A model generated the notes under the pieces. It saw only the letters and a program-made list of their open reading frames with translations, had not been told where the DNA came from and did no database searches. A stretch of 64,000 bases of DNA from an uncultured Synergistales bacterium (GTDB lineage Bacteria > Synergistota > Synergistia > Synergistales > Aminobacteriaceae), in contig CAJOEM010000002.1 in NCBI GenBank assembly GCA_905233725.1, positions 34,913 to 98,912 on the forward strand. The letters are read 5' to 3'. The number at the start of each line of letters is the position of its first letter. Within the stretch, counting starts at the first letter, position 1. Positions 1 through 64,000 of the stretch are shown here, piece after piece. Position numbers and translations under genes: made by a program.

Positions 1-2244
1 CCTAGAGTTCGTCGAGCGTTGGAACTTGCAATTATCGAGGCTCGAAAAATGGGCGTGAATTACGTCGATACAGAGCATATTTTACTGGGGATCCTGGCTG
101 ATGATTCAGGATTGGTCGTGCAGCAATTCCTGGCGATGGGTCTGACACCGCTGGCAGTCCTGAAGCAGGTAAACGAAATTCTCGGGAATACGAATACTCG
201 TGCGCAGAATAATGACTCGAATCACTCAGCGAATGCAAATTCCAAGCGCAAAACTAAGGTCAAAACACCAACGCTTGATTCACTGGGAACGGATTTAACT
301 CAGATGGCGTTGAACGGCGAATTGGATCCTGTAATCGGCCGCGAGAAAGAGATTAAGCGCGTTATGCAGGTGTTGTGTCGCAGGACGAAATCGAATCCGG
401 TTTTAGTTGGTGACCCTGGTGTCGGCAAAACTGCAATCGTTGAGGGACTTGCGCGCCAAATTGCTTCAGGTTCAGCTCCAGACCCGTTGAAAGACAGGCG
501 AATCGTGCAGCTGAATATGGGAACGCTGGTTGCCGGCACGAAATATCGCGGAGAATTTGAAGAAAGATTACGCAGAATCGTAAAAGAACTCACGGATAGC
601 AAAGGTGACGTGATATTATTCGTCGATGAGATTCACACGATGATAGGCGCAGGAAATGCAGAAGGCGCTACGGACGCAGCAAATATTCTCAAGCCAAGTC
701 TGTCTCGCGGAGTTTTCCAGTTAATCGGCGCTACAACTCAGGACGAATATCGCAAATACGTTGAGAAAGACGCAGCACTCGAACGAAGATTCCAGCCGGT
801 TCAGGTCGATGAGCCAAGTATCGAAAATTCTGTTTTGATCCTGAAGGGATTGCGTGACAAGTACGAAGCTCATCATCAGGTAGTTTTCACGGACGAAGCT
901 ATCGAAGCAGCAGCAAATTTGTCATCGAGATATATTCAGGACAGATTTTTGCCGGACAAAGGCATAGATTTGATCGACGAAGCCGGTGCAAGAACGCGAT
1001 TGTTATCACTCGAGCCACCCGAAAGCATTCACGAAATCGAACGCAGACTCGAAACAGCCAAGCAGAAAAAAGAACGCGCCGTAATGTCCGAGCAGTACGA
1101 ACTCGCAACGAAATTACGCGACGAAGAACGCAGAATCTCAGATGAACTCGACGCAGCAATTCACACCTGGAAAATCAATCGCAAAACTGAGAAGATTCGC
1201 ATTGGCTCAGAAGATATAGCGTCAGTTGTAGCAGAACAAACCGGCGTGCCAGTCCAGCAATTAACAGAGGCAGAAACTCAGAGATTACTCAAAATGGAAG
1301 AGGAAATTTCCCGAAGATTAATCGGTCAGGACGAAGCTGTCAGTGCAGTTGCAAGAGCTATCAGGCGCGCGAGAACCGGATTGCGCGATCCCAAAAGACC
1401 AATCGGCAGTTTTCTGTTCATGGGTCCAACTGGTGTCGGGAAAACTGAGTTAGCTAAATGTCTGGCGAGATTCTTGTTTGGAAAAGACGACTCGATGATC
1501 AGGATCGATATGAGCGAATTTATGGAACGTCACGAGGTCGCAAAATTAGTCGGAGCACCCCCGGGCTACGTTGGTCATGAGAGCGGCGGAAAATTAACGG
1601 AACTGGTCAGACGCAAGCCTTATAGCGTGATATTATTCGACGAGATCGAGAAAGCTCACCCGGAAGTGTTTAATATCCTGCTGCAAATTCTCGACGATGG
1701 CAGATTAACTGACGGTCAAGGACGCAAAGTCGATTTCAGGAACACGGTTATAATCATGACGAGCAATGTCGGCGCGAAAGAAGCTCAGCAGGGAAATTCG
1801 TTGGGCTTTGGAATTTCAGAAGCAGCTCAAACTCAACGCGATTGGGAACGTTCAAAGAGCATAATTCTCGAGGAAGCGAACAAGACTTTCAGACCGGAAT
1901 TTCTGAATCGCATTGACGAGATGGCAGTGTTCAAGCCGTTGACACGCGAAAATCTCCTGAGAATAATCGACACGATGCTGAACGAATTATCCGAACGACT
2001 CGACACGAAGGGCGTGAAAATTGACGTTGATGACGCAGCCAAGGAGAAAATTCTCGAGAAGGGTTTCAAGCCTAAGTACGGTGCCAGACCACTGAGACGC
2101 GCGATTCAATCTATGCTGGAGGACAGGCTGGCGGATTTTATGTTGACTGAGGAATTGCCGGAAGGTTCGGAAGTAAGCATTCGAGTTGACGGAGAAAATC
2201 TGAAATGCGAAAAAAATTTCCAGGAGACGCTGGAGCAAGTGTAA
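1..2244 (+). CDS. clpC: ATP-dependent Clp protease ATP-binding subunit ClpC (5' end missing)
   Basis: AAA+ unfoldase that feeds proteins to the ClpP peptidase. The frame is open from base 1, where the first codons already read Clp N-domain sequence (P-R-V-R-R-A-L-E-L-A), so the gene starts upstream. Visible in order: N-domain (TEHILLGIL), first AAA domain with Walker A GDPGVGKT near nt 409 and Walker B ILFVDEIHT, a UVR-like coiled middle region (YELATKLRDEERR) that marks ClpC rather than ClpB, second AAA domain with GPTGVGKT near nt 1423 and VILFDEIEKAHP, and the C-terminal D2-small domain. The 3' end overlaps azlC by 40 bp. Confidence 0.95.
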   Translation, partial: PRVRRALELAIIEARKMGVNYVDTEHILLGILADDSGLVVQQFLAMGLTPLAVLKQVNEILGNTNTRAQNNDSNHSANANSKRKTKVKTPTLDSLGTDLTQMALNGELDPVIGREKEIKRVMQVLCRRTKSNPVLVGDPGVGKTAIVEGLARQIASGSAPDPLKDRRIVQLNMGTLVAGTKYRGEFEERLRRIVKELTDSKGDVILFVDEIHTMIGAGNAEGATDAANILKPSLSRGVFQLIGATTQDEYRKYVEKDAALERRFQPVQVDEPSIENSVLILKGLRDKYEAHHQVVFTDEAIEAAANLSSRYIQDRFLPDKGIDLIDEAGARTRLLSLEPPESIHEIERRLETAKQKKERAVMSEQYELATKLRDEERRISDELDAAIHTWKINRKTEKIRIGSEDIASVVAEQTGVPVQQLTEAETQRLLKMEEEISRRLIGQDEAVSAVARAIRRARTGLRDPKRPIGSFLFMGPTGVGKTELAKCLARFLFGKDDSMIRIDMSEFMERHEVAKLVGAPPGYVGHESGGKLTELVRRKPYSVILFDEIEKAHPEVFNILLQILDDGRLTDGQGRKVDFRNTVIIMTSNVGAKEAQQGNSLGFGISEAAQTQRDWERSKSIILEEANKTFRPEFLNRIDEMAVFKPLTRENLLRIIDTMLNELSERLDTKGVKIDVDDAAKEKILEKGFKPKYGARPLRRAIQSMLEDRLADFMLTEELPEGSEVSIRVDGENLKCEKNFQETLEQV

Positions 2245-2897
2245 TTTTCGCAGCGTTTCGTGACACGTTGCCGGTTATGACAGGCTACGCTGTGTTGGGA
2301 ATCGGCTTTGGGATTTTGCTTAGTTCGAAAGGCTACGGAGCAATCTGGGCATTGCTTATGGGATTGATGATTTACTCAGGGACGATGCAATTTGTGGCGA
2401 TTGACCTGATCACAACACACGCAACACTCGCGACGACTGCGATTACGGCATTGATGGTTGGTGCGCGGCATTTGTTTTACGGGATCTCAATGCTGAAGCG
2501 TTACGAAAATTCTGGGATCCTGAAGCCATACTTGATTTTCGCTTTGACCGATGAGACGTATTCGCTGGTATGCAATTCTGACGCTGATTTGAAATATTGT
2601 TTTCTTGTCTCGTTGCTTGATCACGTTTACTGGCTGAGCGGAACTGTAATCGGAGCAATTCTTGGTTCGCTTCTGGAATTTGACGCGCGCGGCATAGATT
2701 TTGCGTTGACGGCGTTATTCATAACGATTTGCACGGAACAGTGGCTGAATGAATCAAATCATGTTTCGGCTTTAACTGGATTTGCAGCGAGTGTTTTTTG
2801 CCTGATGATTTTTGGCAGCGAGAATTTTTTGCTCCCGTCGATGATTTTGATAACGATTGCGTTATTTGCGCTCAGGGGAAAGATTGAATATGAATAA
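2205..2897 (+). CDS. azlC: AzlC-family branched-chain amino acid exporter, large subunit
   Basis: Integral membrane permease which, with AzlD, exports branched-chain amino acids or analogues. The 230 residues match the usual family length and are almost entirely hydrophobic. The family hallmark G-Y-x-V-L-G-I-G-F-G-I-L sits near the N-terminus and GARHLFYGIS near residue 87. ATG 2205 lies inside the clpC coding end but has a GGAG 11 nt upstream; the next ATG (2277) would cut into the first conserved helix, so the overlapping start is preferred. Its stop overlaps the azlD start, so the pair is translationally coupled. Confidence 0.88.
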   Translation: MRKKFPGDAGASVIFAAFRDTLPVMTGYAVLGIGFGILLSSKGYGAIWALLMGLMIYSGTMQFVAIDLITTHATLATTAITALMVGARHLFYGISMLKRYENSGILKPYLIFALTDETYSLVCNSDADLKYCFLVSLLDHVYWLSGTVIGAILGSLLEFDARGIDFALTALFITICTEQWLNESNHVSALTGFAASVFCLMIFGSENFLLPSMILITIALFALRGKIEYE

Positions 2898-3237
2898 TAT
2901 GAACATGAACGTGAATGACACGCACGCATTTTTGATAATCGCGATTTCAGGATTAATGACGTTTTTGCTGCGAGTTCTGCCGTTTGTGGCGTTCGGGAAA
3001 AGCGAACGTACTCCGAAGTTTGTGATTTACCTGGGAAAAGTTCTGCCGTTTGCTACGATGGCTATGTTAGTTGTGTATTGTCTGAGACACACGGATTTTC
3101 TCGGGAACACGCACGCATTGCCGGAAATAATTTCGAGTTTGACAGTCGTTTTGCTGCACGTTTGGAAGAGAAATACGCTCTTGAGCATAATATCCGGAAC
3201 GTTGCTGTACATGTTTTTGATTCAAGTCGTGTTCTGA
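2890..3237 (+). CDS. azlD: AzlD-family branched-chain amino acid exporter, small subunit
   Basis: Small (115 aa) partner of AzlC with about four membrane segments. The family signature is visible as L-M-T-F-L-L-R-V-L-P-F-V-A-F. The start chosen is ATG 2890, which overlaps the azlC stop and has GGGGAAAG just upstream; a TTG further upstream would only add a non-conserved extension. The N-terminus reads MNNMNMNVND, a reiterated ATGAAY sequence also seen at other gene starts in this window. Likely the last gene of this operon, followed by a hairpin with a T run. Confidence 0.85.
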   Translation: MNNMNMNVNDTHAFLIIAISGLMTFLLRVLPFVAFGKSERTPKFVIYLGKVLPFATMAMLVVYCLRHTDFLGNTHALPEIISSLTVVLLHVWKRNTLLSIISGTLLYMFLIQVVF

Positions 3238-3263
3238 GGCCGGAAAAATTTTTTTTGAAATGC

Positions 3264-3302
3264 GAATCGCCTGTGAGAGAAATCTTGCGGGTGATTTTTT
3301 TT
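3264..3302 (+). terminator. Likely intrinsic terminator after azlCD
   Basis: AATCGCC pairs with GGGTGATT (one G-U pair), with an inner AGA/TCT pairing, followed by eight T residues. The loop is long, so strength is uncertain, but the position between azlD and the promoter-like sequence of iorA fits. Confidence 0.45.
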
Positions 3303-3331
3303 GCGAATAAATTTTTCACGAGTGCTATAAT
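3301..3331 (+). promoter_or_regulatory. Putative promoter for iorAB-paaK-ACT
   Basis: A perfect -10 hexamer TATAAT lies at 3326-3331, about 40 bp before the iorA start. The only -35-like sequence is TTGCGA at 3301-3306 with a long 19-bp spacer, so the -35 assignment is weak. Confidence 0.4.
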
Positions 3332-3371
3332 AGCTCACAAAAATTTACAGGGGGAGAATTTGTTTTTAAAA

Positions 3372-5138
3372 ATGCAAGATTCAAGAACTTTGATGTCAGG
3401 GAATGCTGCTGCAGCTCGGGGATTATACGAAGCAGGCTGTTGCGTCGTGTCGAGTTATCCCGGAACACCCAGCACAGAAATTACGGAAGAAGCCGCGAAA
3501 TTCGATGAGATTTATTGCGAATGGGCACCGAATGAGAAAGTCGCAATGGAAACGGCGTTCGGAGCGTCGTTGGCAGGCAAGCGCAGTTTTTGCGGAATGA
3601 AACACGTCGGCTTGAACGTAGCTGCTGATCCGTTGTTTACGCTTGCTTACACGGGCGTGAATGCTGGCATGATTATCGCAGTCGCTGATGATCCGGGAAT
3701 GCACTCGTCGCAGAATGAACAGGATTCCCGGCATTATGCTAAATCCGCGAAAATTCCGATGCTTGAACCGTCGGACGCGTCAGAAGCCCTGGAGTTTTTC
3801 AAGATTGCGTATGAAATTTCAGAAAGATTCGATACGCCTGTGTTGCTGAAAATGTGCACAAGAATCGCTCATTCGCAGTCACTTGTGAAAATTTCGGATC
3901 GTGTTGAAGTTCCAGTGAAAGCTTACGGGAAAAATATTTCGAAATACGTCATGATGCCAGGAAACGCGATTAAACGTCACCCGATTGTCGAGCAGAGATT
4001 GCTGGAGCTGGAAATTTATGCTGAAAGTTCAGAATTGAATCGCATTGAGAATGGCAAAGATAATTCGCTGGGAATAATAACGTCGTCAACTTGCTATCAG
4101 TATGTGAAAGAAGCTTGCGGCGATTTGTATCCGGTGCTGAAACTTGGAATGATTCACCCGTTGCCAGAGAAAAAAATCCGTGATTTCGCGTCGAGTGTGA
4201 AAAAATTAGTAATCGTCGAAGAGCTTGATCCGTTCATCGAAGAATACTGCAGGAATTTAGGATTAAGCATAGAGATTGACGGCAAGAATTTGTTCTCGCT
4301 TCAGGGAGAGCTTAGCCAGAATATTATTTGCGAGAAACTTGGATTGACGCACGAATCCGGAATTAGCTTGGAGGATGTGAAAATTCCTCCGAGACCGCCG
4401 TTAATGTGTGCAGGCTGTCCGCACAGAGGATTATTTTTCACGCTGAATAAATTAAAGTGTACGGTTTTGGGCGACATTGGCTGTTACACACTCGGAGCAG
4501 TTGCGCCATTGTCCGCGATTGAGTTGACTTTGTGCATGGGCGCGTCAGTAAGTGCCACTCACGGATTTAACAAGGCTTTGGGACATGACAGTGAGAGCAA
4601 AACTGTCGGAGTAATCGGCGATTCTACGTTTATGCACTCAGGCATGACCGGGCTTGCGAATATTGCGTATAACCAGAGCAATTCTACGATTATAATTCTG
4701 GATAACTCGATCACAGGAATGACAGGACATCAGCAGAATCCTACGACTGGTTATAATATTAAAGGCGATCCGGCCGGTAAAATCGATCTTGAGAAATTGT
4801 GCCGCGCAATGGGAATCGAACATGTTAGAGTCGTTGACCCGTATAATTTGCAGGAATGCGAGCAAGTCATCTCGGAAGAATTGTCGATTGAAGCTCCGTC
4901 AGTGATAATTTCGCGCAGACCGTGTGCGTTGCTGAAGTACGTGAAGCATAATGCGCCGTTGAAAGTGAACGAGAATAAATGTGTCGGCTGCAAATCCTGC
5001 ATGAAAATCGGCTGTCCGTCACTGTCGATCAAGAATAACAAAGCGTGTGTTGACAGAACATCGTGTGTAGGCTGCGGAGTTTGCAAGCAGTTGTGTAAAT
5101 TTGGAGCGTTCGAAGAGAGTGAGAGTGTGAAATCATGA
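3372..5138 (+). CDS. iorA: Indolepyruvate ferredoxin oxidoreductase, alpha subunit
   Basis: Oxygen-sensitive thiamine-diphosphate enzyme converting aryl pyruvates (from Trp, Phe, Tyr) to aryl-acetyl-CoA and CO2 with reduction of ferredoxin. At 588 aa it has the family layout: pyrimidine-binding domain at the start (SGNAAAARGLYEAG, SSYPGTPSTEI), CoA/linker region, ThDP domain with CAGCPHRG, GDIGCYTLG, GVIGDSTFMHSG and DNSITGMTGHQ, and a C-terminal two-cluster ferredoxin domain (CVGCKSCMKIGCP and CVGCGVCKQLC). ATG 3372 gives the standard N-terminus. GGGGGAG lies ~15 nt upstream; an in-frame TTG at 3360 is an alternative but sits too close to it. The stop overlaps iorB by 4 bp. Confidence 0.95.
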   Translation: MQDSRTLMSGNAAAARGLYEAGCCVVSSYPGTPSTEITEEAAKFDEIYCEWAPNEKVAMETAFGASLAGKRSFCGMKHVGLNVAADPLFTLAYTGVNAGMIIAVADDPGMHSSQNEQDSRHYAKSAKIPMLEPSDASEALEFFKIAYEISERFDTPVLLKMCTRIAHSQSLVKISDRVEVPVKAYGKNISKYVMMPGNAIKRHPIVEQRLLELEIYAESSELNRIENGKDNSLGIITSSTCYQYVKEACGDLYPVLKLGMIHPLPEKKIRDFASSVKKLVIVEELDPFIEEYCRNLGLSIEIDGKNLFSLQGELSQNIICEKLGLTHESGISLEDVKIPPRPPLMCAGCPHRGLFFTLNKLKCTVLGDIGCYTLGAVAPLSAIELTLCMGASVSATHGFNKALGHDSESKTVGVIGDSTFMHSGMTGLANIAYNQSNSTIIILDNSITGMTGHQQNPTTGYNIKGDPAGKIDLEKLCRAMGIEHVRVVDPYNLQECEQVISEELSIEAPSVIISRRPCALLKYVKHNAPLKVNENKCVGCKSCMKIGCPSLSIKNNKACVDRTSCVGCGVCKQLCKFGAFEESESVKS

Positions 5139-5707
5139 GAACACAGAATATTATGATCGTCGGTGTCGGTGGACAAGGCAGCGTTCTTGCGAGTAAATTG
5201 CTCGGGAGATTGCTTACGTCTGAGGGCTACGATGTGAAAGTTTCGGAAGTTCACGGAATGAGCCAGCGCGGCGGCAGTGTCGTTACGTATGTAAGATATG
5301 GAGACAAAGTTTACTCGCCAATTATTGACAAGGGACAGGCGGATTTTATCGTGTCGTTCGAGATTTTGGAGGCTGCACGATGGCTTGAGTATTTGCGCCC
5401 GGGTGGTCAGATCGTAACGTCAACGCAACAGATTGATCCGATGCCAGTATTAACAGGAATGATGACTTATCCGGAGAATTTGTTAGAGAAGCTGAGAAAT
5501 TCTGCTGTGAAAATTGACGCGCTGAATTGTCTTGAACTAGCTGAGAAAGCCGGAAGTTCTAAAGCTGTGAATCTTGTCTTGATGGGACGCTTGAGCCATT
5601 ATTTTGATATTCCTGATGAGAAATGGCAACGCGCGATCGAAGAATGTGTGCCTCCGAAATTCCTGAATTTGAATAAAAAAGCGTTTGCACTTGGAAAAGA
5701 CGCTTGA
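5135..5707 (+). CDS. iorB: Indolepyruvate ferredoxin oxidoreductase, beta subunit
   Basis: Gamma-type 2-oxoacid:acceptor oxidoreductase subunit, partner of IorA. The family signature is clear: IMIVGVGGQGSVLASKLLG at the N-terminus, then VHGMSQRGGSVVTYVRYG. Length 190 aa is normal. The start ATG overlaps the iorA stop (ATGA), which implies coupled translation and equal subunit supply. It is followed after 33 bp by the aryl-CoA ligase gene, consistent with one aromatic-amino-acid oxidation operon. Confidence 0.95.
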   Translation: MRTQNIMIVGVGGQGSVLASKLLGRLLTSEGYDVKVSEVHGMSQRGGSVVTYVRYGDKVYSPIIDKGQADFIVSFEILEAARWLEYLRPGGQIVTSTQQIDPMPVLTGMMTYPENLLEKLRNSAVKIDALNCLELAEKAGSSKAVNLVLMGRLSHYFDIPDEKWQRAIEECVPPKFLNLNKKAFALGKDA

Positions 5708-5740
5708 TGCAATAAATAGATTTATCGAGGTGATTTAAAC

Positions 5741-7054
5741 ATGGGAATAGATGAGAAAAGATATTTCCAACCAGAAATCGAGTGTATGCCGCACGACGAA
5801 ATTGAAAAACTTCAGAACGAGAAATTCCTGAAGCAGGTTCGGCATGTTTGGGAGGATGTGCCCTATTATCGCAATAAAATGCAGGAAAAGGGCGTTACTC
5901 TTGATGATATTAAGTCAAAAGATGATTTATATAAACTGCCGTTTTTAACGAAGGACGATTTGCGAAAGGCTTATCCGTACGGGCTGATGGGCAAGCCGCT
6001 GAAAGATTGCGTGCGTATTCAGTCAACGTCGGGAACAACTGGTCAGCGTGTTGTAGCTTTTTACACGATGCACGACATTCAGATTTGGGAAACGATGTGT
6101 GCGCGCGCTATCGTAGCTGCTGGCGGAACGAATGAAGACGTGGTTCAGGTCTCGTACGGCTACGGATTATTCACTGGAGGTCCGGGACTTAACGGCGGAA
6201 GTCACATGCTCGGTTCGCTTACGATCCCGACATCGTCAGGAAATACGGATCGTCAAATCATGTTCATAAAAGATTTGTCAGCGACGATTTTGTGCTGCAC
6301 ACCGAGTTACGCTGCATTCATCGGAGAACGCATGAAGGAAATGGGAATGAAACCCGAGGATATTCCGTTGAAGGCAGGAATTTTCGGAGCAGAAGCCTGG
6401 AGCGAGGATATGCGCCGTGATATTGAGAAAACTATGGGAATTAAAGCGTATGACATTTACGGATTGACCGAGTTATGCGGACCCGGAGTTTCGTTCGAGT
6501 GTTCGGATCAGCACGGAATGCACATAAACGAAGATTATTTTATCGCGGAGATAATAGATCCCAAAACGGGCGAAGTTTTACCCGATGGAAGTTTAGGCGA
6601 ATTAGTTTTCACGACGCTGGATAAAGAAGCGTTCCCGTTGCTGCGATACAGGACGCGAGATATTTGCTCGTTGACGCGTGAGAAATGCCCGTGCGGCAGA
6701 ACTCATATTCGCATGACCAGGTTGAAAGGACGCAGCGATGACATGTTGATAATTCGTGGCGTGAATGTCTTCCCGTCGCAGATTGAAACGGTCTTGCTGA
6801 ACAAAGGCTACCCGGCGAATTACCAGATTATCGTCGATCGCGTGAATAACACAGATACGCTTGATGTTCATGTTGAGATGACACCTGAAATGTTCACGGA
6901 TAATTTGGGCGAAGTTACGCAGCGTCAGAAAGATTTAGTCGATGGCTTGCGTTCGATGCTTGGATTGACAGCGAAAGTTACGTTGGTTGCGCCGAAGACT
7001 ATCGTTCGCAGTGAGGGAAAAGCTGTTCGAGTGATTGACAAGCGAAAATTTTAG
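5741..7054 (+). CDS. Phenylacetate-CoA ligase family enzyme
   Basis: Adenylate-forming ligase of the PaaK family (437 aa), interconverting aryl acetates and their CoA thioesters with ATP/AMP. The nucleotide loop S-T-S-G-T-T-G lies near residue 97; further motifs are YGLTELCGPG, LLRYRTRDI, and the C-terminal MLIIRGVNVFPSQIE typical of PaaK rather than general acyl-CoA synthetases. GAGGTG precedes the ATG by 8 nt. Placed directly after iorAB, it probably handles the aryl-acetyl-CoA they produce, or activates environmental aryl acids; the direction in vivo cannot be read from sequence. Close to paaK, but a broader aryl-acid substrate range is likely. Confidence 0.9.
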   Translation: MGIDEKRYFQPEIECMPHDEIEKLQNEKFLKQVRHVWEDVPYYRNKMQEKGVTLDDIKSKDDLYKLPFLTKDDLRKAYPYGLMGKPLKDCVRIQSTSGTTGQRVVAFYTMHDIQIWETMCARAIVAAGGTNEDVVQVSYGYGLFTGGPGLNGGSHMLGSLTIPTSSGNTDRQIMFIKDLSATILCCTPSYAAFIGERMKEMGMKPEDIPLKAGIFGAEAWSEDMRRDIEKTMGIKAYDIYGLTELCGPGVSFECSDQHGMHINEDYFIAEIIDPKTGEVLPDGSLGELVFTTLDKEAFPLLRYRTRDICSLTREKCPCGRTHIRMTRLKGRSDDMLIIRGVNVFPSQIETVLLNKGYPANYQIIVDRVNNTDTLDVHVEMTPEMFTDNLGEVTQRQKDLVDGLRSMLGLTAKVTLVAPKTIVRSEGKAVRVIDKRKF

Positions 7055-7066
7055 GAGGTGTTACAC

Positions 7067-7495
7067 GTGAAGCAGATTTCGATTTTTCTCGAGAACAAAC
7101 CCGGCTGCCTTTACGAAATGACGAAGGCTCTTGCGGATAATAATATCGATTTGCGCGGCTTGTCGTTGGCTGAAACCAGCGATTTTGGAATCGTGCGATT
7201 AATCGTTGACGATGTTTTGGGAACGGCGACGGTCTTGAAAGATGCGGGATTCGTTAGCAGTTTGACGGACGTTTTAGCAGTTGAAGTTCCGAATGTTCCG
7301 GGCGGATTGAGCAAAGTTCTCGCAATTTTGCATGATCAGGAAATTAACGTCGAGTACATGTACGCGATTTTGGGAAATAAAAAATCCGAGACGGCGTACA
7401 TGATATTCAGAGTGAATGATAACGCGAAAGCCGAGACTGCGTTGAAAAATTCCGGCGTGAAAATCATGGAGCAGGAAGAATTGTCAGCTCTGTAA
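7067..7495 (+). CDS. Tandem ACT-domain amino acid-binding protein
   Basis: A 142-residue protein made of two ACT domains: the first begins ISIFLENKPGCLYEMTKAL, the second VEVPNVPGGLSKVLAILHD near residue 73. Such proteins regularly sit beside phenylacetate-CoA ligase and indolepyruvate oxidoreductase genes and are thought to sense (aromatic) amino acids. The GTG at 7067 is chosen because AGGAGG lies 8 nt upstream; the in-frame GTG at 7058 overlaps that ribosome binding site. Last gene of the iorA operon, followed by a strong terminator. No catalytic residues are evident. Confidence 0.85.
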   Translation: MKQISIFLENKPGCLYEMTKALADNNIDLRGLSLAETSDFGIVRLIVDDVLGTATVLKDAGFVSSLTDVLAVEVPNVPGGLSKVLAILHDQEINVEYMYAILGNKKSETAYMIFRVNDNAKAETALKNSGVKIMEQEELSAL

Positions 7496-7516
7496 AAATT
7501 TTTGAGCATGAAAAAG

Positions 7517-7565
7517 CCCCCTGTTGAATTTTGAAATTTGAATTTAACAGAGGGTTTTTATTTTG
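7517..7565 (+). terminator. Intrinsic terminator between convergent genes
   Basis: CCCCTGTTGAATT pairs with AATTTAACAGAGGG, followed by a T-rich tract. The A-tract on the left arm makes it usable from the minus strand as well, where the CorC-type gene ends at 7574. Confidence 0.75.
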
Positions 7566-7573
7566 CGCTAGTC

Positions 7574-8878
7574 TTACTCTTGAGTATTTTCGTCGGTGTT
7601 GTGATTTGTTTCGTTCGGATTATTATTCTCAGGATTTATGCGCGAGAGATTCAGCAGCTTGATCCGGTGTTCTTCGATTTCATCAACGCGAATCTTCCAG
7701 CCATCGTAGAAAAATTCCTCGCCCTCTTTTGGGAAGCCGCCGGATAATAACAGCACAAAGCCTCCCAAACTTTCAGCGTCATCACTCTCAAATTCAGAGC
7801 CAAGTTCCTCGCTCAAATTCTCAAGACTTATGCTGCCATCGACTGAGTAAGAATTATCGGCGTTTTTCTGAATCTCCGGTGTTTCCTGATCGTATTCGTC
7901 CTGAATTTCCCCGACGATCTGTTCGAGAATATCTTCCATTGTAGCAAGCCCCGCAACTCCGCCGTACTCGTCAACGATTATCGCGATGTGAATGTGTTCT
8001 TTGCGCATTGCCTCGAGAACTTCAGACGTGCGCATAGTCTCCGGGACAAAAATCGGTTTTCGCAGCAAATCCCTGACCGGACAATTCAATTCTGAATGCA
8101 AAAGATTCTTCAGCGTGTCTTTCACGTACAAGATTCCGATTATATTATCAAGATTTTCTTCGTAAACCGGTATTCGCGAATGTCCCTCGTCGATAAATAA
8201 TTTCACGGCTTCATCAAGAGTGTCATTTGCTTCGAGCATTAACATGTCAGTTCTTGGGATCATGATTTCATGAACGCGTCGTTCGTCAAAATCTATTATC
8301 CCGTCGATCATTCTGCGTTCGCCTTCTTCAAGTGCGCCGCTTTCCGTGGCAATTTTCACGACCTGTTCGATCTCGTCGCGCGTCACGAAAACCTGTTGAG
8401 CTACAAGATCCAAGTGAAATAATAATCCGATATATTTCACGCAAGTCTTCATCGCCCAGACAAACGGACTCAGCACAAACGCCAAAATTCTCAGACACGG
8501 AGCAGCGAATATCAGCACGTTTTCCGAGTAAACCATCGCAGCACTCTTCGGCAGAATTTCCCCGAATATCACGATTAAGACCGTTATTACAGGCACGACT
8601 ATCACAACGCCGCCAGCTCCGAAAATCCCGACGATCAAACTCGAAGCCAAAGCACTGACCGAAATATTCACGATGTTATTGCATATTAAGCAGACCGTCA
8701 AAGCTTGTTGCTCGTCATCAATCAGCCACTGAAACGTCGAATGCAGAAATTTGTACTTGTCCTGTTCCTGAAGCGTTCGCAATTTCCCCGTGCCAGTTGT
8801 AGTAATCGAAGTCTCCGCACCGCTGAAAAAAGCCGACAGCAAAAATAACGCAACGAAGCCAATTATTACACCCAGCAT
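7574..8878 (-). CDS. HlyC/CorC family transporter (CNNM/DUF21-CBS-CorC_HlyC)
   Basis: 434-aa inner-membrane protein of the CorB/CorC/TlyC superfamily, associated with Mg2+/Co2+ efflux or resistance. Order: DUF21/CNNM membrane domain with four hydrophobic segments (residues ~1-180, opening LSAFFSGAETSI), paired CBS domains (IPRTDMLMLEANDTLDEA and TMRTSEVLEAMRK, ending EYGGVAGLATMEDILEQIVGEI), then the CorC_HlyC domain (~340-415), and an Asn-rich acidic tail. It starts directly at the ybeY stop. The neighbourhood phoH-pgpH-ybeY-corC is conserved in many bacteria. Confidence 0.9.
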   Translation of the reverse strand: MLGVIIGFVALFLLSAFFSGAETSITTTGTGKLRTLQEQDKYKFLHSTFQWLIDDEQQALTVCLICNNIVNISVSALASSLIVGIFGAGGVVIVVPVITVLIVIFGEILPKSAAMVYSENVLIFAAPCLRILAFVLSPFVWAMKTCVKYIGLLFHLDLVAQQVFVTRDEIEQVVKIATESGALEEGERRMIDGIIDFDERRVHEIMIPRTDMLMLEANDTLDEAVKLFIDEGHSRIPVYEENLDNIIGILYVKDTLKNLLHSELNCPVRDLLRKPIFVPETMRTSEVLEAMRKEHIHIAIIVDEYGGVAGLATMEDILEQIVGEIQDEYDQETPEIQKNADNSYSVDGSISLENLSEELGSEFESDDAESLGGFVLLLSGGFPKEGEEFFYDGWKIRVDEIEEHRIKLLNLSRINPENNNPNETNHNTDENTQE

Positions 8879-9385
8879 TTACACAACCTCCGAATTATTC
8901 GCGAGAAATTTGTTCTTGATAACTTCCTGACGCTGCCACATCTCAGATTCTTTCTCGCGCGTGTCGTGATCCCAGCCAAGCAAATGCAAAAACGAATGCG
9001 CAATCATCAAGTACATAGCCTCGTGAAATTCCAAATCCGGATGCAATCTCGAAACTTCTGACGGGCAAATCACTATGTCTCCCAACGCCAAAACCGGACA
9101 CACAAAATCCAAATCCTGATTAATATCCTGATTAATATCAATCATCGGAAATGACAAGACATCCGTAGCTTCGTCGATATTCCTGTACGTTCGATTCAAT
9201 TCGCGTATGTTTTCCGGAGTAGTAATCATGACTGAAATCTCGCACGAATCAAATTCGCAAAAATTCGGCATTAACTCGTGAATTTCCTGTTCGAGTACGC
9301 GTTCAATCCTGTTAATATTTTCGTCCGTGAATATATTCGCGTCACTGTCGCCGGAATCTTCGCTAACATTCAAAGCAACTTTCAA
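8879..9385 (-). CDS. ybeY: Endoribonuclease YbeY (16S rRNA maturation)
   Basis: Zn-dependent RNase for 16S rRNA 3'-end processing and ribosome quality control. The metal site H-S-F-L-H-L-L-G-W-D-H is visible near residue 132, preceded by the conserved LNRTYRNIDEATDVLSFP. At 168 aa it has the usual size. The start is a TTG (complement of 9383-9385) with AGAGGG about 8 nt upstream; no ATG lies before the conserved core. A short duplicated DINQDINQD stretch in the middle is unusual but keeps the frame. Confidence 0.93.
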   Translation of the reverse strand: MKVALNVSEDSGDSDANIFTDENINRIERVLEQEIHELMPNFCEFDSCEISVMITTPENIRELNRTYRNIDEATDVLSFPMIDINQDINQDLDFVCPVLALGDIVICPSEVSRLHPDLEFHEAMYLMIAHSFLHLLGWDHDTREKESEMWQRQEVIKNKFLANNSEVV

Positions 9386-9410
9386 AAAATTTCCCTCTCT
9401 TTTGCAAAAA

Positions 9411-11588
9411 TTATTTCTTCTCGATCTTCTTGACTCTGCGCGTGTGATACATCGACATCAAGACCGAAATTAGCGTTTTCTCGACTATCATGAGATCTTT
9501 CTGCGTGAAATTTACCTCGTCGAATTGTCTCTCATTGCGTTTACTCGTGATAACCTGCTTAACGATTGCCTCGATCTTGTTGAACGTCTTGATTCTGCCA
9601 GAATTATCCGATTGCAATTCCCGAATATTCGCAGCACGCACAGCCGCTTCAACCGAGTCCACGATCATTAGCAGCGCCGTCTCTCGTGATTGAGGCTTCG
9701 GACCCGGATAGCAAAAATCGTTCCATTCGACACTTTCACCGAGTGATACAGCTTTGTTATAAAAATAGCGCGTACTGGTTGTACCGTGATGTTCGGCTAT
9801 GAAATCCCGGATACGCCTGGGCAATTTCGCTTCCCACGCAAGTTCTAAGCCGTCCTTCACGTGATTTATAATCGTAATCGAACTCATCATCGGGGACATT
9901 TCATCATGTGGATTGAATCCGCCGCCCTGATTCTCGACGAAAAACTGCGGTCTGCGTAACTTGCCAATATCGTGATAATACGCTCCAGCTCGCAGCAAGT
10001 TCACGTCCATTCCCAATTCGATTCCGACAGCCTCGATTAACGTCGCAATCGTGAAGCAATGCTGATATGTGCCTGGTGCATGACGCTGCAAATCTCGCAA
10101 CAACGGGCTTGACGGGTGACTGATTTCTCGCAGTGTCAGAATCGAAAGCGAACCGATATTTTCCTCGATAAACGGCAACGTAATCAGAATTATGTGTGTA
10201 GACAGTGCCTCGAATATAAAAAACGCTCCAGCCTGTTGCCAAAATTCTCCCAGCGGAATAAACAGCCTGAACGAATCCCGAACTAAAAACGGATCCTGCA
10301 GCCAACGCATAATCATTCGCGCTCCCGTCAAGACAAACGCCATCGCAAATGATCGCCTCGTGACCTGTGGACGCGATTCAAGATTCCTGAGCAAATAAAA
10401 TCCCGCCGTCGATGCAACGATTGCCAGCGTCTCAAGCAAAATATAATTATTAAACGACTGACCATTAATCAAAAACGCTCCCGAAACTGTGGCAGTCAAC
10501 GCCGTACAAAACGCGAAATAATTCTGAATGCACAGATACGCAGCCGTAACCGCCGGCAAAATTCCAGCCCCACGTACATTCAAATGCGCCGCGAGTGTCT
10601 CGAAAAGCCACGCAGAAATTATCACAAACGCAACACACCACCAAGTCGGGCGTTTCTCATCTGAACCGTGCCAGAGAATATTCAGCCACAATGGCAGCAT
10701 AATCACGAATATTATTAATACACAGAGCTGATTCTTCGGGAAAACGTCCTCGATATAACCCTGACTTCTAAGAATTAGCGCAATCTGTTCAGTTATGATT
10801 TCTCCGCGCGAAACAATTATGTCGCCTGGTTCAAGTTTACGCTCAATCGCCGGCACATCTTTCGCGGCATATTGTCGCATCAAATCCGTCAACTCGTCGT
10901 CAACTCGAAAACTCAGATTCCCAAGGCGCATCAAAATCTGGTAAATTAAATTCGCCTGCTCAGATGACAGCGAGAGCTTGTTAATTTCCTCCCAAAGAAC
11001 AGACGCTGCAATCGACGAATCATTCGCCTGAGCAACAGCAAGACGATCCAGAACTTCTCCGCCAACCTGCCACGTCAAGTTAAATAACTGCGCACGCGAC
11101 TCAGAACTCAATTTAGAAATCGCACTAATCAATCCCTCGGGTAAACTCGACAAATATTGCGCACTCTGTGAATTTGCCTGAGAATTTTTGCCCTGATTCG
11201 AATTGTCCGTCATTTCCGCAAGAGCCGAGAGTCTGCGTTGAAGCCGTGATTTTGCCGAGACATCTCTGAGCGTAACGCCTACAATGCTGTCACTCACAAA
11301 CGAGCGCAAATATTCCGAAGATTCTGCGTCATCAAAGCGCAACTCCGAAATTACGCGATAAGTCTCCGGTGCAGGATTTCCGACCGAGAAATTATCATCA
11401 CGCTTGCTCAGGACAAACCATTGAGCCATGATTATCACAACGCCGGCTATCAGCAAGAAAACAATCGGCGCGATAAATTGCCACGAAAATTTCAGGTTCT
11501 CAGACAATCTCTCACGCAAAATTTCCAGCGAAAAATGCGAAACTCCCGGGATAAAATTCCTGGGACTGGTCTTATTTTTTCTGCTCAT
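9411..11588 (-). CDS. pgpH: 7TM-HD cyclic-di-AMP phosphodiesterase, PgpH type
   Basis: 725-aa membrane protein: N-terminal TM, a large extracytoplasmic 7TMR-HD extracellular domain (~residues 70-270), seven transmembrane segments (~275-480), and a cytoplasmic HD hydrolase domain with AYYHDIGKLRRPQFF and IAEHHGTTSTRYFY. Family members hydrolyse c-di-AMP to pApA. Its ATG overlaps the phoH stop (ATGA). Substrate is inferred from family architecture; no c-di-AMP cyclase gene is in the window. Confidence 0.9.
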   Translation of the reverse strand: MSRKNKTSPRNFIPGVSHFSLEILRERLSENLKFSWQFIAPIVFLLIAGVVIIMAQWFVLSKRDDNFSVGNPAPETYRVISELRFDDAESSEYLRSFVSDSIVGVTLRDVSAKSRLQRRLSALAEMTDNSNQGKNSQANSQSAQYLSSLPEGLISAISKLSSESRAQLFNLTWQVGGEVLDRLAVAQANDSSIAASVLWEEINKLSLSSEQANLIYQILMRLGNLSFRVDDELTDLMRQYAAKDVPAIERKLEPGDIIVSRGEIITEQIALILRSQGYIEDVFPKNQLCVLIIFVIMLPLWLNILWHGSDEKRPTWWCVAFVIISAWLFETLAAHLNVRGAGILPAVTAAYLCIQNYFAFCTALTATVSGAFLINGQSFNNYILLETLAIVASTAGFYLLRNLESRPQVTRRSFAMAFVLTGARMIMRWLQDPFLVRDSFRLFIPLGEFWQQAGAFFIFEALSTHIILITLPFIEENIGSLSILTLREISHPSSPLLRDLQRHAPGTYQHCFTIATLIEAVGIELGMDVNLLRAGAYYHDIGKLRRPQFFVENQGGGFNPHDEMSPMMSSITIINHVKDGLELAWEAKLPRRIRDFIAEHHGTTSTRYFYNKAVSLGESVEWNDFCYPGPKPQSRETALLMIVDSVEAAVRAANIRELQSDNSGRIKTFNKIEAIVKQVITSKRNERQFDEVNFTQKDLMIVEKTLISVLMSMYHTRRVKKIEKK

Positions 11589-12547
11589 GTTCGTTCATGT
11601 TCGTGTTTGCTCTCGTATGCTGCGTACGCCTGAACTATTTTCTGCACGATTTCGTGTCGAACTACATCTGCGTCCGTTAAGTCAAAAAATCCTATGCCTT
11701 TGATGCCGCCAAGAATATTTTTCACGCCGCGCAGTCCCGAAACAGAATTTCCGGGCAAATCCGTCTGCGTAATATCTCCAGTGACAACTGCTTTCGAGCC
11801 AAAGCCCAAGCGTGTCAAGAACATCTTCATTTGTCTAGGTGTAGTATTTTGCGCCTCATCGAGAATAATAAAGCTCTCGTTCAAAGTCCTTCCGCGCATG
11901 TAAGCTAACGGCACGATCTCAATAACGCCCTTATCAACATAGCGCAAGAATTTCTCAGGTGAAAGTAATTCATAAAACGCATCGTACAACGGTCTGACAT
12001 AAGGCTCGATTTTCTCCTGCAAATCTCCGGGCAAGAATCCCAAACTCTCACCGGCTTCAACAGCAGGACGAACAAGAATTACGCGGCTGATTTTCCCGGC
12101 TTTCAACATAGAGACGGCCTCACACACTGCCAGATAAGTCTTCCCAGTTCCAGCAGGTCCGGTTGCGAACAGAATATAATTATCGCGAATCGCGCGTATG
12201 TATGCTCTTTGACCCGGAGTTTTCGCTCTGATTGGTTTTCCTCGCGCGGTTGTGCATATAACTTCCGAGTACAAATTCCCGAGATTCAATTCACGTCCTT
12301 CAGCGATTGCGTCCATTGCAACACGAACGTCCTCAACTCGAATCTCATGACCTTTTTCCGCAATCGAAGCCAATTCACGCAGCAAATCCCCGACGATTTT
12401 GACTGGCTCTGAATCCGGGCCGAGTATTTTCACGAGTCCATCTGAAACCGAAAGCGAGACTGGATAACGCGCCTCTATTGCCTCGAAATTTTCATCGTGT
12501 TGACCTAAGAGACGCGCTAAACCTTCACTTGATAACGGAATTTCCAT
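11585..12547 (-). CDS. PhoH family P-loop ATPase (PhoL type)
   Basis: 320-aa ATPase with an N-terminal KH-like region and a PhoH core: Walker A FATGPAGTGKTYLAV near residue 130, VRPAVEAGESLGFLPGDLQEK, Walker B SFIILDEAQNTTP, and TGDITQTDLP. Members have helicase/RNA-linked roles and are consistently neighbours of ybeY, as here. The C-terminal codons read KHEHERT and form part of a repeated ATGAAC/ATGAGC stretch at the junction with pgpH. No clear Shine-Dalgarno is seen; coupling to the gene before it is possible. Confidence 0.9.
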   Translation of the reverse strand: MEIPLSSEGLARLLGQHDENFEAIEARYPVSLSVSDGLVKILGPDSEPVKIVGDLLRELASIAEKGHEIRVEDVRVAMDAIAEGRELNLGNLYSEVICTTARGKPIRAKTPGQRAYIRAIRDNYILFATGPAGTGKTYLAVCEAVSMLKAGKISRVILVRPAVEAGESLGFLPGDLQEKIEPYVRPLYDAFYELLSPEKFLRYVDKGVIEIVPLAYMRGRTLNESFIILDEAQNTTPRQMKMFLTRLGFGSKAVVTGDITQTDLPGNSVSGLRGVKNILGGIKGIGFFDLTDADVVRHEIVQKIVQAYAAYESKHEHERT

Positions 12548-12559
12548 TAAATTTTCGCA

Positions 12560-13957
12560 TTACGCCGGATAAGCTGCCGGATCTGCCTGTTCTTGAAGTC
12601 CTGTGTCACGCTTATTAACTTTAGCGTATTTTTTCGGCAGGAAATCTTTCGCAACCTGTGGGAACATGATCCAGGTCAACGCATCTTCCGGTTCTGTCAT
12701 CCATGGCTGAGCGTCTTTGCGAGCCTGTTCCATTTCAGGAGCGATTTTCTCACCGGGTCTGCATGTAATCGGCTCTTCCTTACCGATCGCTAATTTCTGG
12801 ACTTCCGGATCAACTGGCGCAGGCGGCATTCCGTAATAACCCAGGAAATACTGGCGAATCTCTTTCGGGAAAATCTTCCAACGTCCGCGCAAAACATTCA
12901 ACGTAGCCTGAGTTCCGACCATTTGGCTGCTCGGTGTGACCAACGGAGGATAACCCATCGCTTCACGAACAACCGGAACTTCTTTCAAAACGTCCTCGAG
13001 TTTGTCTGATGCGTTCATTTCTTTCAACTGGTTGACCATGTTCGAGTACATTCCGCCCGGGATTTGATAGCGCAAAATATTAATATTAACGCCAGCGATT
13101 TCGGGTAAAAGATTCTTGTATTTCTCGCGAACTTTCTTGAAATGCTCGCAAATCGGCAGCAATTTCTCAATATCGATTCCGGTGTCCCATTCACTGCCGG
13201 AGAGTGCTGCAACCATTGATTCAGTCGGCGGCTGACTTGTTCCGAGAGCGAACGGTGAGATTGCTGTGTCGATAATATCCGCTCCAGCTTCGATGCCTGC
13301 GAAATAAACCATGCTGGCGAGTCCTGTTGTGTAATGGCTGTGAAGTTCCAGTGGCACACTCGTCTTGGCTTTAATCGCTTTCACGAGTTTTATGCAATCG
13401 ACCGGATTAATCAAACCTGCCATGTCTTTAATCGCGATCGAATCCGCACCCATATCCGTCATTTTCTTCGCCATGTCCGCAAAAGCTTCGAGCGTGTGAA
13501 CCGGTGAAATCGTGTAGCTTATGCACAGCTGCAAATGTGCGCCCTCTTTCTTAACCTGATCAGCTGCAATCTCAACGTTTCTCAAGTCGTTCAGAGCGTC
13601 AAAGCATCTGATAATATCAATTCCGTTTCCAACAGCACGCTTGACAAACTCACGCACAACGTCATCAGCATAATGTCTATAACCGACCAGGTTCTGACCG
13701 CGTAACAACATTTGCAATTTAGCATTCTTGATTCTCGCGCGAATTAATCTCAAACGCTCCCAAGGATCTTCGTCTAAGAAACGCATCGCGCTATCAAACG
13801 TAGCACCGCCCCACATTTCTAACGCCCAATAACCAGCTTCGTCCATCTTGTCGAGTATAGGCAGCATATCATTCGTTGACATTCTCGTCGCAATCAAAGA
13901 CTGGTGAGCGTCACGCAGAGCAGTTTCAGTTATACGAACTTTTCTTTCTCCTGACAT
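12560..13957 (-). CDS. Biotin-dependent carboxyltransferase subunit (oxaloacetate decarboxylase alpha / PycB-like), no biotin domain
   Basis: 465-aa carboxyltransferase with a DRE-TIM barrel: TALRDAHQSLIATRM at the N-terminus, MWGGATFD, AIKDMAGLI carrying the barrel lysine region, and the metal-binding ELHSHYTTG. The post-TIM region follows (to ~residue 460). The protein ends without the Ala/Pro linker and E-A-M-K-M biotin attachment domain of full-length OadA, so the biotin carrier must be a separate protein. It would move carboxyl groups between oxaloacetate (or malonyl/methylmalonyl donors) and biotin. AGGAGG precedes the ATG by ~7 nt. oadA versus pycB cannot be settled here. Confidence 0.88.
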   Translation of the reverse strand: MSGERKVRITETALRDAHQSLIATRMSTNDMLPILDKMDEAGYWALEMWGGATFDSAMRFLDEDPWERLRLIRARIKNAKLQMLLRGQNLVGYRHYADDVVREFVKRAVGNGIDIIRCFDALNDLRNVEIAADQVKKEGAHLQLCISYTISPVHTLEAFADMAKKMTDMGADSIAIKDMAGLINPVDCIKLVKAIKAKTSVPLELHSHYTTGLASMVYFAGIEAGADIIDTAISPFALGTSQPPTESMVAALSGSEWDTGIDIEKLLPICEHFKKVREKYKNLLPEIAGVNINILRYQIPGGMYSNMVNQLKEMNASDKLEDVLKEVPVVREAMGYPPLVTPSSQMVGTQATLNVLRGRWKIFPKEIRQYFLGYYGMPPAPVDPEVQKLAIGKEEPITCRPGEKIAPEMEQARKDAQPWMTEPEDALTWIMFPQVAKDFLPKKYAKVNKRDTGLQEQADPAAYPA

Positions 13958-13994
13958 ATCAAAACCTCCTGAAATATTTTGTTATTATGTGTAA

Positions 13995-14023
13995 ATTATA
14001 ACGTAAAAAGCTATTTTTTGAAC
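13995..14023 (-). promoter_or_regulatory. Putative promoter for the carboxyltransferase gene
   Basis: A perfect TATAAT on the minus strand (complement of 13995-14000) lies ~40 bp before the start, overlapping the mutS2 3' end at its -35 side. The -35 region (around TTCAAA) is weak. Confidence 0.35.
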
Positions 14024-16377
14024 GTAACGACCGTTACGCCGAATCCACCCTCTCCTTCGCCACCTAAGCGAAATTCCTTCACGTATTTTAAACGCGCGCA
14101 CAACGCGTGAACTTCCCGACGCAAAATTCCCTCGCCGCGCCCGTGTATTATCGTGACAATCGAGTGACCAGTTCTGTACGCACGATCCAGATAATTCTCG
14201 ACCAACGGCATAGCTTCACCGACATACATGCCGCGAACCATTATTGACGGCGGAACACTCTCTGATTGCGTTAATCTCTTGTCCAGATCTTCGAGGCTTG
14301 CTGCAGGGATTGCGACTTTAGCTTTCTTATCCGTCGCGATTAATTGCTCAACTGGAACTTCCAAGTGCATTGCGCCTGCCAGCATGTGAGCTTTACCGTT
14401 CTTGACTTCCTCGACTAAGCCGACAAGATTACTGCCCGCAACCTGTGCCGTAACTCCGGGTTCAACAACGAATGGCTTCGGAGCATTCTCGATCTCACGC
14501 TTAATTCTTTTCCCACGACGCGAATCTATTTCTCCGCGCAATCGCTTTAACTGAGTTCTGCGGTGATCCAGACTTTGGCGCGCCGTAACTCTGGCAGTTT
14601 CCTCAAGTTCTCGCAGCATATCACGTGAAGTTTCTTCGGCATGTGAGATTACACGTTCAGCACGACGATCCGCAGCTTCCATTATTTTGTCACGCTGCAA
14701 ATCAATTTCCGCTACACGTTCCTGATAAGCTTGCTTCAAATCCTCAGCCTCGCGCATTGTCTCGTAGAATTTTTTCTCTTGAATATCCAGAGCTGCCTTA
14801 CGTTCGTTCAATTCGCTGATAATATCCTCGGACGTGATTTCGCGCTCATCGAGTGAGCCTTGTGCGAGTTTGAGAACTTTCTCGGGCATTCCGTAGCGTT
14901 TTGCGATTAATAATGCGTTGCTGCGTCCGGGAACTCCCATTAGCAATTTATACGTCGGCTGCAAATTATTCACGTCAAATTCTACGCTTGCAGTTTCTAC
15001 GCCGTGAGTTGTGAGAGCGTATTGTTTAATCGGATTATGATGCGTGTTCGCGATCGTCAAACAGCCGGATTCTTTCAGCGTTTCGAGAATAGCTATCCCC
15101 AGCGCCGCGCCCTCCTGAGGATCTGTGCCTGAACCCAACTCGTCAAGCAAAACCAATGACGAATCCGTAGCGTTCTTCAGGATAAATATTATCTTGCGCA
15201 AGTGTGAACTGAACGTAGATAAATTTTGCTCAATGCTCTGTTCGTCGCCAATGTCCGCGAAAATATTGTCGAAATTTCCGATTACGCTTCCGTCTCGCGC
15301 AGAAATAGGCAAGCCTAACCAAGCGATTATCACGAGAACTCCGATAGTTTTCAACGCGACAGTTTTTCCGCCAGTGTTTGGCCCAGTGATCACTAGTGAC
15401 GTGAAATTTTCTCCGCACGACGCATCAATCGGCACAGCACGCTCGGATAACATCGGATGTTTCGCTCCGACAAGCCTGAAGAATTTTCGATTGCTTAATT
15501 CCGGAACCAGCCATTTTTTATCGCGCACGAGAAAATCACAAACGCATAACAAGTCAAACGTCCCAATAATTCTCTCAGCATTCACGATTGCGTTCTCACG
15601 TGAGAGAATCTTGCGTGTAATCTCAGATAATATTCGCTGTTCCTCGTCACGTTCATCGCGGGATTTTACGATTAGATTATTATTAATATTCGATAAGCTT
15701 CTCGGCTCCATGTAGACCGAATTTCCCGAAGCAGATCTCTCAAACGCAAGCCCCGGAAAACGATTTATATATTCCTGACGAACCAGCACAAGAAATCTTC
15801 CCTCTCGCCACGATAACGTTCTTTCCTGCAGCATGTTCGCAGAATCCGTGTCCTCGAAAATTTTCTGAGCGATTCGCCTGGCGTTGCGCTTCAAATTCTC
15901 AAGTTCCTGGCGCAAATCGAGCAATTTCGGTGACGCTGAATCAGCCAATCTGCCTGAATCTTCTATAACGCTCAGAGCCTCAAGCTCCGGTGAAAAATCC
16001 CTGATGCCGTGACAAAGATTATCAATCATTTTGTAATTCTCAAGACCGGGCAATTTCTCACGAAGATTTTTCGCGCAGGTCAATAACGCACGAACTTTCA
16101 GCAGCTCCTGACCAGACAAAATCCCGCTGCGTTTCGCTGCATTAAAAGACGAACTCACCAGTTCAAGCCCGAGATTCAAATTCAGCCTTCCGTTATGATC
16201 CGTGTAATCGAGCCATTCACGCAATAATTTTTCACGACGCTGTAATTGCCCGAAATTTTCAGCAGGTTTCAGGGATTTGAGAATTTTCTCGCCGGGTTCG
16301 CCGCTGAGATTCTTGAGAAACACCGTGAGATTTTTTTCAAGTTCGAGAATTTCCGCAACACCGTCTGATATTTGCAT
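14011..16377 (-). CDS. mutS2: Endonuclease MutS2
   Basis: 788-aa MutS2: MutS-like core/lever domain (~1-290), ATPase with Walker A ITGPNTGGKTVALKTIG and LVLLDELGSGTDPQEGAALG, a long charged coiled coil (~500-620), a KOW-like segment (PGVTAQVAGSN...G), and the C-terminal Smr nuclease domain with HGRGEGILRREVH. Family members suppress homologous recombination and/or rescue collided ribosomes. No mismatch-binding N-terminal domain is present, as expected. AGGAA precedes the ATG by ~9 nt. It sits directly after cvpA, a frequent pairing. Confidence 0.95.
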   Translation of the reverse strand: MQISDGVAEILELEKNLTVFLKNLSGEPGEKILKSLKPAENFGQLQRREKLLREWLDYTDHNGRLNLNLGLELVSSSFNAAKRSGILSGQELLKVRALLTCAKNLREKLPGLENYKMIDNLCHGIRDFSPELEALSVIEDSGRLADSASPKLLDLRQELENLKRNARRIAQKIFEDTDSANMLQERTLSWREGRFLVLVRQEYINRFPGLAFERSASGNSVYMEPRSLSNINNNLIVKSRDERDEEQRILSEITRKILSRENAIVNAERIIGTFDLLCVCDFLVRDKKWLVPELSNRKFFRLVGAKHPMLSERAVPIDASCGENFTSLVITGPNTGGKTVALKTIGVLVIIAWLGLPISARDGSVIGNFDNIFADIGDEQSIEQNLSTFSSHLRKIIFILKNATDSSLVLLDELGSGTDPQEGAALGIAILETLKESGCLTIANTHHNPIKQYALTTHGVETASVEFDVNNLQPTYKLLMGVPGRSNALLIAKRYGMPEKVLKLAQGSLDEREITSEDIISELNERKAALDIQEKKFYETMREAEDLKQAYQERVAEIDLQRDKIMEAADRRAERVISHAEETSRDMLRELEETARVTARQSLDHRRTQLKRLRGEIDSRRGKRIKREIENAPKPFVVEPGVTAQVAGSNLVGLVEEVKNGKAHMLAGAMHLEVPVEQLIATDKKAKVAIPAASLEDLDKRLTQSESVPPSIMVRGMYVGEAMPLVENYLDRAYRTGHSIVTIIHGRGEGILRREVHALCARLKYVKEFRLGGEGEGGFGVTVVTFKK

Positions 16378-16378
16378 G

Positions 16379-16909
16379 TTATCTTTTCCTGGTCAATGCG
16401 TCGAAGTCAATGATCCCGTAATCCTGCAAAAAATCTCGCGCATACGGGAAAATAATTTCTGCGCCGCGCATCACGTGACTGTCTTTCGCCCAATCCCTCG
16501 GTAAAGCCGGAAACGCCACGAAAATTCCGTAGATAAATAATATTATGCACGCAGTCTTCAAAGCTCCGGTGACAAGTCCCAGCACGTGATCCAGAAACGA
16601 CAAATTCGCAGCCTTCACGATATAAGACAGGATCGCATTCAGCAGCGAAAATCCCAACGATACAGCCAAGAATATCACCGCAGCAGATATAGCCGCAATC
16701 ACAGATTGATTATTCGCAAACTGTGGCAGGTATTTCAGCACGAAATCCGCAGCAGGATTCATGAACGCCAACGCGCAAAACGTACTCGCGATCATTCCGA
16801 CAAGCCCGATAATCTCGCCGGAAAATCCCTTCACCAAGCCTCGTGCCAAAAAAAATGCCAGCAACAAGCCGGCTGCAATGTCAACAATCATACCTATGTT
16901 CATATTCAT
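16379..16909 (-). CDS. cvpA: CvpA family membrane protein
   Basis: 176-aa protein with four to five hydrophobic segments and the CvpA pattern near the N-terminus (M-I-V-D-I-A-A-G, then FLARGLVKGFSGEIIGLVG). Named for colicin V production; in many bacteria it is an envelope-maintenance factor with unclear mechanism. Start is ATG at 16909, with AGGAGG 10 nt upstream, giving MNMNIGMIVDI; a longer frame further upstream would overlap tsaB and lacks support. It lies immediately before mutS2. Confidence 0.85.
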   Translation of the reverse strand: MNMNIGMIVDIAAGLLLAFFLARGLVKGFSGEIIGLVGMIASTFCALAFMNPAADFVLKYLPQFANNQSVIAAISAAVIFLAVSLGFSLLNAILSYIVKAANLSFLDHVLGLVTGALKTACIILFIYGIFVAFPALPRDWAKDSHVMRGAEIIFPYARDFLQDYGIIDFDALTRKR

Positions 16910-16923
16910 AAAAAATTTTCCTC

Positions 16924-17577
16924 CTAAAATACTCCCTGAGGAGCACGATAATAACAAATCTTTAATTCTGTAGGCTCAATCGCGTTATTAATATTCTCGC
17001 ACGCAATCTCACATAATGATTCTAAATCAGGATTCACTCGCAATATTTCCAGATTCAAATCCGCCAAATCCAGATTCAATCTCTCAGGATCGTCCGAAAT
17101 AATATTTTTCACGTCATGTTCCCGCAGCCAGGACAAAATCTCATCATGCGAGTACTCTCCCTCACGCAAATTCTCAGACGATGCGTAGGCGAATCCGTGC
17201 CCGGCATACACCAGCGTAAGAAAATCCCGCGACGAAGCAAACGATCTTGCCAAAACATCAAGCGACGAAACCGGCAGAATCTTCGCTCTCAACGCAAACG
17301 CAAGTCCAGAAGCATACGCTGCACCGACTCTGATTCCCGTGAAATATCCCGGACCATTTGTGACTGCAACGTGAGAAATATTTTCCCAGAGAACTGCGGA
17401 ATTTTTCACAAGCCGCTCAGCCATAAACGGAAGTTCCAAAGCTTGCGAGCGTCCTAAATCCTGCTGGTCTTTCGCGAGAATTTTCCCCGAAGAATCGCAA
17501 ATCGCAACGCCGGTTTTTCTCAAACTGCAATCTATCGCCAAAATAGCTTTCTCATTCTCATTCATGTTCTCATTCAT
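16924..17577 (-). CDS. tsaB: tRNA threonylcarbamoyladenosine biosynthesis protein TsaB
   Basis: 217-aa ASKHA-fold protein that partners TsaD and TsaE in t6A37 modification of ANN-decoding tRNAs. ILAIDCSLRKTGVAI at the N-terminus and VTNGPGYFTGIRVGAAYASGLA near residue 70 are diagnostic. The ATG overlaps the tsaE stop (ATGA), which fixes the start even though the next codons repeat (MNENMNENEK). tsaD and tsaC are not in the window. Confidence 0.93.
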   Translation of the reverse strand: MNENMNENEKAILAIDCSLRKTGVAICDSSGKILAKDQQDLGRSQALELPFMAERLVKNSAVLWENISHVAVTNGPGYFTGIRVGAAYASGLAFALRAKILPVSSLDVLARSFASSRDFLTLVYAGHGFAYASSENLREGEYSHDEILSWLREHDVKNIISDDPERLNLDLADLNLEILRVNPDLESLCEIACENINNAIEPTELKICYYRAPQGVF

Positions 17578-18035
17578 GATAATTTCTCACACAATCGCGA
17601 ATTTTCGCAAATAATCTCTATCACGCGCTGATTCTCACTCAGGCTCTCGAACGTAATCTTTACAACATTATCGCCGAATCTTTTACTTAAACTCTGCAAT
17701 CTCTCGGACCATTCGATGAACAGGAAATCATTCTCGTAGTCTTCAAGACCAAGTGACGAAATCTGCGAAAAATTTTCCAGCCTGTACAAGTCCGCGTGAA
17801 TCAAAAATTTGCGATTTTCACACTCGTACTCATTTACAAGCGTGAACGATGGGCTGCGAACTCCGGAAACTCCCAGCGATTCGCCGACACCCTTCACGAA
17901 AACAGTCTTGCCGGTTCCCAAATCCCCGAACATCAAAACAACAATTCCCGAATCGAGATTCTTAATTGCAGAGCCGAATTTTTCACCGAGAGCGCGAGTT
18001 TCAGAAACAGAATTTGTCACGAATTTTCTAATCAT
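17574..18035 (-). CDS. tsaE: tRNA threonylcarbamoyladenosine biosynthesis ATPase TsaE
   Basis: ATPase of the t6A complex, 153 aa. Walker A is GDLGTGKTVFVKG; further motifs are RSPSFTLVNEY, HADLYRL and FIEWSERL. Start is ATG at 18035, overlapping the stop of the upstream small gene and preceded by AGGAAG; a longer reading from a non-ATG codon would extend into that gene without conserved residues. Overlaps tsaB by 4 bp, forming a tsaE-tsaB unit. Confidence 0.93.
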   Translation of the reverse strand: MIRKFVTNSVSETRALGEKFGSAIKNLDSGIVVLMFGDLGTGKTVFVKGVGESLGVSGVRSPSFTLVNEYECENRKFLIHADLYRLENFSQISSLGLEDYENDFLFIEWSERLQSLSKRFGDNVVKITFESLSENQRVIEIICENSRLCEKLS

Positions 18036-18288
18036 GATTCTTTCGACGCTTCCTGATTGCAACGAAAATTGCTGCCGACACGATGAATAATACGCTCACA
18101 ATCACCAGCGAGATAATTTTCCGCGGGAACTCGAAGTCTTCACCCGAGAATTTGCTAATGCCGAATATAAACGCGCACGCAGCAGCAAAACTCACGATAC
18201 TCATCATGATCCCTCTGCGCCTGATGTTTTCTGTTTTTCTGATTTCAGCGTCCCAATCAACGCGCTTACGTCTCGAACGTGTATTCAT
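18028..18288 (-). CDS. Small two-TM membrane protein, unknown function
   Basis: 86-aa protein not recognised as a known family. The N-terminus is basic (MNTRSRRKRVDWDAEI), followed by a hydrophobic segment at ~30-47, a short loop with SGEDFEFPRK, a second hydrophobic segment at ~59-76 and a very basic tail ending RKRRKNHD. Arrangement predicts both termini in the cytoplasm. Real gene status is supported by ATGA overlap with nnrD upstream, overlap with tsaE downstream, and a hydrophobic pattern that is not expected by chance. Confidence 0.65.
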   Translation of the reverse strand: MNTRSRRKRVDWDAEIRKTENIRRRGIMMSIVSFAAACAFIFGISKFSGEDFEFPRKIISLVIVSVLFIVSAAIFVAIRKRRKNHD

Positions 18289-19139
18289 GAATTTCTCCTG
18301 AGATTATTTATCACAACTCGAATATTACTCGCAATTTCCGAAGCTGACACGCCATCAATCCCGAATTTTTTCCGAAGCAAATCACCTGACATTCCGTGAA
18401 CACTCGCGCCTAAATACGCAGCTTTAACCGGTTCAAGCCCCATCGCCAGAAATGCTCCGATACAGCCTGCCAAAACATCGCCGGAACCAGGAACGGATAA
18501 TTCAGCACCACCGTAAATTACGCGAAAAATTTCATCGCAATCGCAGGACTTGATTAACGTGACGTGACCTTTCAAAACTGCGCAGCCCCATTTTCTCGCA
18601 AGTTCGACAACAGCAGCTTCTCGATTAGCGTGTATTTCTTCCGGAGTGATTCGCAATAATCTGGCAGCTTCTCCTTCATGTGGAGTTATCACGGAATCTC
18701 TGCGCAATGACAAATTTTCCTGATTCTCAGCAAGCGCGAATAATCCGTCGCCGTCGATCAAAATTTTTCGCGGGTAATCTTGCCAGATCTTCACGATGAA
18801 TTCCTGAGCATTTTCCGAACGTTCGAGCCCCATTCCGGCAATCATCGCGTGAGAATTGTTTTTCGCACTCAGAACGTAATCAGACCATTTAGATTTCGCA
18901 TCTTCAATATCATCTTCAATCCTAAAGACAATCTCCGGAAATTTCGCCGCACAAGCTGAACACGCAAAATTATTCGACAAAAGCGTAACAACTCCTGCAC
19001 CAGTTCTCAACGCCGACAAACAACTCAACGCAGGCGCACCCGGGTAATGCTTCGAGCCACCTGCGACTAATAATCTGCCACGATCGCCCTTGTGCATTTC
19101 AGACGAACGTTGCGGCAACAAGTTCTTAATTAACAGCAT
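18285..19139 (-). CDS. nnrD: ADP/ATP-dependent NAD(P)H-hydrate dehydratase (stand-alone NnrD domain)
   Basis: 284-aa ribokinase-like enzyme that repairs hydrated NAD(P)H. Visible motifs: HKGDRGRLLVAGGSKHYPGA, LRTGAGVVTL, MIAGMGLERS, VITPHEGEAARLL, CAVLKGHVTLI, and the GSGDVLAGCIGAFLA nucleotide/catalytic loop. Many bacteria fuse this to an N-terminal NnrE epimerase; that domain is absent. The start overlaps the end of the dehydrogenase gene by 14 bp. No holo-ACP synthase gene, a common neighbour, is seen. Confidence 0.88.
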   Translation of the reverse strand: MLLIKNLLPQRSSEMHKGDRGRLLVAGGSKHYPGAPALSCLSALRTGAGVVTLLSNNFACSACAAKFPEIVFRIEDDIEDAKSKWSDYVLSAKNNSHAMIAGMGLERSENAQEFIVKIWQDYPRKILIDGDGLFALAENQENLSLRRDSVITPHEGEAARLLRITPEEIHANREAAVVELARKWGCAVLKGHVTLIKSCDCDEIFRVIYGGAELSVPGSGDVLAGCIGAFLAMGLEPVKAAYLGASVHGMSGDLLRKKFGIDGVSASEIASNIRVVINNLRRNS

Positions 19140-20082
19140 TCGGAGGAGTTTCGCCCTTCAAAGCAGCTTCGATATTTTTCACGACCATCATTCCCATAGC
19201 GTTTCGAGTTTCGGGAGTGAGTGAGCCAACGTGAGGCATTAACACAACGTTATCAAGCGTCAGGAATTCCGGATTAATATTCGGTTCGTTGTCGTAAACG
19301 TCGAGACCTGCAGCAGCTATTTCGTGATTTTTCAGCGCGTATATCAATGCGTTTTCGTCAACTACAGGACCTCTGGCAGTGTTAATCAAAATCGCAGTCT
19401 TCTTCATCATGGCAAATTCTCTCGCAGCAATCAAGTGTCTCGTCTCTGGAGTCAGCGGCACGTGCAGCGAAATGAAATCCGAATTTTTCAGCAACTCGTC
19501 AAGCCCGACAAATTTTCCGCCAACATTGTCGAGTTCTGTTGAGTTATGATGCCCGTGATATAAAACTTTCATTCCGAAGCCCAACGCAAGTTTTCGCCCG
19601 AAATTCGCGCCGATTCTGCCAGAGCCGATTATTCCTAAAGTTTTTCCGGTGATGTCAAACGCCCATAATTTCTGATGACCCCAATCGAATTTTTTCTCAC
19701 GAACGCACTTATCGCCTTCCGTAATTCGTCGAGCAGCAGAAAATAGCAGCGCAATTCCTAAATCAGCCGTCGCATCAGTCAAAACATCCGGAGTATTCGT
19801 CACGAAAATATTTCTGGATTTCGCAGCATTCACGTCAATATTATTAAATCCGACAGCAAAGTTCGCGAAGATTTTCAGGTTCGGATTCGCAGCGTTGATT
19901 ATTTCGGCGTTGATCTTGTCATCGAGCATGCACGCGACAGCCTCGTAATTTTTCACAACGTCGAGCAACTCATCGCGCGTCAAAAAACGTTCTTCGGTGT
20001 TCGCATCATAATCGCAAATTTTCCCCAACGCATTCATAACGTCAGGTGGCAAAAGTCGTGTAACAAAAACTTTTTTATTCAC
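19126..20082 (-). CDS. D-isomer-specific 2-hydroxyacid dehydrogenase (glyoxylate/hydroxypyruvate reductase-like)
   Basis: 318-aa NAD(P)-dependent dehydrogenase reducing 2-oxoacids to D-2-hydroxyacids. Rossmann loop GKTLGIIGSGRIGANFGRK near residue 150, catalytic Arg in INTARGPVVDE, Glu region LDVYDNEP, and catalytic His in LMPHVGSLTPETR. Start is GTG at 20082 with GGAG 9 nt upstream. The family name GyaR fits, but glycerate, lactate and hydroxypyruvate specificities cannot be told apart by eye. Confidence 0.88.
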   Translation of the reverse strand: MNKKVFVTRLLPPDVMNALGKICDYDANTEERFLTRDELLDVVKNYEAVACMLDDKINAEIINAANPNLKIFANFAVGFNNIDVNAAKSRNIFVTNTPDVLTDATADLGIALLFSAARRITEGDKCVREKKFDWGHQKLWAFDITGKTLGIIGSGRIGANFGRKLALGFGMKVLYHGHHNSTELDNVGGKFVGLDELLKNSDFISLHVPLTPETRHLIAAREFAMMKKTAILINTARGPVVDENALIYALKNHEIAAAGLDVYDNEPNINPEFLTLDNVVLMPHVGSLTPETRNAMGMMVVKNIEAALKGETPPNAVN

Positions 20083-20084
20083 GG

Positions 20085-20696
20085 CTAATTCTCCGAGATT
20101 TTAATTCGCTTAATTACGACTGGCTCAACAGGGCGATCTGCCGGATCAGTTTTCGTGTGACCGATTGCCTCGACAACTTCCATGCCCTCGATAACGTGAC
20201 CAAAAATCGCATGACGACCATCCAGCCAGGGAGTTTTCACGAGCGTTATGAAGAATTGTGAGCCGCCAGTGTTTGGACCAGCATTCGCCATCGACAAAAT
20301 TCCCGGAGCATTGTGTCGCAAACCTTCGCCGAACTCGTCAGGAATAGTGTAGCCCGGACCGCCTCGACCAGTTCCGGTTGGATCGCCGCCTTGAATCATG
20401 AAATTATCGATTACTCTGTGAAAGATCACGCCGTCATAGAAATTTTTGTTCGCAAGATCCGTGAAATTCTTGACCGTTATTGGCGCAAGGTCTGAGTATA
20501 ATTCGATCTTGAAATTTCCCATGTTCGTCTCAAATTCTGCAATCGGACGTTTGGGTGATTCTTTCTTGGCTGAAGTTTCCGTAACTTTCTTTGGCTGTTT
20601 ATTTTCGGGTTTCTGTTCCTGAGCGAATGCCGAGGCACTCAACAGTGGCAGAAAAACTATTCCCAGAGCCAACACTTCAACAAGTATTTTTCGCAT
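20085..20696 (-). CDS. Secreted cyclophilin-type peptidyl-prolyl cis-trans isomerase
   Basis: 203-aa cyclophilin with a Sec signal peptide (MRKILVEVLALGIVFLPLL..SAFA) and a Lys/Pro/Glu-rich linker before the catalytic domain. Core motifs: NFTDLANKNFYDGVIFHRVI, FMIQGGDPTGTGRGGPGY, FGEGLRHN, GSQFFITL and LDGRHAIFGHVI. It should act in the periplasm. ATG at 20696 is chosen because AAGGA lies 10 nt upstream and it gives a standard signal peptide; the upstream region repeats TTTTTGAAAGGA. It is a separate small enzyme, not fused to other domains. Confidence 0.92.
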   Translation of the reverse strand: MRKILVEVLALGIVFLPLLSASAFAQEQKPENKQPKKVTETSAKKESPKRPIAEFETNMGNFKIELYSDLAPITVKNFTDLANKNFYDGVIFHRVIDNFMIQGGDPTGTGRGGPGYTIPDEFGEGLRHNAPGILSMANAGPNTGGSQFFITLVKTPWLDGRHAIFGHVIEGMEVVEAIGHTKTDPADRPVEPVVIKRIKISEN

Positions 20697-20763
20697 ATTA
20701 ACAATTCCTTTCAAAAATCCTTTCAAAAATCAAGATAACACGCGCATATAATATCACGAATAT

Positions 20764-22590
20764 TTATTCAACCGTAACGCTTTTCGCAAGATTTCTTGGT
20801 TTGTCAACGTCTAATTTTCTTGCAACAGCGACGTAATATCCCAACAACTGCAGCGGGATCACTGCCAAAGTCGCTGCAAAGAGTTCTTCTGTCTCTGGAA
20901 TCTGGAACACGAAATCCGCCTCATCTTTCAAAACTTCGCTGCCACGCATCATAATGCACAACAAGAATGCACCACGACTTTTCGCTTCTAACATGTTGCT
21001 GGCAATTTTCGGGAGCAAATTTTTCTGAGTCATGATTCCGGTTACCAACATGCCGCGTTCGATTAGGCTGATTGGACCATGTTTCATTTCACCGGCTGCG
21101 ATTGCTTCGGAGTGAACGTAGCTGATTTCCTTCATTTTTAGGCTGCCTTCCATTGCGACGGCGTAATCGATATTTCTTCCCAGGTAAAACGCGTTTTGTG
21201 AGTCAACGAATTTTTCCGCGAGTTCTCTGATGCGTTCTTTCTCGTCGAGAATTTCGTCGATTTTCCCGGGTAATTTCTGAATTTCGTCGATGAAGTATTT
21301 ATATTTGGCTTCGTCAATCATGTTTTTTGCGCGCGCGAATTGTACTGCGAGAATGTAGCACGCGATTAATTGCGAACTATAGGCTTTTGTCGTAGCAACT
21401 GCGATCTCAGGGCCAGCGAGTGTGTAGAAGACGCTGTCGGCTTCACGTGCGATTGTGCTTCCGACTACGTTGACGATTGCGAGAGTTTTGATCCCGTGAT
21501 TTTTCGCCAGGCGCATTGCTGCGAGAGTGTCGGCAGTTTCTCCGGATTGGCTGATTATTATTGCGAGAGCGGATTTATCGAGCGGCATTTTCCTGTAGCG
21601 AAATTCCGAAGCTAATTCGATTCGTACCGGAATACCCGTCAAGTCCTCGAGAATATATTGAGCTGCGTAACCTGCGTGATAAGCTGAGCCGCATGCAATA
21701 ACATAAATCTGCGAAATTTTCCGGATTGATTCGTCATCGAGATTGCATTCGGATAAGTCAAATTCGCCATTCTTGAAAACGGATCTGAACGTGTCTTTGA
21801 CGGCTCTGGCTTGTTCGTGAATTTCTTTCATCATGAAGTGTTCGAAGCCGCCGCGTTCTGCAGCCTGTGAATCCCATGTTACGGTGCTTAATTTCTTGTA
21901 TTTAGCGTGACCGGTTTCGTCGAAGAATCTCACGTCATTTTTTTTCAAGCGAACGATTTCGAAATTATCGAGATAATACACTTGGCGCGTGTCCTGCAAA
22001 ATTGCCGAAACGTCCGAAGCCAGGAACGATTCGTCTTTACCCTGACCGGCGATTAACGGCAAATCTTTTCTCACACCCCAAACTTCATCGGGAAAATCTT
22101 TGAACAAAATCACGAAGCAATACGAACCCTCGATTTTTTTTATAGCTTCGGTGATTGCGTTTAACGGGGATTTTGTACGCTTGTAAAAATAATCGAGCAA
22201 TTTTACGGCAGCTTCGGTGTCAGTCTGCGAGTAAAACTTGTAGCCATTCTCGCCCAAAAAACTTTTCAGTTCCTTGTAATTTTCGACGATCCCGTTATGA
22301 ACAGCGACGACGGATTTATCATCGCTCCATAGCGGGTGAGCATTTGTGTCCGATGGTTCGCCGTGAGTTGCCCAGCGTGTGTGACCGATTCCGCAAGTTC
22401 CCGGCAAATTGTTATTAATTTTCTCGCGCAGAGATTTAATTCTGCCTTTGTTTTTGATCACGTTAATATTTTCGCCGTCATTAACCGCCAAGCCTGCTGA
22501 ATCGTAGCCTCTGTATTCGAGTTTTTCCAAACCGTTTAGCAAAATTTCCGCTGATTCGCGATGACCCGTATAACCTAAAATTCCGCACAT
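20764..22590 (-). CDS. glmS: Glutamine--fructose-6-phosphate aminotransferase (isomerizing)
   Basis: 608-aa enzyme making glucosamine-6-phosphate for peptidoglycan and LPS. N-terminal Ntn glutaminase begins at Cys2 (MCGILGYTGHR); GHTRWATHGEPSDTNAHP and the second-half SIS domains (SQSGETADTLAAMR, GRNIDYAVAMEGSLKMKEISY) follow, ending KSVTVE. AGGAGG lies upstream of the ATG. The short 5' region has no room for a glmS ribozyme. First gene of a long minus-strand run, divergent from hinT. Confidence 0.96.
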   Translation of the reverse strand: MCGILGYTGHRESAEILLNGLEKLEYRGYDSAGLAVNDGENINVIKNKGRIKSLREKINNNLPGTCGIGHTRWATHGEPSDTNAHPLWSDDKSVVAVHNGIVENYKELKSFLGENGYKFYSQTDTEAAVKLLDYFYKRTKSPLNAITEAIKKIEGSYCFVILFKDFPDEVWGVRKDLPLIAGQGKDESFLASDVSAILQDTRQVYYLDNFEIVRLKKNDVRFFDETGHAKYKKLSTVTWDSQAAERGGFEHFMMKEIHEQARAVKDTFRSVFKNGEFDLSECNLDDESIRKISQIYVIACGSAYHAGYAAQYILEDLTGIPVRIELASEFRYRKMPLDKSALAIIISQSGETADTLAAMRLAKNHGIKTLAIVNVVGSTIAREADSVFYTLAGPEIAVATTKAYSSQLIACYILAVQFARAKNMIDEAKYKYFIDEIQKLPGKIDEILDEKERIRELAEKFVDSQNAFYLGRNIDYAVAMEGSLKMKEISYVHSEAIAAGEMKHGPISLIERGMLVTGIMTQKNLLPKIASNMLEAKSRGAFLLCIMMRGSEVLKDEADFVFQIPETEELFAATLAVIPLQLLGYYVAVARKLDVDKPRNLAKSVTVE

Positions 22591-22637
22591 GAAAAAAAAT
22601 TCCTCCTGAAAATATTTATTATTAGTAATTTATCACG

Positions 22638-22666
22638 TTGAGAATAAAAAATTTATGCTGTAGAAT
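22638..22666 (+). promoter_or_regulatory. Promoter for hinT-rpsU
   Basis: TTGAGA (22638-22643) and TAGAAT (22661-22666) with a 17-bp spacer, about 40 bp before the hinT start. It lies in the 117-bp divergent region shared with glmS. Confidence 0.6.
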
Positions 22667-22707
22667 TACGTGTATATTTTAACTGAGAAGAGGAGGTACT
22701 GAAAATT

Positions 22708-23052
22708 ATGAAAGACGAAAATTGCATCTTCTGCAAGATAGCAGACGGAAAAATCCCCACCGAAAAAATTTTCGAGAACGATAAAGTTGTTGCTTTTCGC
22801 GATATTGATCCGCAAGCACCGACTCACGTTCTGGTGATCCCGCGGGAACATTTCGCGTCCTCCTCTCAAGTTGAAGATGATTCAATTTTTGGGGATTTAG
22901 TGGGAAGTGCTGTGAAAATTGCGAAGGATCTTGGTCTTGACGAGTCAGGTTATCGAATGGTAATCAACACTGGCAAACAAGGCGGACAAAGTGTTCCCCA
23001 CCTTCATCTGCACTTACTCGCAGGGAGAAATCTCGGCTGGCCTCCGGGTTAA
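22708..23052 (+). CDS. hinT: HIT family purine nucleoside phosphoramidase
   Basis: 114-aa HIT protein (HinT/PKCI-like). N-terminal CIFCKIADGKIPTEKI with a CxxC pair, then VAFRDIDPQAPTHVLVIPREH, and the catalytic histidine triad in VPHLHLHLLAGR. Normal length with a short GWPPG end. GAGGAGG precedes the ATG by ~10 nt. It is followed by rpsU, a common arrangement. Confidence 0.93.
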   Translation: MKDENCIFCKIADGKIPTEKIFENDKVVAFRDIDPQAPTHVLVIPREHFASSSQVEDDSIFGDLVGSAVKIAKDLGLDESGYRMVINTGKQGGQSVPHLHLHLLAGRNLGWPPG

Positions 23053-23100
23053 GTCCGGGAATTTCTTGTAAGAGAAACCGAAGGGAGGGAGATTGTAATC

Positions 23101-23298
23101 ATGACAACAGTTACACGCAAAGAAGGAGAGTCTCTTGAAGACACTTTGAGACGTTTCAAGCGTGAAGTAGCAAGAGTTGGAACTCTTCGTGAGGCACGAC
23201 GACGCGAGCATTACGAGAAACCAAGCGATGCAAAGAAAATTAAACGCGCAGAAGCTGCCCGCAAACGCAAAAGTATGCGCCACAGGAACGCAGGCTAA
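23101..23298 (+). CDS. rpsU: 30S ribosomal protein S21
   Basis: 65-aa, very basic ribosomal protein with the S21 pattern [16 protein letters not shown], then [14 protein letters not shown] and a Lys/Arg tail ([12 protein letters not shown]). GGAGGGAG lies upstream of the ATG. It sits between hinT and yqeY, a conserved order, and is followed by an intrinsic terminator. Confidence 0.95.
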
Positions 23299-23318
23299 TA
23301 TTTTTTAACGAAAACTTG

Positions 23319-23352
23319 ACTGGGAGCTTGTAACAACGGCTTCCAGTTTTTA
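23319..23352 (+). terminator. Intrinsic terminator after rpsU
   Basis: ACTGGGAGC pairs with GCTTCCAGT (nine pairs, one G-U), followed by TTTTT. Located between rpsU and yqeY, so yqeY probably needs read-through or its own promoter. Confidence 0.7.
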
Positions 23353-23401
23353 ATTTGAACTGATTGAACTGAGCGAAATTTTTCAGGAGGAATTTATTTA
23401 C

Positions 23402-23854
23402 ATGCCACTAACACAAAAAATCGCCGACGATCTCAAACAAGCTATGAAAGAACGTTCTGAGCCAAAACTCTCGACGTTACGAATGCTGAAGTCTGAGCTG
23501 CAAAAATTACAGGCAGACAAAGGACGCAGCTTTGAAATCACGGACGACGATGTCTATTCAGTTATTAAACGTTTGATCAAACAACGCAAAGAAGCAGCCG
23601 AACAATATGCCGCCGGTGGAGCAGCTGACCGCGCAAAATCCGAGTTGGCAGAAATCGAAATTCTCGAGCCGTACCTGCCAAAACAAATGGACGATTCGCA
23701 ACTCGAGAAAATCATCTCAGACGCAGCAGCCGAAATTAACGCCTCGTCACCGAAAGACATGGGCAAACTGATGAAAGCTGTAATGCCAAAACTCGCCGGT
23801 CAAGCTGACGGTTCACGAGTGAAAGACAAAGTCATTGCGTTCCTGAACAGGTAA
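23402..23854 (+). CDS. yqeY: GatB/YqeY domain-containing protein
   Basis: 150-aa protein related to the C-terminal tail domain of GatB, with a proposed tRNA-amidation-like or tRNA-binding role that is not established. The YqeY pattern is visible: DLKQAMKERSEPKLSTLRML, then VIKRLIKQRKEAAEQY, ILEPYLPKQM and DMGKLMKAVMPKLAGQADG. CAGGAGG precedes the ATG by 11 nt. The full GatCAB operon lies ~21 kb downstream. Confidence 0.92.
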   Translation: MPLTQKIADDLKQAMKERSEPKLSTLRMLKSELQKLQADKGRSFEITDDDVYSVIKRLIKQRKEAAEQYAAGGAADRAKSELAEIEILEPYLPKQMDDSQLEKIISDAAAEINASSPKDMGKLMKAVMPKLAGQADGSRVKDKVIAFLNR

Positions 23855-23861
23855 TTTGCGC

Positions 23862-23899
23862 AAAAAAAAATCGAGCCGGAGTGTGGAGTGCTCCGGTTC
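23862..23899 (-). terminator. Intrinsic terminator of the predicted small RNA
   Basis: GAACCGGAG / CTCCGGCTC stem (complement of 23873-23899) followed on the minus strand by nine T residues (complement of 23862-23870). On the plus strand the stem lacks a T tract, so it points leftwards and serves the small RNA. Confidence 0.7.
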
Positions 23900-24018
23900 G
23901 TCGTGTATTATAAAGTGAAAGGCAAACTAAGAAAAGTTTAGATTTGAAATGGAAGCGGTGAACTAAATACTTTCTAAGATAATTGAAATCTGGATAAATA
24001 TTTAACTTAATCACCGGC
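23862..24018 (-). ncRNA. Predicted small RNA of ~150 nt, unknown family
   Basis: The minus strand of this gap has a complete transcription unit with no coding gene. A near-consensus promoter is followed at ~24017 by a long hairpin (CGGTGA at 24016-24011 pairs with TCACCG at 23961-23956; inside it TAAATA/TATTTA and AGAT/ATCT also pair). A second hairpin follows (AAACT/AGTTT around 23939-23924), then a GC-rich terminator stem and nine T residues. Size and layout suit a structured regulatory RNA; 6S RNA would fit by size but its closing-stem architecture is not evident. A 60-codon frame on the same strand crosses the terminator and is not convincing. Confidence 0.5.
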
Positions 24019-24023
24019 GCGAG

Positions 24024-24052
24024 ATTGTATAACTAAAATTTTTATTTGTCAA
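24024..24052 (-). promoter_or_regulatory. Promoter of the predicted small RNA
   Basis: Minus-strand TTGACA (complement of 24047-24052) and TACAAT (complement of 24024-24029, within TATACAAT) separated by exactly 17 bp. One of the best sigma-70 type matches in the window, pointing away from the aldo/keto reductase gene. Confidence 0.65.
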
Positions 24053-24089
24053 ATTTATAGCAAATTTAGAACGGAGAATTTTTTCGAAA

Positions 24090-24932
24090 ATGCAACAAGA
24101 AACTTTCAAATTATCGAACGGGCTCAAATTTCCAAAAATCGGCTTCGGAACTTACAAAACAACACTCAACAACGACGCGGAAATCATAGAACTCGCAATC
24201 AAATCCGGCTACAAATATTTCGACACGGCTTCATTCTATGGCAACGAACAATTCATCGCTCAGGCAATCGCGAATTCCGGAATCTCTCGTAAAGAAATTT
24301 TTCTCGCGTCAAAACTCTGGAAAAGCGAAATGGGCTACGAAAATGCAAAACACGCTCTCGAACAAACGCTGCGAAATCTTGGGACGGATTACTTGGACCT
24401 GTACATGATCCACTGGCCCAGACCTGATTTAAAAGCCGATTGGAAGCGAATCGACATCGAAACTTGGCGCGCAATGCAGGAATTTTACGAATCCGGCAAA
24501 GTCCGCGCGATTGGCCTGAGTAATTTTCTGCCGCATCACATCGAGAATATAATCCAGAATTGCGAGATCAAACCCATGGTCAACCAACTCGAAATTCACC
24601 CGGGTCACACGCAAGAATCAGCCGTGAATTATTGCAAGGCTCATGATATTCTCGTGCAAGCCTGGAGCCCGATTGGACGCGCTAGAGTTCTGAACGACGA
24701 ATTGATTCTCGAACTTGCGGAAAAATATCAAGCCTCACCAGCACAAATCTGCGTGAAATTCTGCGTGCAAAAAAATATCATGCCGCTGCCGAAATCATCA
24801 AATCCCGAACGTATGCGCGAAAATCTCGAAAGTCTGAACGTGAATATTTCTCAGGAGGATTTCTGGAGACTCGACACAATGCCGCCGTTAGGTTGGGGTG
24901 GTGAACATCCGGATCGCGAACGATTATCATGA
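24090..24932 (+). CDS. Aldo/keto reductase
   Basis: 280-aa NAD(P)H-dependent carbonyl reductase, AKR5-like. Catalytic tetrad visible: Asp and Tyr in YFDTASFYGNE, Lys in SKLWKSEM, His in YMIHWPRP. Further family motifs are GLSNFLPHHIE, VNQLEIHPG and MPLPKSSNPERMRENL. Substrate unknown; relatives reduce 2,5-diketogluconate and small aldehydes. It overlaps the next gene by 4 bp (ATGA). CGGAGA lies ahead of the ATG. Confidence 0.92.
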   Translation: MQQETFKLSNGLKFPKIGFGTYKTTLNNDAEIIELAIKSGYKYFDTASFYGNEQFIAQAIANSGISRKEIFLASKLWKSEMGYENAKHALEQTLRNLGTDYLDLYMIHWPRPDLKADWKRIDIETWRAMQEFYESGKVRAIGLSNFLPHHIENIIQNCEIKPMVNQLEIHPGHTQESAVNYCKAHDILVQAWSPIGRARVLNDELILELAEKYQASPAQICVKFCVQKNIMPLPKSSNPERMRENLESLNVNISQEDFWRLDTMPPLGWGGEHPDRERLS

Positions 24933-25732
24933 TCTTGCGAGCAAATTTTCACACACACACGAATTTCTGTGACGGGAAAAATTCTCCCGAGGAAATGCTC
25001 TTGGCTGCGATTAATCTCGGCTTTACGCACCTGGGATTCTCCGGACACATGGACGCTGATATTAATATGGATTTTGCAAGTTACAAGCGCGAAATTCACC
25101 GTTTACGCGAAAAATATTCCGGGCAAATACAAATTCTCTGCGGAGTTGAGCTTGATAATTTATACGAACTCGACGATCTCGACGCTCGAAAAAATCTGGA
25201 TTACGTAATCGGCTCGACGCATTTCCTGAACGTGAAATACACGCGCCCGCTCTCTGTTGACAACACGCCTGAAGACCTGCAGCTGTTATGCAACGAGTTT
25301 TTCTCCGGAGATTTCTACAAGTTAGCACAAGCATATTACGAACTCGAAGCGCAAATTTTCACGCGAACGAACTGCGATTTTGTCGGACACTTCGATTTGC
25401 TCACGAAATTCAATCACGAGAATATTTTCTTCGACGAGAACGATTCACGCTACAGAAATTCCGCACTCGATGCTCTGGAAATTATTGCGAATCAGGGGAT
25501 CATGCTCGAGATTAACACGCACAATTCACGAATCATGCCAGCAGCTTTCATACTCAAGAGACTGCGCGAACTCAACGGCGAAATAATCATCAACGCCGAC
25601 GCACACAGCACAACACAACTCAACGCGAAATTCCCCGAGGCTATCGAACTTGCGAGAACTTGCGGCTTCGATCACACGAACATACTCGAATTACATGACA
25701 ACGAACTCATTAGGCGACAGATTGCGTTATAA
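24929..25732 (+). CDS. PHP-domain phosphatase, histidinol-phosphatase-like
   Basis: 267-aa PHP metallophosphoesterase of the HisK/HisJ type. Metal-ligand motifs in order: NFHTHTNFCDGKNSPEEM, FSGHMD, CGVELDN, VGHFDLLTKF and INADAHST. Histidinol phosphate is the best-known substrate, but no other his gene is in the window and the partner is an aldo/keto reductase coupled through ATGA, so another phosphate ester is possible. Confidence 0.82.
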   Translation: MILRANFHTHTNFCDGKNSPEEMLLAAINLGFTHLGFSGHMDADINMDFASYKREIHRLREKYSGQIQILCGVELDNLYELDDLDARKNLDYVIGSTHFLNVKYTRPLSVDNTPEDLQLLCNEFFSGDFYKLAQAYYELEAQIFTRTNCDFVGHFDLLTKFNHENIFFDENDSRYRNSALDALEIIANQGIMLEINTHNSRIMPAAFILKRLRELNGEIIINADAHSTTQLNAKFPEAIELARTCGFDHTNILELHDNELIRRQIAL

Positions 25733-25744
25733 AATTGCTTAGAG

Positions 25745-25772
25745 TTGACAATTCATAAATATTTGCTATTAT
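25745..25772 (+). promoter_or_regulatory. Promoter for glnN
   Basis: Perfect TTGACA (25745-25750), 16-bp spacer, TATTAT (25767-25772). It lies about 65 bp before the glutamine synthetase start. Confidence 0.6.
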
Positions 25773-25836
25773 ACACGCGAATTAAGCAGAAATATTTGCG
25801 AAAAACTTGCTTATGAAAATCAAAGGAGTGTATATT

Positions 25837-27960
25837 ATGCAAACAAACGAGTATAAACCTATACGTGAAATTTTCGGCTCTATGTTATTCGACCGGCGCG
25901 TCATGAAAGAAAAACTCAATCCGGATGTTTACGCTCAAGTCGTAGCCGCAATGGAAGGCACGGAGAAATTAGATCCTGCTGCTGCTGATATAGTCGCCGC
26001 TGCAATGAAAGATTGGGCAATTTCCAAAGGCGCAACACACTGGGCACACTGGTTCCAGCCATTGACAGAACTCACAGCTGAGAAACACCAGGGCTTCACA
26101 ATGTCTGACTCAGATGGCAATCCGATTGACGTTTTCAGAGGGCATCACCTGGCTCAGGGTGAACCGGACGCGTCGAGTTTTCCGTCGGCAGGCAGCCGCT
26201 CAACTTTCGAAGCACGAGGCTACAGCGCGTGGGATATCAGCAGCCCGGCATTCATCGTGAAAAGTCCCAAAGGCGGTACACTTTGCATTCCGTCGGTGTT
26301 CCTGTCTTACGATGGCAGCTCTCTTGACCTGAAAACCCCGTTATTGCGCGCAGTCGATGCTCTTGAAAGCCGCGCTCTGAAATTGCTGAAGACTCTCGGA
26401 CAGCGCGGGATCAAAAACGTGAAAATGACAGTCGGTGCTGAACAGGAATATTTCTTGCTGGATCGTCCAAGGGCACAATTACGTCCGGATATTAGATTTT
26501 GCGGCAGAACTCTAATCGGCGCACAGCCTGCTAAAGATCAAAAGCTCGATCATCATTATTTCGGGGCAATTCCTCCGAGAGTTTTGCGCTACATGGAAGA
26601 TGTCGAACGTGATTTGGCGAGATTGGGTGTTTCGCTTTTGGCTCGTCATAACGAAGTTGCCAGATGTCAGTTCGAGTTTGCGCATTTATACTCAGAGGCG
26701 AACAGAGCTTGCGATCAGAATCAGATCTTAATGGAAACGATGCGAAAATTGGCGCGTCAACATGAATTGCGATTATTATTCCACGAGAAGCCATTTGACG
26801 GCATGAACGGCTCCGGCAAACACACGAATCTTTCACTCGTTGACAGTGACGGCAGAAACTTGCTCAAGCCCTCGAACGGTCACAGGCGCAACGTAATTTT
26901 CCTGACGTTCCTCTCGGCTGTAGTCCTGGGTATGTCGAAATATCACAGTTTACTGCAGGCTGCCGTGGCAAATTCCGGGAATTTATTCAGGCTTGGCGGT
27001 CACGAAGCACCTCCGTCAATCATAAGCATATACCTCGGCTCAGCATTAACGGATCTTCTGCACAGGCTTGACAACGCGGACGCAACAATTCCAGAGAAAG
27101 GCGTTATGGATCTCGGACTTGCAAAATTGCCGGCAATAATTCCGTTTGACAGTGACAGGAACAGAACTTCACCCGTTGCATTCACCGGCGACAAATTCGA
27201 ATTCCGCGCACCAGGTTCGTCGCAATCAATCGCGCTGCCCGTGACAATGTTCGCGTCAATCTGGGCTTGGGGAGTTGAGCAGGTTACGCACATGATCGAA
27301 GCTCGCTGCGTATCCGGAACTGATCCAATCGATGCGGCTCTTGATGCAGCACGTGAGGCTATCAAGAAGGGATCGCGAATCTTGTTCGAAGGCGATGCTT
27401 ACACTCAAGAATGGCACGAGGAAGCTAAAAAACGCGGCTTAATCGAGGCTGAAACTATCCCGGAAAAAATAGATTTGCTGCTTAAACCCGAAAATCGCGC
27501 AATGCTCGCAGAATTGGGCGTGTATAAATCTCACGAACTCGAAAATTTGCACGCAATTCGCATGGAAAGTTTCGCAACCGGTCTCGAAGTCGAGGCAGCC
27601 GTTCTGTACGATATGCTATGGGAAGGAGTTTTGCCGGCGTTATCCAAGCAATTAATCCTCGAGAAAAATTCCTTGTGCGGATTTGACGGCATAGACTTTG
27701 GCGACCAGACTCCATGGAAAGATTACGTCTCAGGACTTGGCAAAGCGAAATCTGCATTGATACATGACGCGAACGAATTGCACGAACTCAAGGGCAGGTT
27801 AGCTACGATGGACGATAGAGAACGCGCTGATTTTCTTGTTGAGACGATCATTCCGTTGATGTCGAGAATACGCTCTAAATGCGACGCTGCAGAGCTGAAT
27901 ATTTCTGCTGATATATGGCCCTATCCGATTTACAGGAATTTGTTATCGCTATCGGCGTAA
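25837..27960 (+). CDS. glnN: Glutamine synthetase type III
   Basis: 707-aa GS III (glutamate + NH4+ + ATP to glutamine), far longer than GS I (~450 aa). Motifs: FDRRVMKEKL at the GS III N-terminus, GATHWAHWFQPLT, TVGAEQEYFLLD with the catalytic Glu pattern, RHNEVARCQFE, DGMNGSGKHTNLSL, and NRTSPVAFTGDKFEFRAPGSSQS. ATG 25837 is preferred: AAGGAG lies 8 nt upstream and the product starts as GS III usually does; the in-frame upstream codon has no ribosome binding site. Probably the main ammonium-assimilating enzyme here. Confidence 0.95.
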   Translation: MQTNEYKPIREIFGSMLFDRRVMKEKLNPDVYAQVVAAMEGTEKLDPAAADIVAAAMKDWAISKGATHWAHWFQPLTELTAEKHQGFTMSDSDGNPIDVFRGHHLAQGEPDASSFPSAGSRSTFEARGYSAWDISSPAFIVKSPKGGTLCIPSVFLSYDGSSLDLKTPLLRAVDALESRALKLLKTLGQRGIKNVKMTVGAEQEYFLLDRPRAQLRPDIRFCGRTLIGAQPAKDQKLDHHYFGAIPPRVLRYMEDVERDLARLGVSLLARHNEVARCQFEFAHLYSEANRACDQNQILMETMRKLARQHELRLLFHEKPFDGMNGSGKHTNLSLVDSDGRNLLKPSNGHRRNVIFLTFLSAVVLGMSKYHSLLQAAVANSGNLFRLGGHEAPPSIISIYLGSALTDLLHRLDNADATIPEKGVMDLGLAKLPAIIPFDSDRNRTSPVAFTGDKFEFRAPGSSQSIALPVTMFASIWAWGVEQVTHMIEARCVSGTDPIDAALDAAREAIKKGSRILFEGDAYTQEWHEEAKKRGLIEAETIPEKIDLLLKPENRAMLAELGVYKSHELENLHAIRMESFATGLEVEAAVLYDMLWEGVLPALSKQLILEKNSLCGFDGIDFGDQTPWKDYVSGLGKAKSALIHDANELHELKGRLATMDDRERADFLVETIIPLMSRIRSKCDAAELNISADIWPYPIYRNLLSLSA

Positions 27961-28069
27961 ATATTGCATACTCGTAATCATATCTATAGAATATATATAA
28001 AATCTGTGATAGAATACACATACTTGAATATATATTTTATTTTACATACGAAAGGATATGAATATCGCA

Positions 28070-28432
28070 ATGGACGAGAAGAAAGTTTACACCGAAGCGG
28101 AACAGGACGAAATATTAGAGAGAGCTAAAGTAGTTGGTATTCATAAAGCAGCTCATGAATACGGGCTTACTTGGCAAATGGTAACGAGCTGGAGCAGGAA
28201 ACGTAAAGCAGCCGCTGAAGCTCTGAACGCACCGAAATCTCAGGACGCGAAATTCGAAAAAACCGGCAAACCAGACAAAGCTGACAAACCGGACAAATCC
28301 AAGGCTGACGGCAAAGTTTCATCCGCATCGAACTCGCAGCTTGAACTCGAGAACGCAATCTTGAGAGAACGCGCAGGCACATTGGCTCAACAAGTCGAGA
28401 GACTCAAGAAAGCTATCACGGAACTAATCTAG
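28070..28432 (+). CDS. HTH plus leucine-zipper protein, transposase OrfA-like, unknown function
   Basis: 120-aa protein in two parts. Residues ~20-48 form a helix-turn-helix like those of IS3-type OrfA and related transposase helpers (IHKAAHEYGLTWQMVTSW). A Lys/Asp/Pro-rich linker (KPDKADKPDKSKAD) leads to a C-terminal coiled coil from ~residue 90 (LELENAILRERAGTLAQQV). IS3 OrfA also pairs an HTH with a leucine zipper, but no OrfB or terminal repeats are seen nearby. ATG 28070 suits the AAGGA spacing better than ATG 28058, which almost abuts it. Could be a domesticated DNA-binding protein; role unknown. Confidence 0.65.
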   Translation: MDEKKVYTEAEQDEILERAKVVGIHKAAHEYGLTWQMVTSWSRKRKAAAEALNAPKSQDAKFEKTGKPDKADKPDKSKADGKVSSASNSQLELENAILRERAGTLAQQVERLKKAITELI

Positions 28433-28467
28433 CTTAGCAATCTTAGCAATCTTAATCTAAAAAACAA

Positions 28468-28508
28468 CACGCCTCACTCGCAGAAATTTTGCAAATGAGA
28501 CGTGCTTT
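28468..28508. terminator. Bidirectional terminator between convergent genes
   Basis: CACG-CTCA-GCA pairs with TGC-TGAG-CGTG around an AAATTT loop; CTTTT follows on the plus side and an A-rich run precedes it. It separates the HTH gene (plus) from the sugar permease gene (minus). Just before it, CTTAGCAAT is repeated in tandem. Confidence 0.6.
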
Positions 28509-28545
28509 TCATATCAAAAATTATTCGCGAATTATTACTTGATAA

Positions 28546-29508
28546 TTACTTGATGACTTTCAAGGCCTTGCGATCTATCGTCAACGCTACGAATATCAAG
28601 AATACGATTCCCTTTATCAGCTGCTGAGTTGCCGACTCAAATCCCAGCATGACAAGACCGTTATTCAAAACCGTATACATCAACGTACCAACGATTATGT
28701 TCGAGAATCTTACTTTCGCACCGCCAGTTATCGGCAAGCCGCCCAATACCAGCGAGATCAATATTTGCGTCTCAAGCTGATTGCCAGCCGTCGAAGTTAT
28801 CGAGCCAACTTTGATCACGTTCACGAACGCAGCCAAGCCCGTCAAAGCTCCAGCAGCAACGAATGCAAGAAATTTCACACGATCCGTGCGTACTCCAGAA
28901 AATCTCGCAGCAGTCTCTCCAGAACCTACAGCTTTGAAATCATTGCCTACGCGCGTAAATCTGAATACAAAGAACGCTACTATTAATACTGCAAGCGTTA
29001 CGCATGTCTTCAAGTTATCGCTATCTAATGCTTTTATCGCCTGACTTGCAGGTATAGCCGTCTCTGTAGTCAAATACGCGCATACTCCCCTGAATAAATA
29101 CATCGTGCATATCGTTACGATAAAACTCTGCAGCTTGAATTTCACATGAAAGAATCCGTTCACCGCACCGATTGCCGCGCCAGTAAGAATCCCTCCGAGT
29201 ATAGCTAACGGTATGCTGTAAAACGATAAAACCGAAACTACTATCGAAGCTACTCCCAACGTAGAGCCTTCTGTGAAATCTATCGAGCCAAGCGTCATAA
29301 CAAAAAATACGCCCGTTGCAACTATCATCGGGTAATATACCTGAGATAATAACAAGCGCAATCTCTTCGGCTGCATAATCCTGCCATTCGTCAAGTAATA
29401 CATCGCTGCCAAAATTACAACTAAGCCAATGAACGGCAACAAGCCTTTGAACGTATCTGATGCGAAAAAGCTTGCAAGTCTTGATTCAGAATTTTCTCTT
29501 TGTGCCAT
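28546..29508 (-). CDS. Sugar ABC transporter permease (ribose/RbsC-type, system 2)
   Basis: 320-aa inner-membrane permease of the BPD_transp_2 (carbohydrate uptake transporter 2) family with eight to ten hydrophobic segments. Family hallmarks: LGSIDFTEGSTLGVASIV, FKAVGSGETAARFSGV and LGGLPITGGAKVRFSNIIVGTL. It is the last gene of a run with an ATPase, another permease and a binding protein, so it likely forms a heterodimer with the permease at 31037. Substrate not determined by sequence. Confidence 0.88.
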   Translation of the reverse strand: MAQRENSESRLASFFASDTFKGLLPFIGLVVILAAMYYLTNGRIMQPKRLRLLLSQVYYPMIVATGVFFVMTLGSIDFTEGSTLGVASIVVSVLSFYSIPLAILGGILTGAAIGAVNGFFHVKFKLQSFIVTICTMYLFRGVCAYLTTETAIPASQAIKALDSDNLKTCVTLAVLIVAFFVFRFTRVGNDFKAVGSGETAARFSGVRTDRVKFLAFVAAGALTGLAAFVNVIKVGSITSTAGNQLETQILISLVLGGLPITGGAKVRFSNIIVGTLMYTVLNNGLVMLGFESATQQLIKGIVFLIFVALTIDRKALKVIK

Positions 29509-29523
29509 GATATTTTCACCTGC

Positions 29524-31023
29524 CTAAACCATTTTTGCGATCAAGTCTTCGTCCGTTAATTTCTCCGAACGCATGAACTCGCCATTAATTCTGCCGTCCT
29601 TCATGATTATGATTCTGTCCGACATTCCGAGCAATTCCGCAATTTCTTCTGAGATCATGATTATAGATTTCCCCTGAGCCGTCAATTCCGACATCAGCGC
29701 GTAAATCGCCTGCTTAACTTTCACGTCAATGCCTCGCGTCGGTGAATCCAGAACCAAAATATCGCTGCCCTTGCCAAGCCATCTCGCTAAAACAACTTTC
29801 TGTTTATTGCCGCCAGACAAGTCCGATATAAACTGGTTAATATTCGCCATCTTCGTCTGCATTTTCTCAGCATTTTCCAGCGCGAATTTATCGAGTTTGC
29901 GTTTGCTCAACAGGTGATTACTCGCCAGATCATCAAGCGACGGCAAGACGATATTATTGCGAATGCTCTCGTTCAGAATTATTGACTCATTATCACGATC
30001 TTTCGACGCGTAAGCAATCGAGTGATGTATCGCCGACGGAATATCGCGAATCTCCGTGCCGTCTGACAATTTCACAACGCCTTCACGATCCCATGACGCT
30101 CCGAAAACTGCTTTGCCGACCTCGTGCATGCCGCATTCAGACAAGCCGCCAAATCCCAGAATCTCTCCGCGATGCAAATCGAAACTTACATCGTAAATCT
30201 GACCCTTCACCGTAACATTCTTCACGCTCAAGACAACTTCATCAGAAATTTTCGTGCCGTAATCCGTGCGATAATACGCTGAGCCAATTTCACGACCGAC
30301 CATCAAGCGCTTCAGATCATCTTCGTTCACGTCTGACGCATTCACCGTGTCGATATATTCACCGTCTCGCAAAATCGAAATCGTGTTGCTATGTTCGAGA
30401 ACTTCGCCTAAATCATGACTGATGAAAATTACGCTGCGATTGTCAGCACGAACCGCGTCCATAATCTTGTATAACTCAAGTCTGCCGTTCTGTGATAACG
30501 CCGTCGTCGTCTCGTCAACAACAAGAATCTTCGGCTTCATGTACGTAGCTTTCACAATCTCAACGAGTTTCCTGTCCTCGAAATTATAATTATCAATCAT
30601 AGAACCTGCGCGAATATTCGAGAAACCGTATTCATCAAGCAATCTCTGGCCTTCTCGAACCATTGCGCGAGTGTCTTTGATGCCGTGATGCATGAAAGGC
30701 TCCTCGTGTCCCAGGAAAATATTCTCAGCAACACTCAAGCCAGACAATGTTCCCATCTCCTGAACAATTATCGAAACGCCAGCTCTGTTCGCTTCAACCT
30801 GATTGTGCACGTTCAGAACTTCTCCGTCAAGTGTGAAAGTTCCGCCGCCAATCGTGTAAATTCCGCACAACATTTGACAGAACGTAGATTTCCCTGAGCC
30901 ATTTTCGCCGATTAACGCACGAATTTCGCCGCGGTTTATATTTATGCTAACGTCATTCAAAGCGTGAGTTATGCCGAATCGCTTGTCAATATGCTCAGCC
31001 TTCAACAAAATATTTTCGCTCAT
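29524..31023 (-). CDS. Sugar ABC transporter ATP-binding protein (two NBDs, first signature degenerate)
   Basis: ~499-aa protein with two fused nucleotide-binding domains, as in RbsA/MglA. NBD1 has an intact Walker A GENGSGKST and Walker B ILVVDETTTALS, but where MglA/RbsA carry an LSxxQ-type signature it reads DNYNFEDRKLVEIVKA. NBD2 has the usual degenerate P-loop region (GFGGLSECGMHEVGKAVFG) and a good signature LSGGNKQKVVLARWL with ILVLDSPTRGID. Start taken as ATG at 31023; an in-frame GTG three codons upstream is possible. Flanked by two permeases. Confidence 0.88.
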   Translation of the reverse strand: MSENILLKAEHIDKRFGITHALNDVSININRGEIRALIGENGSGKSTFCQMLCGIYTIGGGTFTLDGEVLNVHNQVEANRAGVSIIVQEMGTLSGLSVAENIFLGHEEPFMHHGIKDTRAMVREGQRLLDEYGFSNIRAGSMIDNYNFEDRKLVEIVKATYMKPKILVVDETTTALSQNGRLELYKIMDAVRADNRSVIFISHDLGEVLEHSNTISILRDGEYIDTVNASDVNEDDLKRLMVGREIGSAYYRTDYGTKISDEVVLSVKNVTVKGQIYDVSFDLHRGEILGFGGLSECGMHEVGKAVFGASWDREGVVKLSDGTEIRDIPSAIHHSIAYASKDRDNESIILNESIRNNIVLPSLDDLASNHLLSKRKLDKFALENAEKMQTKMANINQFISDLSGGNKQKVVLARWLGKGSDILVLDSPTRGIDVKVKQAIYALMSELTAQGKSIIMISEEIAELLGMSDRIIIMKDGRINGEFMRSEKLTDEDLIAKMV

Positions 31024-31036
31024 GAGTTCCACCGCC

Positions 31037-31975
31037 TTACTTCACAACTGAGCCACGTTTGCCGCGAGCCGTCAACGTAACGATTACCAACAGCGCCGCA
31101 CCCGTCACGATATTTTGCACCGTCGTCGGAGCACCCAGCGCAACAAATCCGTTAAATATTATCGCAATGATAAATTCCCCGATTATGATCGCGCTGATCG
31201 GAGTCCCATATTTCCTGAAAGCTACTCCGAAAAACGTTCCCATCAACGGCTGAAAGTTTCTGCTCATCGTGCTCATTCCAGTCAATGCTGTCATTGTCGT
31301 TCCGTATGAGACCGTCAAAATCGCCATAATCCCAACAAAGAAATGCAACAACGCAAAGCCGATTAACTTGTATTTTCGCACGTTAATGCCCATATTTTGC
31401 GCTACAAATTCGTTCGAGCCGATTGCATTACAATACGTTCCGATTCGCGTGTACGTCAAGATAAACCACATGAAAACAAACGCCAACGCTGCAAGAATTA
31501 TATTCCCGGGCGCACCTGAGAAAAATCTCAACTCCGGAGCCAGTGTCTGCTTCACGCCGCCAGCTACGAATACTGCCAAACTCTCAAGCACAAGCATCAA
31601 TCCAACAGTCACGATCATGCTCGGAACTTTCAGATTATTATACAAGAATCCGATTGCAATTCCGATTAACGTTCCGCAACCTACGCAGCCAATTACGAAA
31701 CCCAAATAGCCGAACTTCTCCGACAAAATTACGCCGACGATCGACGAGAAAACAATATTCGCTCCGACCGCAAAGTCAAACAATCCCATTACGACTATGA
31801 AATACAATCCGCAACCGCCGACCGAGTATATTATCGACGATTGGAAATACGAGAACATATTCTCCAGACTGCCAAAATTATTCGGGGTCAGAATCTTGAA
31901 TATTGCGTAGAAAAATATCACCATCGCCGCAAGAATCATGAACCCGAAAAATTTACTCGTCTTGAAACTCTGCAT
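31037..31975 (-). CDS. Sugar ABC transporter permease (ribose/RbsC-type, system 2)
   Basis: 312-aa hydrophobic permease, BPD_transp_2 family. Motifs: VVMGLFDFAVGANIVFSSIVGV, CNAIGSNEFVAQNMGINV and MGTFFGVAFRKYG. It lies immediately upstream of the two-domain ATPase and downstream of a terminator hairpin that separates it from the binding-protein gene, suggesting lower expression of membrane parts than of the binding protein. Confidence 0.87.
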   Translation of the reverse strand: MQSFKTSKFFGFMILAAMVIFFYAIFKILTPNNFGSLENMFSYFQSSIIYSVGGCGLYFIVVMGLFDFAVGANIVFSSIVGVILSEKFGYLGFVIGCVGCGTLIGIAIGFLYNNLKVPSMIVTVGLMLVLESLAVFVAGGVKQTLAPELRFFSGAPGNIILAALAFVFMWFILTYTRIGTYCNAIGSNEFVAQNMGINVRKYKLIGFALLHFFVGIMAILTVSYGTTMTALTGMSTMSRNFQPLMGTFFGVAFRKYGTPISAIIIGEFIIAIIFNGFVALGAPTTVQNIVTGAALLVIVTLTARGKRGSVVK

Positions 31976-32019
31976 TCAAAATCACTTCTTTCTGACTGAA
32001 TCCTGAATAAACTTACTTA

Positions 32020-32061
32020 TAAAAAGAGCCGGAGATTTTCTACACACAAATCCCCGACTCT
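32020..32061 (-). terminator. Intercistronic terminator/attenuator downstream of the binding-protein gene
   Basis: On the minus strand AGAGTCGGGGATTT pairs with AAATCTCCGGCTCT: 14 pairs, two of them G-U, followed by TTTTTAT. The two wobble positions become mismatches on the opposite strand, so the hairpin is direction-specific. Confidence 0.75.
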
Positions 32062-32101
32062 CGAATATTTTCACAAACTACATGATACGATAATTTGCGC
32101 G

Positions 32102-33220
32102 TTATTTCGCGTGACGTTCGACAACGTCTTCAACCGAAAGTTTCGCACAAGCTGCTGCTAAATCTTCGTATGACAACTCAGCCAAAGCTTTGATCTCGTC
32201 CGCAGTGTACGGCAACTCGCTGCCAGTGAAGAATTTCGAATACTTCTCGTAATCCTCAGGTGAAGCAACGTACATATACGGGAAGACCATATCATGGAAA
32301 CTCGTGTCGCTTGCTGCGTATTTTCCGCGAACGGTATTATAGACCATCAAGAATGCGAAGAACGGGTCTGCATAATGTCCGCCTGATTCAGCTGCCATTG
32401 CTCCGGTCTTTAACTTAACGTCAAGATCCGGCAGGAAATCCGTCGAAACAACTGCGATTTTCCCGGTCAAGCCTTTTGCCTCGATTGCTGCGATTGCTCC
32501 GAGTAACGTGTCGCCGCCGCCACCTGCAACGATCAGCGCGTCGATATCCGGGTTTGCATCAATAATTGCTTCAGCCGTAGCTCTGCCCGTGTCAGTCGTT
32601 GTGCGTCCATACTGAGGATCTAACAAGACAACTTTATCATCCGGGTGTTCAGCGTTCCAAGCTTCTACGCCTGCTTTGTAGCCAGCCCAGCGTCCAAGGA
32701 ACGTCGCGTCACCGGGTTCCCAGCCTTCGAGACCGATTTTTCTGCAGCCTTTCTGACCTGCGAGAATCAAAACAAGCGTCTTGCCGTTGTCAAATTCTGA
32801 CTCGTGAACTGCTCCGACGTAATATTTCGAAGCACACGCCTGAGCGTATTCGTCCGGGTTTGCGTCTTTGTCAATTACTCTGAAGAACTGAGCTACATAA
32901 ACTTCATTCTCGTCGCAAGTCTTGATAACAGAACCCATCTCTGCTGAAGCTGAGTTGCAAATTATGATTCCGTCGCAGCCTGCAAGTGCCAAAGTCTCCG
33001 CACTCGACGTAACCTGCTCGGAAATATGCGCCTGATCAACCCACTGAGTCTCAACTCCGAGAGCCGCCGCTGCTGCATCAATCATTCTCTTGCACTCACT
33101 GCCGAGCGTATCCGTTGATGACCAAATCGAGATTCCAATCTTAATCGGTGCTGCAAATACTGCAGGTGCTGCACTGAAAATCATACAAAACGCGAGTAAT
33201 AACGCAATACTCTTTTTCAT
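32102..33220 (-). CDS. Periplasmic sugar-binding protein (system 2)
   Basis: 372-aa substrate-binding protein of the periplasmic-binding-protein-like I type (ribose/galactose class). Sec signal peptide MKKSIALLLAFCMIFSAAPAVFA with no lipobox, so a soluble periplasmic protein. Mature start IKIGISIWSSTDTLGSECK; later GCDGIIICNSASAEMG, GLEGWEPGDATFLGRWAGY and ALIVAGGGGDTLLGAIAAI. C-terminal ~50 residues form an Ala/Glu-rich helical extension beyond the usual fold. CGGAGG precedes the ATG. Most likely serves the permeases and ATPase downstream. Confidence 0.88.
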   Translation of the reverse strand: MKKSIALLLAFCMIFSAAPAVFAAPIKIGISIWSSTDTLGSECKRMIDAAAAALGVETQWVDQAHISEQVTSSAETLALAGCDGIIICNSASAEMGSVIKTCDENEVYVAQFFRVIDKDANPDEYAQACASKYYVGAVHESEFDNGKTLVLILAGQKGCRKIGLEGWEPGDATFLGRWAGYKAGVEAWNAEHPDDKVVLLDPQYGRTTTDTGRATAEAIIDANPDIDALIVAGGGGDTLLGAIAAIEAKGLTGKIAVVSTDFLPDLDVKLKTGAMAAESGGHYADPFFAFLMVYNTVRGKYAASDTSFHDMVFPYMYVASPEDYEKYSKFFTGSELPYTADEIKALAELSYEDLAAACAKLSVEDVVERHAK

Positions 33221-33247
33221 AATAAATCTTTCCTCCGAAATTTAATA

Positions 33248-34240
33248 TTAATATCTTCTGCTGGCGATAACGTCCGCTGCTTTAACTGACTTCACGCTGC
33301 CAAGATCGATTCCGCCGTCCATGTCGAAAACGCCCTCTTCAGGATGAACGACTGTCTTGTCAAATCTCTCGCCACGTTCAAGAGCTTCAATCGTCGGCAC
33401 AACAAACGCGCCATACAACGGTGTGCATTCAACTGTGCAATTCATTTCACCTGCAACGATTGCGTCAAATGCTGCTTTGACTGAGTCACAGCCTACGATA
33501 ATAATATCTTTACCTGGGACTTTGCCTGCTGCTTTGATTGCGTCGATTGCTCCGAGAGCCATGTCATCATTCTGAGCGATTAACACGTCGATCTTGTCGA
33601 TTGATTTCAGCCAGCTCTCCATAACTGCCTGACCCTCTGCTCTGGTGAAATTGCCGGACTGCTGACCAACGAGCTTAAAATGCGGATATTCTGCCAAAGC
33701 TTTCAAGTTGCCCTCAGTTCTGCCGGTCTGAGCACTTGCGCCAGTTGTGCCTTCCATTATGACGATATTCATGTCAACGTCGCCTTTGCCGATGCTCTTA
33801 AAATATTCGCCAGCCCATGCAACCTGACGACGCCCCTCTTCGACGAAATCGCCGCCGAATGCAGCAACGTAATCAATCTTGTCAGCGCAATCGGGTAATC
33901 TGTCGATCAACAATAACGGAATCTCAGCCTCGTTGACTTCCTTCAGAACTTCGTCCCAGCCAGTCGAAACTACACCGGTGAACAAGATATAATCGACATC
34001 TTGCGTGATGAAATTTCTGAGAGCCTTGATCTGATTTTCCTGTTTCTGCTGTCCATCGTCATAGACCAACTTCCAACCCGGGTGATTCTCAATCGCTGAT
34101 CTCAAATCGTCCGTGTTAGCTGTTCTCCAGTCCGATTCCTGACCGATCTGCGAGAACGCAATCACAACGTCTTTAGCACTCGCAGCCGAAACCGCAAATA
34201 CCATTACTAAAGCTACAACGAGTAAAAAAACTTTTTTCAT
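33248..34240 (-). CDS. ytfQ: Periplasmic sugar-binding protein, galactofuranose YtfQ-type
   Basis: 330-aa binding protein with a Sec signal peptide (MKKVFLLVVALVMVFAVSAASA). The mature part matches the YtfQ pattern: FSQIGQESDWRTANTDDLRSAI, GWKLVYDDGQQKQENQIKALRNF, YILFTGVVSTGWDEVL, IVIMEGTTGASAQTGR, and NDDMALGAIDAIKAAG. E. coli YtfQ binds galactofuranose; related proteins bind arabinofuranose, and the adjacent araA makes L-arabinose a real option. It lies downstream of its presumed ATPase, permeases and araA, with its own promoter-like -10. Confidence 0.87.
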   Translation of the reverse strand: MKKVFLLVVALVMVFAVSAASAKDVVIAFSQIGQESDWRTANTDDLRSAIENHPGWKLVYDDGQQKQENQIKALRNFITQDVDYILFTGVVSTGWDEVLKEVNEAEIPLLLIDRLPDCADKIDYVAAFGGDFVEEGRRQVAWAGEYFKSIGKGDVDMNIVIMEGTTGASAQTGRTEGNLKALAEYPHFKLVGQQSGNFTRAEGQAVMESWLKSIDKIDVLIAQNDDMALGAIDAIKAAGKVPGKDIIIVGCDSVKAAFDAIVAGEMNCTVECTPLYGAFVVPTIEALERGERFDKTVVHPEEGVFDMDGGIDLGSVKSVKAADVIASRRY

Positions 34241-34265
34241 AAATGCTGCCTCCGAAAAATATTAA

Positions 34266-34271
34266 ATTATA
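34266..34271 (-). promoter_or_regulatory. Putative -10 element for ytfQ
   Basis: Minus-strand TATAAT ~25 bp before the ytfQ start in the araA-ytfQ gap (34241-34341). No good -35 lies 16-18 bp upstream, so an activator or read-through from araA may contribute. Confidence 0.35.
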
Positions 34272-34341
34272 CACAAATTCTACACGTGAGAAAAATTTCA
34301 AGCAAAATGTAAATACCGATTTTTGACTACGTAATATTCGC

Positions 34342-35829
34342 TTACTTCAATTTCCACGCAATATCCGACAAGAATAAATCATGCTCAAGGCTTTCAATCG
34401 TCGTATTCTTGTCAATATGCACAAACTCAATATCCATAATGCGCGCCCAATCGTGCATTTGCTCAGCGTCAACATCGTACGATAAAACTGTATGATGCGC
34501 TCCACCTGAAATAATCCAGCACTCGAGTCCGGTCTTCAAATCGGGCATTGCTCGCCACATTACGCGTGCTACAGGCAAATTCGGCATCGGCATAATCGGC
34601 TTCACACACTCAATATCCTGACAAATCAAGCGCAAACGTCCGCCCATGTCTATCAGGCTCACAACGACAGCTTTACCCGCATGTCCTTCAAAAACCAGTC
34701 TCGCAGGATCTTCGCGATCGCCAATTCCCAGCGGATGAACTTCGATTCGCGGTCTCGACGCTGCAACTGATGGACAGACTTCCAACATGTGCGCTCCCAA
34801 GCTGTATTCGCTGCCCTTCACAAGATGATACGTGTAATCTTCCATAAAAGCAGAGCCGCCACACAAACCTTCACTCATGAACTTGATTATCGCTGTCATG
34901 CCGGCAACTTTCCAATCGCCCTCACCGCCGTAGCCGTAGCCAGTCGCCAACAAATGCTGACTCGCAAGTCCGGGAAGCTGCTTCATTCCGTAGAGATCCT
35001 GGAACGTGTTCGAGAACGCCTTGCAACCTTCGCGATCAAACATCTTTTTCATAGCAATTTCCTCGCGAGCCTGATAACGAACTGTCTCGATCTTATCCGT
35101 AGCAAAATCGTAAAGTCTCCTGTATTCGTCCATCAAAGCGTCAATCTCTGAATCCGTAACAGCATTCATAACTTCAACAAGTTTTCCGACGGGCCATGTG
35201 TTGACCTGCCAGCCGAGTTTGATTTGCACTTCGACTTTATCACCCTCAGTGACAGCAACTTCTCGCATGTTATCGCCGAAACGCATAATCTTGAGATTTT
35301 TCGAAAACGCTGCTCCAACTGCTGCACGCTGCCATTTTCCCAAACGCTTCTGAACGTCATCGTCCTGCCAAAATCCCGCGATAACTTTCCTCGGAGTTCT
35401 CAAACGCGCACCAATGAAGCCGTGTTCTCTATCACCGTGAGCAGCTTGATTCAAGTTCATGAAATCCATGTCGATCTCTTCATTCGGAATTTCGCGATTA
35501 TATTGCGTCGCAAAATGACACCACGGCTTCTGTAATTGTGAAAGTCCGTTGATCCACATTTTAGACGGGCTGAACGTGTGACACCAGGTTATAATTCCAG
35601 CGCATTTCTCGTCATGATTCGCATCACGAACTACATCTGAAATTTCAGCGTTGGTCTTGGCTGTGACTTTGTAAATTATCCTGCACGGAAGATTGCCTGA
35701 CGCGTTCAAACTATCCGTCATTTCCTGAGCGCGTTTTGCTACTGTTTCAAGAACCTCGTTTCCGTACAAAAACTGACTGCCGACTACAAACCAGAATTCA
35801 TAATCCTTCAAGTTCATGTTCATGTCCAT
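34342..35829 (-). CDS. araA: L-arabinose isomerase
   Basis: ~495-aa Mn2+-dependent isomerase converting L-arabinose to L-ribulose. N-terminus YEFWFVVGSQFLYG is diagnostic. The four metal ligands appear in order: Glu in GYGGEGDWK, Glu in SAFMEDYTYH, His in RIEVHPLG, and His in GGAHHTVLS. Start: GGGAG is 8 nt before ATG 35829 but only 2 nt before an in-frame GTG at 35835; ATG 35829 is preferred. The N-terminus repeats Asn/Asp-Met pairs. araB and araD are not in the window. It sits between permease and binding-protein genes of a YtfQRT-like transporter. Confidence 0.94.
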   Translation of the reverse strand: MDMNMNLKDYEFWFVVGSQFLYGNEVLETVAKRAQEMTDSLNASGNLPCRIIYKVTAKTNAEISDVVRDANHDEKCAGIITWCHTFSPSKMWINGLSQLQKPWCHFATQYNREIPNEEIDMDFMNLNQAAHGDREHGFIGARLRTPRKVIAGFWQDDDVQKRLGKWQRAAVGAAFSKNLKIMRFGDNMREVAVTEGDKVEVQIKLGWQVNTWPVGKLVEVMNAVTDSEIDALMDEYRRLYDFATDKIETVRYQAREEIAMKKMFDREGCKAFSNTFQDLYGMKQLPGLASQHLLATGYGYGGEGDWKVAGMTAIIKFMSEGLCGGSAFMEDYTYHLVKGSEYSLGAHMLEVCPSVAASRPRIEVHPLGIGDREDPARLVFEGHAGKAVVVSLIDMGGRLRLICQDIECVKPIMPMPNLPVARVMWRAMPDLKTGLECWIISGGAHHTVLSYDVDAEQMHDWARIMDIEFVHIDKNTTIESLEHDLFLSDIAWKLK

Positions 35830-35853
35830 GTTCACAACTCCCTTTCAAAAATA

Positions 35854-36885
35854 TTACGCCTTCTTGAGTTTCGACGACGTTACGACAAATCTCTGAATGC
35901 AAATAAACAACAAAAGCAGCAATCCCGTAGCAATTTTCCCCCACCACGAGAGCAAATTCCCATTGAACGTAATCAACGCAGGTATAACGGACTTCAGCAA
36001 GACTCCGAATAAAGTCCCGATCATGTAGCCGACTCCGCCGGTCAATAACGTCCCGCCGATTACAGCGCATGTTATGACTTCGAGTTCACCGCCCTGCAGC
36101 GACAAATTCCAACCGCTCTTAACGTAAAGCGCGTAAGAAATTCCTGCCAAAACCGAACATAATCCGTTGAATCCGTAAACAAGAATCTTTGTGCGTCCAA
36201 CAGGCAAACCCATTAACGATGCTGATTGTTCATTGCCTCCGATAGCGTAAATATTCCTGCCAAAGCGCGTCTTCTGCAAAATAAACGTGCCAATGATTAT
36301 CATGATCACGAACAAAATCACGTTGAAATTTATGAACGCAATCGGCTTTATTCGCACCCAGTTTCCGTCAACGTATTTCATCAGGTATATTTTCCAACTC
36401 GCGAGCGAATCTATGAACTCGTGTTTAATATCAATCGATTCACGGCTGATTAACGAACAAACTCCACGCGCAAAAAACATTCCAGTCAAAGTCGTTATAA
36501 ACGCAGGAACCTTCAAATAATGAATCACCCAACCCATCAGCAAACCCAATGAAACGCCCATAACCAGCGCCGCAAATATACACGTCAACGGATGAAGATT
36601 TAAAACCGAAGTCCCGTACGCTATAAACATTCCTGTCAACGAAGCTACAGCTCCAACCGACAAATCAATTCCGCCGGTTATTAACACCATCGTCATGCCG
36701 ACCGCAGAAATTCCGAAGTACGCGTTATCAATAAAAAGATTCACAAACGTCCTGACCGTCATGAAACCCTTGTCACCGTACAAAAACGCTCCGAACGCAT
36801 ATATAATCAAGAATATTCCAATCGTTGCGTAGACCATGATATATTTCGGATTCGTCAGCCTGCTAAATACACTCTGCTTCTTCAT
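35854..36885 (-). CDS. yjfF: Sugar ABC transporter permease, YjfF-type
   Basis: 343-aa BPD_transp_2 permease with about nine hydrophobic segments. Motifs: VLITGGIDLSVGAVASLTGMF, FARGVCSLISRESIDI, and IYAIGGNEQSASLMGLPVGRTK, which match YjfF of the galactofuranose system. It overlaps the ytfT-like gene by 4 bp (ATGA), so the two permeases are made together and probably form the heterodimeric channel. Substrate likely a furanose sugar (galactofuranose or arabinofuranose), inferred from neighbours. Confidence 0.87.
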   Translation of the reverse strand: MKKQSVFSRLTNPKYIMVYATIGIFLIIYAFGAFLYGDKGFMTVRTFVNLFIDNAYFGISAVGMTMVLITGGIDLSVGAVASLTGMFIAYGTSVLNLHPLTCIFAALVMGVSLGLLMGWVIHYLKVPAFITTLTGMFFARGVCSLISRESIDIKHEFIDSLASWKIYLMKYVDGNWVRIKPIAFINFNVILFVIMIIIGTFILQKTRFGRNIYAIGGNEQSASLMGLPVGRTKILVYGFNGLCSVLAGISYALYVKSGWNLSLQGGELEVITCAVIGGTLLTGGVGYMIGTLFGVLLKSVIPALITFNGNLLSWWGKIATGLLLLLFICIQRFVVTSSKLKKA

Positions 36886-37952
36886 GCTTGTACACCTCCT
36901 GAGACTTTCACACGTTTTGCAGCTCGTTTCGCAAAATATTCTCGAACCGGCGCAGACTGCAAGACAATTACTACAGCTATGATCAGCGCCTTGAACGCCA
37001 TCGTAGCTTCTGCAACAATGCCGAAATAATACACGAACGTCACAATCGTGCGGATTATCAACGAGCCAACAAGCGTGCCAATTATACTGAACTTTCCGCC
37101 AGACATGTTCGTTCCGCCGATTACTACAGCCAGGATCGCGTCCATCTCGAAATTCAAGCCGGCATTATTCGAATCGTTCGACATGATTCTGCTCGAGTAA
37201 ATCAAGCCCGCAATTCCAGACAGCAAACCCGTGAGCAAAAATACGATCAATATTACCTGATCAGCTTTAATTCCTGATAATCTGCTCGCACTGGGATTAA
37301 CTCCGACTGATTCGACAAATGCTCCGAAAGCAGTTTTTCGCGTGAATAACGCAACAGCTACGACAACTACAATCGTGATAATTATCGGCATCGGCAAATA
37401 CAGAAAGCTTCCCTGACCGATTACTCTGAATGGCGAATAACCCGTCGTAAATTGTTTGCCGTCCGTGAGAATCTGCGCAACTCCTCGGCCGCAAACCATC
37501 AGGATTAACGTCGCAATTATCGGCTGAATGCCACCTTTCGCAACCAAGAATCCGTTAAATAATCCCATCAACGCGCAAATTATCAACGGAACTGTCAAAA
37601 CCAGAATATACGGACACACGCTGTAGTCTCCGGGAGTTGTGTATTCGAGAACGTCCCATCGAAGAAATTTCAGCGCAATCGCTCCAGCAACAGCTACCAA
37701 AGCTCCAACCGACAAATCCGTTCCGCCCAACGCGATAACAAGCGTCATTCCCATTGATATAATCGTAATCTCAGCTGAGCGATTCACAATATCTATCAAG
37801 CTTCCGTACAACATTCCCGTCGATGGCTGATAGCTGATCGAGAAAAAATCCGGACGAATCGCAAAACATACCAGCAAAATCAGCATTTCCGCAATCACTG
37901 CCCACGTAACTTTCGATTGCATTATCGACGACAGATTCAAATTCTTTCGCAA
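36882..37952 (-). CDS. ytfT: Sugar ABC transporter permease, YtfT-type
   Basis: 356-aa BPD_transp_2 permease. Motifs: VIALGGTDLSVGALVAVAGAIA, GVNPSASRLSGIKADQVI and IGGTNMSGGKFSIIGTLVG. Its start lies one base after the stop of the ATPase gene and its stop overlaps yjfF. The order ATPase, permease, permease is as in the E. coli ytfQRT-yjfF locus, except that the binding protein comes later and araA is inserted. Confidence 0.87.
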   Translation of the reverse strand: MRKNLNLSSIMQSKVTWAVIAEMLILLVCFAIRPDFFSISYQPSTGMLYGSLIDIVNRSAEITIISMGMTLVIALGGTDLSVGALVAVAGAIALKFLRWDVLEYTTPGDYSVCPYILVLTVPLIICALMGLFNGFLVAKGGIQPIIATLILMVCGRGVAQILTDGKQFTTGYSPFRVIGQGSFLYLPMPIIITIVVVVAVALFTRKTAFGAFVESVGVNPSASRLSGIKADQVILIVFLLTGLLSGIAGLIYSSRIMSNDSNNAGLNFEMDAILAVVIGGTNMSGGKFSIIGTLVGSLIIRTIVTFVYYFGIVAEATMAFKALIIAVVIVLQSAPVREYFAKRAAKRVKVSGGVQA

Positions 37953-37953
37953 C

Positions 37954-39450
37954 TTAAGCAGCTCCTTCCGCTATGATTTTCAAAATATCGTTTTGAGTGC
38001 AATTCGCTCCGTCAACTTCGGCAACTTTCGCACGATCACGCATAATCACGATGCGATTCGAACACCTGATTATCTCGTCAAGTTCCGAACTTATGAATAT
38101 TACCGAAACTCCTGAACCGCACATCTCGAGCATTAATCTTTGAATCTCGGCTTTTGCTCCAATATCGATTCCGCGTGTAGGCTCGTCCAGAATCAAAACT
38201 TTCGGCTCAGCTGCCATCCATCGTGCGAGAATTACTTTCTGCTGGTTGCCTCCGGATAATTCACCGGCTTTTTTCTCACAATCGGGTGTCGCAATTCCCA
38301 AGAGCTTTATATACTTGTTTGCGAGCGTGACTTGCTCTTGATGCGACATCGGCTTCATGAAACCTTCTCGAGACTGCACGGCTAGCATGATATTCTCACG
38401 AATCGACAAATCCCCGATTATTCCGTCACGTTTGCGATCTTCCGGACAAAAAGCAATCCTGAATTTTATCGCGTCAAACGGTTGCTTGAGAATAATTTCG
38501 TGATCTTCGAGCGTTATATTTCCGTGAGAGATTCGATTTACCCCGAATAACATTTGCGCCGTCTCAGTTCGTCCGCTTCCCAAAAGTCCAGCAAAGCCGA
38601 GTAATTCGCCTTTCTTAATCGACACAGAAATATCATTAATCGTCGAAGCGTTTCCAATGTGTTCAGCTTTGAGCATAAATTCCGAATCATCAGCAACTTC
38701 TGCGCGCTTGAGATTAAATATCACGTCCATGTCTTTGCCGACCATTTTCGTAACGAGTTCGAATTTTGTAAGCTCGTCGATATTATACGTGCCGATTAAG
38801 TGGCCGTTTCGCAAAATCGTCATGCGATCCGAGACCGCGTAAATCTGATCCAGGAAATGCGTTATGAAAATTATCCCCATTCCCTGAGAGCGCAAATCCC
38901 GCATTACGTCGAATAACAGCTGCACTTCATTTTCATCAAGCGAACTCGTTGGCTCATCGAGAATTAATATTTTCGCTTGAATATCCACGGCTCTGGCAAT
39001 CGAAGTCATTTGTTGAATCGCAGTCGAGTAATATGACAACGGGCGCGTTACGTCAATATCCAGGTGAAATCTCGACATTAATTCCGAAGCTCGAGAATTT
39101 ATCTCACGCCAGTTAATGCCGCCATGCTTCATCGGTTGACGACCTGCAAAAATATTCTCAGCGACACTCAGGTTCGGACACAAGTTCACTTCCTGAAACA
39201 CCGTCGAAATCCCCAGGTCAATCGCGTTGCCAGGATCTGTCGGATTAATTTCGTGACCGTCAAGAAATATTTTGCCTGAATCTTTGCGGTTCACTCCGGT
39301 TAAGCATTTGATCAGCGTCGATTTCCCCGCGCCATTTTCCCCCAGCAACGAATGAATCTCGCCGGCTCTCAGCGAAAAATCAACGTTATCGAGTGCTTTG
39401 ACACCTGGAAATTCAATCGAAATGCCTTTCATTTCCAATACATTTTGCAA
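37954..39450 (-). CDS. ytfR: Sugar ABC transporter ATP-binding protein, YtfR-type
   Basis: 498-aa protein with two NBDs. NBD1: LGENGAGKSTLIKCL, STAIQQMTSIARAV and ILILDEPTSSLDENEV. NBD2: a degenerate P-loop GLLGSGRTETAQMLFG, then LSGGNQQKVILARWM and ILDEPTRGID. The NBD1 signature STAIQQ is like that of YtfR rather than RbsA. First gene of the minus-strand transporter-araA run, divergent from rplI across a 91-bp gap. Confidence 0.9.
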   Translation of the reverse strand: MQNVLEMKGISIEFPGVKALDNVDFSLRAGEIHSLLGENGAGKSTLIKCLTGVNRKDSGKIFLDGHEINPTDPGNAIDLGISTVFQEVNLCPNLSVAENIFAGRQPMKHGGINWREINSRASELMSRFHLDIDVTRPLSYYSTAIQQMTSIARAVDIQAKILILDEPTSSLDENEVQLLFDVMRDLRSQGMGIIFITHFLDQIYAVSDRMTILRNGHLIGTYNIDELTKFELVTKMVGKDMDVIFNLKRAEVADDSEFMLKAEHIGNASTINDISVSIKKGELLGFAGLLGSGRTETAQMLFGVNRISHGNITLEDHEIILKQPFDAIKFRIAFCPEDRKRDGIIGDLSIRENIMLAVQSREGFMKPMSHQEQVTLANKYIKLLGIATPDCEKKAGELSGGNQQKVILARWMAAEPKVLILDEPTRGIDIGAKAEIQRLMLEMCGSGVSVIFISSELDEIIRCSNRIVIMRDRAKVAEVDGANCTQNDILKIIAEGAA

Positions 39451-39475
39451 AATAACATCTCCTCTCGTATTACAA

Positions 39476-39508
39476 ATTATAATTTACTCTACACTCTTGC
39501 GCTATAAT
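39476..39508. promoter_or_regulatory. Divergent -10 elements for ytfR (minus) and rplI (plus)
   Basis: TATAAT occurs on the minus strand at 39476-39481 and on the plus strand at 39503-39508. Neither has a strong -35 at standard spacing. No obvious inverted-repeat operator was seen. Confidence 0.4.
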
Positions 39509-39541
39509 TGTGCGTAATTTTTGAAAAAGGAGTTTTCACAC

Positions 39542-39994
39542 ATGAAAGTTATCTTGAAAAATGACGTCGCAAAAGTTGGAAAAGCCGGCAGCTTGCTCGA
39601 AGTCTCGGACGGTTACGCGCGAAATTTTCTGTTACCCAAGGGGCTGGCAATCGAAGCTACTCCCGCGAAAATCAACGAATGGAAAAATCAGCAGGCTAAA
39701 CAAAAAGCTCTGGACGAAAAATCACGCCTCGAAGCTATCGACCTCCAGAAAAAATTGCAGAACAGAGCCGTCACAATCGAAGCCAAAGCTGGTGACAACG
39801 GGAAATTATTCGGCAGCATAACTACAACGCAAATCGCCGAAGCCCTCGAAGCTCAACACAATCTCAAAAATTTCGACAAACGCAATATCAAACTCGACGA
39901 AACTGTCAAAACATCCGGAAATTTCAAACTCACGCTCAAGTTGTATTCCGGAGTTCTGGCTGAAATGACTCTAATCGTTACAAGCGTGAAATAA
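39542..39994 (+). CDS. rplI: 50S ribosomal protein L9
   Basis: 150-aa ribosomal protein with the signature [16 protein letters not shown], then [13 protein letters not shown], a long connecting helix rich in Lys/Ala, and the C-terminal domain [17 protein letters not shown] 39542 is chosen because AAGGAG lies 9 nt upstream and it gives the exact L9 N-terminus. dnaB follows four bases later, a conserved pair. Confidence 0.96.
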
Positions 39995-39997
39995 ACA

Positions 39998-41341
39998 ATG
40001 CCCGATTTAAACCGAATCCCACCGCAAAATCTCGAAGCTGAACGCGCGGTACTTGGGGCATGCATGTTATCAAAAGATGCTCTCGGAAACACATCAGAAA
40101 TTCTCAGACCAGACGATTTCTACAGCAACAATCACAAACTTGTTTACGAGATCATGCTCTCCATGTACGCGTTAAATAAACCCGTCGATTTCGTCACAAT
40201 CTCCGAAGAGTTCAAAGCCCGCGAAATTTACGAACGAATCGGCGGGCAACCGTTCTTTGCAGGACTAATCGCGAACATATTGACAACTGCAAACGCTACG
40301 TACTACGCAGAAATTATTCGCGAACGTGCAACTCGACGCAGGCTCATCGAAGCCGGAAACAAAATCATCGAACTCGCCTACAAGAACGACATCGAAACTC
40401 AGGATATTATAAACGAAGCAGAACGCATAATTTTCGAGGCAGCTCAGAACAAGAACACCTCGGATTTCAGAGCTATCAGCGAGTTATTAACGCCAACGTT
40501 TCACAAAATCGAAGAACGTTACAACAATCCTAACACTGAAGTAACTGGTTTTCCGTCGGGCTTCATCGATCTCGACAGAATCATTTCCGGATTCCAGCCA
40601 GGGAGCTTGAATATAATCGCAGCACGTCCCTCAATGGGAAAAACTGCTCTTGCACTAAACATTGCGCAATTCGGCGGTGATGGAAAAAATCTGCCGATAT
40701 TAATCTTCAGTCTTGAAATGACAGCTGAACAACTCGTCCAACGAATGCTCGCAGCAGAATCATGCGTAAACATCAGCAGCATGAACTCGGGCATGATGGG
40801 GCGCGACGAATGGAAAACACTTTTCGAGGCAGCAGGGGTAGTCTCAAAACGAAATATTTACATAAACGACAGCTCTGACATTTCGATTCTGGATTTCCGA
40901 ACGAAATGCCGCAGATTCAAGAATCGCTATCATGAACTCGGTCTTGTCGTCGTGGATTATTTGCAGCTCATGACTTCCGAAGTAAAACGCAGCGATAATC
41001 GCCAGCAGGAAATCTCGGAAATTTCGCGATTACTCAAAATCGTAGCGCGTGAACTTGATTGCCCTGTCATAGCTCTGTCGCAATTATCACGAGAAACTGA
41101 GAAGCGTGTCGATAAAAAACCGCAACTCTCAGATTTACGCGATTCCGGCGCAATCGAACAGGACGCTGACACAGTAATATTAATTTTCCGCGAGGATTAT
41201 TACCAGGACACGCCGCCAGACGAAGTGAGCAAAGTTGACATTAACGTCGCAAAAAATCGTAACGGCAGAACCGGTTCTTGCAACTTGAGTTTCAGGCGCG
41301 AGATAACAAGATTCTTCGGATTTGCCGATGAAATAATATAA
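39998..41341 (+). CDS. dnaB: Replicative DNA helicase DnaB
   Basis: 447-aa hexameric helicase. N-terminal primase-interaction domain begins RIPPQNLEAERAVLGACML; the RecA-like domain has Walker A AARPSMGKTALALNIA, LIFSLEMTAEQLVQRML, Walker B LVVVDYLQLM, and DLRDSGAIEQDADTVILI with the arginine-finger region near the end. Normal length, no intein. Coupled to rplI. Confidence 0.97.
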   Translation: MPDLNRIPPQNLEAERAVLGACMLSKDALGNTSEILRPDDFYSNNHKLVYEIMLSMYALNKPVDFVTISEEFKAREIYERIGGQPFFAGLIANILTTANATYYAEIIRERATRRRLIEAGNKIIELAYKNDIETQDIINEAERIIFEAAQNKNTSDFRAISELLTPTFHKIEERYNNPNTEVTGFPSGFIDLDRIISGFQPGSLNIIAARPSMGKTALALNIAQFGGDGKNLPILIFSLEMTAEQLVQRMLAAESCVNISSMNSGMMGRDEWKTLFEAAGVVSKRNIYINDSSDISILDFRTKCRRFKNRYHELGLVVVDYLQLMTSEVKRSDNRQQEISEISRLLKIVARELDCPVIALSQLSRETEKRVDKKPQLSDLRDSGAIEQDADTVILIFREDYYQDTPPDEVSKVDINVAKNRNGRTGSCNLSFRREITRFFGFADEII

Positions 41342-41370
41342 TATTTAAATACACACAAACGGAGGAATTT

Positions 41371-42414
41371 ATGATAACTAGTATTATTGCGTTCATAATC
41401 GTAATCGCAGTTTGCGTAATCGTACACGAATTTGGGCATTATATCACCGCGAAAATTCTGGGAGTACAAGTTCACGAATTTGCTTTCGGCATGGGAAAAG
41501 CTCTCGCTCAATATCGCAGCAAAAATACTCTGTGGTCTCTGAGAATTTTGCCAATCGGGGGCTTTTGCAGACTCGCAGGCATGGGCGAAGATGAAGACGA
41601 TGAAATTGTAATTCCAGGAATGGGCTTCAACGAGCAACCAGCTTGGAAAAGATTCCTGATTTTGCTAAACGGCTCGTTATTCAACATAATTCTCGCGATA
41701 ATCTTGATGTCTGCGTTCTTGTACGCTCACGGCGTTCTGAACATGCAAAGCACGAAAATCGGCGAAATCATGCAAAACTTCCCGTCAGAAAAAGCTGGCT
41801 TGAAAATCGGCGACGAGATTCTCAAGATCAACGGCGTTCAGGTGAAAGTCTGGCGCGAAATGCAGGAGACTTTGCAACTCGAAGCTAAGAAAAACGAATC
41901 ACTCAGTCTCGAAATCAGGCGCGAAAATGAGATCATGAATATCAACCTGACAGTACCGTTCAGCCAAGAATATTCGCGATACATGCTGGGAATTTCACCG
42001 TCTCTCGAAAAATACGGGCTGATTGACGCGATAAAAAATTCCGGCTCATTCACGTATCGTGCTACGCTCTTGATGCTTCGTGGAATTGCAGATCTGGTTC
42101 GTGGCGCGCGCGAAATTGACGTGACAGGACCTGTTGGCATTGCGTCGATGTCCGGTCAGGCGATGAGTTCGGGATTCTGGGGCTTCGTTATGTTTATCTC
42201 GATGATTGCGCTGAATCTCGGGCTGCTGAATTTATTCCCGATCCCAGCACTTGACGGTGGCAGAATCCTGTTCGTGTTGCTCGAGATGATTTTGCGCCGA
42301 AGATTGCCGGAACGTGTCGAAAATTGGATTCATACGGCTGGCTTTGTGCTGCTGATCTCGCTCATGATTCTCATAACGTGTCATGACGTTTACAATATTT
42401 TCCTTACGCATTAA
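41371..42414 (+). CDS. rseP: RIP metalloprotease RseP (site-2 protease)
   Basis: 347-aa intramembrane zinc protease. The active site VIVHEFGHYITAK lies in the first TM; a PDZ domain spans roughly residues 125-205 (FPSEKAGLKIGDEILKING); the second metal-ligand motif NLFPIPALDGGRI is near residue 288. In relatives it cleaves anti-sigma factors and signal peptides. GGAGG precedes the ATG. It is followed by ispG, as in many genomes; dxr, the usual upstream neighbour, is absent. Confidence 0.94.
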   Translation: MITSIIAFIIVIAVCVIVHEFGHYITAKILGVQVHEFAFGMGKALAQYRSKNTLWSLRILPIGGFCRLAGMGEDEDDEIVIPGMGFNEQPAWKRFLILLNGSLFNIILAIILMSAFLYAHGVLNMQSTKIGEIMQNFPSEKAGLKIGDEILKINGVQVKVWREMQETLQLEAKKNESLSLEIRRENEIMNINLTVPFSQEYSRYMLGISPSLEKYGLIDAIKNSGSFTYRATLLMLRGIADLVRGAREIDVTGPVGIASMSGQAMSSGFWGFVMFISMIALNLGLLNLFPIPALDGGRILFVLLEMILRRRLPERVENWIHTAGFVLLISLMILITCHDVYNIFLTH

Positions 42415-42419
42415 AAATC

Positions 42420-43460
42420 ATGTTTAGCAAATTACAGGTAAAAATTAATAATCTCACGATTGGCGGCGATTCTCCGGTTCGTGTTGAATCAATGCTGAAA
42501 GTTGCTCTGAAAGATCACGAAGGCTGCGTTAATCAATGCGAGAGTTTGCGTAATTGCGGCTGCGAATTGGCGCGCGTAGCTCTTCCCGACAAAAATCTTG
42601 CTCAAGACCTGAAATTCCTGCTTGAAAATTCCAGATTGACTTTGATGGCTGATATACATTTTGATCCGGCGATTGCGATTGCTGCGATGGAAGCTGGCTG
42701 TCGTGCAATCAGGATCAATCCGGGAAACATGCCTCTGAACAAGTTACATGACGTTATAACGCTCGCGAAAAATCTCGGAGTTGTAATTCGAATCGGAGCA
42801 AATGGCGGCTCAGTCTCTCAGGCACAACTCGAACAGGCTCATGGCGACAGGGCTCAGGCGTTATTCATAGCAGTGCGTGAACAGGCTGAATTATTACTCG
42901 GCGCGAAATTCGAGAACATGATTCTCAGCGCGAAATCCAGCAACGTTCGTGAATGTGTGAAAGCTAACGAGTTAATCGCGAAAAATTATCCGGACTTCCC
43001 GATGCACATTGGCTTGACAGAAGCTGGTCCGGGTGATTCCGGAATCGTGAAAGGCACGGCGTGTATCTCGGCGTTATTGGCTCGTGGAATCGGCGACACA
43101 TTGCGAGTTTCCCTGACTGATCAGCCAGAGCGCGAAGTGAAAGTTGGCTACGAAATTATCAAGGCTCTGGAATTGCGTGCGAGAGGCGCGAATTTGATCT
43201 CGTGTCCAACGTGTGGCAGACGCAGAACTGATGTCATGAATCTCGTGAAACTTGTCGAACCGCTGGCTGCAAAATTACCCGATGGCACGTCCGTTGCAGT
43301 TATGGGTTGCGAAGTTAATGGCCCGAAAGAAGCACGTCACGCAGAATTTGGCATCGCAGGAACTCCTCGAGGCGCGGTATTATTCAGGCACGGCGAAACT
43401 GTCGGAGAATACGAATTTGATAAGCTCGCGGAAATTTTGCCGGAATTTTTGCACGCGTGA
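42420..43460 (+). CDS. ispG: 4-hydroxy-3-methylbut-2-en-1-yl diphosphate synthase
   Basis: 346-aa iron-sulfur enzyme of the MEP isoprenoid pathway. Visible: VRVESMLKV, ADIHFDPAIAIAAMEAGCRAIRINPGN, HIGLTEAGPGDSGIVKG, cluster cysteines in ISCPTCGRRR and in MGCEVNGPKEARHAEFG. Length is that of the shorter bacterial form. No clear Shine-Dalgarno before the ATG; translation coupling with rseP (6-bp gap) is likely. Confidence 0.96.
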   Translation: MFSKLQVKINNLTIGGDSPVRVESMLKVALKDHEGCVNQCESLRNCGCELARVALPDKNLAQDLKFLLENSRLTLMADIHFDPAIAIAAMEAGCRAIRINPGNMPLNKLHDVITLAKNLGVVIRIGANGGSVSQAQLEQAHGDRAQALFIAVREQAELLLGAKFENMILSAKSSNVRECVKANELIAKNYPDFPMHIGLTEAGPGDSGIVKGTACISALLARGIGDTLRVSLTDQPEREVKVGYEIIKALELRARGANLISCPTCGRRRTDVMNLVKLVEPLAAKLPDGTSVAVMGCEVNGPKEARHAEFGIAGTPRGAVLFRHGETVGEYEFDKLAEILPEFLHA

Positions 43461-43464
43461 GAAT

Positions 43465-43492
43465 TTGACAAAACGAAAATTTTTGGTATCAT
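43465..43492 (+). promoter_or_regulatory. Promoter for the tRNA-Val/tRNA-Leu pair
   Basis: Perfect TTGACA (43465-43470), 16-bp spacer, TATCAT (43487-43492). The first tRNA begins 32 bp later. The element starts four bases after the ispG stop. Confidence 0.6.
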
Positions 43493-43523
43493 AACGAAGT
43501 CTTGAACGCCTTTGGGTGTTTAC

Positions 43524-43598
43524 GGGTGGTTAGTTCAGAGGTAGAACGCTTCCTTGACACGGAAGAGGTCAGAAGTTCGATTCTTCTATCACCCACCA
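43524..43598 (+). tRNA. tRNA-Val (GAC)
   Basis: Seven-pair acceptor GGGTGGT/ATCACCC (one G-U), D-loop with AGTTCAGAGGTAGAAC, anticodon stem-loop CTTCC-TTGACAC-GGAAG giving GAC, T arm GTTCGATTC, and encoded CCA. Reads GUC and, by wobble, GUU. Confidence 0.97.
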
Positions 43599-43613
43599 TT
43601 TAATTCAATAGCC

Positions 43614-43704
43614 GCGGGGGTGGCGGAATTGGTAGACGCGCAAGACTAAGGATCTTGTGACCAATTTAAGTGTCGTGGGAGTTCGATTCTCCCCCTCCGC
43701 ACCA
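43614..43704 (+). tRNA. tRNA-Leu (AAG)
   Basis: Class II tRNA with a long variable arm. Acceptor GCGGGGG/CCTCCGC (one G-U), D arm TGGCGGAATTGGTAGACGC as in leucine tRNAs, anticodon stem-loop CAAGA-CTAAGGA-TCTTG giving anticodon AAG, T loop GTTCGATTC and encoded CCA. A34 would need deamination to inosine (TadA) to read several CUN codons; most bacteria use GAG instead. Confidence 0.95.
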
Positions 43705-43721
43705 ATAATTACGAGAATAAC

Positions 43722-43760
43722 AAAGCCGATTGAGTGAGCGAATCATTCAGTCGGCTTTTT
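43722..43760 (+). terminator. Intrinsic terminator after the tRNA pair
   Basis: A 15-pair stem (AAAGCCGATTGAGTG with CATTCAGTCGGCTTT, a few G-U) followed by TTTTT. The remaining gap to 43911 holds only short repeats (GTAGCTGTAAA twice) and no gene. Confidence 0.85.
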
Positions 43761-43911
43761 CGATTCAGATTTTGTGTTACGATTTCAGAAATTTTCGCGT
43801 GATTTTCCAAGTTATAGACAATATTCACGAGAGAATTTTTGTAGCTGTAAATGTAGCTGTAAAACTCATAACTCATTTCCAAAATTTTCACACTCACAAA
43901 TTCGCCTCACT

Positions 43912-44796
43912 TCACTTTGCGATTCCCTTTCTGAACGTGTACTCCCAGCGATCAATCAGCCAAAGCCACTGATCCGGATTATTGCGAATCCAGTTCTCGA
44001 TTTCAGCATTGCACATTTCAAGTGACGCTTGAAAATCCTCGCCAAAATTTCTCCCGTTGGAATCTTTCTCGTCGCTGATAATCTTGTCCATGATAACGTG
44101 ATGAAACGCGCAATTCTTCCCGTCACGCAAATATCTCACCGGCACAACCGGCGAGCCGAATTTTTTATGCAGCTTTACAACCCCGTCCGGCGTACTCGCA
44201 GGTATCCCAAGAAAATTCGTAATCACACCTTCACGTCGTGCGTCCAAATCATGCAAAATCGCAATTATCCCGTTGGATTTCAGCGTCCTGAAAATTTCCC
44301 GCAATGCAGCTCCCTCACTCTTGACCATGCGCATTCTCCCGACTTGGCTGCGTTGTTGCAGAATGAAATCGTTAATTCCACCCGTGTTTTTCTGAGGCGT
44401 GTACAGCGGCGTTATCTCAAATCCTGCGTTAAAAAATGCAGAACCGGCTAATTCCCAGTTATCCATGTGTGAAGCTAGCAAAATTACGCCACGTTTTCGC
44501 GACAATGCCTCTCGCAAAATTTCTGAACCGGAAAATTCTACGTAACGCGACAAATTCGAATCGAGCTTTTTTAGGCGCATAAATTCGATCGCTGACATGC
44601 CGAGATTCTCGAAAGATTTCTTCACGATTGAGCGCGCGTTGGTAATTCCAGTTCCCAGAGATTTCACACAGCGAGACTCAGCTCTGTCAACTTTCTGCCA
44701 CAGAACCAATCGCAAAATCCGTCCCAAAATCCGCCCGAGCATTAACGCAAATCTGTGCGGCAAAATATTAATAAGTGTAATAATTATTCGTATCAT
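43912..44796 (-). CDS. Lysophospholipid/lipid A-type acyltransferase (LpxL/HtrB family)
   Basis: 294-aa membrane-associated acyltransferase. One N-terminal hydrophobic segment, then the HxxxxD/E catalytic motif in LLASHMDNWELAGSAF (~residue 115), ITPLYTPQKN, and the late motif IAILHDLDARREGVITNFLG. It would add a secondary acyl chain to lipid A or a related glycolipid, which implies an outer membrane. Ends with NPDQWLWLIDRWEYT as in LpxL. No strong ribosome binding site was seen. Confidence 0.88.
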   Translation of the reverse strand: MIRIIITLINILPHRFALMLGRILGRILRLVLWQKVDRAESRCVKSLGTGITNARSIVKKSFENLGMSAIEFMRLKKLDSNLSRYVEFSGSEILREALSRKRGVILLASHMDNWELAGSAFFNAGFEITPLYTPQKNTGGINDFILQQRSQVGRMRMVKSEGAALREIFRTLKSNGIIAILHDLDARREGVITNFLGIPASTPDGVVKLHKKFGSPVVPVRYLRDGKNCAFHHVIMDKIISDEKDSNGRNFGEDFQASLEMCNAEIENWIRNNPDQWLWLIDRWEYTFRKGIAK

Positions 44797-44884
44797 GCAA
44801 ATATATTAGCACGTGAAAATTCTCGTGTGTGTTAAAATCGTTGAGTATTTTTGAAAAATTTCGGAGGGAAGTGTAATTTTAGAA

Positions 44885-45175
44885 ATGAAGCTTAGCTCAG
44901 AGGAAGTCAACGAGATAGCCCTTGAATCACGTCTGGTCTTGAGCGATCAGGAACTCGAGAACGCTGTCCGTTATATCAACAATTTTTTAGACATGCTTGA
45001 TCGATTCAAAGAGCTGGATTTGAAAGACGTTGAACCGTTCAGTTTTGCCGAAGCTCTGGAATGTCCGTTGCGCGAAGATGCAGTCAAGCCGTTCGCAAAT
45101 ACCCGGGCAATTCTCGATGAAAGCGCACATGTCGAAAATTCGCTGTTCAAAGTCCCAAGAATCATGGAGGAATAA
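44885..45175 (+). CDS. gatC: Aspartyl/glutamyl-tRNA amidotransferase subunit C
   Basis: 96-aa subunit stabilising GatA in the tRNA-dependent amidotransferase. Pattern: LSSEEVNEIALESRLVLS, then FLDMLDRFKELDLKDVEP and the C-terminal PREDA-like PLREDAVKP. CGGAGGG lies ~16 nt before the ATG, an unusually long spacing, but no nearer in-frame start exists. First gene of gatCAB. Confidence 0.93.
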   Translation: MKLSSEEVNEIALESRLVLSDQELENAVRYINNFLDMLDRFKELDLKDVEPFSFAEALECPLREDAVKPFANTRAILDESAHVENSLFKVPRIMEE

Positions 45176-45177
45176 TC

Positions 45178-46629
45178 ATGGCAGAATTATATGAACTGGA
45201 TTTGTCCTCAGCATCTGAAGGCTTAAAAGCTGGGAAGTTTTCACCCGAGGAATTGTTCGATTCGTGTTGGAAGCGCGCGCAATCTTGCGAGAAAAATATC
45301 AGGGCATTCATAACTGAAACCGAAGATTTTGCACGCGAGCAGCTCAAGAACTCCGGCAAAAGTTCCAGCATATTCGACGGAATCCCGACAGTCTTGAAAG
45401 ATAATTTGTGCACTCAGGGAATCAGAACTACAGCAGCCAGCAAAATTTTGGGAAACTGGAGACCACCGTATGATGCTACAGTCTGGAAATTATTGCGGGA
45501 ATCCGGCGCGATCTTGATGGGAAAAGTCAACATGGACGAGTTCGCGATGGGAAATACTTGCGGAAATTCTGCGTTCGGCGCGACAAGAAATCCTCATGAT
45601 ATTTCGCGAGTTCCGGGTGGAAGTTCCGGCGGAAGTGCGGCGGCGGTTGCTGCGGGGTATGTGCCGTTCTCGCTCGGAAGTGACACTGGCGGATCGATTC
45701 GTCAACCTGCGTCGTATTGCGGAATTTACGGCTTGAAACCTACGTATGGAATGGTCAGTCGTTACGGATTGATCTCGTATGGCTCGTCGCTGGATCAAAT
45801 TGGTCCGTTTGCTCGAACAGTTCGGGATTTGCAACTGGTAATGCAGCTTCTGGCCCAACATGATCCGATGGACTCAAGCAGCTTCCGTGAAAAAAATCCT
45901 GACTTCACGCATAATCCAAACGTGAATCTCAAAGGCAAGCGTGTCGCACTTGTGAAAGAATTCCAGAGCTTCACACTTGACGCACCAATTTCTGACGCAA
46001 TGAAACATGTCGAGAAAATTCTTGAGGACGAAGGCGCAATCATAACCGAAGTTTCGTTGCCGATAATTTCGAAATATGCAGTTGCGTGTTATTACGCGTT
46101 GGCAATGTCCGAGGCTCACACAAATCTTGAGCGTTATGATGGCGTTAGATACGGCTACACAGTTCAGGATGCTAAGGGCATAAAAGAAATGTTCGAGCGG
46201 GTCAGGTCTTACGGATTTGGCAGCGAAGTTAAATCCAGAATTATCGCCGGAACTTGCTTGACAGAACCGTCACGTTGCGAGGAATATTACGTTGCAGCAA
46301 CGAAAGTCCGAACGTTAATTGCGCAGGAATTTGCGCGCGCATTTGAGAATACGGATTTCATTTTGCAGCCCGTCACGCCATCATTGGCTCCAAAAATCGG
46401 GGAAGTTGACGAGGACGAAATGAAAGGTTACGAGACAGATTTGTACACGTTGCCAGTGAATCTTGCGGGATTACCCGGCTTATCATTCTTCACGGGTTAC
46501 GCTGGGAAATTGCCCGTCGGATTGCAGTTAATCGGCGCACGCTGGAGCGATCCGGAATTGTTGAACGCAGGCGTTGTGTTGGAGCGCAGACTTGGCAGCC
46601 CGAAAATTGCAGACGGAGGTGTAGAGTAA
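45178..46629 (+). CDS. gatA: Aspartyl/glutamyl-tRNA amidotransferase subunit A
   Basis: 483-aa amidase producing ammonia for Glu-tRNA(Gln)/Asp-tRNA(Asn) transamidation. Ser-cisSer-Lys triad visible: Lys in PTVLKDNLCTQG, Ser in RVPGGSSGGSAAAVAAG, and Ser in GSDTGGSIRQPASYCG. Also LKPTYGMVSRYGLISYGSSLDQIGP split over the standard GatA core. Starts two bases after gatC and stops directly at the gatB ATG. Confidence 0.97.
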   Translation: MAELYELDLSSASEGLKAGKFSPEELFDSCWKRAQSCEKNIRAFITETEDFAREQLKNSGKSSSIFDGIPTVLKDNLCTQGIRTTAASKILGNWRPPYDATVWKLLRESGAILMGKVNMDEFAMGNTCGNSAFGATRNPHDISRVPGGSSGGSAAAVAAGYVPFSLGSDTGGSIRQPASYCGIYGLKPTYGMVSRYGLISYGSSLDQIGPFARTVRDLQLVMQLLAQHDPMDSSSFREKNPDFTHNPNVNLKGKRVALVKEFQSFTLDAPISDAMKHVEKILEDEGAIITEVSLPIISKYAVACYYALAMSEAHTNLERYDGVRYGYTVQDAKGIKEMFERVRSYGFGSEVKSRIIAGTCLTEPSRCEEYYVAATKVRTLIAQEFARAFENTDFILQPVTPSLAPKIGEVDEDEMKGYETDLYTLPVNLAGLPGLSFFTGYAGKLPVGLQLIGARWSDPELLNAGVVLERRLGSPKIADGGVE

Positions 46630-48096
46630 ATGTCAGAATTAATTTTTACGCCCGTAATTGGCATAGAGATTCACATCAGGTTAAAGACCGACACGAAAAT
46701 ATTCTGTTCATGTTCGACGAATACAGACGTTGAACCGAATACACATGTCTGTCCGGTTTGTATGGGATTGCCCGGCTCGTTGCCTAGATTGAATCATCAG
46801 GTCGTTGAGAAAGGCATGTTGGCAGGACTTGCGTTGAATTGCACAGTTCAGCCGAAATCGCTGTTCTTCAGGAAGTCGTATTTCTACCCGGATTTGCCAA
46901 AGGGACACCAGATTAGCCAGTGTGACTTGCCGATAGTTGCTCAGGGATTTATCGAAGTTCATGACGCGAACGGAAATCTCAAGAAAATCCGCGTGAATCA
47001 CTTGCACTTGGAAGAAGACGTCGGAAGTTTGCATCACAGCGCCTCAGACGGAAGACTTGAAGGAGCTGCAATATCGTTCGTGGATTATAACCGTTCAGGA
47101 ATGCCTTTAGCCGAAATAGTTTCTGAACCGGATGTATCGTCAGCAAAAGAAGCTGTTGAATACGTTACGACTTTGAGACGCAGAGTGATTTATTCCGGAG
47201 CTTCTGACGTTGAACTTGAGAAGGGCATGATGAGATTTGACGCGAATGTCTCGATGAAATGCTCAGATGGCCGCTGGGGTCGCAAAGTTGAAGTCAAGAA
47301 CATGAACTCGTTCCACGCACTCGAACGCGCGATTGAGTACGAGATCAAACGTCAGAAAAAGATCATGCTGTCAGGCGGAGAAATTTTGCAGGAGACACGC
47401 CACTGGAATGACGCAAAAGGTGTTACGACTGCTTCACGCGTGAAAGAGTTTTACAGGAAATTTATCGTTGAGCCGGATTTGCCGCCGTTAATAATTGATC
47501 AGGCTTGGATTGATCGTGTTACGTCGATGATGCCGGAAATGCCCGATGTCAGAGCTAAGCGCTATGTTCAGGATTACAAATTGCCACAGGAAGTTGCGGA
47601 TTTCTTGACAGATGTGAAAGACCTGTCGGATTATTTCGAGGCGTGTGTGAAAGCCGGAGCGAATCCTGTTCGAGCTGCTCACTGGGTCAGAACGGAAGTT
47701 TTGCGCGTCATGAATGAGAAGCAAATCCGTAAAGTTGCAGATTTCGGAATTTCTCCTGAGACGCTAACGAATTTAATCGCGAAAATCGATGGCGGGAAAT
47801 TATCGACGACTCAAGCTAAAGAAGTTTTCGATTACATGTCTGCGAATAATTGCGGAATTGACGAGGCAGTGAAGGCTTGCGGAATTTCTGAAGGCGGCGT
47901 TGCTGGAAACATGCTTGAGGAAATCATCAAGAGTGTGATTGCTGCGAATCCTGACGTACTCGACGAGATCAAATCCGGACGCGACACTAAGGGCAAGAAG
48001 CTGAAATTTTTGCAGGGACTTGTCATGAAGGAAGTCAAAGGTCAAGCTAAGCCACAGGAAGTCTCGCAAACTCTGGAGAAAATCCTGAATGCGTAG
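46630..48096 (+). CDS. gatB: Aspartyl/glutamyl-tRNA amidotransferase subunit B
   Basis: 488-aa kinase/transamidase subunit. Motifs: GIEIHIRLKTDTKIFC, NTHVCPVCMGLPGSLP with two zinc-binding cysteines, KSYFYPDLPKGHQISQ, HLEEDVGSLHH, DYNRSGMPLAEIVSEPD and, at the C-terminus, the YqeY-like tail domain for tRNA binding. Starts immediately after the gatA stop. Presence of GatCAB suggests indirect Gln-tRNA and/or Asn-tRNA synthesis. Confidence 0.97.
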   Translation: MSELIFTPVIGIEIHIRLKTDTKIFCSCSTNTDVEPNTHVCPVCMGLPGSLPRLNHQVVEKGMLAGLALNCTVQPKSLFFRKSYFYPDLPKGHQISQCDLPIVAQGFIEVHDANGNLKKIRVNHLHLEEDVGSLHHSASDGRLEGAAISFVDYNRSGMPLAEIVSEPDVSSAKEAVEYVTTLRRRVIYSGASDVELEKGMMRFDANVSMKCSDGRWGRKVEVKNMNSFHALERAIEYEIKRQKKIMLSGGEILQETRHWNDAKGVTTASRVKEFYRKFIVEPDLPPLIIDQAWIDRVTSMMPEMPDVRAKRYVQDYKLPQEVADFLTDVKDLSDYFEACVKAGANPVRAAHWVRTEVLRVMNEKQIRKVADFGISPETLTNLIAKIDGGKLSTTQAKEVFDYMSANNCGIDEAVKACGISEGGVAGNMLEEIIKSVIAANPDVLDEIKSGRDTKGKKLKFLQGLVMKEVKGQAKPQEVSQTLEKILNA

Positions 48097-48123
48097 TTTG
48101 TGATTTAGAATGATTTAGATTTT

Positions 48124-48169
48124 AGAAAAACTCCCGACTCGCGATTGTTTCGTGAATCGGGAATTTTTT
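48124..48169. terminator. Bidirectional terminator between gatB and the STAS gene
   Basis: TCCCGA..TCGCG pairs with CGTGA..TCGGGA, followed by TTTTTT on the plus side and preceded by an A run that serves the minus strand. It touches the STAS gene stop. Confidence 0.75.
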
Positions 48170-48468
48170 CACACGTCGAGTTCCAGTATTTCATCGAAAC
48201 CCGTTGTCTCGAAAATTTTCCTGACTTCAGGCACGGCGTTTTTCACTGTCATTTTGCCCTGAGTGTTCATGAGTTTCTGAGCCTTAAGCAAAACTCGCAA
48301 GCCCGCAGAAGAAATATATTCGAGCTTTGACATGTCAACCGTAAATTTTTTCACGCCGACTAAGAATCTCTTGAGTTCTTGTTCGAGTGTGTCGGCTGTT
48401 ACGGCGCTGAGTTTTTTGTCGAGAATAACACTTGCCTCAGTTCCGTTATTGGACTTGAAGAATTCCAT
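48169..48468 (-). CDS. STAS-domain protein (anti-sigma factor antagonist family)
   Basis: 99-aa single STAS domain like SpoIIAA/RsbV. Pattern: KLSAVTADTLEQELKRF, VDMSKLEYISSAGLRVLL with the phosphorylatable serine region (SSAG), and a C-terminal VRKIFETTGFDEI. ATG 48468 has GGGAG 8 nt upstream. It lies right after galU. No anti-sigma kinase, phosphatase or sigma factor gene is in the window, so the partner is unknown. Confidence 0.88.
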   Translation of the reverse strand: MEFFKSNNGTEASVILDKKLSAVTADTLEQELKRFLVGVKKFTVDMSKLEYISSAGLRVLLKAQKLMNTQGKMTVKNAVPEVRKIFETTGFDEILELDV

Positions 48469-48473
48469 TATAA

Positions 48474-49352
48474 TCACTCCCCCTCAAAATTTTTCACAGC
48501 GTCAAGAATTACCTGTCTCAAATCCGGGTCTTCAAGAGCAAGTTTCACGTTCGCACCTAGCCAGCCTTTCTGAGTTCCGCAGTCGAATCGCTTGCCTTTG
48601 TATAGAACTCCCCAGACCGGTTCTTGTGAGGCGAGAATTTTCAGAGCGTCCGTTAATTGAATTTCGCCACCGATTCCAGCTTTCTGTTGAGCTAATATCG
48701 GGAAAATTGTCGGTGATAAAATATATCGTCCCATGATCGCAAGATTACTCGGAGCATCTTCGACTTTAGGCTTCTCGACCATGTCTATTATCTTGTGAAC
48801 TCCGGCTTCGACTTCGAATTGACTCACAGCGATTCCGTAGCGATAGACTTCATCGTGAGGGACTTCTTCGAGAGCTATTACACTTCCGCCCATTCTAGCG
48901 TGAACTTTCTTGAGTTGAGCAAGAACTGGATCATCTGGATTTATGAAAACGTCGTCGGGCAATGCAACACAGAAAAATTCGTTTCGACACACAGGCTCGC
49001 AGCATAGCACGGCGTGACCAAGTCCGAGAGGCTCACGTTGACGAATGTATAATATCTCAGCCATGTTTGAGATCTTGAGCATGAGATTATACAGTTCTTC
49101 TTTGCCGCGGGATTTCAGAAGATTTTCAAGTTCGAACGACCTGTCGAAATAATTCTCAATCGAACGTTTAGCGCGACCAGTTATCATGATGATCTCATCG
49201 CAGCCAGATGACAGAGCTTCTTCAACACCGTAGGAAATTATCGGACGATTCACAAGTGGCAGCATTTCCTTCGCAAGTTCCTTGGTTACCGGCAAAAATC
49301 TCGTTCCTAAACCGGCAACTGGGAACAGACATTTCTTAACATCCAAATTCAT
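48474..49352 (-). CDS. galU: UTP--glucose-1-phosphate uridylyltransferase
   Basis: 292-aa nucleotidyltransferase making UDP-glucose. Motifs: CLFPVAGLGTRFLPVTKELAKEMLPLV, written here as FPVAGLGTRFLPVTK plus PLVNRPIISYGVEEA, then GLGHAVLC and VALPDDVF. Start ATG 49352 has GGAG 6 nt upstream and gives MNLDVKKCLFP; an ATG four codons earlier is in frame but lacks spacing. Supplies sugar nucleotides for envelope glycans; Wzm/Wzt lie ~5 kb away. Confidence 0.95.
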   Translation of the reverse strand: MNLDVKKCLFPVAGLGTRFLPVTKELAKEMLPLVNRPIISYGVEEALSSGCDEIIMITGRAKRSIENYFDRSFELENLLKSRGKEELYNLMLKISNMAEILYIRQREPLGLGHAVLCCEPVCRNEFFCVALPDDVFINPDDPVLAQLKKVHARMGGSVIALEEVPHDEVYRYGIAVSQFEVEAGVHKIIDMVEKPKVEDAPSNLAIMGRYILSPTIFPILAQQKAGIGGEIQLTDALKILASQEPVWGVLYKGKRFDCGTQKGWLGANVKLALEDPDLRQVILDAVKNFEGE

Positions 49353-49414
49353 CACACTCTCCATGAAAAAATTTGCTTCAGGTGTACGCGATACGCAATA
49401 AGCTGTTGGCTATA

Positions 49415-49420
49415 ATTATA
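49415..49420 (-). promoter_or_regulatory. Putative -10 element for galU-STAS
   Basis: Minus-strand TATAAT (complement of 49415-49420) ~65 bp before galU, in the gap after argG. The -35 region is weak. Confidence 0.3.
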
Positions 49421-49465
49421 TACTATGAGTGCGGCAACAAACACACGATTAGCTCCTGATGCGCG

Positions 49466-49512
49466 CAAAAAAATATCACCCACGAATCTTTCTCGAGAAT
49501 CATGAGCGATAT
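49466..49512 (-). terminator. Intrinsic terminator after argG
   Basis: Minus-strand ATATCGCTCATGATTC pairs with GATTCGTGGGTGATAT (several G-U pairs, one mismatch), followed by seven T residues. Direction-specific for argG. Confidence 0.7.
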
Positions 49513-49531
49513 TCTTGTTCACGTCACAAAT

Positions 49532-50764
49532 TTACGCTTCGATTGGAATTTCTGCCTCGTCCTGTCTTGGCCAGGTTGATGTCCAAGTGCGAACTGGTAA
49601 TCCCCAAATGTTTATAAAACCGACTGCCGCCGAATGATCGAACGTGTCGCCCTCGGAGTATGTCGCGAGATCGTGCCTGTAAATGCTCTTGGAAGTCTTC
49701 AAGCCTCGAACTGTAACTTGACCTTTGAACAAGCGCATCTTGACAGTGCCGTTCACGTAACGCTGAGTGTCATTCACGAACGCATTTATAGCGTCACGCA
49801 GCGGTGAGAACCAGTAGCCTTCGTAAGTTAATTCAGCGAATCTTGTTTCGAGTTCACGCTTTGATTTCAGGACTTGTTTATCGAGCGTCAGAGTTTCCAT
49901 CGCACGATGAGCAGCAAGCAACGTCGTTGAGCCCGGGCATTCGTAAACTTCGCGCGATTTGAAGCCAACGAGCCTGTCCTCGATCATGTCGATTCGTCCG
50001 ATTCCGTGTTTGCCGGCAATCTGATTGAGCTTCTGGATTAATTCTACGCCGTGCATTCTGTCGCCGTTCAACGCAACTGGAATGCCGTTCTCAAATGTAA
50101 TCTCGATAAATTCCGGCTTATCTGGAGCTTCAATCGGATTCGCTGTCATTTCGTAAGCATCTTCGGGTGGTTCGTTCCAGGGATCTTCGAGAAGACCGCA
50201 CTCAATCGAGCGTCCCCATAAATTATCATCGGTGCTGTACGGTGAACTGACTGTAGCTTTGACTGGGATACCGTGTTTTGCCGCATATTCCATCTCTGCC
50301 TCGCGCGTGAAGTGCCAATCTCGAACCGGTGCAAGAACTTTGATTTTCGGATTCAGTGCCGTTGCGCAGACTTCGATACGAACCTGATCCTGACCTTTGC
50401 CCGTGCAACCGTGAGCAACTGCCACAGCGCCTTCTTTGTTCGCAATATCAACGAGAGTTTTCGCAATTAACGGTCGTGATAAAGCCGAAACTAACGGATA
50501 CGTACCCTGATACATCGCGTTCGCCCTGAGTGATGGGTAAACGTAATTCTCGACGAAAGTTTTTTTCAGGTCGAAGATATACGCTTTGATCGCGCCACTG
50601 TGAAGAGCTTTGGATTTCGCCGCCTGCAAATCAACGTCACGCTGTCCAACGTCCGCAGTCATCGTTATAACGTCATAGCCCTGTTCAGTCAGCCACATAA
50701 CCGCAACTGAAGTATCAAGTCCGCCACTGTAAGCTAATACAGCCTTGCCTTTTTTCTCAGGCAT
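49532..50764 (-). CDS. argG: Argininosuccinate synthase
   Basis: 410-aa enzyme joining citrulline and aspartate in arginine synthesis. The ATP pyrophosphatase loop is KAVLAYSGGLDTSVAVMWL at the N-terminus; later HGCTGKGQDQVRIEV, GRSIECGLLEDPWNEPPED, YECPGSTTLLAAHRAME and the long C-terminal helix. ATG 50764 gives the family N-terminus (MPEKKGKAVLAYSG); AAAGGA lies ~15 nt upstream. No argH or carbamoyltransferase gene is adjacent. Confidence 0.96.
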   Translation of the reverse strand: MPEKKGKAVLAYSGGLDTSVAVMWLTEQGYDVITMTADVGQRDVDLQAAKSKALHSGAIKAYIFDLKKTFVENYVYPSLRANAMYQGTYPLVSALSRPLIAKTLVDIANKEGAVAVAHGCTGKGQDQVRIEVCATALNPKIKVLAPVRDWHFTREAEMEYAAKHGIPVKATVSSPYSTDDNLWGRSIECGLLEDPWNEPPEDAYEMTANPIEAPDKPEFIEITFENGIPVALNGDRMHGVELIQKLNQIAGKHGIGRIDMIEDRLVGFKSREVYECPGSTTLLAAHRAMETLTLDKQVLKSKRELETRFAELTYEGYWFSPLRDAINAFVNDTQRYVNGTVKMRLFKGQVTVRGLKTSKSIYRHDLATYSEGDTFDHSAAVGFINIWGLPVRTWTSTWPRQDEAEIPIEA

Positions 50765-50849
50765 AATGTGTGAATCATTCCTTTCAAAATAATCTGCAAA
50801 AATATATAATAGCATCACTCAGAAAATTATAATTCAGGAAGCGTTAAAC

Positions 50850-51494
50850 ATGCAAAATTCACAAATTCTCGCACATGTAATCACTGAGCCAATCGCGATC
50901 GAAAATCAGAGCCTGAGCATAATCGAGTCACGCATAAATTATTCCGGTCAACGCGAAAATCTGGATATTATCAAACGAGTTATTCACGCAACAGCAGATT
51001 TTGATTTTCTGGAAAATTTGCAATTCACTGAAAACGTAATTTTTAATACACGCGAAATTCTCAGGACAGGAAAAAATCACGTGATCGTCACTGATACAGA
51101 AATGCTCAAATCCGGCATCAACAAGAATATTACACAAAAATTCGGCATCGAGATATTTTGCAACTCGTCAAATCCCGAAGTCAAGCGCGAATCTCAAGAA
51201 CGCAAAATCACTCGCGCAATCGTAAATATCGAACACGCTGCAGAAAAATTTCCAAACGCAATATACGCAATCGGCAACGCTCCAACAGCTCTGATCAGGT
51301 TATGCGAACTCGTTCAGGAAAAGGCTGCAAATCCGGCGTTAATAATCGGCGTTCCAGTCGGCTTCGTGAACGTGATCGAGGCGAAAAATTTTCTCGAAGC
51401 TCTGGAAAATATCCCGAAAATAATTTCTCGCGGCAACAAAGGCGGTTCAACAGTTGCGTGTGCGATTGTGAACGCGATTTTGTACGGGCTGTAA
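50850..51494 (+). CDS. cbiC: Cobalt-precorrin-8 methylmutase
   Basis: 214-aa CbiC/CobH family enzyme moving the C11 methyl to C12 in corrin ring synthesis. Active-site His in IKRVIHATADFDF, then DTEMLKSGIN, AIGNAPTALIRLCEL and GVPVGFVNVIEAK, ending in STVACAIVNAILYG. First of three contiguous anaerobic-type cobalamin genes. No cobalamin riboswitch fits in the short 5' gap shared with argG. Confidence 0.95.
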   Translation: MQNSQILAHVITEPIAIENQSLSIIESRINYSGQRENLDIIKRVIHATADFDFLENLQFTENVIFNTREILRTGKNHVIVTDTEMLKSGINKNITQKFGIEIFCNSSNPEVKRESQERKITRAIVNIEHAAEKFPNAIYAIGNAPTALIRLCELVQEKAANPALIIGVPVGFVNVIEAKNFLEALENIPKIISRGNKGGSTVACAIVNAILYGL

Positions 51495-51495
51495 T

Positions 51496-52554
51496 TTGCG
51501 AGAGGGCGTAACAACTGGAACATGTGCGGCGGCTGCGTCAAAAGCTGCGGCTATGTTTGCGAAATCAGGCGAAATTCCTGCGCGAGTCTGCGTGAAAAAT
51601 CTCGAAGGACGCGAATTTTGCATCGAAGTTTTCAGGATTGGCGATTCTTTCGGAGTCGTGAAAGATTCCGGCGATAATAAAACTCATGACGTTACGCACG
51701 GATTAAAAATTATTTCGACTCTGACATTCACGGGCAAATTCGGCGAGATAATTTTCCAGGCTGGCGAAGGTGTCGGAATTGTGACGCTACCAGGCTTGAA
51801 AATTCCTGTCGGAGAACCTGCGATAAATCCTGTGCCAAGAATCATGATCGCAAACTCGCTTCGAGAAATTTTCCCGTTCGAGCAAATTATCGTGAAGATT
51901 TCCATTCCGAACGGCTCAGAAATTGCAAAACACACGTTCAACGAAAGATTGGGAATTATCGGAGGCTTGTCGATTTTGGGAACGTCTGGAGTTGTGCGTG
52001 CTTGGGACGAAAAAGCCTATCTGGAATCGCTAAAACTTGAACTCAACATGATACACGCACTCGAATATCGCGAAATTTTTATTACATTCGGGAATTTGGG
52101 CGAAAAATCTCTCAGGAAGGCGCGAAATCTGCAATCCCGAAATATCATTCAAGCCGGAAATTACGCCGGGTTCGTGATTGATGAAGCTGCGAAACTGGGC
52201 TTTGCAAAAATAATCCTGGCTGGACACCCGGGTAAACTCTTGAAAATCGCTGCTGGAAATTTCAACACTCACAGCAAAGTCTCGGATTCACGCATCGAAG
52301 TTCTGTGTACACACTTGGCAATTCTGGGAGAAGATTACGAATTAATCCGTGAAATTTACGATTGCAATCTGACGGACGAAGCTTTGAGAATTATCATGCA
52401 AAAACTTAATCGAGAATCATACGCGAAATTCTGGCAGAATATTTCCGAAGCAGTTTGCAGAAAATGCCGCGAACGAGTTAATGTCAATGTGAATAACGTC
52501 GAATTTGCAGCAATATTTCTGAATCATGAAGGGAAAATGTTTGGGAATGAGTGA
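51496..52554 (+). CDS. cbiD: Cobalt-precorrin-5B C1-methyltransferase
   Basis: 352-aa CbiD. The N-terminal signature REGVTTGTCAAAASKAAA comes immediately after a TTG start at 51496; upstream in this frame there is only a TGA 27 bp away and no ATG or GTG, so TTG is the sole option. Later AGEGVGIVTLPGLKIPVGEPAINPVPR is seen in parts, plus EIFITFGNLGEKSLR and ILAGHPGKLLKIAAG. It follows the cbiC stop by one base, suggesting coupled initiation. Marks the oxygen-independent pathway. Confidence 0.94.
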   Translation: MREGVTTGTCAAAASKAAAMFAKSGEIPARVCVKNLEGREFCIEVFRIGDSFGVVKDSGDNKTHDVTHGLKIISTLTFTGKFGEIIFQAGEGVGIVTLPGLKIPVGEPAINPVPRIMIANSLREIFPFEQIIVKISIPNGSEIAKHTFNERLGIIGGLSILGTSGVVRAWDEKAYLESLKLELNMIHALEYREIFITFGNLGEKSLRKARNLQSRNIIQAGNYAGFVIDEAAKLGFAKIILAGHPGKLLKIAAGNFNTHSKVSDSRIEVLCTHLAILGEDYELIREIYDCNLTDEALRIIMQKLNRESYAKFWQNISEAVCRKCRERVNVNVNNVEFAAIFLNHEGKMFGNE

Positions 52555-52566
52555 AAATGAGTAAAC

Positions 52567-53820
52567 ATGACTGAAATTTTAATCGCTGGAACTGGTGCAG
52601 GCTCTGAGAATTTGCTCACACCTGAAGTAATTAACGCGCTGAAAAATTCCGAATGCGTCGTAGCTCACACTGGCAAAATTGCTCTAATCCGTAGATTTGC
52701 GAATCAAGCTGAATTATTCGAACTTGCTGACTTCAAGAATCTGCGTAATCTTGAGAAATTATTCCGGGAAATTCTGGCTGTTCACGAGAGAGTGTTATTG
52801 CTGGTCTCTGGAGACCCGGGTATGTTCAGTTTGATGTCGTTCGTCAGGCGGAAATTTCCGGGAGTGAATTTGCGAGCTTTGCCTGGGATAAGTTCTTTGC
52901 AAGTTTTGTGCGCGAGAGTTTGCGAGTCTTGGCACGACGCTGTGATAATCTCAGGACATGGGCGCGAAATTTCCCTTGTGAAATTGCTCAACACAGTCGA
53001 ACGTAACAGGCTCGTGATAATTTTCTGTGACGGCGTAAATTCTCCGGAGAAAATCTGTCGTGAATTGCTGGCTCTGGAGAATATTTGCGTAACGATTGGC
53101 GAGAATCTGAGTTTAGAATCCGAGAGAATATCTTCGGGAGCAGCGTCGGATTTTTGCGCTGAGATTTTTTCGACGAACTCGTTGATGATGATTCGCAATC
53201 TTGAGCCTTACACATTCCCAAGAACGAGATTGCGTGATGATGATTTTGTCAGGGATCCGCGTGTGAAGATTACGAACAGAAATTTGCGCTCGATAATTCT
53301 GGACGATTTAGGAATTTGTGAGAACTCGATTTTCTGGGACATTGGCGCGGGCACTGGCAGTATTTGTGTGAGTGTTGCGCTCGAAAATCCTGATTGCGAA
53401 ATTCACGCTGTAGATTTCAAAGCTGAATCCGCAAGAATCATTCGCGAAAATATCCGGAAATTCCACGTGCATAATATCGAGCTTCACAATTCCAGAGCCA
53501 GCGAAATTCTGCGAGAATTGCCAATCCCGACACACGTTTTCATCGGAGGAAATGGCGGCGAGTTATGCGAAATTCTTGAGTTCGTGAAAAATCTCGGAGC
53601 GAATATTCGTGTTTTAGTCGAGTGCGTTACGATTGAGAGTTTCGTCACAGGAGCTGCGATTCTGAAACATTGGGAGAATTTCACAGCCAAGCAGGTTATG
53701 ATCAGTGCGGTTAGTGAGGGAGAGTCAATCATGAAGTCGCGAAGTCCGGTTATGTTATTATCAGCCAAGACATGCGCTATAATTGAGAAAATATCTGGGA
53801 AAATATCTGAAGGGGAATGA
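52567..53820 (+). CDS. cbiET: Fused precorrin-6Y methyltransferase CbiE-CbiT
   Basis: 417-aa bifunctional enzyme. Residues ~1-200 are CbiE, a tetrapyrrole methylase (EILIAGTGAGSENLLTPEV, LLLVSGDPGMFSLM, LPGISSLQVLCARV). Residues ~220-415 are CbiT, a Rossmann methyltransferase/decarboxylase (FWDIGAGTGSICVSVALENP, HVFIGGNGGELCEIL). Equivalent to aerobic CobL. Start lies 12 bp after cbiD in a stretch of repeated ATGA triplets. The rest of the cobalamin pathway is outside the window. Confidence 0.92.
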   Translation: MTEILIAGTGAGSENLLTPEVINALKNSECVVAHTGKIALIRRFANQAELFELADFKNLRNLEKLFREILAVHERVLLLVSGDPGMFSLMSFVRRKFPGVNLRALPGISSLQVLCARVCESWHDAVIISGHGREISLVKLLNTVERNRLVIIFCDGVNSPEKICRELLALENICVTIGENLSLESERISSGAASDFCAEIFSTNSLMMIRNLEPYTFPRTRLRDDDFVRDPRVKITNRNLRSIILDDLGICENSIFWDIGAGTGSICVSVALENPDCEIHAVDFKAESARIIRENIRKFHVHNIELHNSRASEILRELPIPTHVFIGGNGGELCEILEFVKNLGANIRVLVECVTIESFVTGAAILKHWENFTAKQVMISAVSEGESIMKSRSPVMLLSAKTCAIIEKISGKISEGE

Positions 53821-53823
53821 ATT

Positions 53824-54681
53824 TTGTTAAGGGAATTAATCGTAAAGTCACTGATGCAGCAAACCGCTGGTTTCGACTTAATAATCGAGCCGGGAAAAAC
53901 TACGCGAAGTTTTCTGTTGGAATTGATACGCTATAGGGAATTGTTTTTCTTTCTCGCATGGAAAGATATTCTCGTGAGATACAAGCAGACTGTGATCGGT
54001 ATCGCCTGGAGTGTAATCAAGCCGCTGCTGAGCATGATAATCTTCACGATTGTTTTCGGACGGATTGCGAAATTGCCGAGTGGTGGTGTGCCGTATCCTG
54101 TGTTAGTATTCTCAGCTTTGTTACCGTGGCAATATTTCTCGAACGCTATGCAAGCCAGTGCTGAATCACTGATTCGTGTTGAGGCGATGATCAGCAAAGT
54201 TTATTTTCCGCGTCTGATTTTGCCTACATCTGCTGTACTCGTCAGCATGGTTGATTTCGTGATCTCATTCGTGCTGTTGTGCTTATTGATGCTTGTGTAT
54301 AGATTTATGCCATCGGCTCGAATCTTGTTGCTGCCGGTATTTTTTGTGCCAGCGACGTTAGCTGCGTTGGGAGTTGGCTACTGGTTCTCAGCGATTGGCG
54401 TGAAGTATCGCGATTTCAGACACATTATGCCGTTTATTATTCAGTTTGGCATGTACGTTTCGCCGGTTGGATTTTCAAGCTCGATTATTCCGGATAGATG
54501 GCGATTGATTTACAGCGTGAATCCGATTGTCGGAGTGATTGACGGTTTTAGATGGTGCATTCAGGGCAGCGATTTGTACGTGACGGGCTTTGTGTTGTCG
54601 ATTATCGTGTCGTTGCTGGTATTTTTCTACGGGCTGAGATTTTTCAGGCGAACTGAGAGATCGTTTGCGGATTTTATTTAA
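53824..54681 (+). CDS. wzm: Polysaccharide ABC exporter permease (Wzm type)
   Basis: 285-aa ABC-2 permease with six membrane segments, exporting O-antigen-like glycans. Pattern: YRELFFFLAWKDILVRYKQTVIG, VFSALLPWQYFSNAMQ, and YVSPVGFSSSIIPDRWR, IYSVNPIVGVIDGFRW. Start is TTG 53824 with AAGGGG upstream. Pairs with the ATPase that follows after 11 bp. Its placement after cbiET with only 3 bp is probably fortuitous operon fusion. Confidence 0.92.
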   Translation: MLRELIVKSLMQQTAGFDLIIEPGKTTRSFLLELIRYRELFFFLAWKDILVRYKQTVIGIAWSVIKPLLSMIIFTIVFGRIAKLPSGGVPYPVLVFSALLPWQYFSNAMQASAESLIRVEAMISKVYFPRLILPTSAVLVSMVDFVISFVLLCLLMLVYRFMPSARILLLPVFFVPATLAALGVGYWFSAIGVKYRDFRHIMPFIIQFGMYVSPVGFSSSIIPDRWRLIYSVNPIVGVIDGFRWCIQGSDLYVTGFVLSIIVSLLVFFYGLRFFRRTERSFADFI

Positions 54682-54692
54682 GGGGCAGATTC

Positions 54693-55964
54693 ATGTTAGC
54701 TATTAAAATCGAGAATCTTGGGAAGAGATATTTTATCACGCATCAGAATCGCGAAATATTCCTGTATAACGTTCTGGCGAATTACATGCGTAGAATTTGT
54801 CACCCGTTTGCGAAAAAATCCAGTGCAAATCGTGAGGAGTTCTGGGCTCTGAGAAATTTGTCGTTCAACGTTGAACAGGGCGAGCGAATTGGCATCGTCG
54901 GGCACAATGGCGCGGGGAAATCTACGTTGCTGAAGTTGCTGAGCAGAATCACAGACCCAACAGAGGGCAGAATTTCTATCAAGGGACGTGTGTCGAGTTT
55001 GTTGGAAGTTGGCACAGGTTTTCACCCGGATTTGACCGGACGCGAGAATATTTTCCTGAACGCTGCGATTTTGGGAATGCGTCGTAACGAGATAAAGCGC
55101 AATTTTGATGACATTGTTGAATTTGCTGGTGTCGAGAAATTTCTTGATACGCCGGTGAAGCGATATTCAAGCGGCATGTATGTCAGACTGGCATTCGCTA
55201 TTGCTGCACACTTGAACTCGGAAATTCTTGTCGTCGATGAAGTCCTGGCTGTAGGAGATCTGGATTTTCAGAAAAAATGCATGGGCAAAATGGACGATAT
55301 TAGCCACAAAGAAGGCCGTACGATTCTTTTTGTGAGCCATAATATGGGAGCAATTTCGCAATTATGCAATCGTGTAGTTTGCCTGAATGCTGGGAGAATG
55401 ACGCTTGACACGCGAGATGTTTCTGAAGGTGTTCGCCAATACATGAAGCTTTCGCAATTAACCGAGAGTGACGCTGAATGGAAAAACCCGGGTGATAAAT
55501 TCGAGAATGATTATTTCAAGCCGCTGCGATTCGGATTATATGACGCGAACGGGAAAATCATAACTGGCTCAGTCAAACGCAGCGATGAGATTTTCGCCGA
55601 GATTGAAGGTGTCGTGAAAAAATCGAATCCTGCGCTGTGTGTCGGTTACGCGCTGCATAATGAATCCGGGAACTTGCTGTACTGGACGTTCCAGACTGAT
55701 CAGGTGAAGAGTGCGAACGAATTACCGGTGCTTGATGGTCGTGTAATTTTGCGTGCGAGAGTTCCGCTGGAGATTCTGAATCTTGGCGAGAAGAGGCTCG
55801 AACTTGCTACACGAATTTACAACGGAGATTGGATAACTGTTCCGGGAAGGTCTAAGCCGCCGTCTGTTTCGTTTAATCTTGAGGGACCGATCAATGACTC
55901 GCCGTATTGCGTGGTTCAGAGAACTGGTCAAGTTGCGATCGATACGCCGTGGGAATTGGTCTAG
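54693..55964 (+). CDS. wzt: Polysaccharide ABC exporter ATPase with glycan-binding C-domain (Wzt type)
   Basis: 423-aa ATPase. NBD (~1-245): VGHNGAGKSTLLKLLSRI, GTGFHPDLTGRENIFLNAAILG, signature YSSGMYVRLAFAIA and Walker B LVVDEVLAVGD. C-terminal beta-sandwich (~260-420) resembles Wzt_C, which recognises the modified end of the glycan before export. The last 14 codons and the following terminator are duplicated downstream. No glycosyltransferase genes are nearby. Confidence 0.92.
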   Translation: MLAIKIENLGKRYFITHQNREIFLYNVLANYMRRICHPFAKKSSANREEFWALRNLSFNVEQGERIGIVGHNGAGKSTLLKLLSRITDPTEGRISIKGRVSSLLEVGTGFHPDLTGRENIFLNAAILGMRRNEIKRNFDDIVEFAGVEKFLDTPVKRYSSGMYVRLAFAIAAHLNSEILVVDEVLAVGDLDFQKKCMGKMDDISHKEGRTILFVSHNMGAISQLCNRVVCLNAGRMTLDTRDVSEGVRQYMKLSQLTESDAEWKNPGDKFENDYFKPLRFGLYDANGKIITGSVKRSDEIFAEIEGVVKKSNPALCVGYALHNESGNLLYWTFQTDQVKSANELPVLDGRVILRARVPLEILNLGEKRLELATRIYNGDWITVPGRSKPPSVSFNLEGPINDSPYCVVQRTGQVAIDTPWELV

Positions 55965-55974
55965 AGAATAATAA

Positions 55975-56013
55975 TCTCCTCTGAGGAGCGAATCTTCAGG
56001 GGAGAATTTTTTT
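55975..56013 (+). terminator. wzt terminator, copy A
   Basis: TCTCCTCTGA pairs with TCAGGGGAGA (ten pairs, one G-U) followed by seven T residues. Directly downstream of wzt. Confidence 0.85.
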
Positions 56014-56022
56014 GCGAGAAAT

Positions 56023-56191
56023 TTACGAGTTGCGTCTGCGGAATAATAACGGGATTGCGATTAATAACGCGAAATTTCCAGAGTTACAACCGCCACCGCC
56101 GCTGCTTTTGCCCGAAGTGTACGAGCGAGAATCTGAGTCGTAATTATGTGAGTTGTCTGAGTTGTCGCTGGTCTGGGATTGCTTGGCTGAG
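56023..56191 (-). pseudogene. Duplicated 3' fragment of the LRR surface-protein gene (Synerg-CTERM tail)
   Basis: The minus strand of copy A encodes, in one open frame to a TAA at 56023, a 54-residue tail matching residues 1431-1487 of the LRR protein. It keeps SGGGGCNSGNFALLIAIPLL and the RRR end. It differs by His to Tyr, His to Arg, one missing Asp-Asn-Ser repeat and silent changes. There is no start codon, and the fragment lies downstream of the intact gene's stop, so it is not translated as far as can be seen. Confidence 0.85.
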
Positions 56192-56234
56192 AACTGGTCA
56201 AGTTGCGATCGATACGCCGTGGGAATTGGTCTAG
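56192..56234 (+). pseudogene. Duplicated 3' fragment of wzt
   Basis: The first 43 bp of copy B repeat the last 14 codons and stop of wzt. No start codon or upstream frame; it lies inside the LRR 3' flank. Inert by-product of the tandem duplication. Confidence 0.85.
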
Positions 56235-56244
56235 AGAATAATAA

Positions 56245-56283
56245 TCTCCTCTGAGGAGCGAATCTTCAGGGGAGAATTTTTTT
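56245..56283 (+). terminator. wzt terminator, copy B
   Basis: Exact second copy of the wzt terminator, offset by 270 bp. It now stands just outside the stop of the LRR gene and would act as a back-up stop for plus-strand transcripts. Confidence 0.75.
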
Positions 56284-56291
56284 GCGCGAAA

Positions 56292-59200
56292 TTACGAGTT
56301 GCGTCTGCGGAATAATAACGGGATTGCAATTAATAACGCGAAATTTCCAGAGTTACAACCGCCACCGCCGCTGCTTTTGCCCGAAGTGTACGAGTGAGAA
56401 TCTGAGTCGTGATTGTGCGAGTTATCTGAGTTGTCTGAGTTGTCGCTGGTCTGGGATTGCTTGGCTGAAATAACTGGTCCGTAAACGTTCGGGGTTAAGT
56501 ACGAGTAGGCTTTGATGCGTCTGTCTGTGCTGACGGTCGTGATTCTGTTGCCGTAAATGTCCGTGAAATTTGCGTATGATGAAGAATCTGAAGTGCGTGC
56601 GCTTGCTGTCTCGTCAGGGATTCTCGGGAAAGCGTTCCAGACTAATTCGTAGCCGGTTGGGACTTTTGCGTCAATGCTGACATCGAAACTGTAATAACCC
56701 ATCGTGAAAACGCGAACTTCGTCTAAGATTGCGGCGATAATCATGTCGTCACTGGTTGCAACAGCGCGTTCTTGAGGCGTGAGTGATGCGATATTGCGAT
56801 TCGGATTCGTTGTGATTAACGGTATCGTTGATGTTGGAGTCGGAGTCTCTGGTGCAACAGGATCGTCATTTTCGCCAGAATTTCCGGAAGCACTCGCAAC
56901 TCTAAGAGTAAAATTTCGTGTGTCAGAACCTGATGAATTTGTCGCCTGAACTTTGAAACTGAAATAGCCGATTGCGACAGGTGTGCCTGTGATAGTTCCG
57001 TTGCTGTTTAGAACAAGTCCGTCCGGGAATCTGCTGCCGGATAATAACTGCCACGTAATCGGTGTGTTGCCTTTCGCGGAAAATTTTGTGCTGTATGCTA
57101 CGTTTTGAGTAATCGTGCCAAGATTGCTTGAAGTTGTAATCGTAGGTTTGTCGGAGTCGGTCGTGTCTTCGAGAACTGAGATCGTGAATTTACGCTCATC
57201 ATTGCCGACAACGTTCACAGCCCTAACTTGAAATTCGTAATCACCGAGTGTTGCCGTTGAACTGACTGTGCCGTTGATTACGCCGCCAGTTGTGAGTTTG
57301 AGACCATCGGGCAAATTTCCTGAACTTAAACTCCAGGTTACGGGCTTCGTTCCCATTGAGTAAATAACGCTTCGGTAATTCTTGTTGCGAGTTGCGCTGG
57401 GTAATCTGGTTCCGGTTGTGATCGAAGGCTTGGAAACGTCCGCAGTTTCGCCGATTGTGAGTGTGAAAGTTTTCGTGTCGGAATTGATTGCGTTCGCAGC
57501 TTGAATCGTGAATGTGAAAGTTCCGGTTGCAGTCGCTCGTCCAGAAATTATCCCCGAGCTGCTGAGAGTTAATCCGCCCGGCAAACTCCCGGAATCCAGG
57601 CTGAACGTGATCGGAGTTGTGCCTGTTGCGGTGATTCCGATGCTGTATTCAACACCGACGCGCCCGCTGGATAAATTCGTTGTGATGATCTTCGGAGCAG
57701 TTGCTTGATTTATTACGCTGGATTCGATTGTTAGCGTGAAAGCTCTTGACGTTGAGTAATACGTATCTGAAACCGTAATTGTAAAGTTGAACGTTCCTGC
57801 AACAGTCGGAGTTCCGGAGATTTCGCCACTCTCGGAGTTGAGAGAAAGTCCATCGGGTAATTCGCCCGAATACGTCCAGGTAAGAGTCTTCCCAAAACCT
57901 GAAGTAGCTGAGATTGTCGCGCTGTATGATTCACCTGTTGTGCCATTTGGAAGCTCGCTTGTCGTTATAACCGGAGCTTCTGCAATGCCGAACGAGACTT
58001 GTAGCGTGTAGCCTGAATTTCCTGTTGAATAATGGTAAGTAACGCTTGAAGGCAATGATGCGAATTTTGCAACACCATCGGAATAAGTCGTGTCGATTTC
58101 TGATTCTGAGTCATCATAGGCTTGAACGTCGGAAATTTTTGAGGAATCCGCGGATAACAGGCTGAAGAAAAATTCGTAGGGGTAATCGGAATCGTCGGTC
58201 TGAGTTAGTGGCTGTGAATCGATGACCTGCGTTGAGCCTGAGAAGCTTGTGAGTGATGAATTGCTGCTCAGGTCGATTATGGCAATGTCATTTGATGAGC
58301 AATCGAGATTTTTCAGAGCAGTGTTGCTTGAGAGATCGAGTTTGCTGACGCTGTTCTCCTGCAAGTATAGATATTCCAGCTGTGAGTTATTCGCCACGTC
58401 AAGAGCTGAGAGATTATTCACGGAGCAATTCAGGTAAATCAGGGAGGAATTTTTTGAAACGTCGATTTCGCTTAGAGAATTCGTGTCGCACTTGAGAATT
58501 TTCAGGAGCGTGTTGTTCGTTACGTCGAGAGTTTCAAGTGAGTTGTTATCGCACACAAGAATTTCCAGCAGAGTATTTTTCGAAACGTCGAGATTTTTCA
58601 GAGAGTTATTATCAGCTCCGAGATTTTTCAGTGACGTGAAGAGTTCCAAACCGGTGAAATCTGAGATTGTCCCAAGGTCTGAAGCGTAAGTTTTTCGTGA
58701 ACTGGAATCGCTTTGTGATTCGGATTCTGGTGTGAAAGTGTAATTCTCTGGAATCGCTGTGACGTTTGCGATCTCGTCGGAGCTTATGAAGCCATCGGAG
58801 TTCGTGTCGAAATGCGCGAGAACGTATGACCTGAAATTTTCGTCCGGGAAATATGACGCGTTAATCGGGTAGCCAAAGTTCGGGATCTCCGGTTCTGAGA
58901 ATGCGATTGTAACGTCCATCGTGAAGCCTGAAATTCCTGTTTCGTATATGTAAGTAGCTTTTGCCGGAACACTTGCGAACGTTGCGATTGCGTCTGAACC
59001 TGCGTTGAACGACACGCTGACGTAACTTGCGGATTCATCAGTTGCTGTTACGCTGGAAATATTTGCTGCATTTGCTTCGGTGACGATAGTTTTGAAGTCG
59101 AATTGCCACGGATACGATGCGCTGCCGGTAAATGTGAGAGCTTGTTTGCTGTCGAGAATTTGTCCGTCCGCGTCGAGATATGCCAGAGATGTGTTTGCGC

Positions 59201-60755
59201 TGAGATCAAGAATGCTGAGTTTGTTTGATGAGCAGTCGAGATATGTCAGAGCTGTGTTCGCTGAGAGATTTAAGCTCGACAAATTGTTCGCACTGATGTT
59301 GAGATGCCTGAGTTTCGCGTTCGAACTGAGATCGAGATTTGACAGGCTGTTGGCTTCGATGAAGAGTGATTCCAGCGCAGAATTTGACGACAGATTCACG
59401 CTTGAGAGATTGTTGTTGTCAAGCCCAAGCCTCAAGAGTGATGAGAATTTTTCGATTCCGGTCAAGTCTGAGACGTTTGCAAGAGTTGTCGAGTAATTCG
59501 CCGTTACACTGCCGTCGGAATTTTCGGTTAATGTGAAGCCTGATGGAATTGCCGTGACGTTTGAGATTTCGCTTCTGCTCAGGAAGCCGTCGGAGTCTGT
59601 GTCGAAGTAATTCGCGATGTGTGTGCGGAAATTGCTGTCGGGGAAATTTGTGGAATCGATTGCAAGCCCAGCTGTGATTGGATTGTACGAGCCGAAAATC
59701 AACATGACTTTCAGAGCTTTGCCGCTCAATCCGGTGTCGTAATCGTAAGTCACGATTGCGGGTTCAGCAGCGAATCTCACGACATCAGGATCGTCCGTGT
59801 CACGCTGAGTTTGTATTTCTGAGCCGTCCGACGCAAAAGCAGCAATGTTGTAAATATTTTCTGTTGAGCTGTATACGATGTAGTATAAATCGAATCCGTA
59901 CGGGTAATCTTCGCGTGAACTGTCGCTAATCTCACGGTCAGGAATTATTTTTTGGTATTCGCTCATGAAAATTTCGAGGGCAGAATTGTTGCTTAGGCTT
60001 ATTGCAGGCATACGATTGTTTTCGCAGTGCAGGATTTTTAGATTCGTGTTGTTCGAGAGAGAAAGTTCCTGTAAATCATCGCTCACACACCAAATATGTT
60101 CGAGTGCAGTTCCAGTTGAGAGAAATGACGGATTTTTAATATTGGGATTATAAGAGAAGTAGAAATATTTCAAGCTCCCGGGAATATTATACATGCTGTC
60201 GCTTATATCGGTAGAATTGCAGGAAAGATATTCAAGCGAGCTTTCGTTCGGGAAGTAAATGTCTGTTATGTGATTGTTGTCGCACTCGACGTACTGAAGT
60301 TTTGCGCTTTCAAGATAGAGTGTGCTTGTCAGATTGTTTCCTGAGCAAAATAGCGCAACAAGTTTGTCATTGCGATAAATATCAAGTGTTTCGAGATCGT
60401 TGTTTATGCACGCAAGAGTTGTCAGGTTCGGGAAATTGTCGATTCCTGAGAGAGATTTTATCCCGGATGGCAGATTGTAATTTGATTTCTGAATCGTAAT
60501 TTTCTCGGCATCATTGCTGATTGTGTAAGTGAAGCCGACAGGGATCGTTGTTACGCCTGCGATTTCGTTGTCGTCAAGTATATCGTCGTTGTTCTTGTCG
60601 AAGTTATTCTTGACGTAATTCCTGAAAATCTCGTCGGGGAAATAGTAAGAGTCAATGTCAACGTCTGCGAAAGACTGGTTACAGAACGCAAGCATGATTA
60701 TTATGATTGTTATCAGAAAGATTGCAAATTGTTTAGTATGATTTTTCATGTTCAT
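56292..60755 (-). CDS. Large surface protein: three EF-hand/LRR modules, four Ig-like repeats, Synerg-CTERM anchor
   Basis: 1487 aa. Sec signal peptide (1-30). Three modules (~36-355, 366-620, 632-925), each opening with YFPDE.FR-like sequence and an EF-hand-like loop (DKNNDDILDDNE at 53, DTDSDGFLSRSE, DTNSDGFISSDE), then leucine-rich repeats of LxxLDLSSN type, then a cap with YPY.F and TGxSGxxxxV. Four putative-Ig (He_PIG-like) repeats with LPDGLxLxSxGxIxGTP pattern (~928-1285). Pro/Thr linker (~1300-1310), a ~110-residue domain, Asp/Asn/Ser repeats and a sorting tail SGGGGCNSG, hydrophobic stretch, FRRRNS. Function unknown; adhesion or ligand binding is inferred. ATG 60755 has GGGAGG 13 nt upstream. 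Confidence 0.88.
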   Translation of the reverse strand: MNMKNHTKQFAIFLITIIIIMLAFCNQSFADVDIDSYYFPDEIFRNYVKNNFDKNNDDILDDNEIAGVTTIPVGFTYTISNDAEKITIQKSNYNLPSGIKSLSGIDNFPNLTTLACINNDLETLDIYRNDKLVALFCSGNNLTSTLYLESAKLQYVECDNNHITDIYFPNESSLEYLSCNSTDISDSMYNIPGSLKYFYFSYNPNIKNPSFLSTGTALEHIWCVSDDLQELSLSNNTNLKILHCENNRMPAISLSNNSALEIFMSEYQKIIPDREISDSSREDYPYGFDLYYIVYSSTENIYNIAAFASDGSEIQTQRDTDDPDVVRFAAEPAIVTYDYDTGLSGKALKVMLIFGSYNPITAGLAIDSTNFPDSNFRTHIANYFDTDSDGFLSRSEISNVTAIPSGFTLTENSDGSVTANYSTTLANVSDLTGIEKFSSLLRLGLDNNNLSSVNLSSNSALESLFIEANSLSNLDLSSNAKLRHLNISANNLSSLNLSANTALTYLDCSSNKLSILDLSANTSLAYLDADGQILDSKQALTFTGSASYPWQFDFKTIVTEANAANISSVTATDESASYVSVSFNAGSDAIATFASVPAKATYIYETGISGFTMDVTIAFSEPEIPNFGYPINASYFPDENFRSYVLAHFDTNSDGFISSDEIANVTAIPENYTFTPESESQSDSSSRKTYASDLGTISDFTGLELFTSLKNLGADNNSLKNLDVSKNTLLEILVCDNNSLETLDVTNNTLLKILKCDTNSLSEIDVSKNSSLIYLNCSVNNLSALDVANNSQLEYLYLQENSVSKLDLSSNTALKNLDCSSNDIAIIDLSSNSSLTSFSGSTQVIDSQPLTQTDDSDYPYEFFFSLLSADSSKISDVQAYDDSESEIDTTYSDGVAKFASLPSSVTYHYSTGNSGYTLQVSFGIAEAPVITTSELPNGTTGESYSATISATSGFGKTLTWTYSGELPDGLSLNSESGEISGTPTVAGTFNFTITVSDTYYSTSRAFTLTIESSVINQATAPKIITTNLSSGRVGVEYSIGITATGTTPITFSLDSGSLPGGLTLSSSGIISGRATATGTFTFTIQAANAINSDTKTFTLTIGETADVSKPSITTGTRLPSATRNKNYRSVIYSMGTKPVTWSLSSGNLPDGLKLTTGGVINGTVSSTATLGDYEFQVRAVNVVGNDERKFTISVLEDTTDSDKPTITTSSNLGTITQNVAYSTKFSAKGNTPITWQLLSGSRFPDGLVLNSNGTITGTPVAIGYFSFKVQATNSSGSDTRNFTLRVASASGNSGENDDPVAPETPTPTSTIPLITTNPNRNIASLTPQERAVATSDDMIIAAILDEVRVFTMGYYSFDVSIDAKVPTGYELVWNAFPRIPDETASARTSDSSSYANFTDIYGNRITTVSTDRRIKAYSYLTPNVYGPVISAKQSQTSDNSDNSDNSHNHDSDSHSYTSGKSSGGGGCNSGNFALLIAIPLLFRRRNS

Positions 60756-60790
60756 GTTAGAAAATTAGCCTCCCAAAATTATTCACAAGA

Positions 60791-60819
60791 ATTATACCGC
60801 GCATAATCGACTTTCCCAA
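60791..60819 (-). promoter_or_regulatory. Promoter for the LRR surface-protein gene
   Basis: Minus-strand TTGGGA (complement of 60814-60819), 17-bp spacer, TATAAT (complement of 60791-60796), ~36 bp before the start. A plus-strand TATAAT at 60827-60832 may serve the divergent membrane-protein gene. Confidence 0.5.
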
Positions 60820-60886
60820 AGTGTAATATAATATGTCATGAATTTTTTTGCGCACATGTACACGAACGAAAGGATTGATTTTTAGC

Positions 60887-61606
60887 ATGGGAAAATTCTT
60901 TAACAAGTTGCGCCAGGTCATGAATATTTTCCTGATCATGTTCCTGATTGCAGCGGTTGCGGCGGTGTTTATTTATTTCTTGACGGATAAACGCGACACG
61001 AATTTCTGGGTTTCGATTGGCTTTTTAGCATTTGCTATGTTGATGGAGACTTTTACGGCATCTGGAATTGCGATGAGATTTAACGCTGGGAAAAATATTC
61101 CGTCGAGTTTTGCGCAGTTTATCCTGAGTACGATTTATTTCATATTTGTGATTGCTGCGTCAGTTTGGAACGCGAATTTTGCATTCACTGAGACGAAATA
61201 CTTGCTGATTCACATCGGAATGTTGGCGGCATTCTTGCTTTTGATGCTGTTCATAAACATGATGACGTTGCGCCTGAGTGGTGCGGATCGCAAGAACCAG
61301 GAGAAAGGCCGAGTTAATCTTGCAACACGTGCGTCTAAAGTTTCGGATTTGCTTGTTGACCTGAGAAATTCCGGGAAAGTCGAATCTGGCTCAGAAATTT
61401 TAAGCTCACTGGAGAAATTATCGGACTCGCTGAAATATTCTGATCCGACACCTGCGTCACGAAGTCTGGAGAACGCGCTTGATGATGCGATCGAGAATCT
61501 TGCGGCTGAAATTTCGTCAGCTGATCCGGAAAAGATTCTCAGAGCCTGCACACTTGCCGAACGTGCGTTGCGTGACAGGAATAACGCAATTCTGAACGCG
61601 AAATAA
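60887..61606 (+). CDS. Four-TM membrane protein with cytoplasmic helical domain, unknown
   Basis: 239-aa protein not recognised. Four hydrophobic segments at about residues 14-34, 41-64, 72-92 and 100-122, then a ~115-residue soluble helical region rich in Leu, Ser, Asp and Glu (LSSLEKLSDSLKYSD, ENALDDAIENLAAEISSADP). ATG 60887 is preferred for its MGKFFNKLRQVMN start with AAAGGA upstream, though spacing is long (~13 nt). Divergent from the LRR gene and followed by a symporter gene with 53 bp between. Confidence 0.7.
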   Translation: MGKFFNKLRQVMNIFLIMFLIAAVAAVFIYFLTDKRDTNFWVSIGFLAFAMLMETFTASGIAMRFNAGKNIPSSFAQFILSTIYFIFVIAASVWNANFAFTETKYLLIHIGMLAAFLLLMLFINMMTLRLSGADRKNQEKGRVNLATRASKVSDLLVDLRNSGKVESGSEILSSLEKLSDSLKYSDPTPASRSLENALDDAIENLAAEISSADPEKILRACTLAERALRDRNNAILNAK

Positions 61607-61659
61607 TACTTGTGATTTACATGTGATTTATATGTGAATATTTTAACGGAGGAATTATT

Positions 61660-62901
61660 ATGCAAACGAAGACTATTGCCAGGAATTATTGCTTTTTAAT
61701 GATATTATTGCTCGCGATGATTTTGGGATCATTGACGGGTTGGCTGTATCCTGAATTTTCGAGTAATATCGCGTTTTTGGGAACGATATTTATACGCATG
61801 ATGTTTTGTATAGTCGTGCCGATGGTTTTCGCGTCGATTGCCGGAGCAGTTGCTGGGACTTCGGATTTGAAACGCTCAGGGCGAATCATGTGGACGACTG
61901 TGATAACTTTCGTGATAACCGGAGCGATTGCAGCTGTGATATATTTCGTGCTGGTTACGATTTTTCCGCCGGTGACTAGTGCGTGGCGTGAAATTGCCCG
62001 GGAAGAAGTCGGTTCACACGCAACGATGACGCAAATGATCGTGAATTTCTTCACAGTTGAAGACTTCGTGGCGTTATTATCCAGACGTGCGATGCTGCCA
62101 TTGATCGTATTCTCAGTTTTGTTCGGATTTGCTGCGAACTTGAGTGGTGAAGCTGGAGAACCTGTGCGAAAATTTCTGGCGAGTTTGACGGCTGTGATGC
62201 TGAAATTTGTGAATATAATCACGTATTATGCGCCGATTGCTTTCTTTGCGATTTTTGCGGATCTTGTAGCCTCGTATGGACCACAGATTACGGCAGCTTA
62301 TGGACGAGCGTTAGGCTTGTATTATCCGGTGTGCTTTGTGTATGTTTTCACGGCGTTTCCGATTATGGCGTGGATTGGTGCTGGCTCTGAAGGTGTGAAA
62401 GAAATGTTCGCGCATATATTAAAGCCTGCGATTGTCTCGTTAGGAACGTGTTCGTCAATCGCTACGATCCCGACAAACATGGAAGCTGCGGCAGATACGG
62501 GAATTTCGAAAGACGTTAGCGACATAGTCTTGCCGTTGGGAGCTACGATGCACATGGACGGCTCGTGTTTCTCGTGCGTTTTGAAAATTGCGTTTGTGCT
62601 GGGAGTTCTGGGACAGCCTTTGACGCTTGCTGATTTGCCTATGATAGTTCTTGTAGCAGTTTTCTCGGCGGTCGGCATGAGCGGAGTTCCAGGTGGCGGA
62701 TACATTGGCGAGTATATTATCTGCACGATATTCTTCCCGGATCACATGGAGCTTGCATTCCCGATTCTCGTAGCGATCGGAAATCTTGTTGACCCGCCGG
62801 CGACGATGATTAACGCAGCAGGTGATTACGTCGTGTCATTTATTGTTTCGCGCTTCGTTGACGGCAAAGACTGGTTAAAGAAAGCTAAAGCTCGAGCGTA
62901 A
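61660..62901 (+). CDS. Dicarboxylate/amino acid:cation symporter (DAACS family)
   Basis: 413-aa sodium- or proton-coupled transporter of the GltP/GltT/DctA family with eight TM segments and two re-entrant loops. Hallmarks: serine-rich loop CSSIATIPTNMEAA, MHMDGSCFSCVLKIAF, GMSGVPGGGYIGEYI and the NLVDPPATMINAAGDYVVS motif with substrate-binding Asp. Likely glutamate, aspartate or C4-dicarboxylate uptake; specificity cannot be read. GGAGG lies ahead of the ATG. Confidence 0.92.
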   Translation: MQTKTIARNYCFLMILLLAMILGSLTGWLYPEFSSNIAFLGTIFIRMMFCIVVPMVFASIAGAVAGTSDLKRSGRIMWTTVITFVITGAIAAVIYFVLVTIFPPVTSAWREIAREEVGSHATMTQMIVNFFTVEDFVALLSRRAMLPLIVFSVLFGFAANLSGEAGEPVRKFLASLTAVMLKFVNIITYYAPIAFFAIFADLVASYGPQITAAYGRALGLYYPVCFVYVFTAFPIMAWIGAGSEGVKEMFAHILKPAIVSLGTCSSIATIPTNMEAAADTGISKDVSDIVLPLGATMHMDGSCFSCVLKIAFVLGVLGQPLTLADLPMIVLVAVFSAVGMSGVPGGGYIGEYIICTIFFPDHMELAFPILVAIGNLVDPPATMINAAGDYVVSFIVSRFVDGKDWLKKAKARA

Positions 62902-62917
62902 ATTTCGCAAAAAAAAT

Positions 62918-62956
62918 TCCCCTCTGGTCAAAAATTACTAGGGGGGAGTTTTTTTG
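62918..62956. terminator. Bidirectional terminator between symporter and Sel1 genes
   Basis: TCCCCTCT pairs with AGGGGGGA, followed by eight T residues on the plus side and preceded by eight A residues. Serves the convergent genes on both strands. Confidence 0.8.
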
Positions 62957-62966
62957 TGCGTAATTA

Positions 62967-63761
62967 TTATAATTCACTTGCTGCTTCTGAATGACCCTGT
63001 TCTGCTGCGAGTTCAAGCCAATATTTCGCCGCATCCAGGTCACGATTAACACCGTCGCCATTCTTGTAAGCAAGCCCCAATCTGTACTGAGCCTCTGTGT
63101 AGCCCTGAGACGCTGCCTCGTAAAAACACGAAACTGCCGCAGCTTTATCCTGCTCAACGCCTCTGCCGGACTGGTACATGATCCCCAGCATGAATTGCCC
63201 CTGAGGATCGCCATTTTCCGATGCCTGAGTTGCCCAGTAATACGCAGCTTGTGGATCTGGTTCGACTTCTTCTGCTCCGTAGAATAATATTCTCGCCAAA
63301 TTCCCCTGAGCACCGGCGTGTCCCTGAGACGCAGCTTCTTCGAATAAACGCGCGGCTTCTTCGGTATCATAACTAACTTCGTCGCCAACTTCGTACATCA
63401 TGCCGAGAATATTCTTGCACTCGAGATGACCTTTGGAAGCGGCTTTGCGATACCATTTTATAGCTTCGACGCGATTTAGCTTTACGCCCAAGCCGGACAT
63501 GTACAAATTCGCCAGACAATACATGGACTCCGTGAAGCCTTTATCAGCAGCACGCTTGAACCAATCCGCAGCGAGCTTGTAATTCTGCCGTGCGCCCTCC
63601 TGACAGTACAGCAACGCCAATTCGTGTTGAGCCTGAACGTCGCCTTTCTGAGCCTTGCTGCTCAATTCCGAAACTTGCTTGGTTGAGAAAGATGCGGCAA
63701 CTGCTGCCTCTTCAGCAAAAGTTACCGCGAATAATGCTATTAATAATAACGCTTTTCTCAT
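62967..63761 (-). CDS. Secreted Sel1-like repeat protein
   Basis: 264-aa protein with a Sec signal peptide (MRKALLLIALFAVTFAEEAAVA) and about six Sel1 (TPR-like) repeats of ~36 residues covering the rest; typical units read AADWFKRAADKGFTESMYCL and GMMYEVGDEVSYDTEEAARL. Sel1 repeats bind protein partners; no enzyme activity is seen. AAGGTAG lies before the ATG. Probably follows the partial gene at the window edge in one operon (8 bp apart). Confidence 0.88.
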   Translation of the reverse strand: MRKALLLIALFAVTFAEEAAVAASFSTKQVSELSSKAQKGDVQAQHELALLYCQEGARQNYKLAADWFKRAADKGFTESMYCLANLYMSGLGVKLNRVEAIKWYRKAASKGHLECKNILGMMYEVGDEVSYDTEEAARLFEEAASQGHAGAQGNLARILFYGAEEVEPDPQAAYYWATQASENGDPQGQFMLGIMYQSGRGVEQDKAAAVSCFYEAASQGYTEAQYRLGLAYKNGDGVNRDLDAAKYWLELAAEQGHSEAASEL

Positions 63762-63769
63762 ATGTTACG

Positions 63770-64000
63770 CTACCTTCTTGGAGGCATTCGTCTCGGAGCA
63801 GGTCTTGGAGCCGGACGTGGCGCTGGTCTCGGAGCTGGTCTCGGAGCCGATCTGAAACTTGGTCTAGGTGACGGTCCTGGACGTGGAGCTGGACGTGGCG
63901 CGGGGCCTGGTCTAAATCCTGGTCTCGGAGCTGGTCCTGGACGTGGTGCTGGTCTGAAACCTGGTCTAGGTGCCGGTCCTGGACGTGGTGCTGGTCCTGG
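63770..64000 (-). CDS. C-terminal end of a Pro/Arg/Gly/Ala-repeat protein (5' part outside window)
   Basis: An open minus-strand frame enters from the window edge and ends at TAG 63770-63772: 76 residues built from variants of R-P-G-P-A-P and R-P-A-P, with periodic R-P-G-F-R and S-F-R, ending RRMPPRR. DNA shows matching near-repeats of ~12-18 bp. No other frame gives a sensible product. It is extremely basic and disordered in character. It could be the tail of an envelope or nucleic-acid-binding protein; no function can be assigned. The Sel1 gene starts 9 bp downstream. Confidence 0.6.
   Translation of the reverse strand, partial: PGPAPRPGPAPRPGFRPAPRPGPAPRPGFRPGPAPRPAPRPGPSPRPSFRSAPRPAPRPAPRPAPRPAPRRMPPRR

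Follow-up and report, generated by a model that had tools for sequence, protein, structure and literature searches.

RoxS and FsrA of Bacillus carry C-rich regions that pair with mRNAs, Shine-Dalgarno sequences included (PMC8216469), and a 2022 survey of annotated small RNAs lists only one for the phylum Synergistetes (PMC9029176). Here we analyse a locus in 64,000 nucleotides of DNA from an uncultured Synergistales bacterium (hereafter 'the window'), in which positions 23862-24018 of the minus strand very probably specify a separately transcribed small regulatory RNA. Like RoxS/RsaE and FsrA (Bacillus, Staphylococcus), the predicted RNA is small, has its own promoter and terminator and displays exposed C/U-rich segments of a kind that can pair with Shine-Dalgarno sequences. 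It differs from them in sequence and fold and has no match in Rfam; moreover, the family to which it probably belongs is confined to one Synergistaceae genus and has a core of the form CUUUUC/ACCUUUCAG, not one made of C runs.

An Rfam search with the window element and its relatives, a check that the first-pass annotation of this DNA had proposed, gave no match at the curated cut-offs, and no described family fits the window element. The 6S RNA (RF00013) is similar in size and likewise has a stand-alone promoter and terminator, but the window element lacks both the central-bubble rod and the pairing 5' and 3' ends; the annotation had already remarked that the 6S architecture is missing. We exclude 6S RNA, since the element has no 6S match, its ends are unpaired and the genome's own 6S candidate lies on another contig (G000:C5:24232-24365, L117; 41.3 bits and E 4.5e-7, narrowly below the Rfam curated cut-off). 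Matches to 6S RNA were found throughout the order, whose 6S RNAs the Rfam model seems to under-serve. For sroD (RF00370), one relative (G019) reaches a sub-threshold 27.5 bits against a cut-off of 50, whereas the window element has no such match; the terminator hairpin lies inside the matched stretch (L107 1316-1383) and probably accounts for the score. The RNA family is so far undescribed.

A minus-strand unit between yqeY and a reductase gene

The features of the unit are collected in Table 1. It converges on yqeY, which is preceded on the plus strand by HIT and rpsU genes, and diverges from the aldo/keto reductase gene; the first-pass annotation had likewise put it on the strand opposite to both neighbours. 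Elsewhere in the window, two tRNA genes stand side by side on the plus strand (43524-43701).

Table 1. Features of the minus-strand unit and its flanking genes (window coordinates)
Feature	Position	Strand	Remarks
YqeY (PF09424)	23402-23854	+	flanking gene
Terminator U-tract, nine T	23862..23870	-	read from the sequence
GC-rich terminator hairpin, 9 pairs	23872..23900	-	relatives retain the stem with altered base pairs
C/U-rich core part 2, CCUUUCA	23916..23922	-	proposed Shine-Dalgarno-pairing seed; nearly invariant in relatives
Small second hairpin	23923..23940	-	weak; displays CUUUUC at its loop
C/U-rich core part 1, CUUUUC	23931..23936	-	also in relatives, at a similar distance to part 2; unpaired 0.71
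Long 5' hairpin	23956..24016	-	specific to the window genome
Predicted transcription start	24016..24018	-	placed from the promoter position, ~7 nt after the -10 hexamer
-10 hexamer TACAAT	24024..24029	-	TAnAAT in relatives
-35 hexamer TTGACA	24047..24052	-	TTGACA in relatives upstream of family-model matches
Aldo/keto reductase (PF00248)	24090-24932	+	flanking gene

The promoter, previously noted as TTGACA-17 bp-TACAAT, indeed has a 17-nt spacer and agrees with the consensus at 11 of 12 positions. By itself it is no proof, because at the looser threshold of the scan (9/12) chance alone would give 1.6 sites in every 1300 nt. The fold of the predicted transcript (157 nt) is strong, at -29.1 kcal/mol against -18.3 +/- 3.3 for shuffled sequences (z -3.25), none of 200 shuffles folding as well. 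Taken alone, the 5' hairpin (23955-24018) has a z of -4.2 and contains the three nested stems that had been named (CGGTGA/TCACCG, TAAATA/TATTTA and AGAT/ATCT), while the 3' part of the transcript has a z of -3.8. The GC-rich terminator with its nine T residues was likewise recovered, and the second hairpin is present as described, although it is weak. What has to be revised is the emphasis on the long 5' hairpin, which is genome-specific and not the conserved part: in relatives it is missing or swapped for a shorter ATATTG/CAATAT hairpin. No second copy of the unit was found in a search of the window's own genome.

A conserved family with its own promoter in one rumen genus

In 43 genomes of the genus, which comprises uncultured, mostly rumen, Synergistaceae, yqeY served as anchor and the DNA downstream of it was read from the opposite strand. 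About 33 of these genomes carry a unit at the same place and in the same orientation, and four more carry one elsewhere. The family surfaced only through yqeY synteny, a DNA similarity search of 100 relatives having returned no whole-length copy. The TTGACA/TAnAAT promoter is invariant among its members, which also share a GC hairpin and a C/U-rich core (CUUUUC…ACCUUUCAG). In most of the genomes TTTGACA is followed by 16-17 nt, TAnAAT and then CCGGCTCAA..CAATTCAG; further 3' come usually the short ATATTG/CAATAT hairpin, CTTTTCGG, ACCTTTCAG, ACAACAGCCGG and the complementary CCGGCTTG.

R1, a covariance model built on the transcribed stretch without the promoter, identified a single strong copy in 37 of the 43 genus genomes, scoring 55 to 129 bits. 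One further observation concerns G027, which has two full copies on contigs C71 and C191 and a weak partial third match; the double copy may reflect a strain mixture or a duplication. Of the 30 R1 matches checked, 29 have TTGACA upstream, a sequence that the model does not contain, and the thirtieth (L077) was overlooked by the automated check, since the same genome's sequence L054 does bear the promoter. The model gave no convincing match among the 137 genomes of the order outside the genus (180 in all), 38 of which belong to the same bacterial family. The weak matches outside the genus (G134, G135 and G140; 27-31 bits) were rejected as chance, none of them having promoter and core together. 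When 85,000 species genomes were scanned with an exact pattern, 15 contigs were hit, every one from Synergistaceae or Synergistales; their sources were goat, deer, sheep or reindeer samples, or MAGs bearing the label Fretibacterium.

The alignments show three conserved parts: promoter, C/U-rich core and terminator hairpin. Hairpin 1 is dispensable, and is absent from four sequences (L058, L067, L110 and L111) in which the core is kept and the linkers vary; a pairing seed would be expected to behave in this way, staying while the 5' hairpin is lost and the linkers drift. Beyond the core, the family shows poor conservation of structure: RNAalifold applied to a MAFFT alignment predicted pairs only in the nearly invariant terminator, while terminator stems with changed but still paired bases were seen by eye. 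Most relatives (e.g. L044, L059, L061) have UUGAAACCUUCC in place of the U-tract after the hairpin, and in most relatives the tail UUGAAA is able to pair with UUUCA of the core. The UUGAAACCUUCC tail may represent imperfect termination, or it may belong to the RNA and mask or switch the core. The RNA of one genome (L116, G033) contains the core motif twice (UUACCUUUCUAAAUACCUUUCAG).

The first-pass annotation had inferred an independently transcribed regulatory RNA and had named conservation of promoter, stems and terminator in close relatives as a way to challenge it. Promoter, orientation, core and terminator are all kept, and together with the copies at other loci this supports that reading.

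Relation of the window copy to the family

Against R1 the window copy scores 8.0 bits (E 0.14 in 2 kb), which is not significant and does not exceed the score of a nearby spurious site, and a transcript-only profile built from all other members did not find it. A profile that includes the promoter, built with the window left out, gives the site the top rank in the whole window (E 0.009 in 64 kb), a result that leans on the promoter. The core was defined as CUUUUC followed by CCUUUCA within 16 nt of transcript; in the window CTTTTC is followed by CCTTTCA 8 nt later, a pair that occurs in 0.05% of dinucleotide shuffles. The window copy also has the TTGACA-16/17-TAnAAT promoter convergent to yqeY and a GC-rich 3' hairpin. 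Two other genomes, G024 and G036, escape or nearly escape R1 and bear, immediately beside yqeY, the promoter, CTTTTC and AACCTTTCA together with a terminator that has a U-tail; we regard them as divergent intermediate forms that bridge the family to the window.

Orthology of the window copy to the genus family is likely, not proven, because its sequence has no R1 match and yet place, promoter, core and terminator are retained. The competing view is that the window element is a real small RNA unrelated to the family, a new RNA having replaced the old one beside yqeY. Lack of significant similarity in the transcript and the large genome-specific 5' hairpin speak for such a replacement; against it stand the same place, direction, promoter, CUUUUC..CCUUUCA pair and terminator. 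A search of the window's own genome with R1 revealed no better copy elsewhere (best 15.9 bits, E 1.6), and the two intermediate forms speak against replacement as well, so that we consider it unlikely.

The C/U-rich core and its possible partners

Across the fold ensembles of the family, part 2 of the core is unpaired with a probability of 0.75 against an average of 0.56, and in the window, part 2 with its flanking G reaches 0.84 (average base 0.52). Part 1 is not extra exposed in the ensembles of relatives (0.50), compared with the higher value in the window (Table 1). The family has the conserved, accessible, pyrimidine-rich seed that is characteristic of the RoxS/RsaE type. The 3' end of 16S rRNA reads ..ACCUCCUUUCU and CCUUUC equals part of it; the core can therefore pair with Shine-Dalgarno sequences of the GAAAGG type. 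Genes in the window have mostly GGAG-type Shine-Dalgarno sequences, GAAAGG preceding 2 of 47. A search for Hfq gave no match in the 43 genus genomes, 38 of which encode a KhpA-type KH protein.

Targets were sought by simple patterns, TGAAAGGT..ATG and UGAAAGGU before AUG. The former occurred 201 times against 57 in a reversed control, many of the occurrences being start codons of the form ATGAAAGGT or lying inside genes. The matches were mostly coding, and no gene was matched across species; single ones precede a permease gene (G000) and solute-binding protein genes (G013, G040). In a single case (L203; G000:C23:19641) the gene of an NCS2-type-like permease, so classed by eye, has UGAAAGGU at its start site, complementary to the core.

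The reading we favour, with moderate confidence, is that the window element belongs, as a divergent member, to a genus-specific family of trans-acting, Hfq-independent, Shine-Dalgarno-pairing RNAs. Transcription from a sigma-70-type promoter that looks constitutive, up to an intrinsic terminator, would give an RNA of ~155 nt; its core (CUUUUC...CCUUUCA) would pair with GAAAGG-type Shine-Dalgarno regions of several mRNAs, cover their start sites and so lower translation, acting in trans without Hfq. We adopt this working model because the core is conserved, its second part is exposed and CCUUUC is identical to part of the 16S 3' end, and because no Hfq was found in the 43 genomes; in Bacillus, RoxS represses translation in this manner (PMC8216469).

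The same core could instead be bound by protein, core and hairpins titrating or modulating an RNA-binding protein with no mRNA pairing involved. The C/U-rich composition, the single-stranded second part and the widespread KhpA-type proteins are compatible with this, and the UUGAAA-UUUCA pairing might serve as a switch or as a site for protein. The RNAs contain, however, no repeated sites such as those of CsrA or RsmA sponges, GGA being hardly repeated, and structure is poorly conserved beyond the core; we rate protein binding as rather improbable.

A purely cis role, in which the convergent transcript controls rpsU-yqeY as a 3' antisense RNA or insulates these genes from the reductase gene, would suit the nearly constant convergent position by yqeY. 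Four genomes (G007, G019, G014 and G020) nevertheless carry the unit at a distance from yqeY, complete with promoter, core and hairpin, and in four others (G003, G010, G023 and G033) a gene intervenes between the two. The reductase gene is often absent beside the unit in relatives, and yqeY neighbourhoods of other genera hold terminators only. The displaced units, intervening genes and missing reductase argue against such a role, which we judge very unlikely. A short protein-coding transcript, or a chance pairing of promoter and terminator, has next to no probability: the annotation had seen no credible coding frame, and a 60-aa GTG frame in the window (23832-24014, minus strand) crosses the terminator, extends into yqeY and is not matched in relatives, the MQF..-type frame of a few relatives starts 9 nt after the -10 hexamer and leaves no room for a ribosome binding site, no frame is common to the members or has an evident ribosome binding site, and promoter and core are conserved across the genus.

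Returning to Shine-Dalgarno pairing in trans, rpsU encodes S21, a ribosomal protein located near the anti-Shine-Dalgarno. It is conceivable, if a long shot, that the family is a broad regulator of translation that mimics part of the 16S anti-Shine-Dalgarno tail, is coupled by position to rpsU-yqeY and tunes GAAAGG-type start sites genome-wide. A small RNA that is conserved, single-copy and promoter-driven in almost every species of a common rumen genus without recognisable Hfq would offer a first handle on RNA regulation in that genus, and the family alignment supplies probes, a seed that can be mutated and a model that could be added to Rfam.
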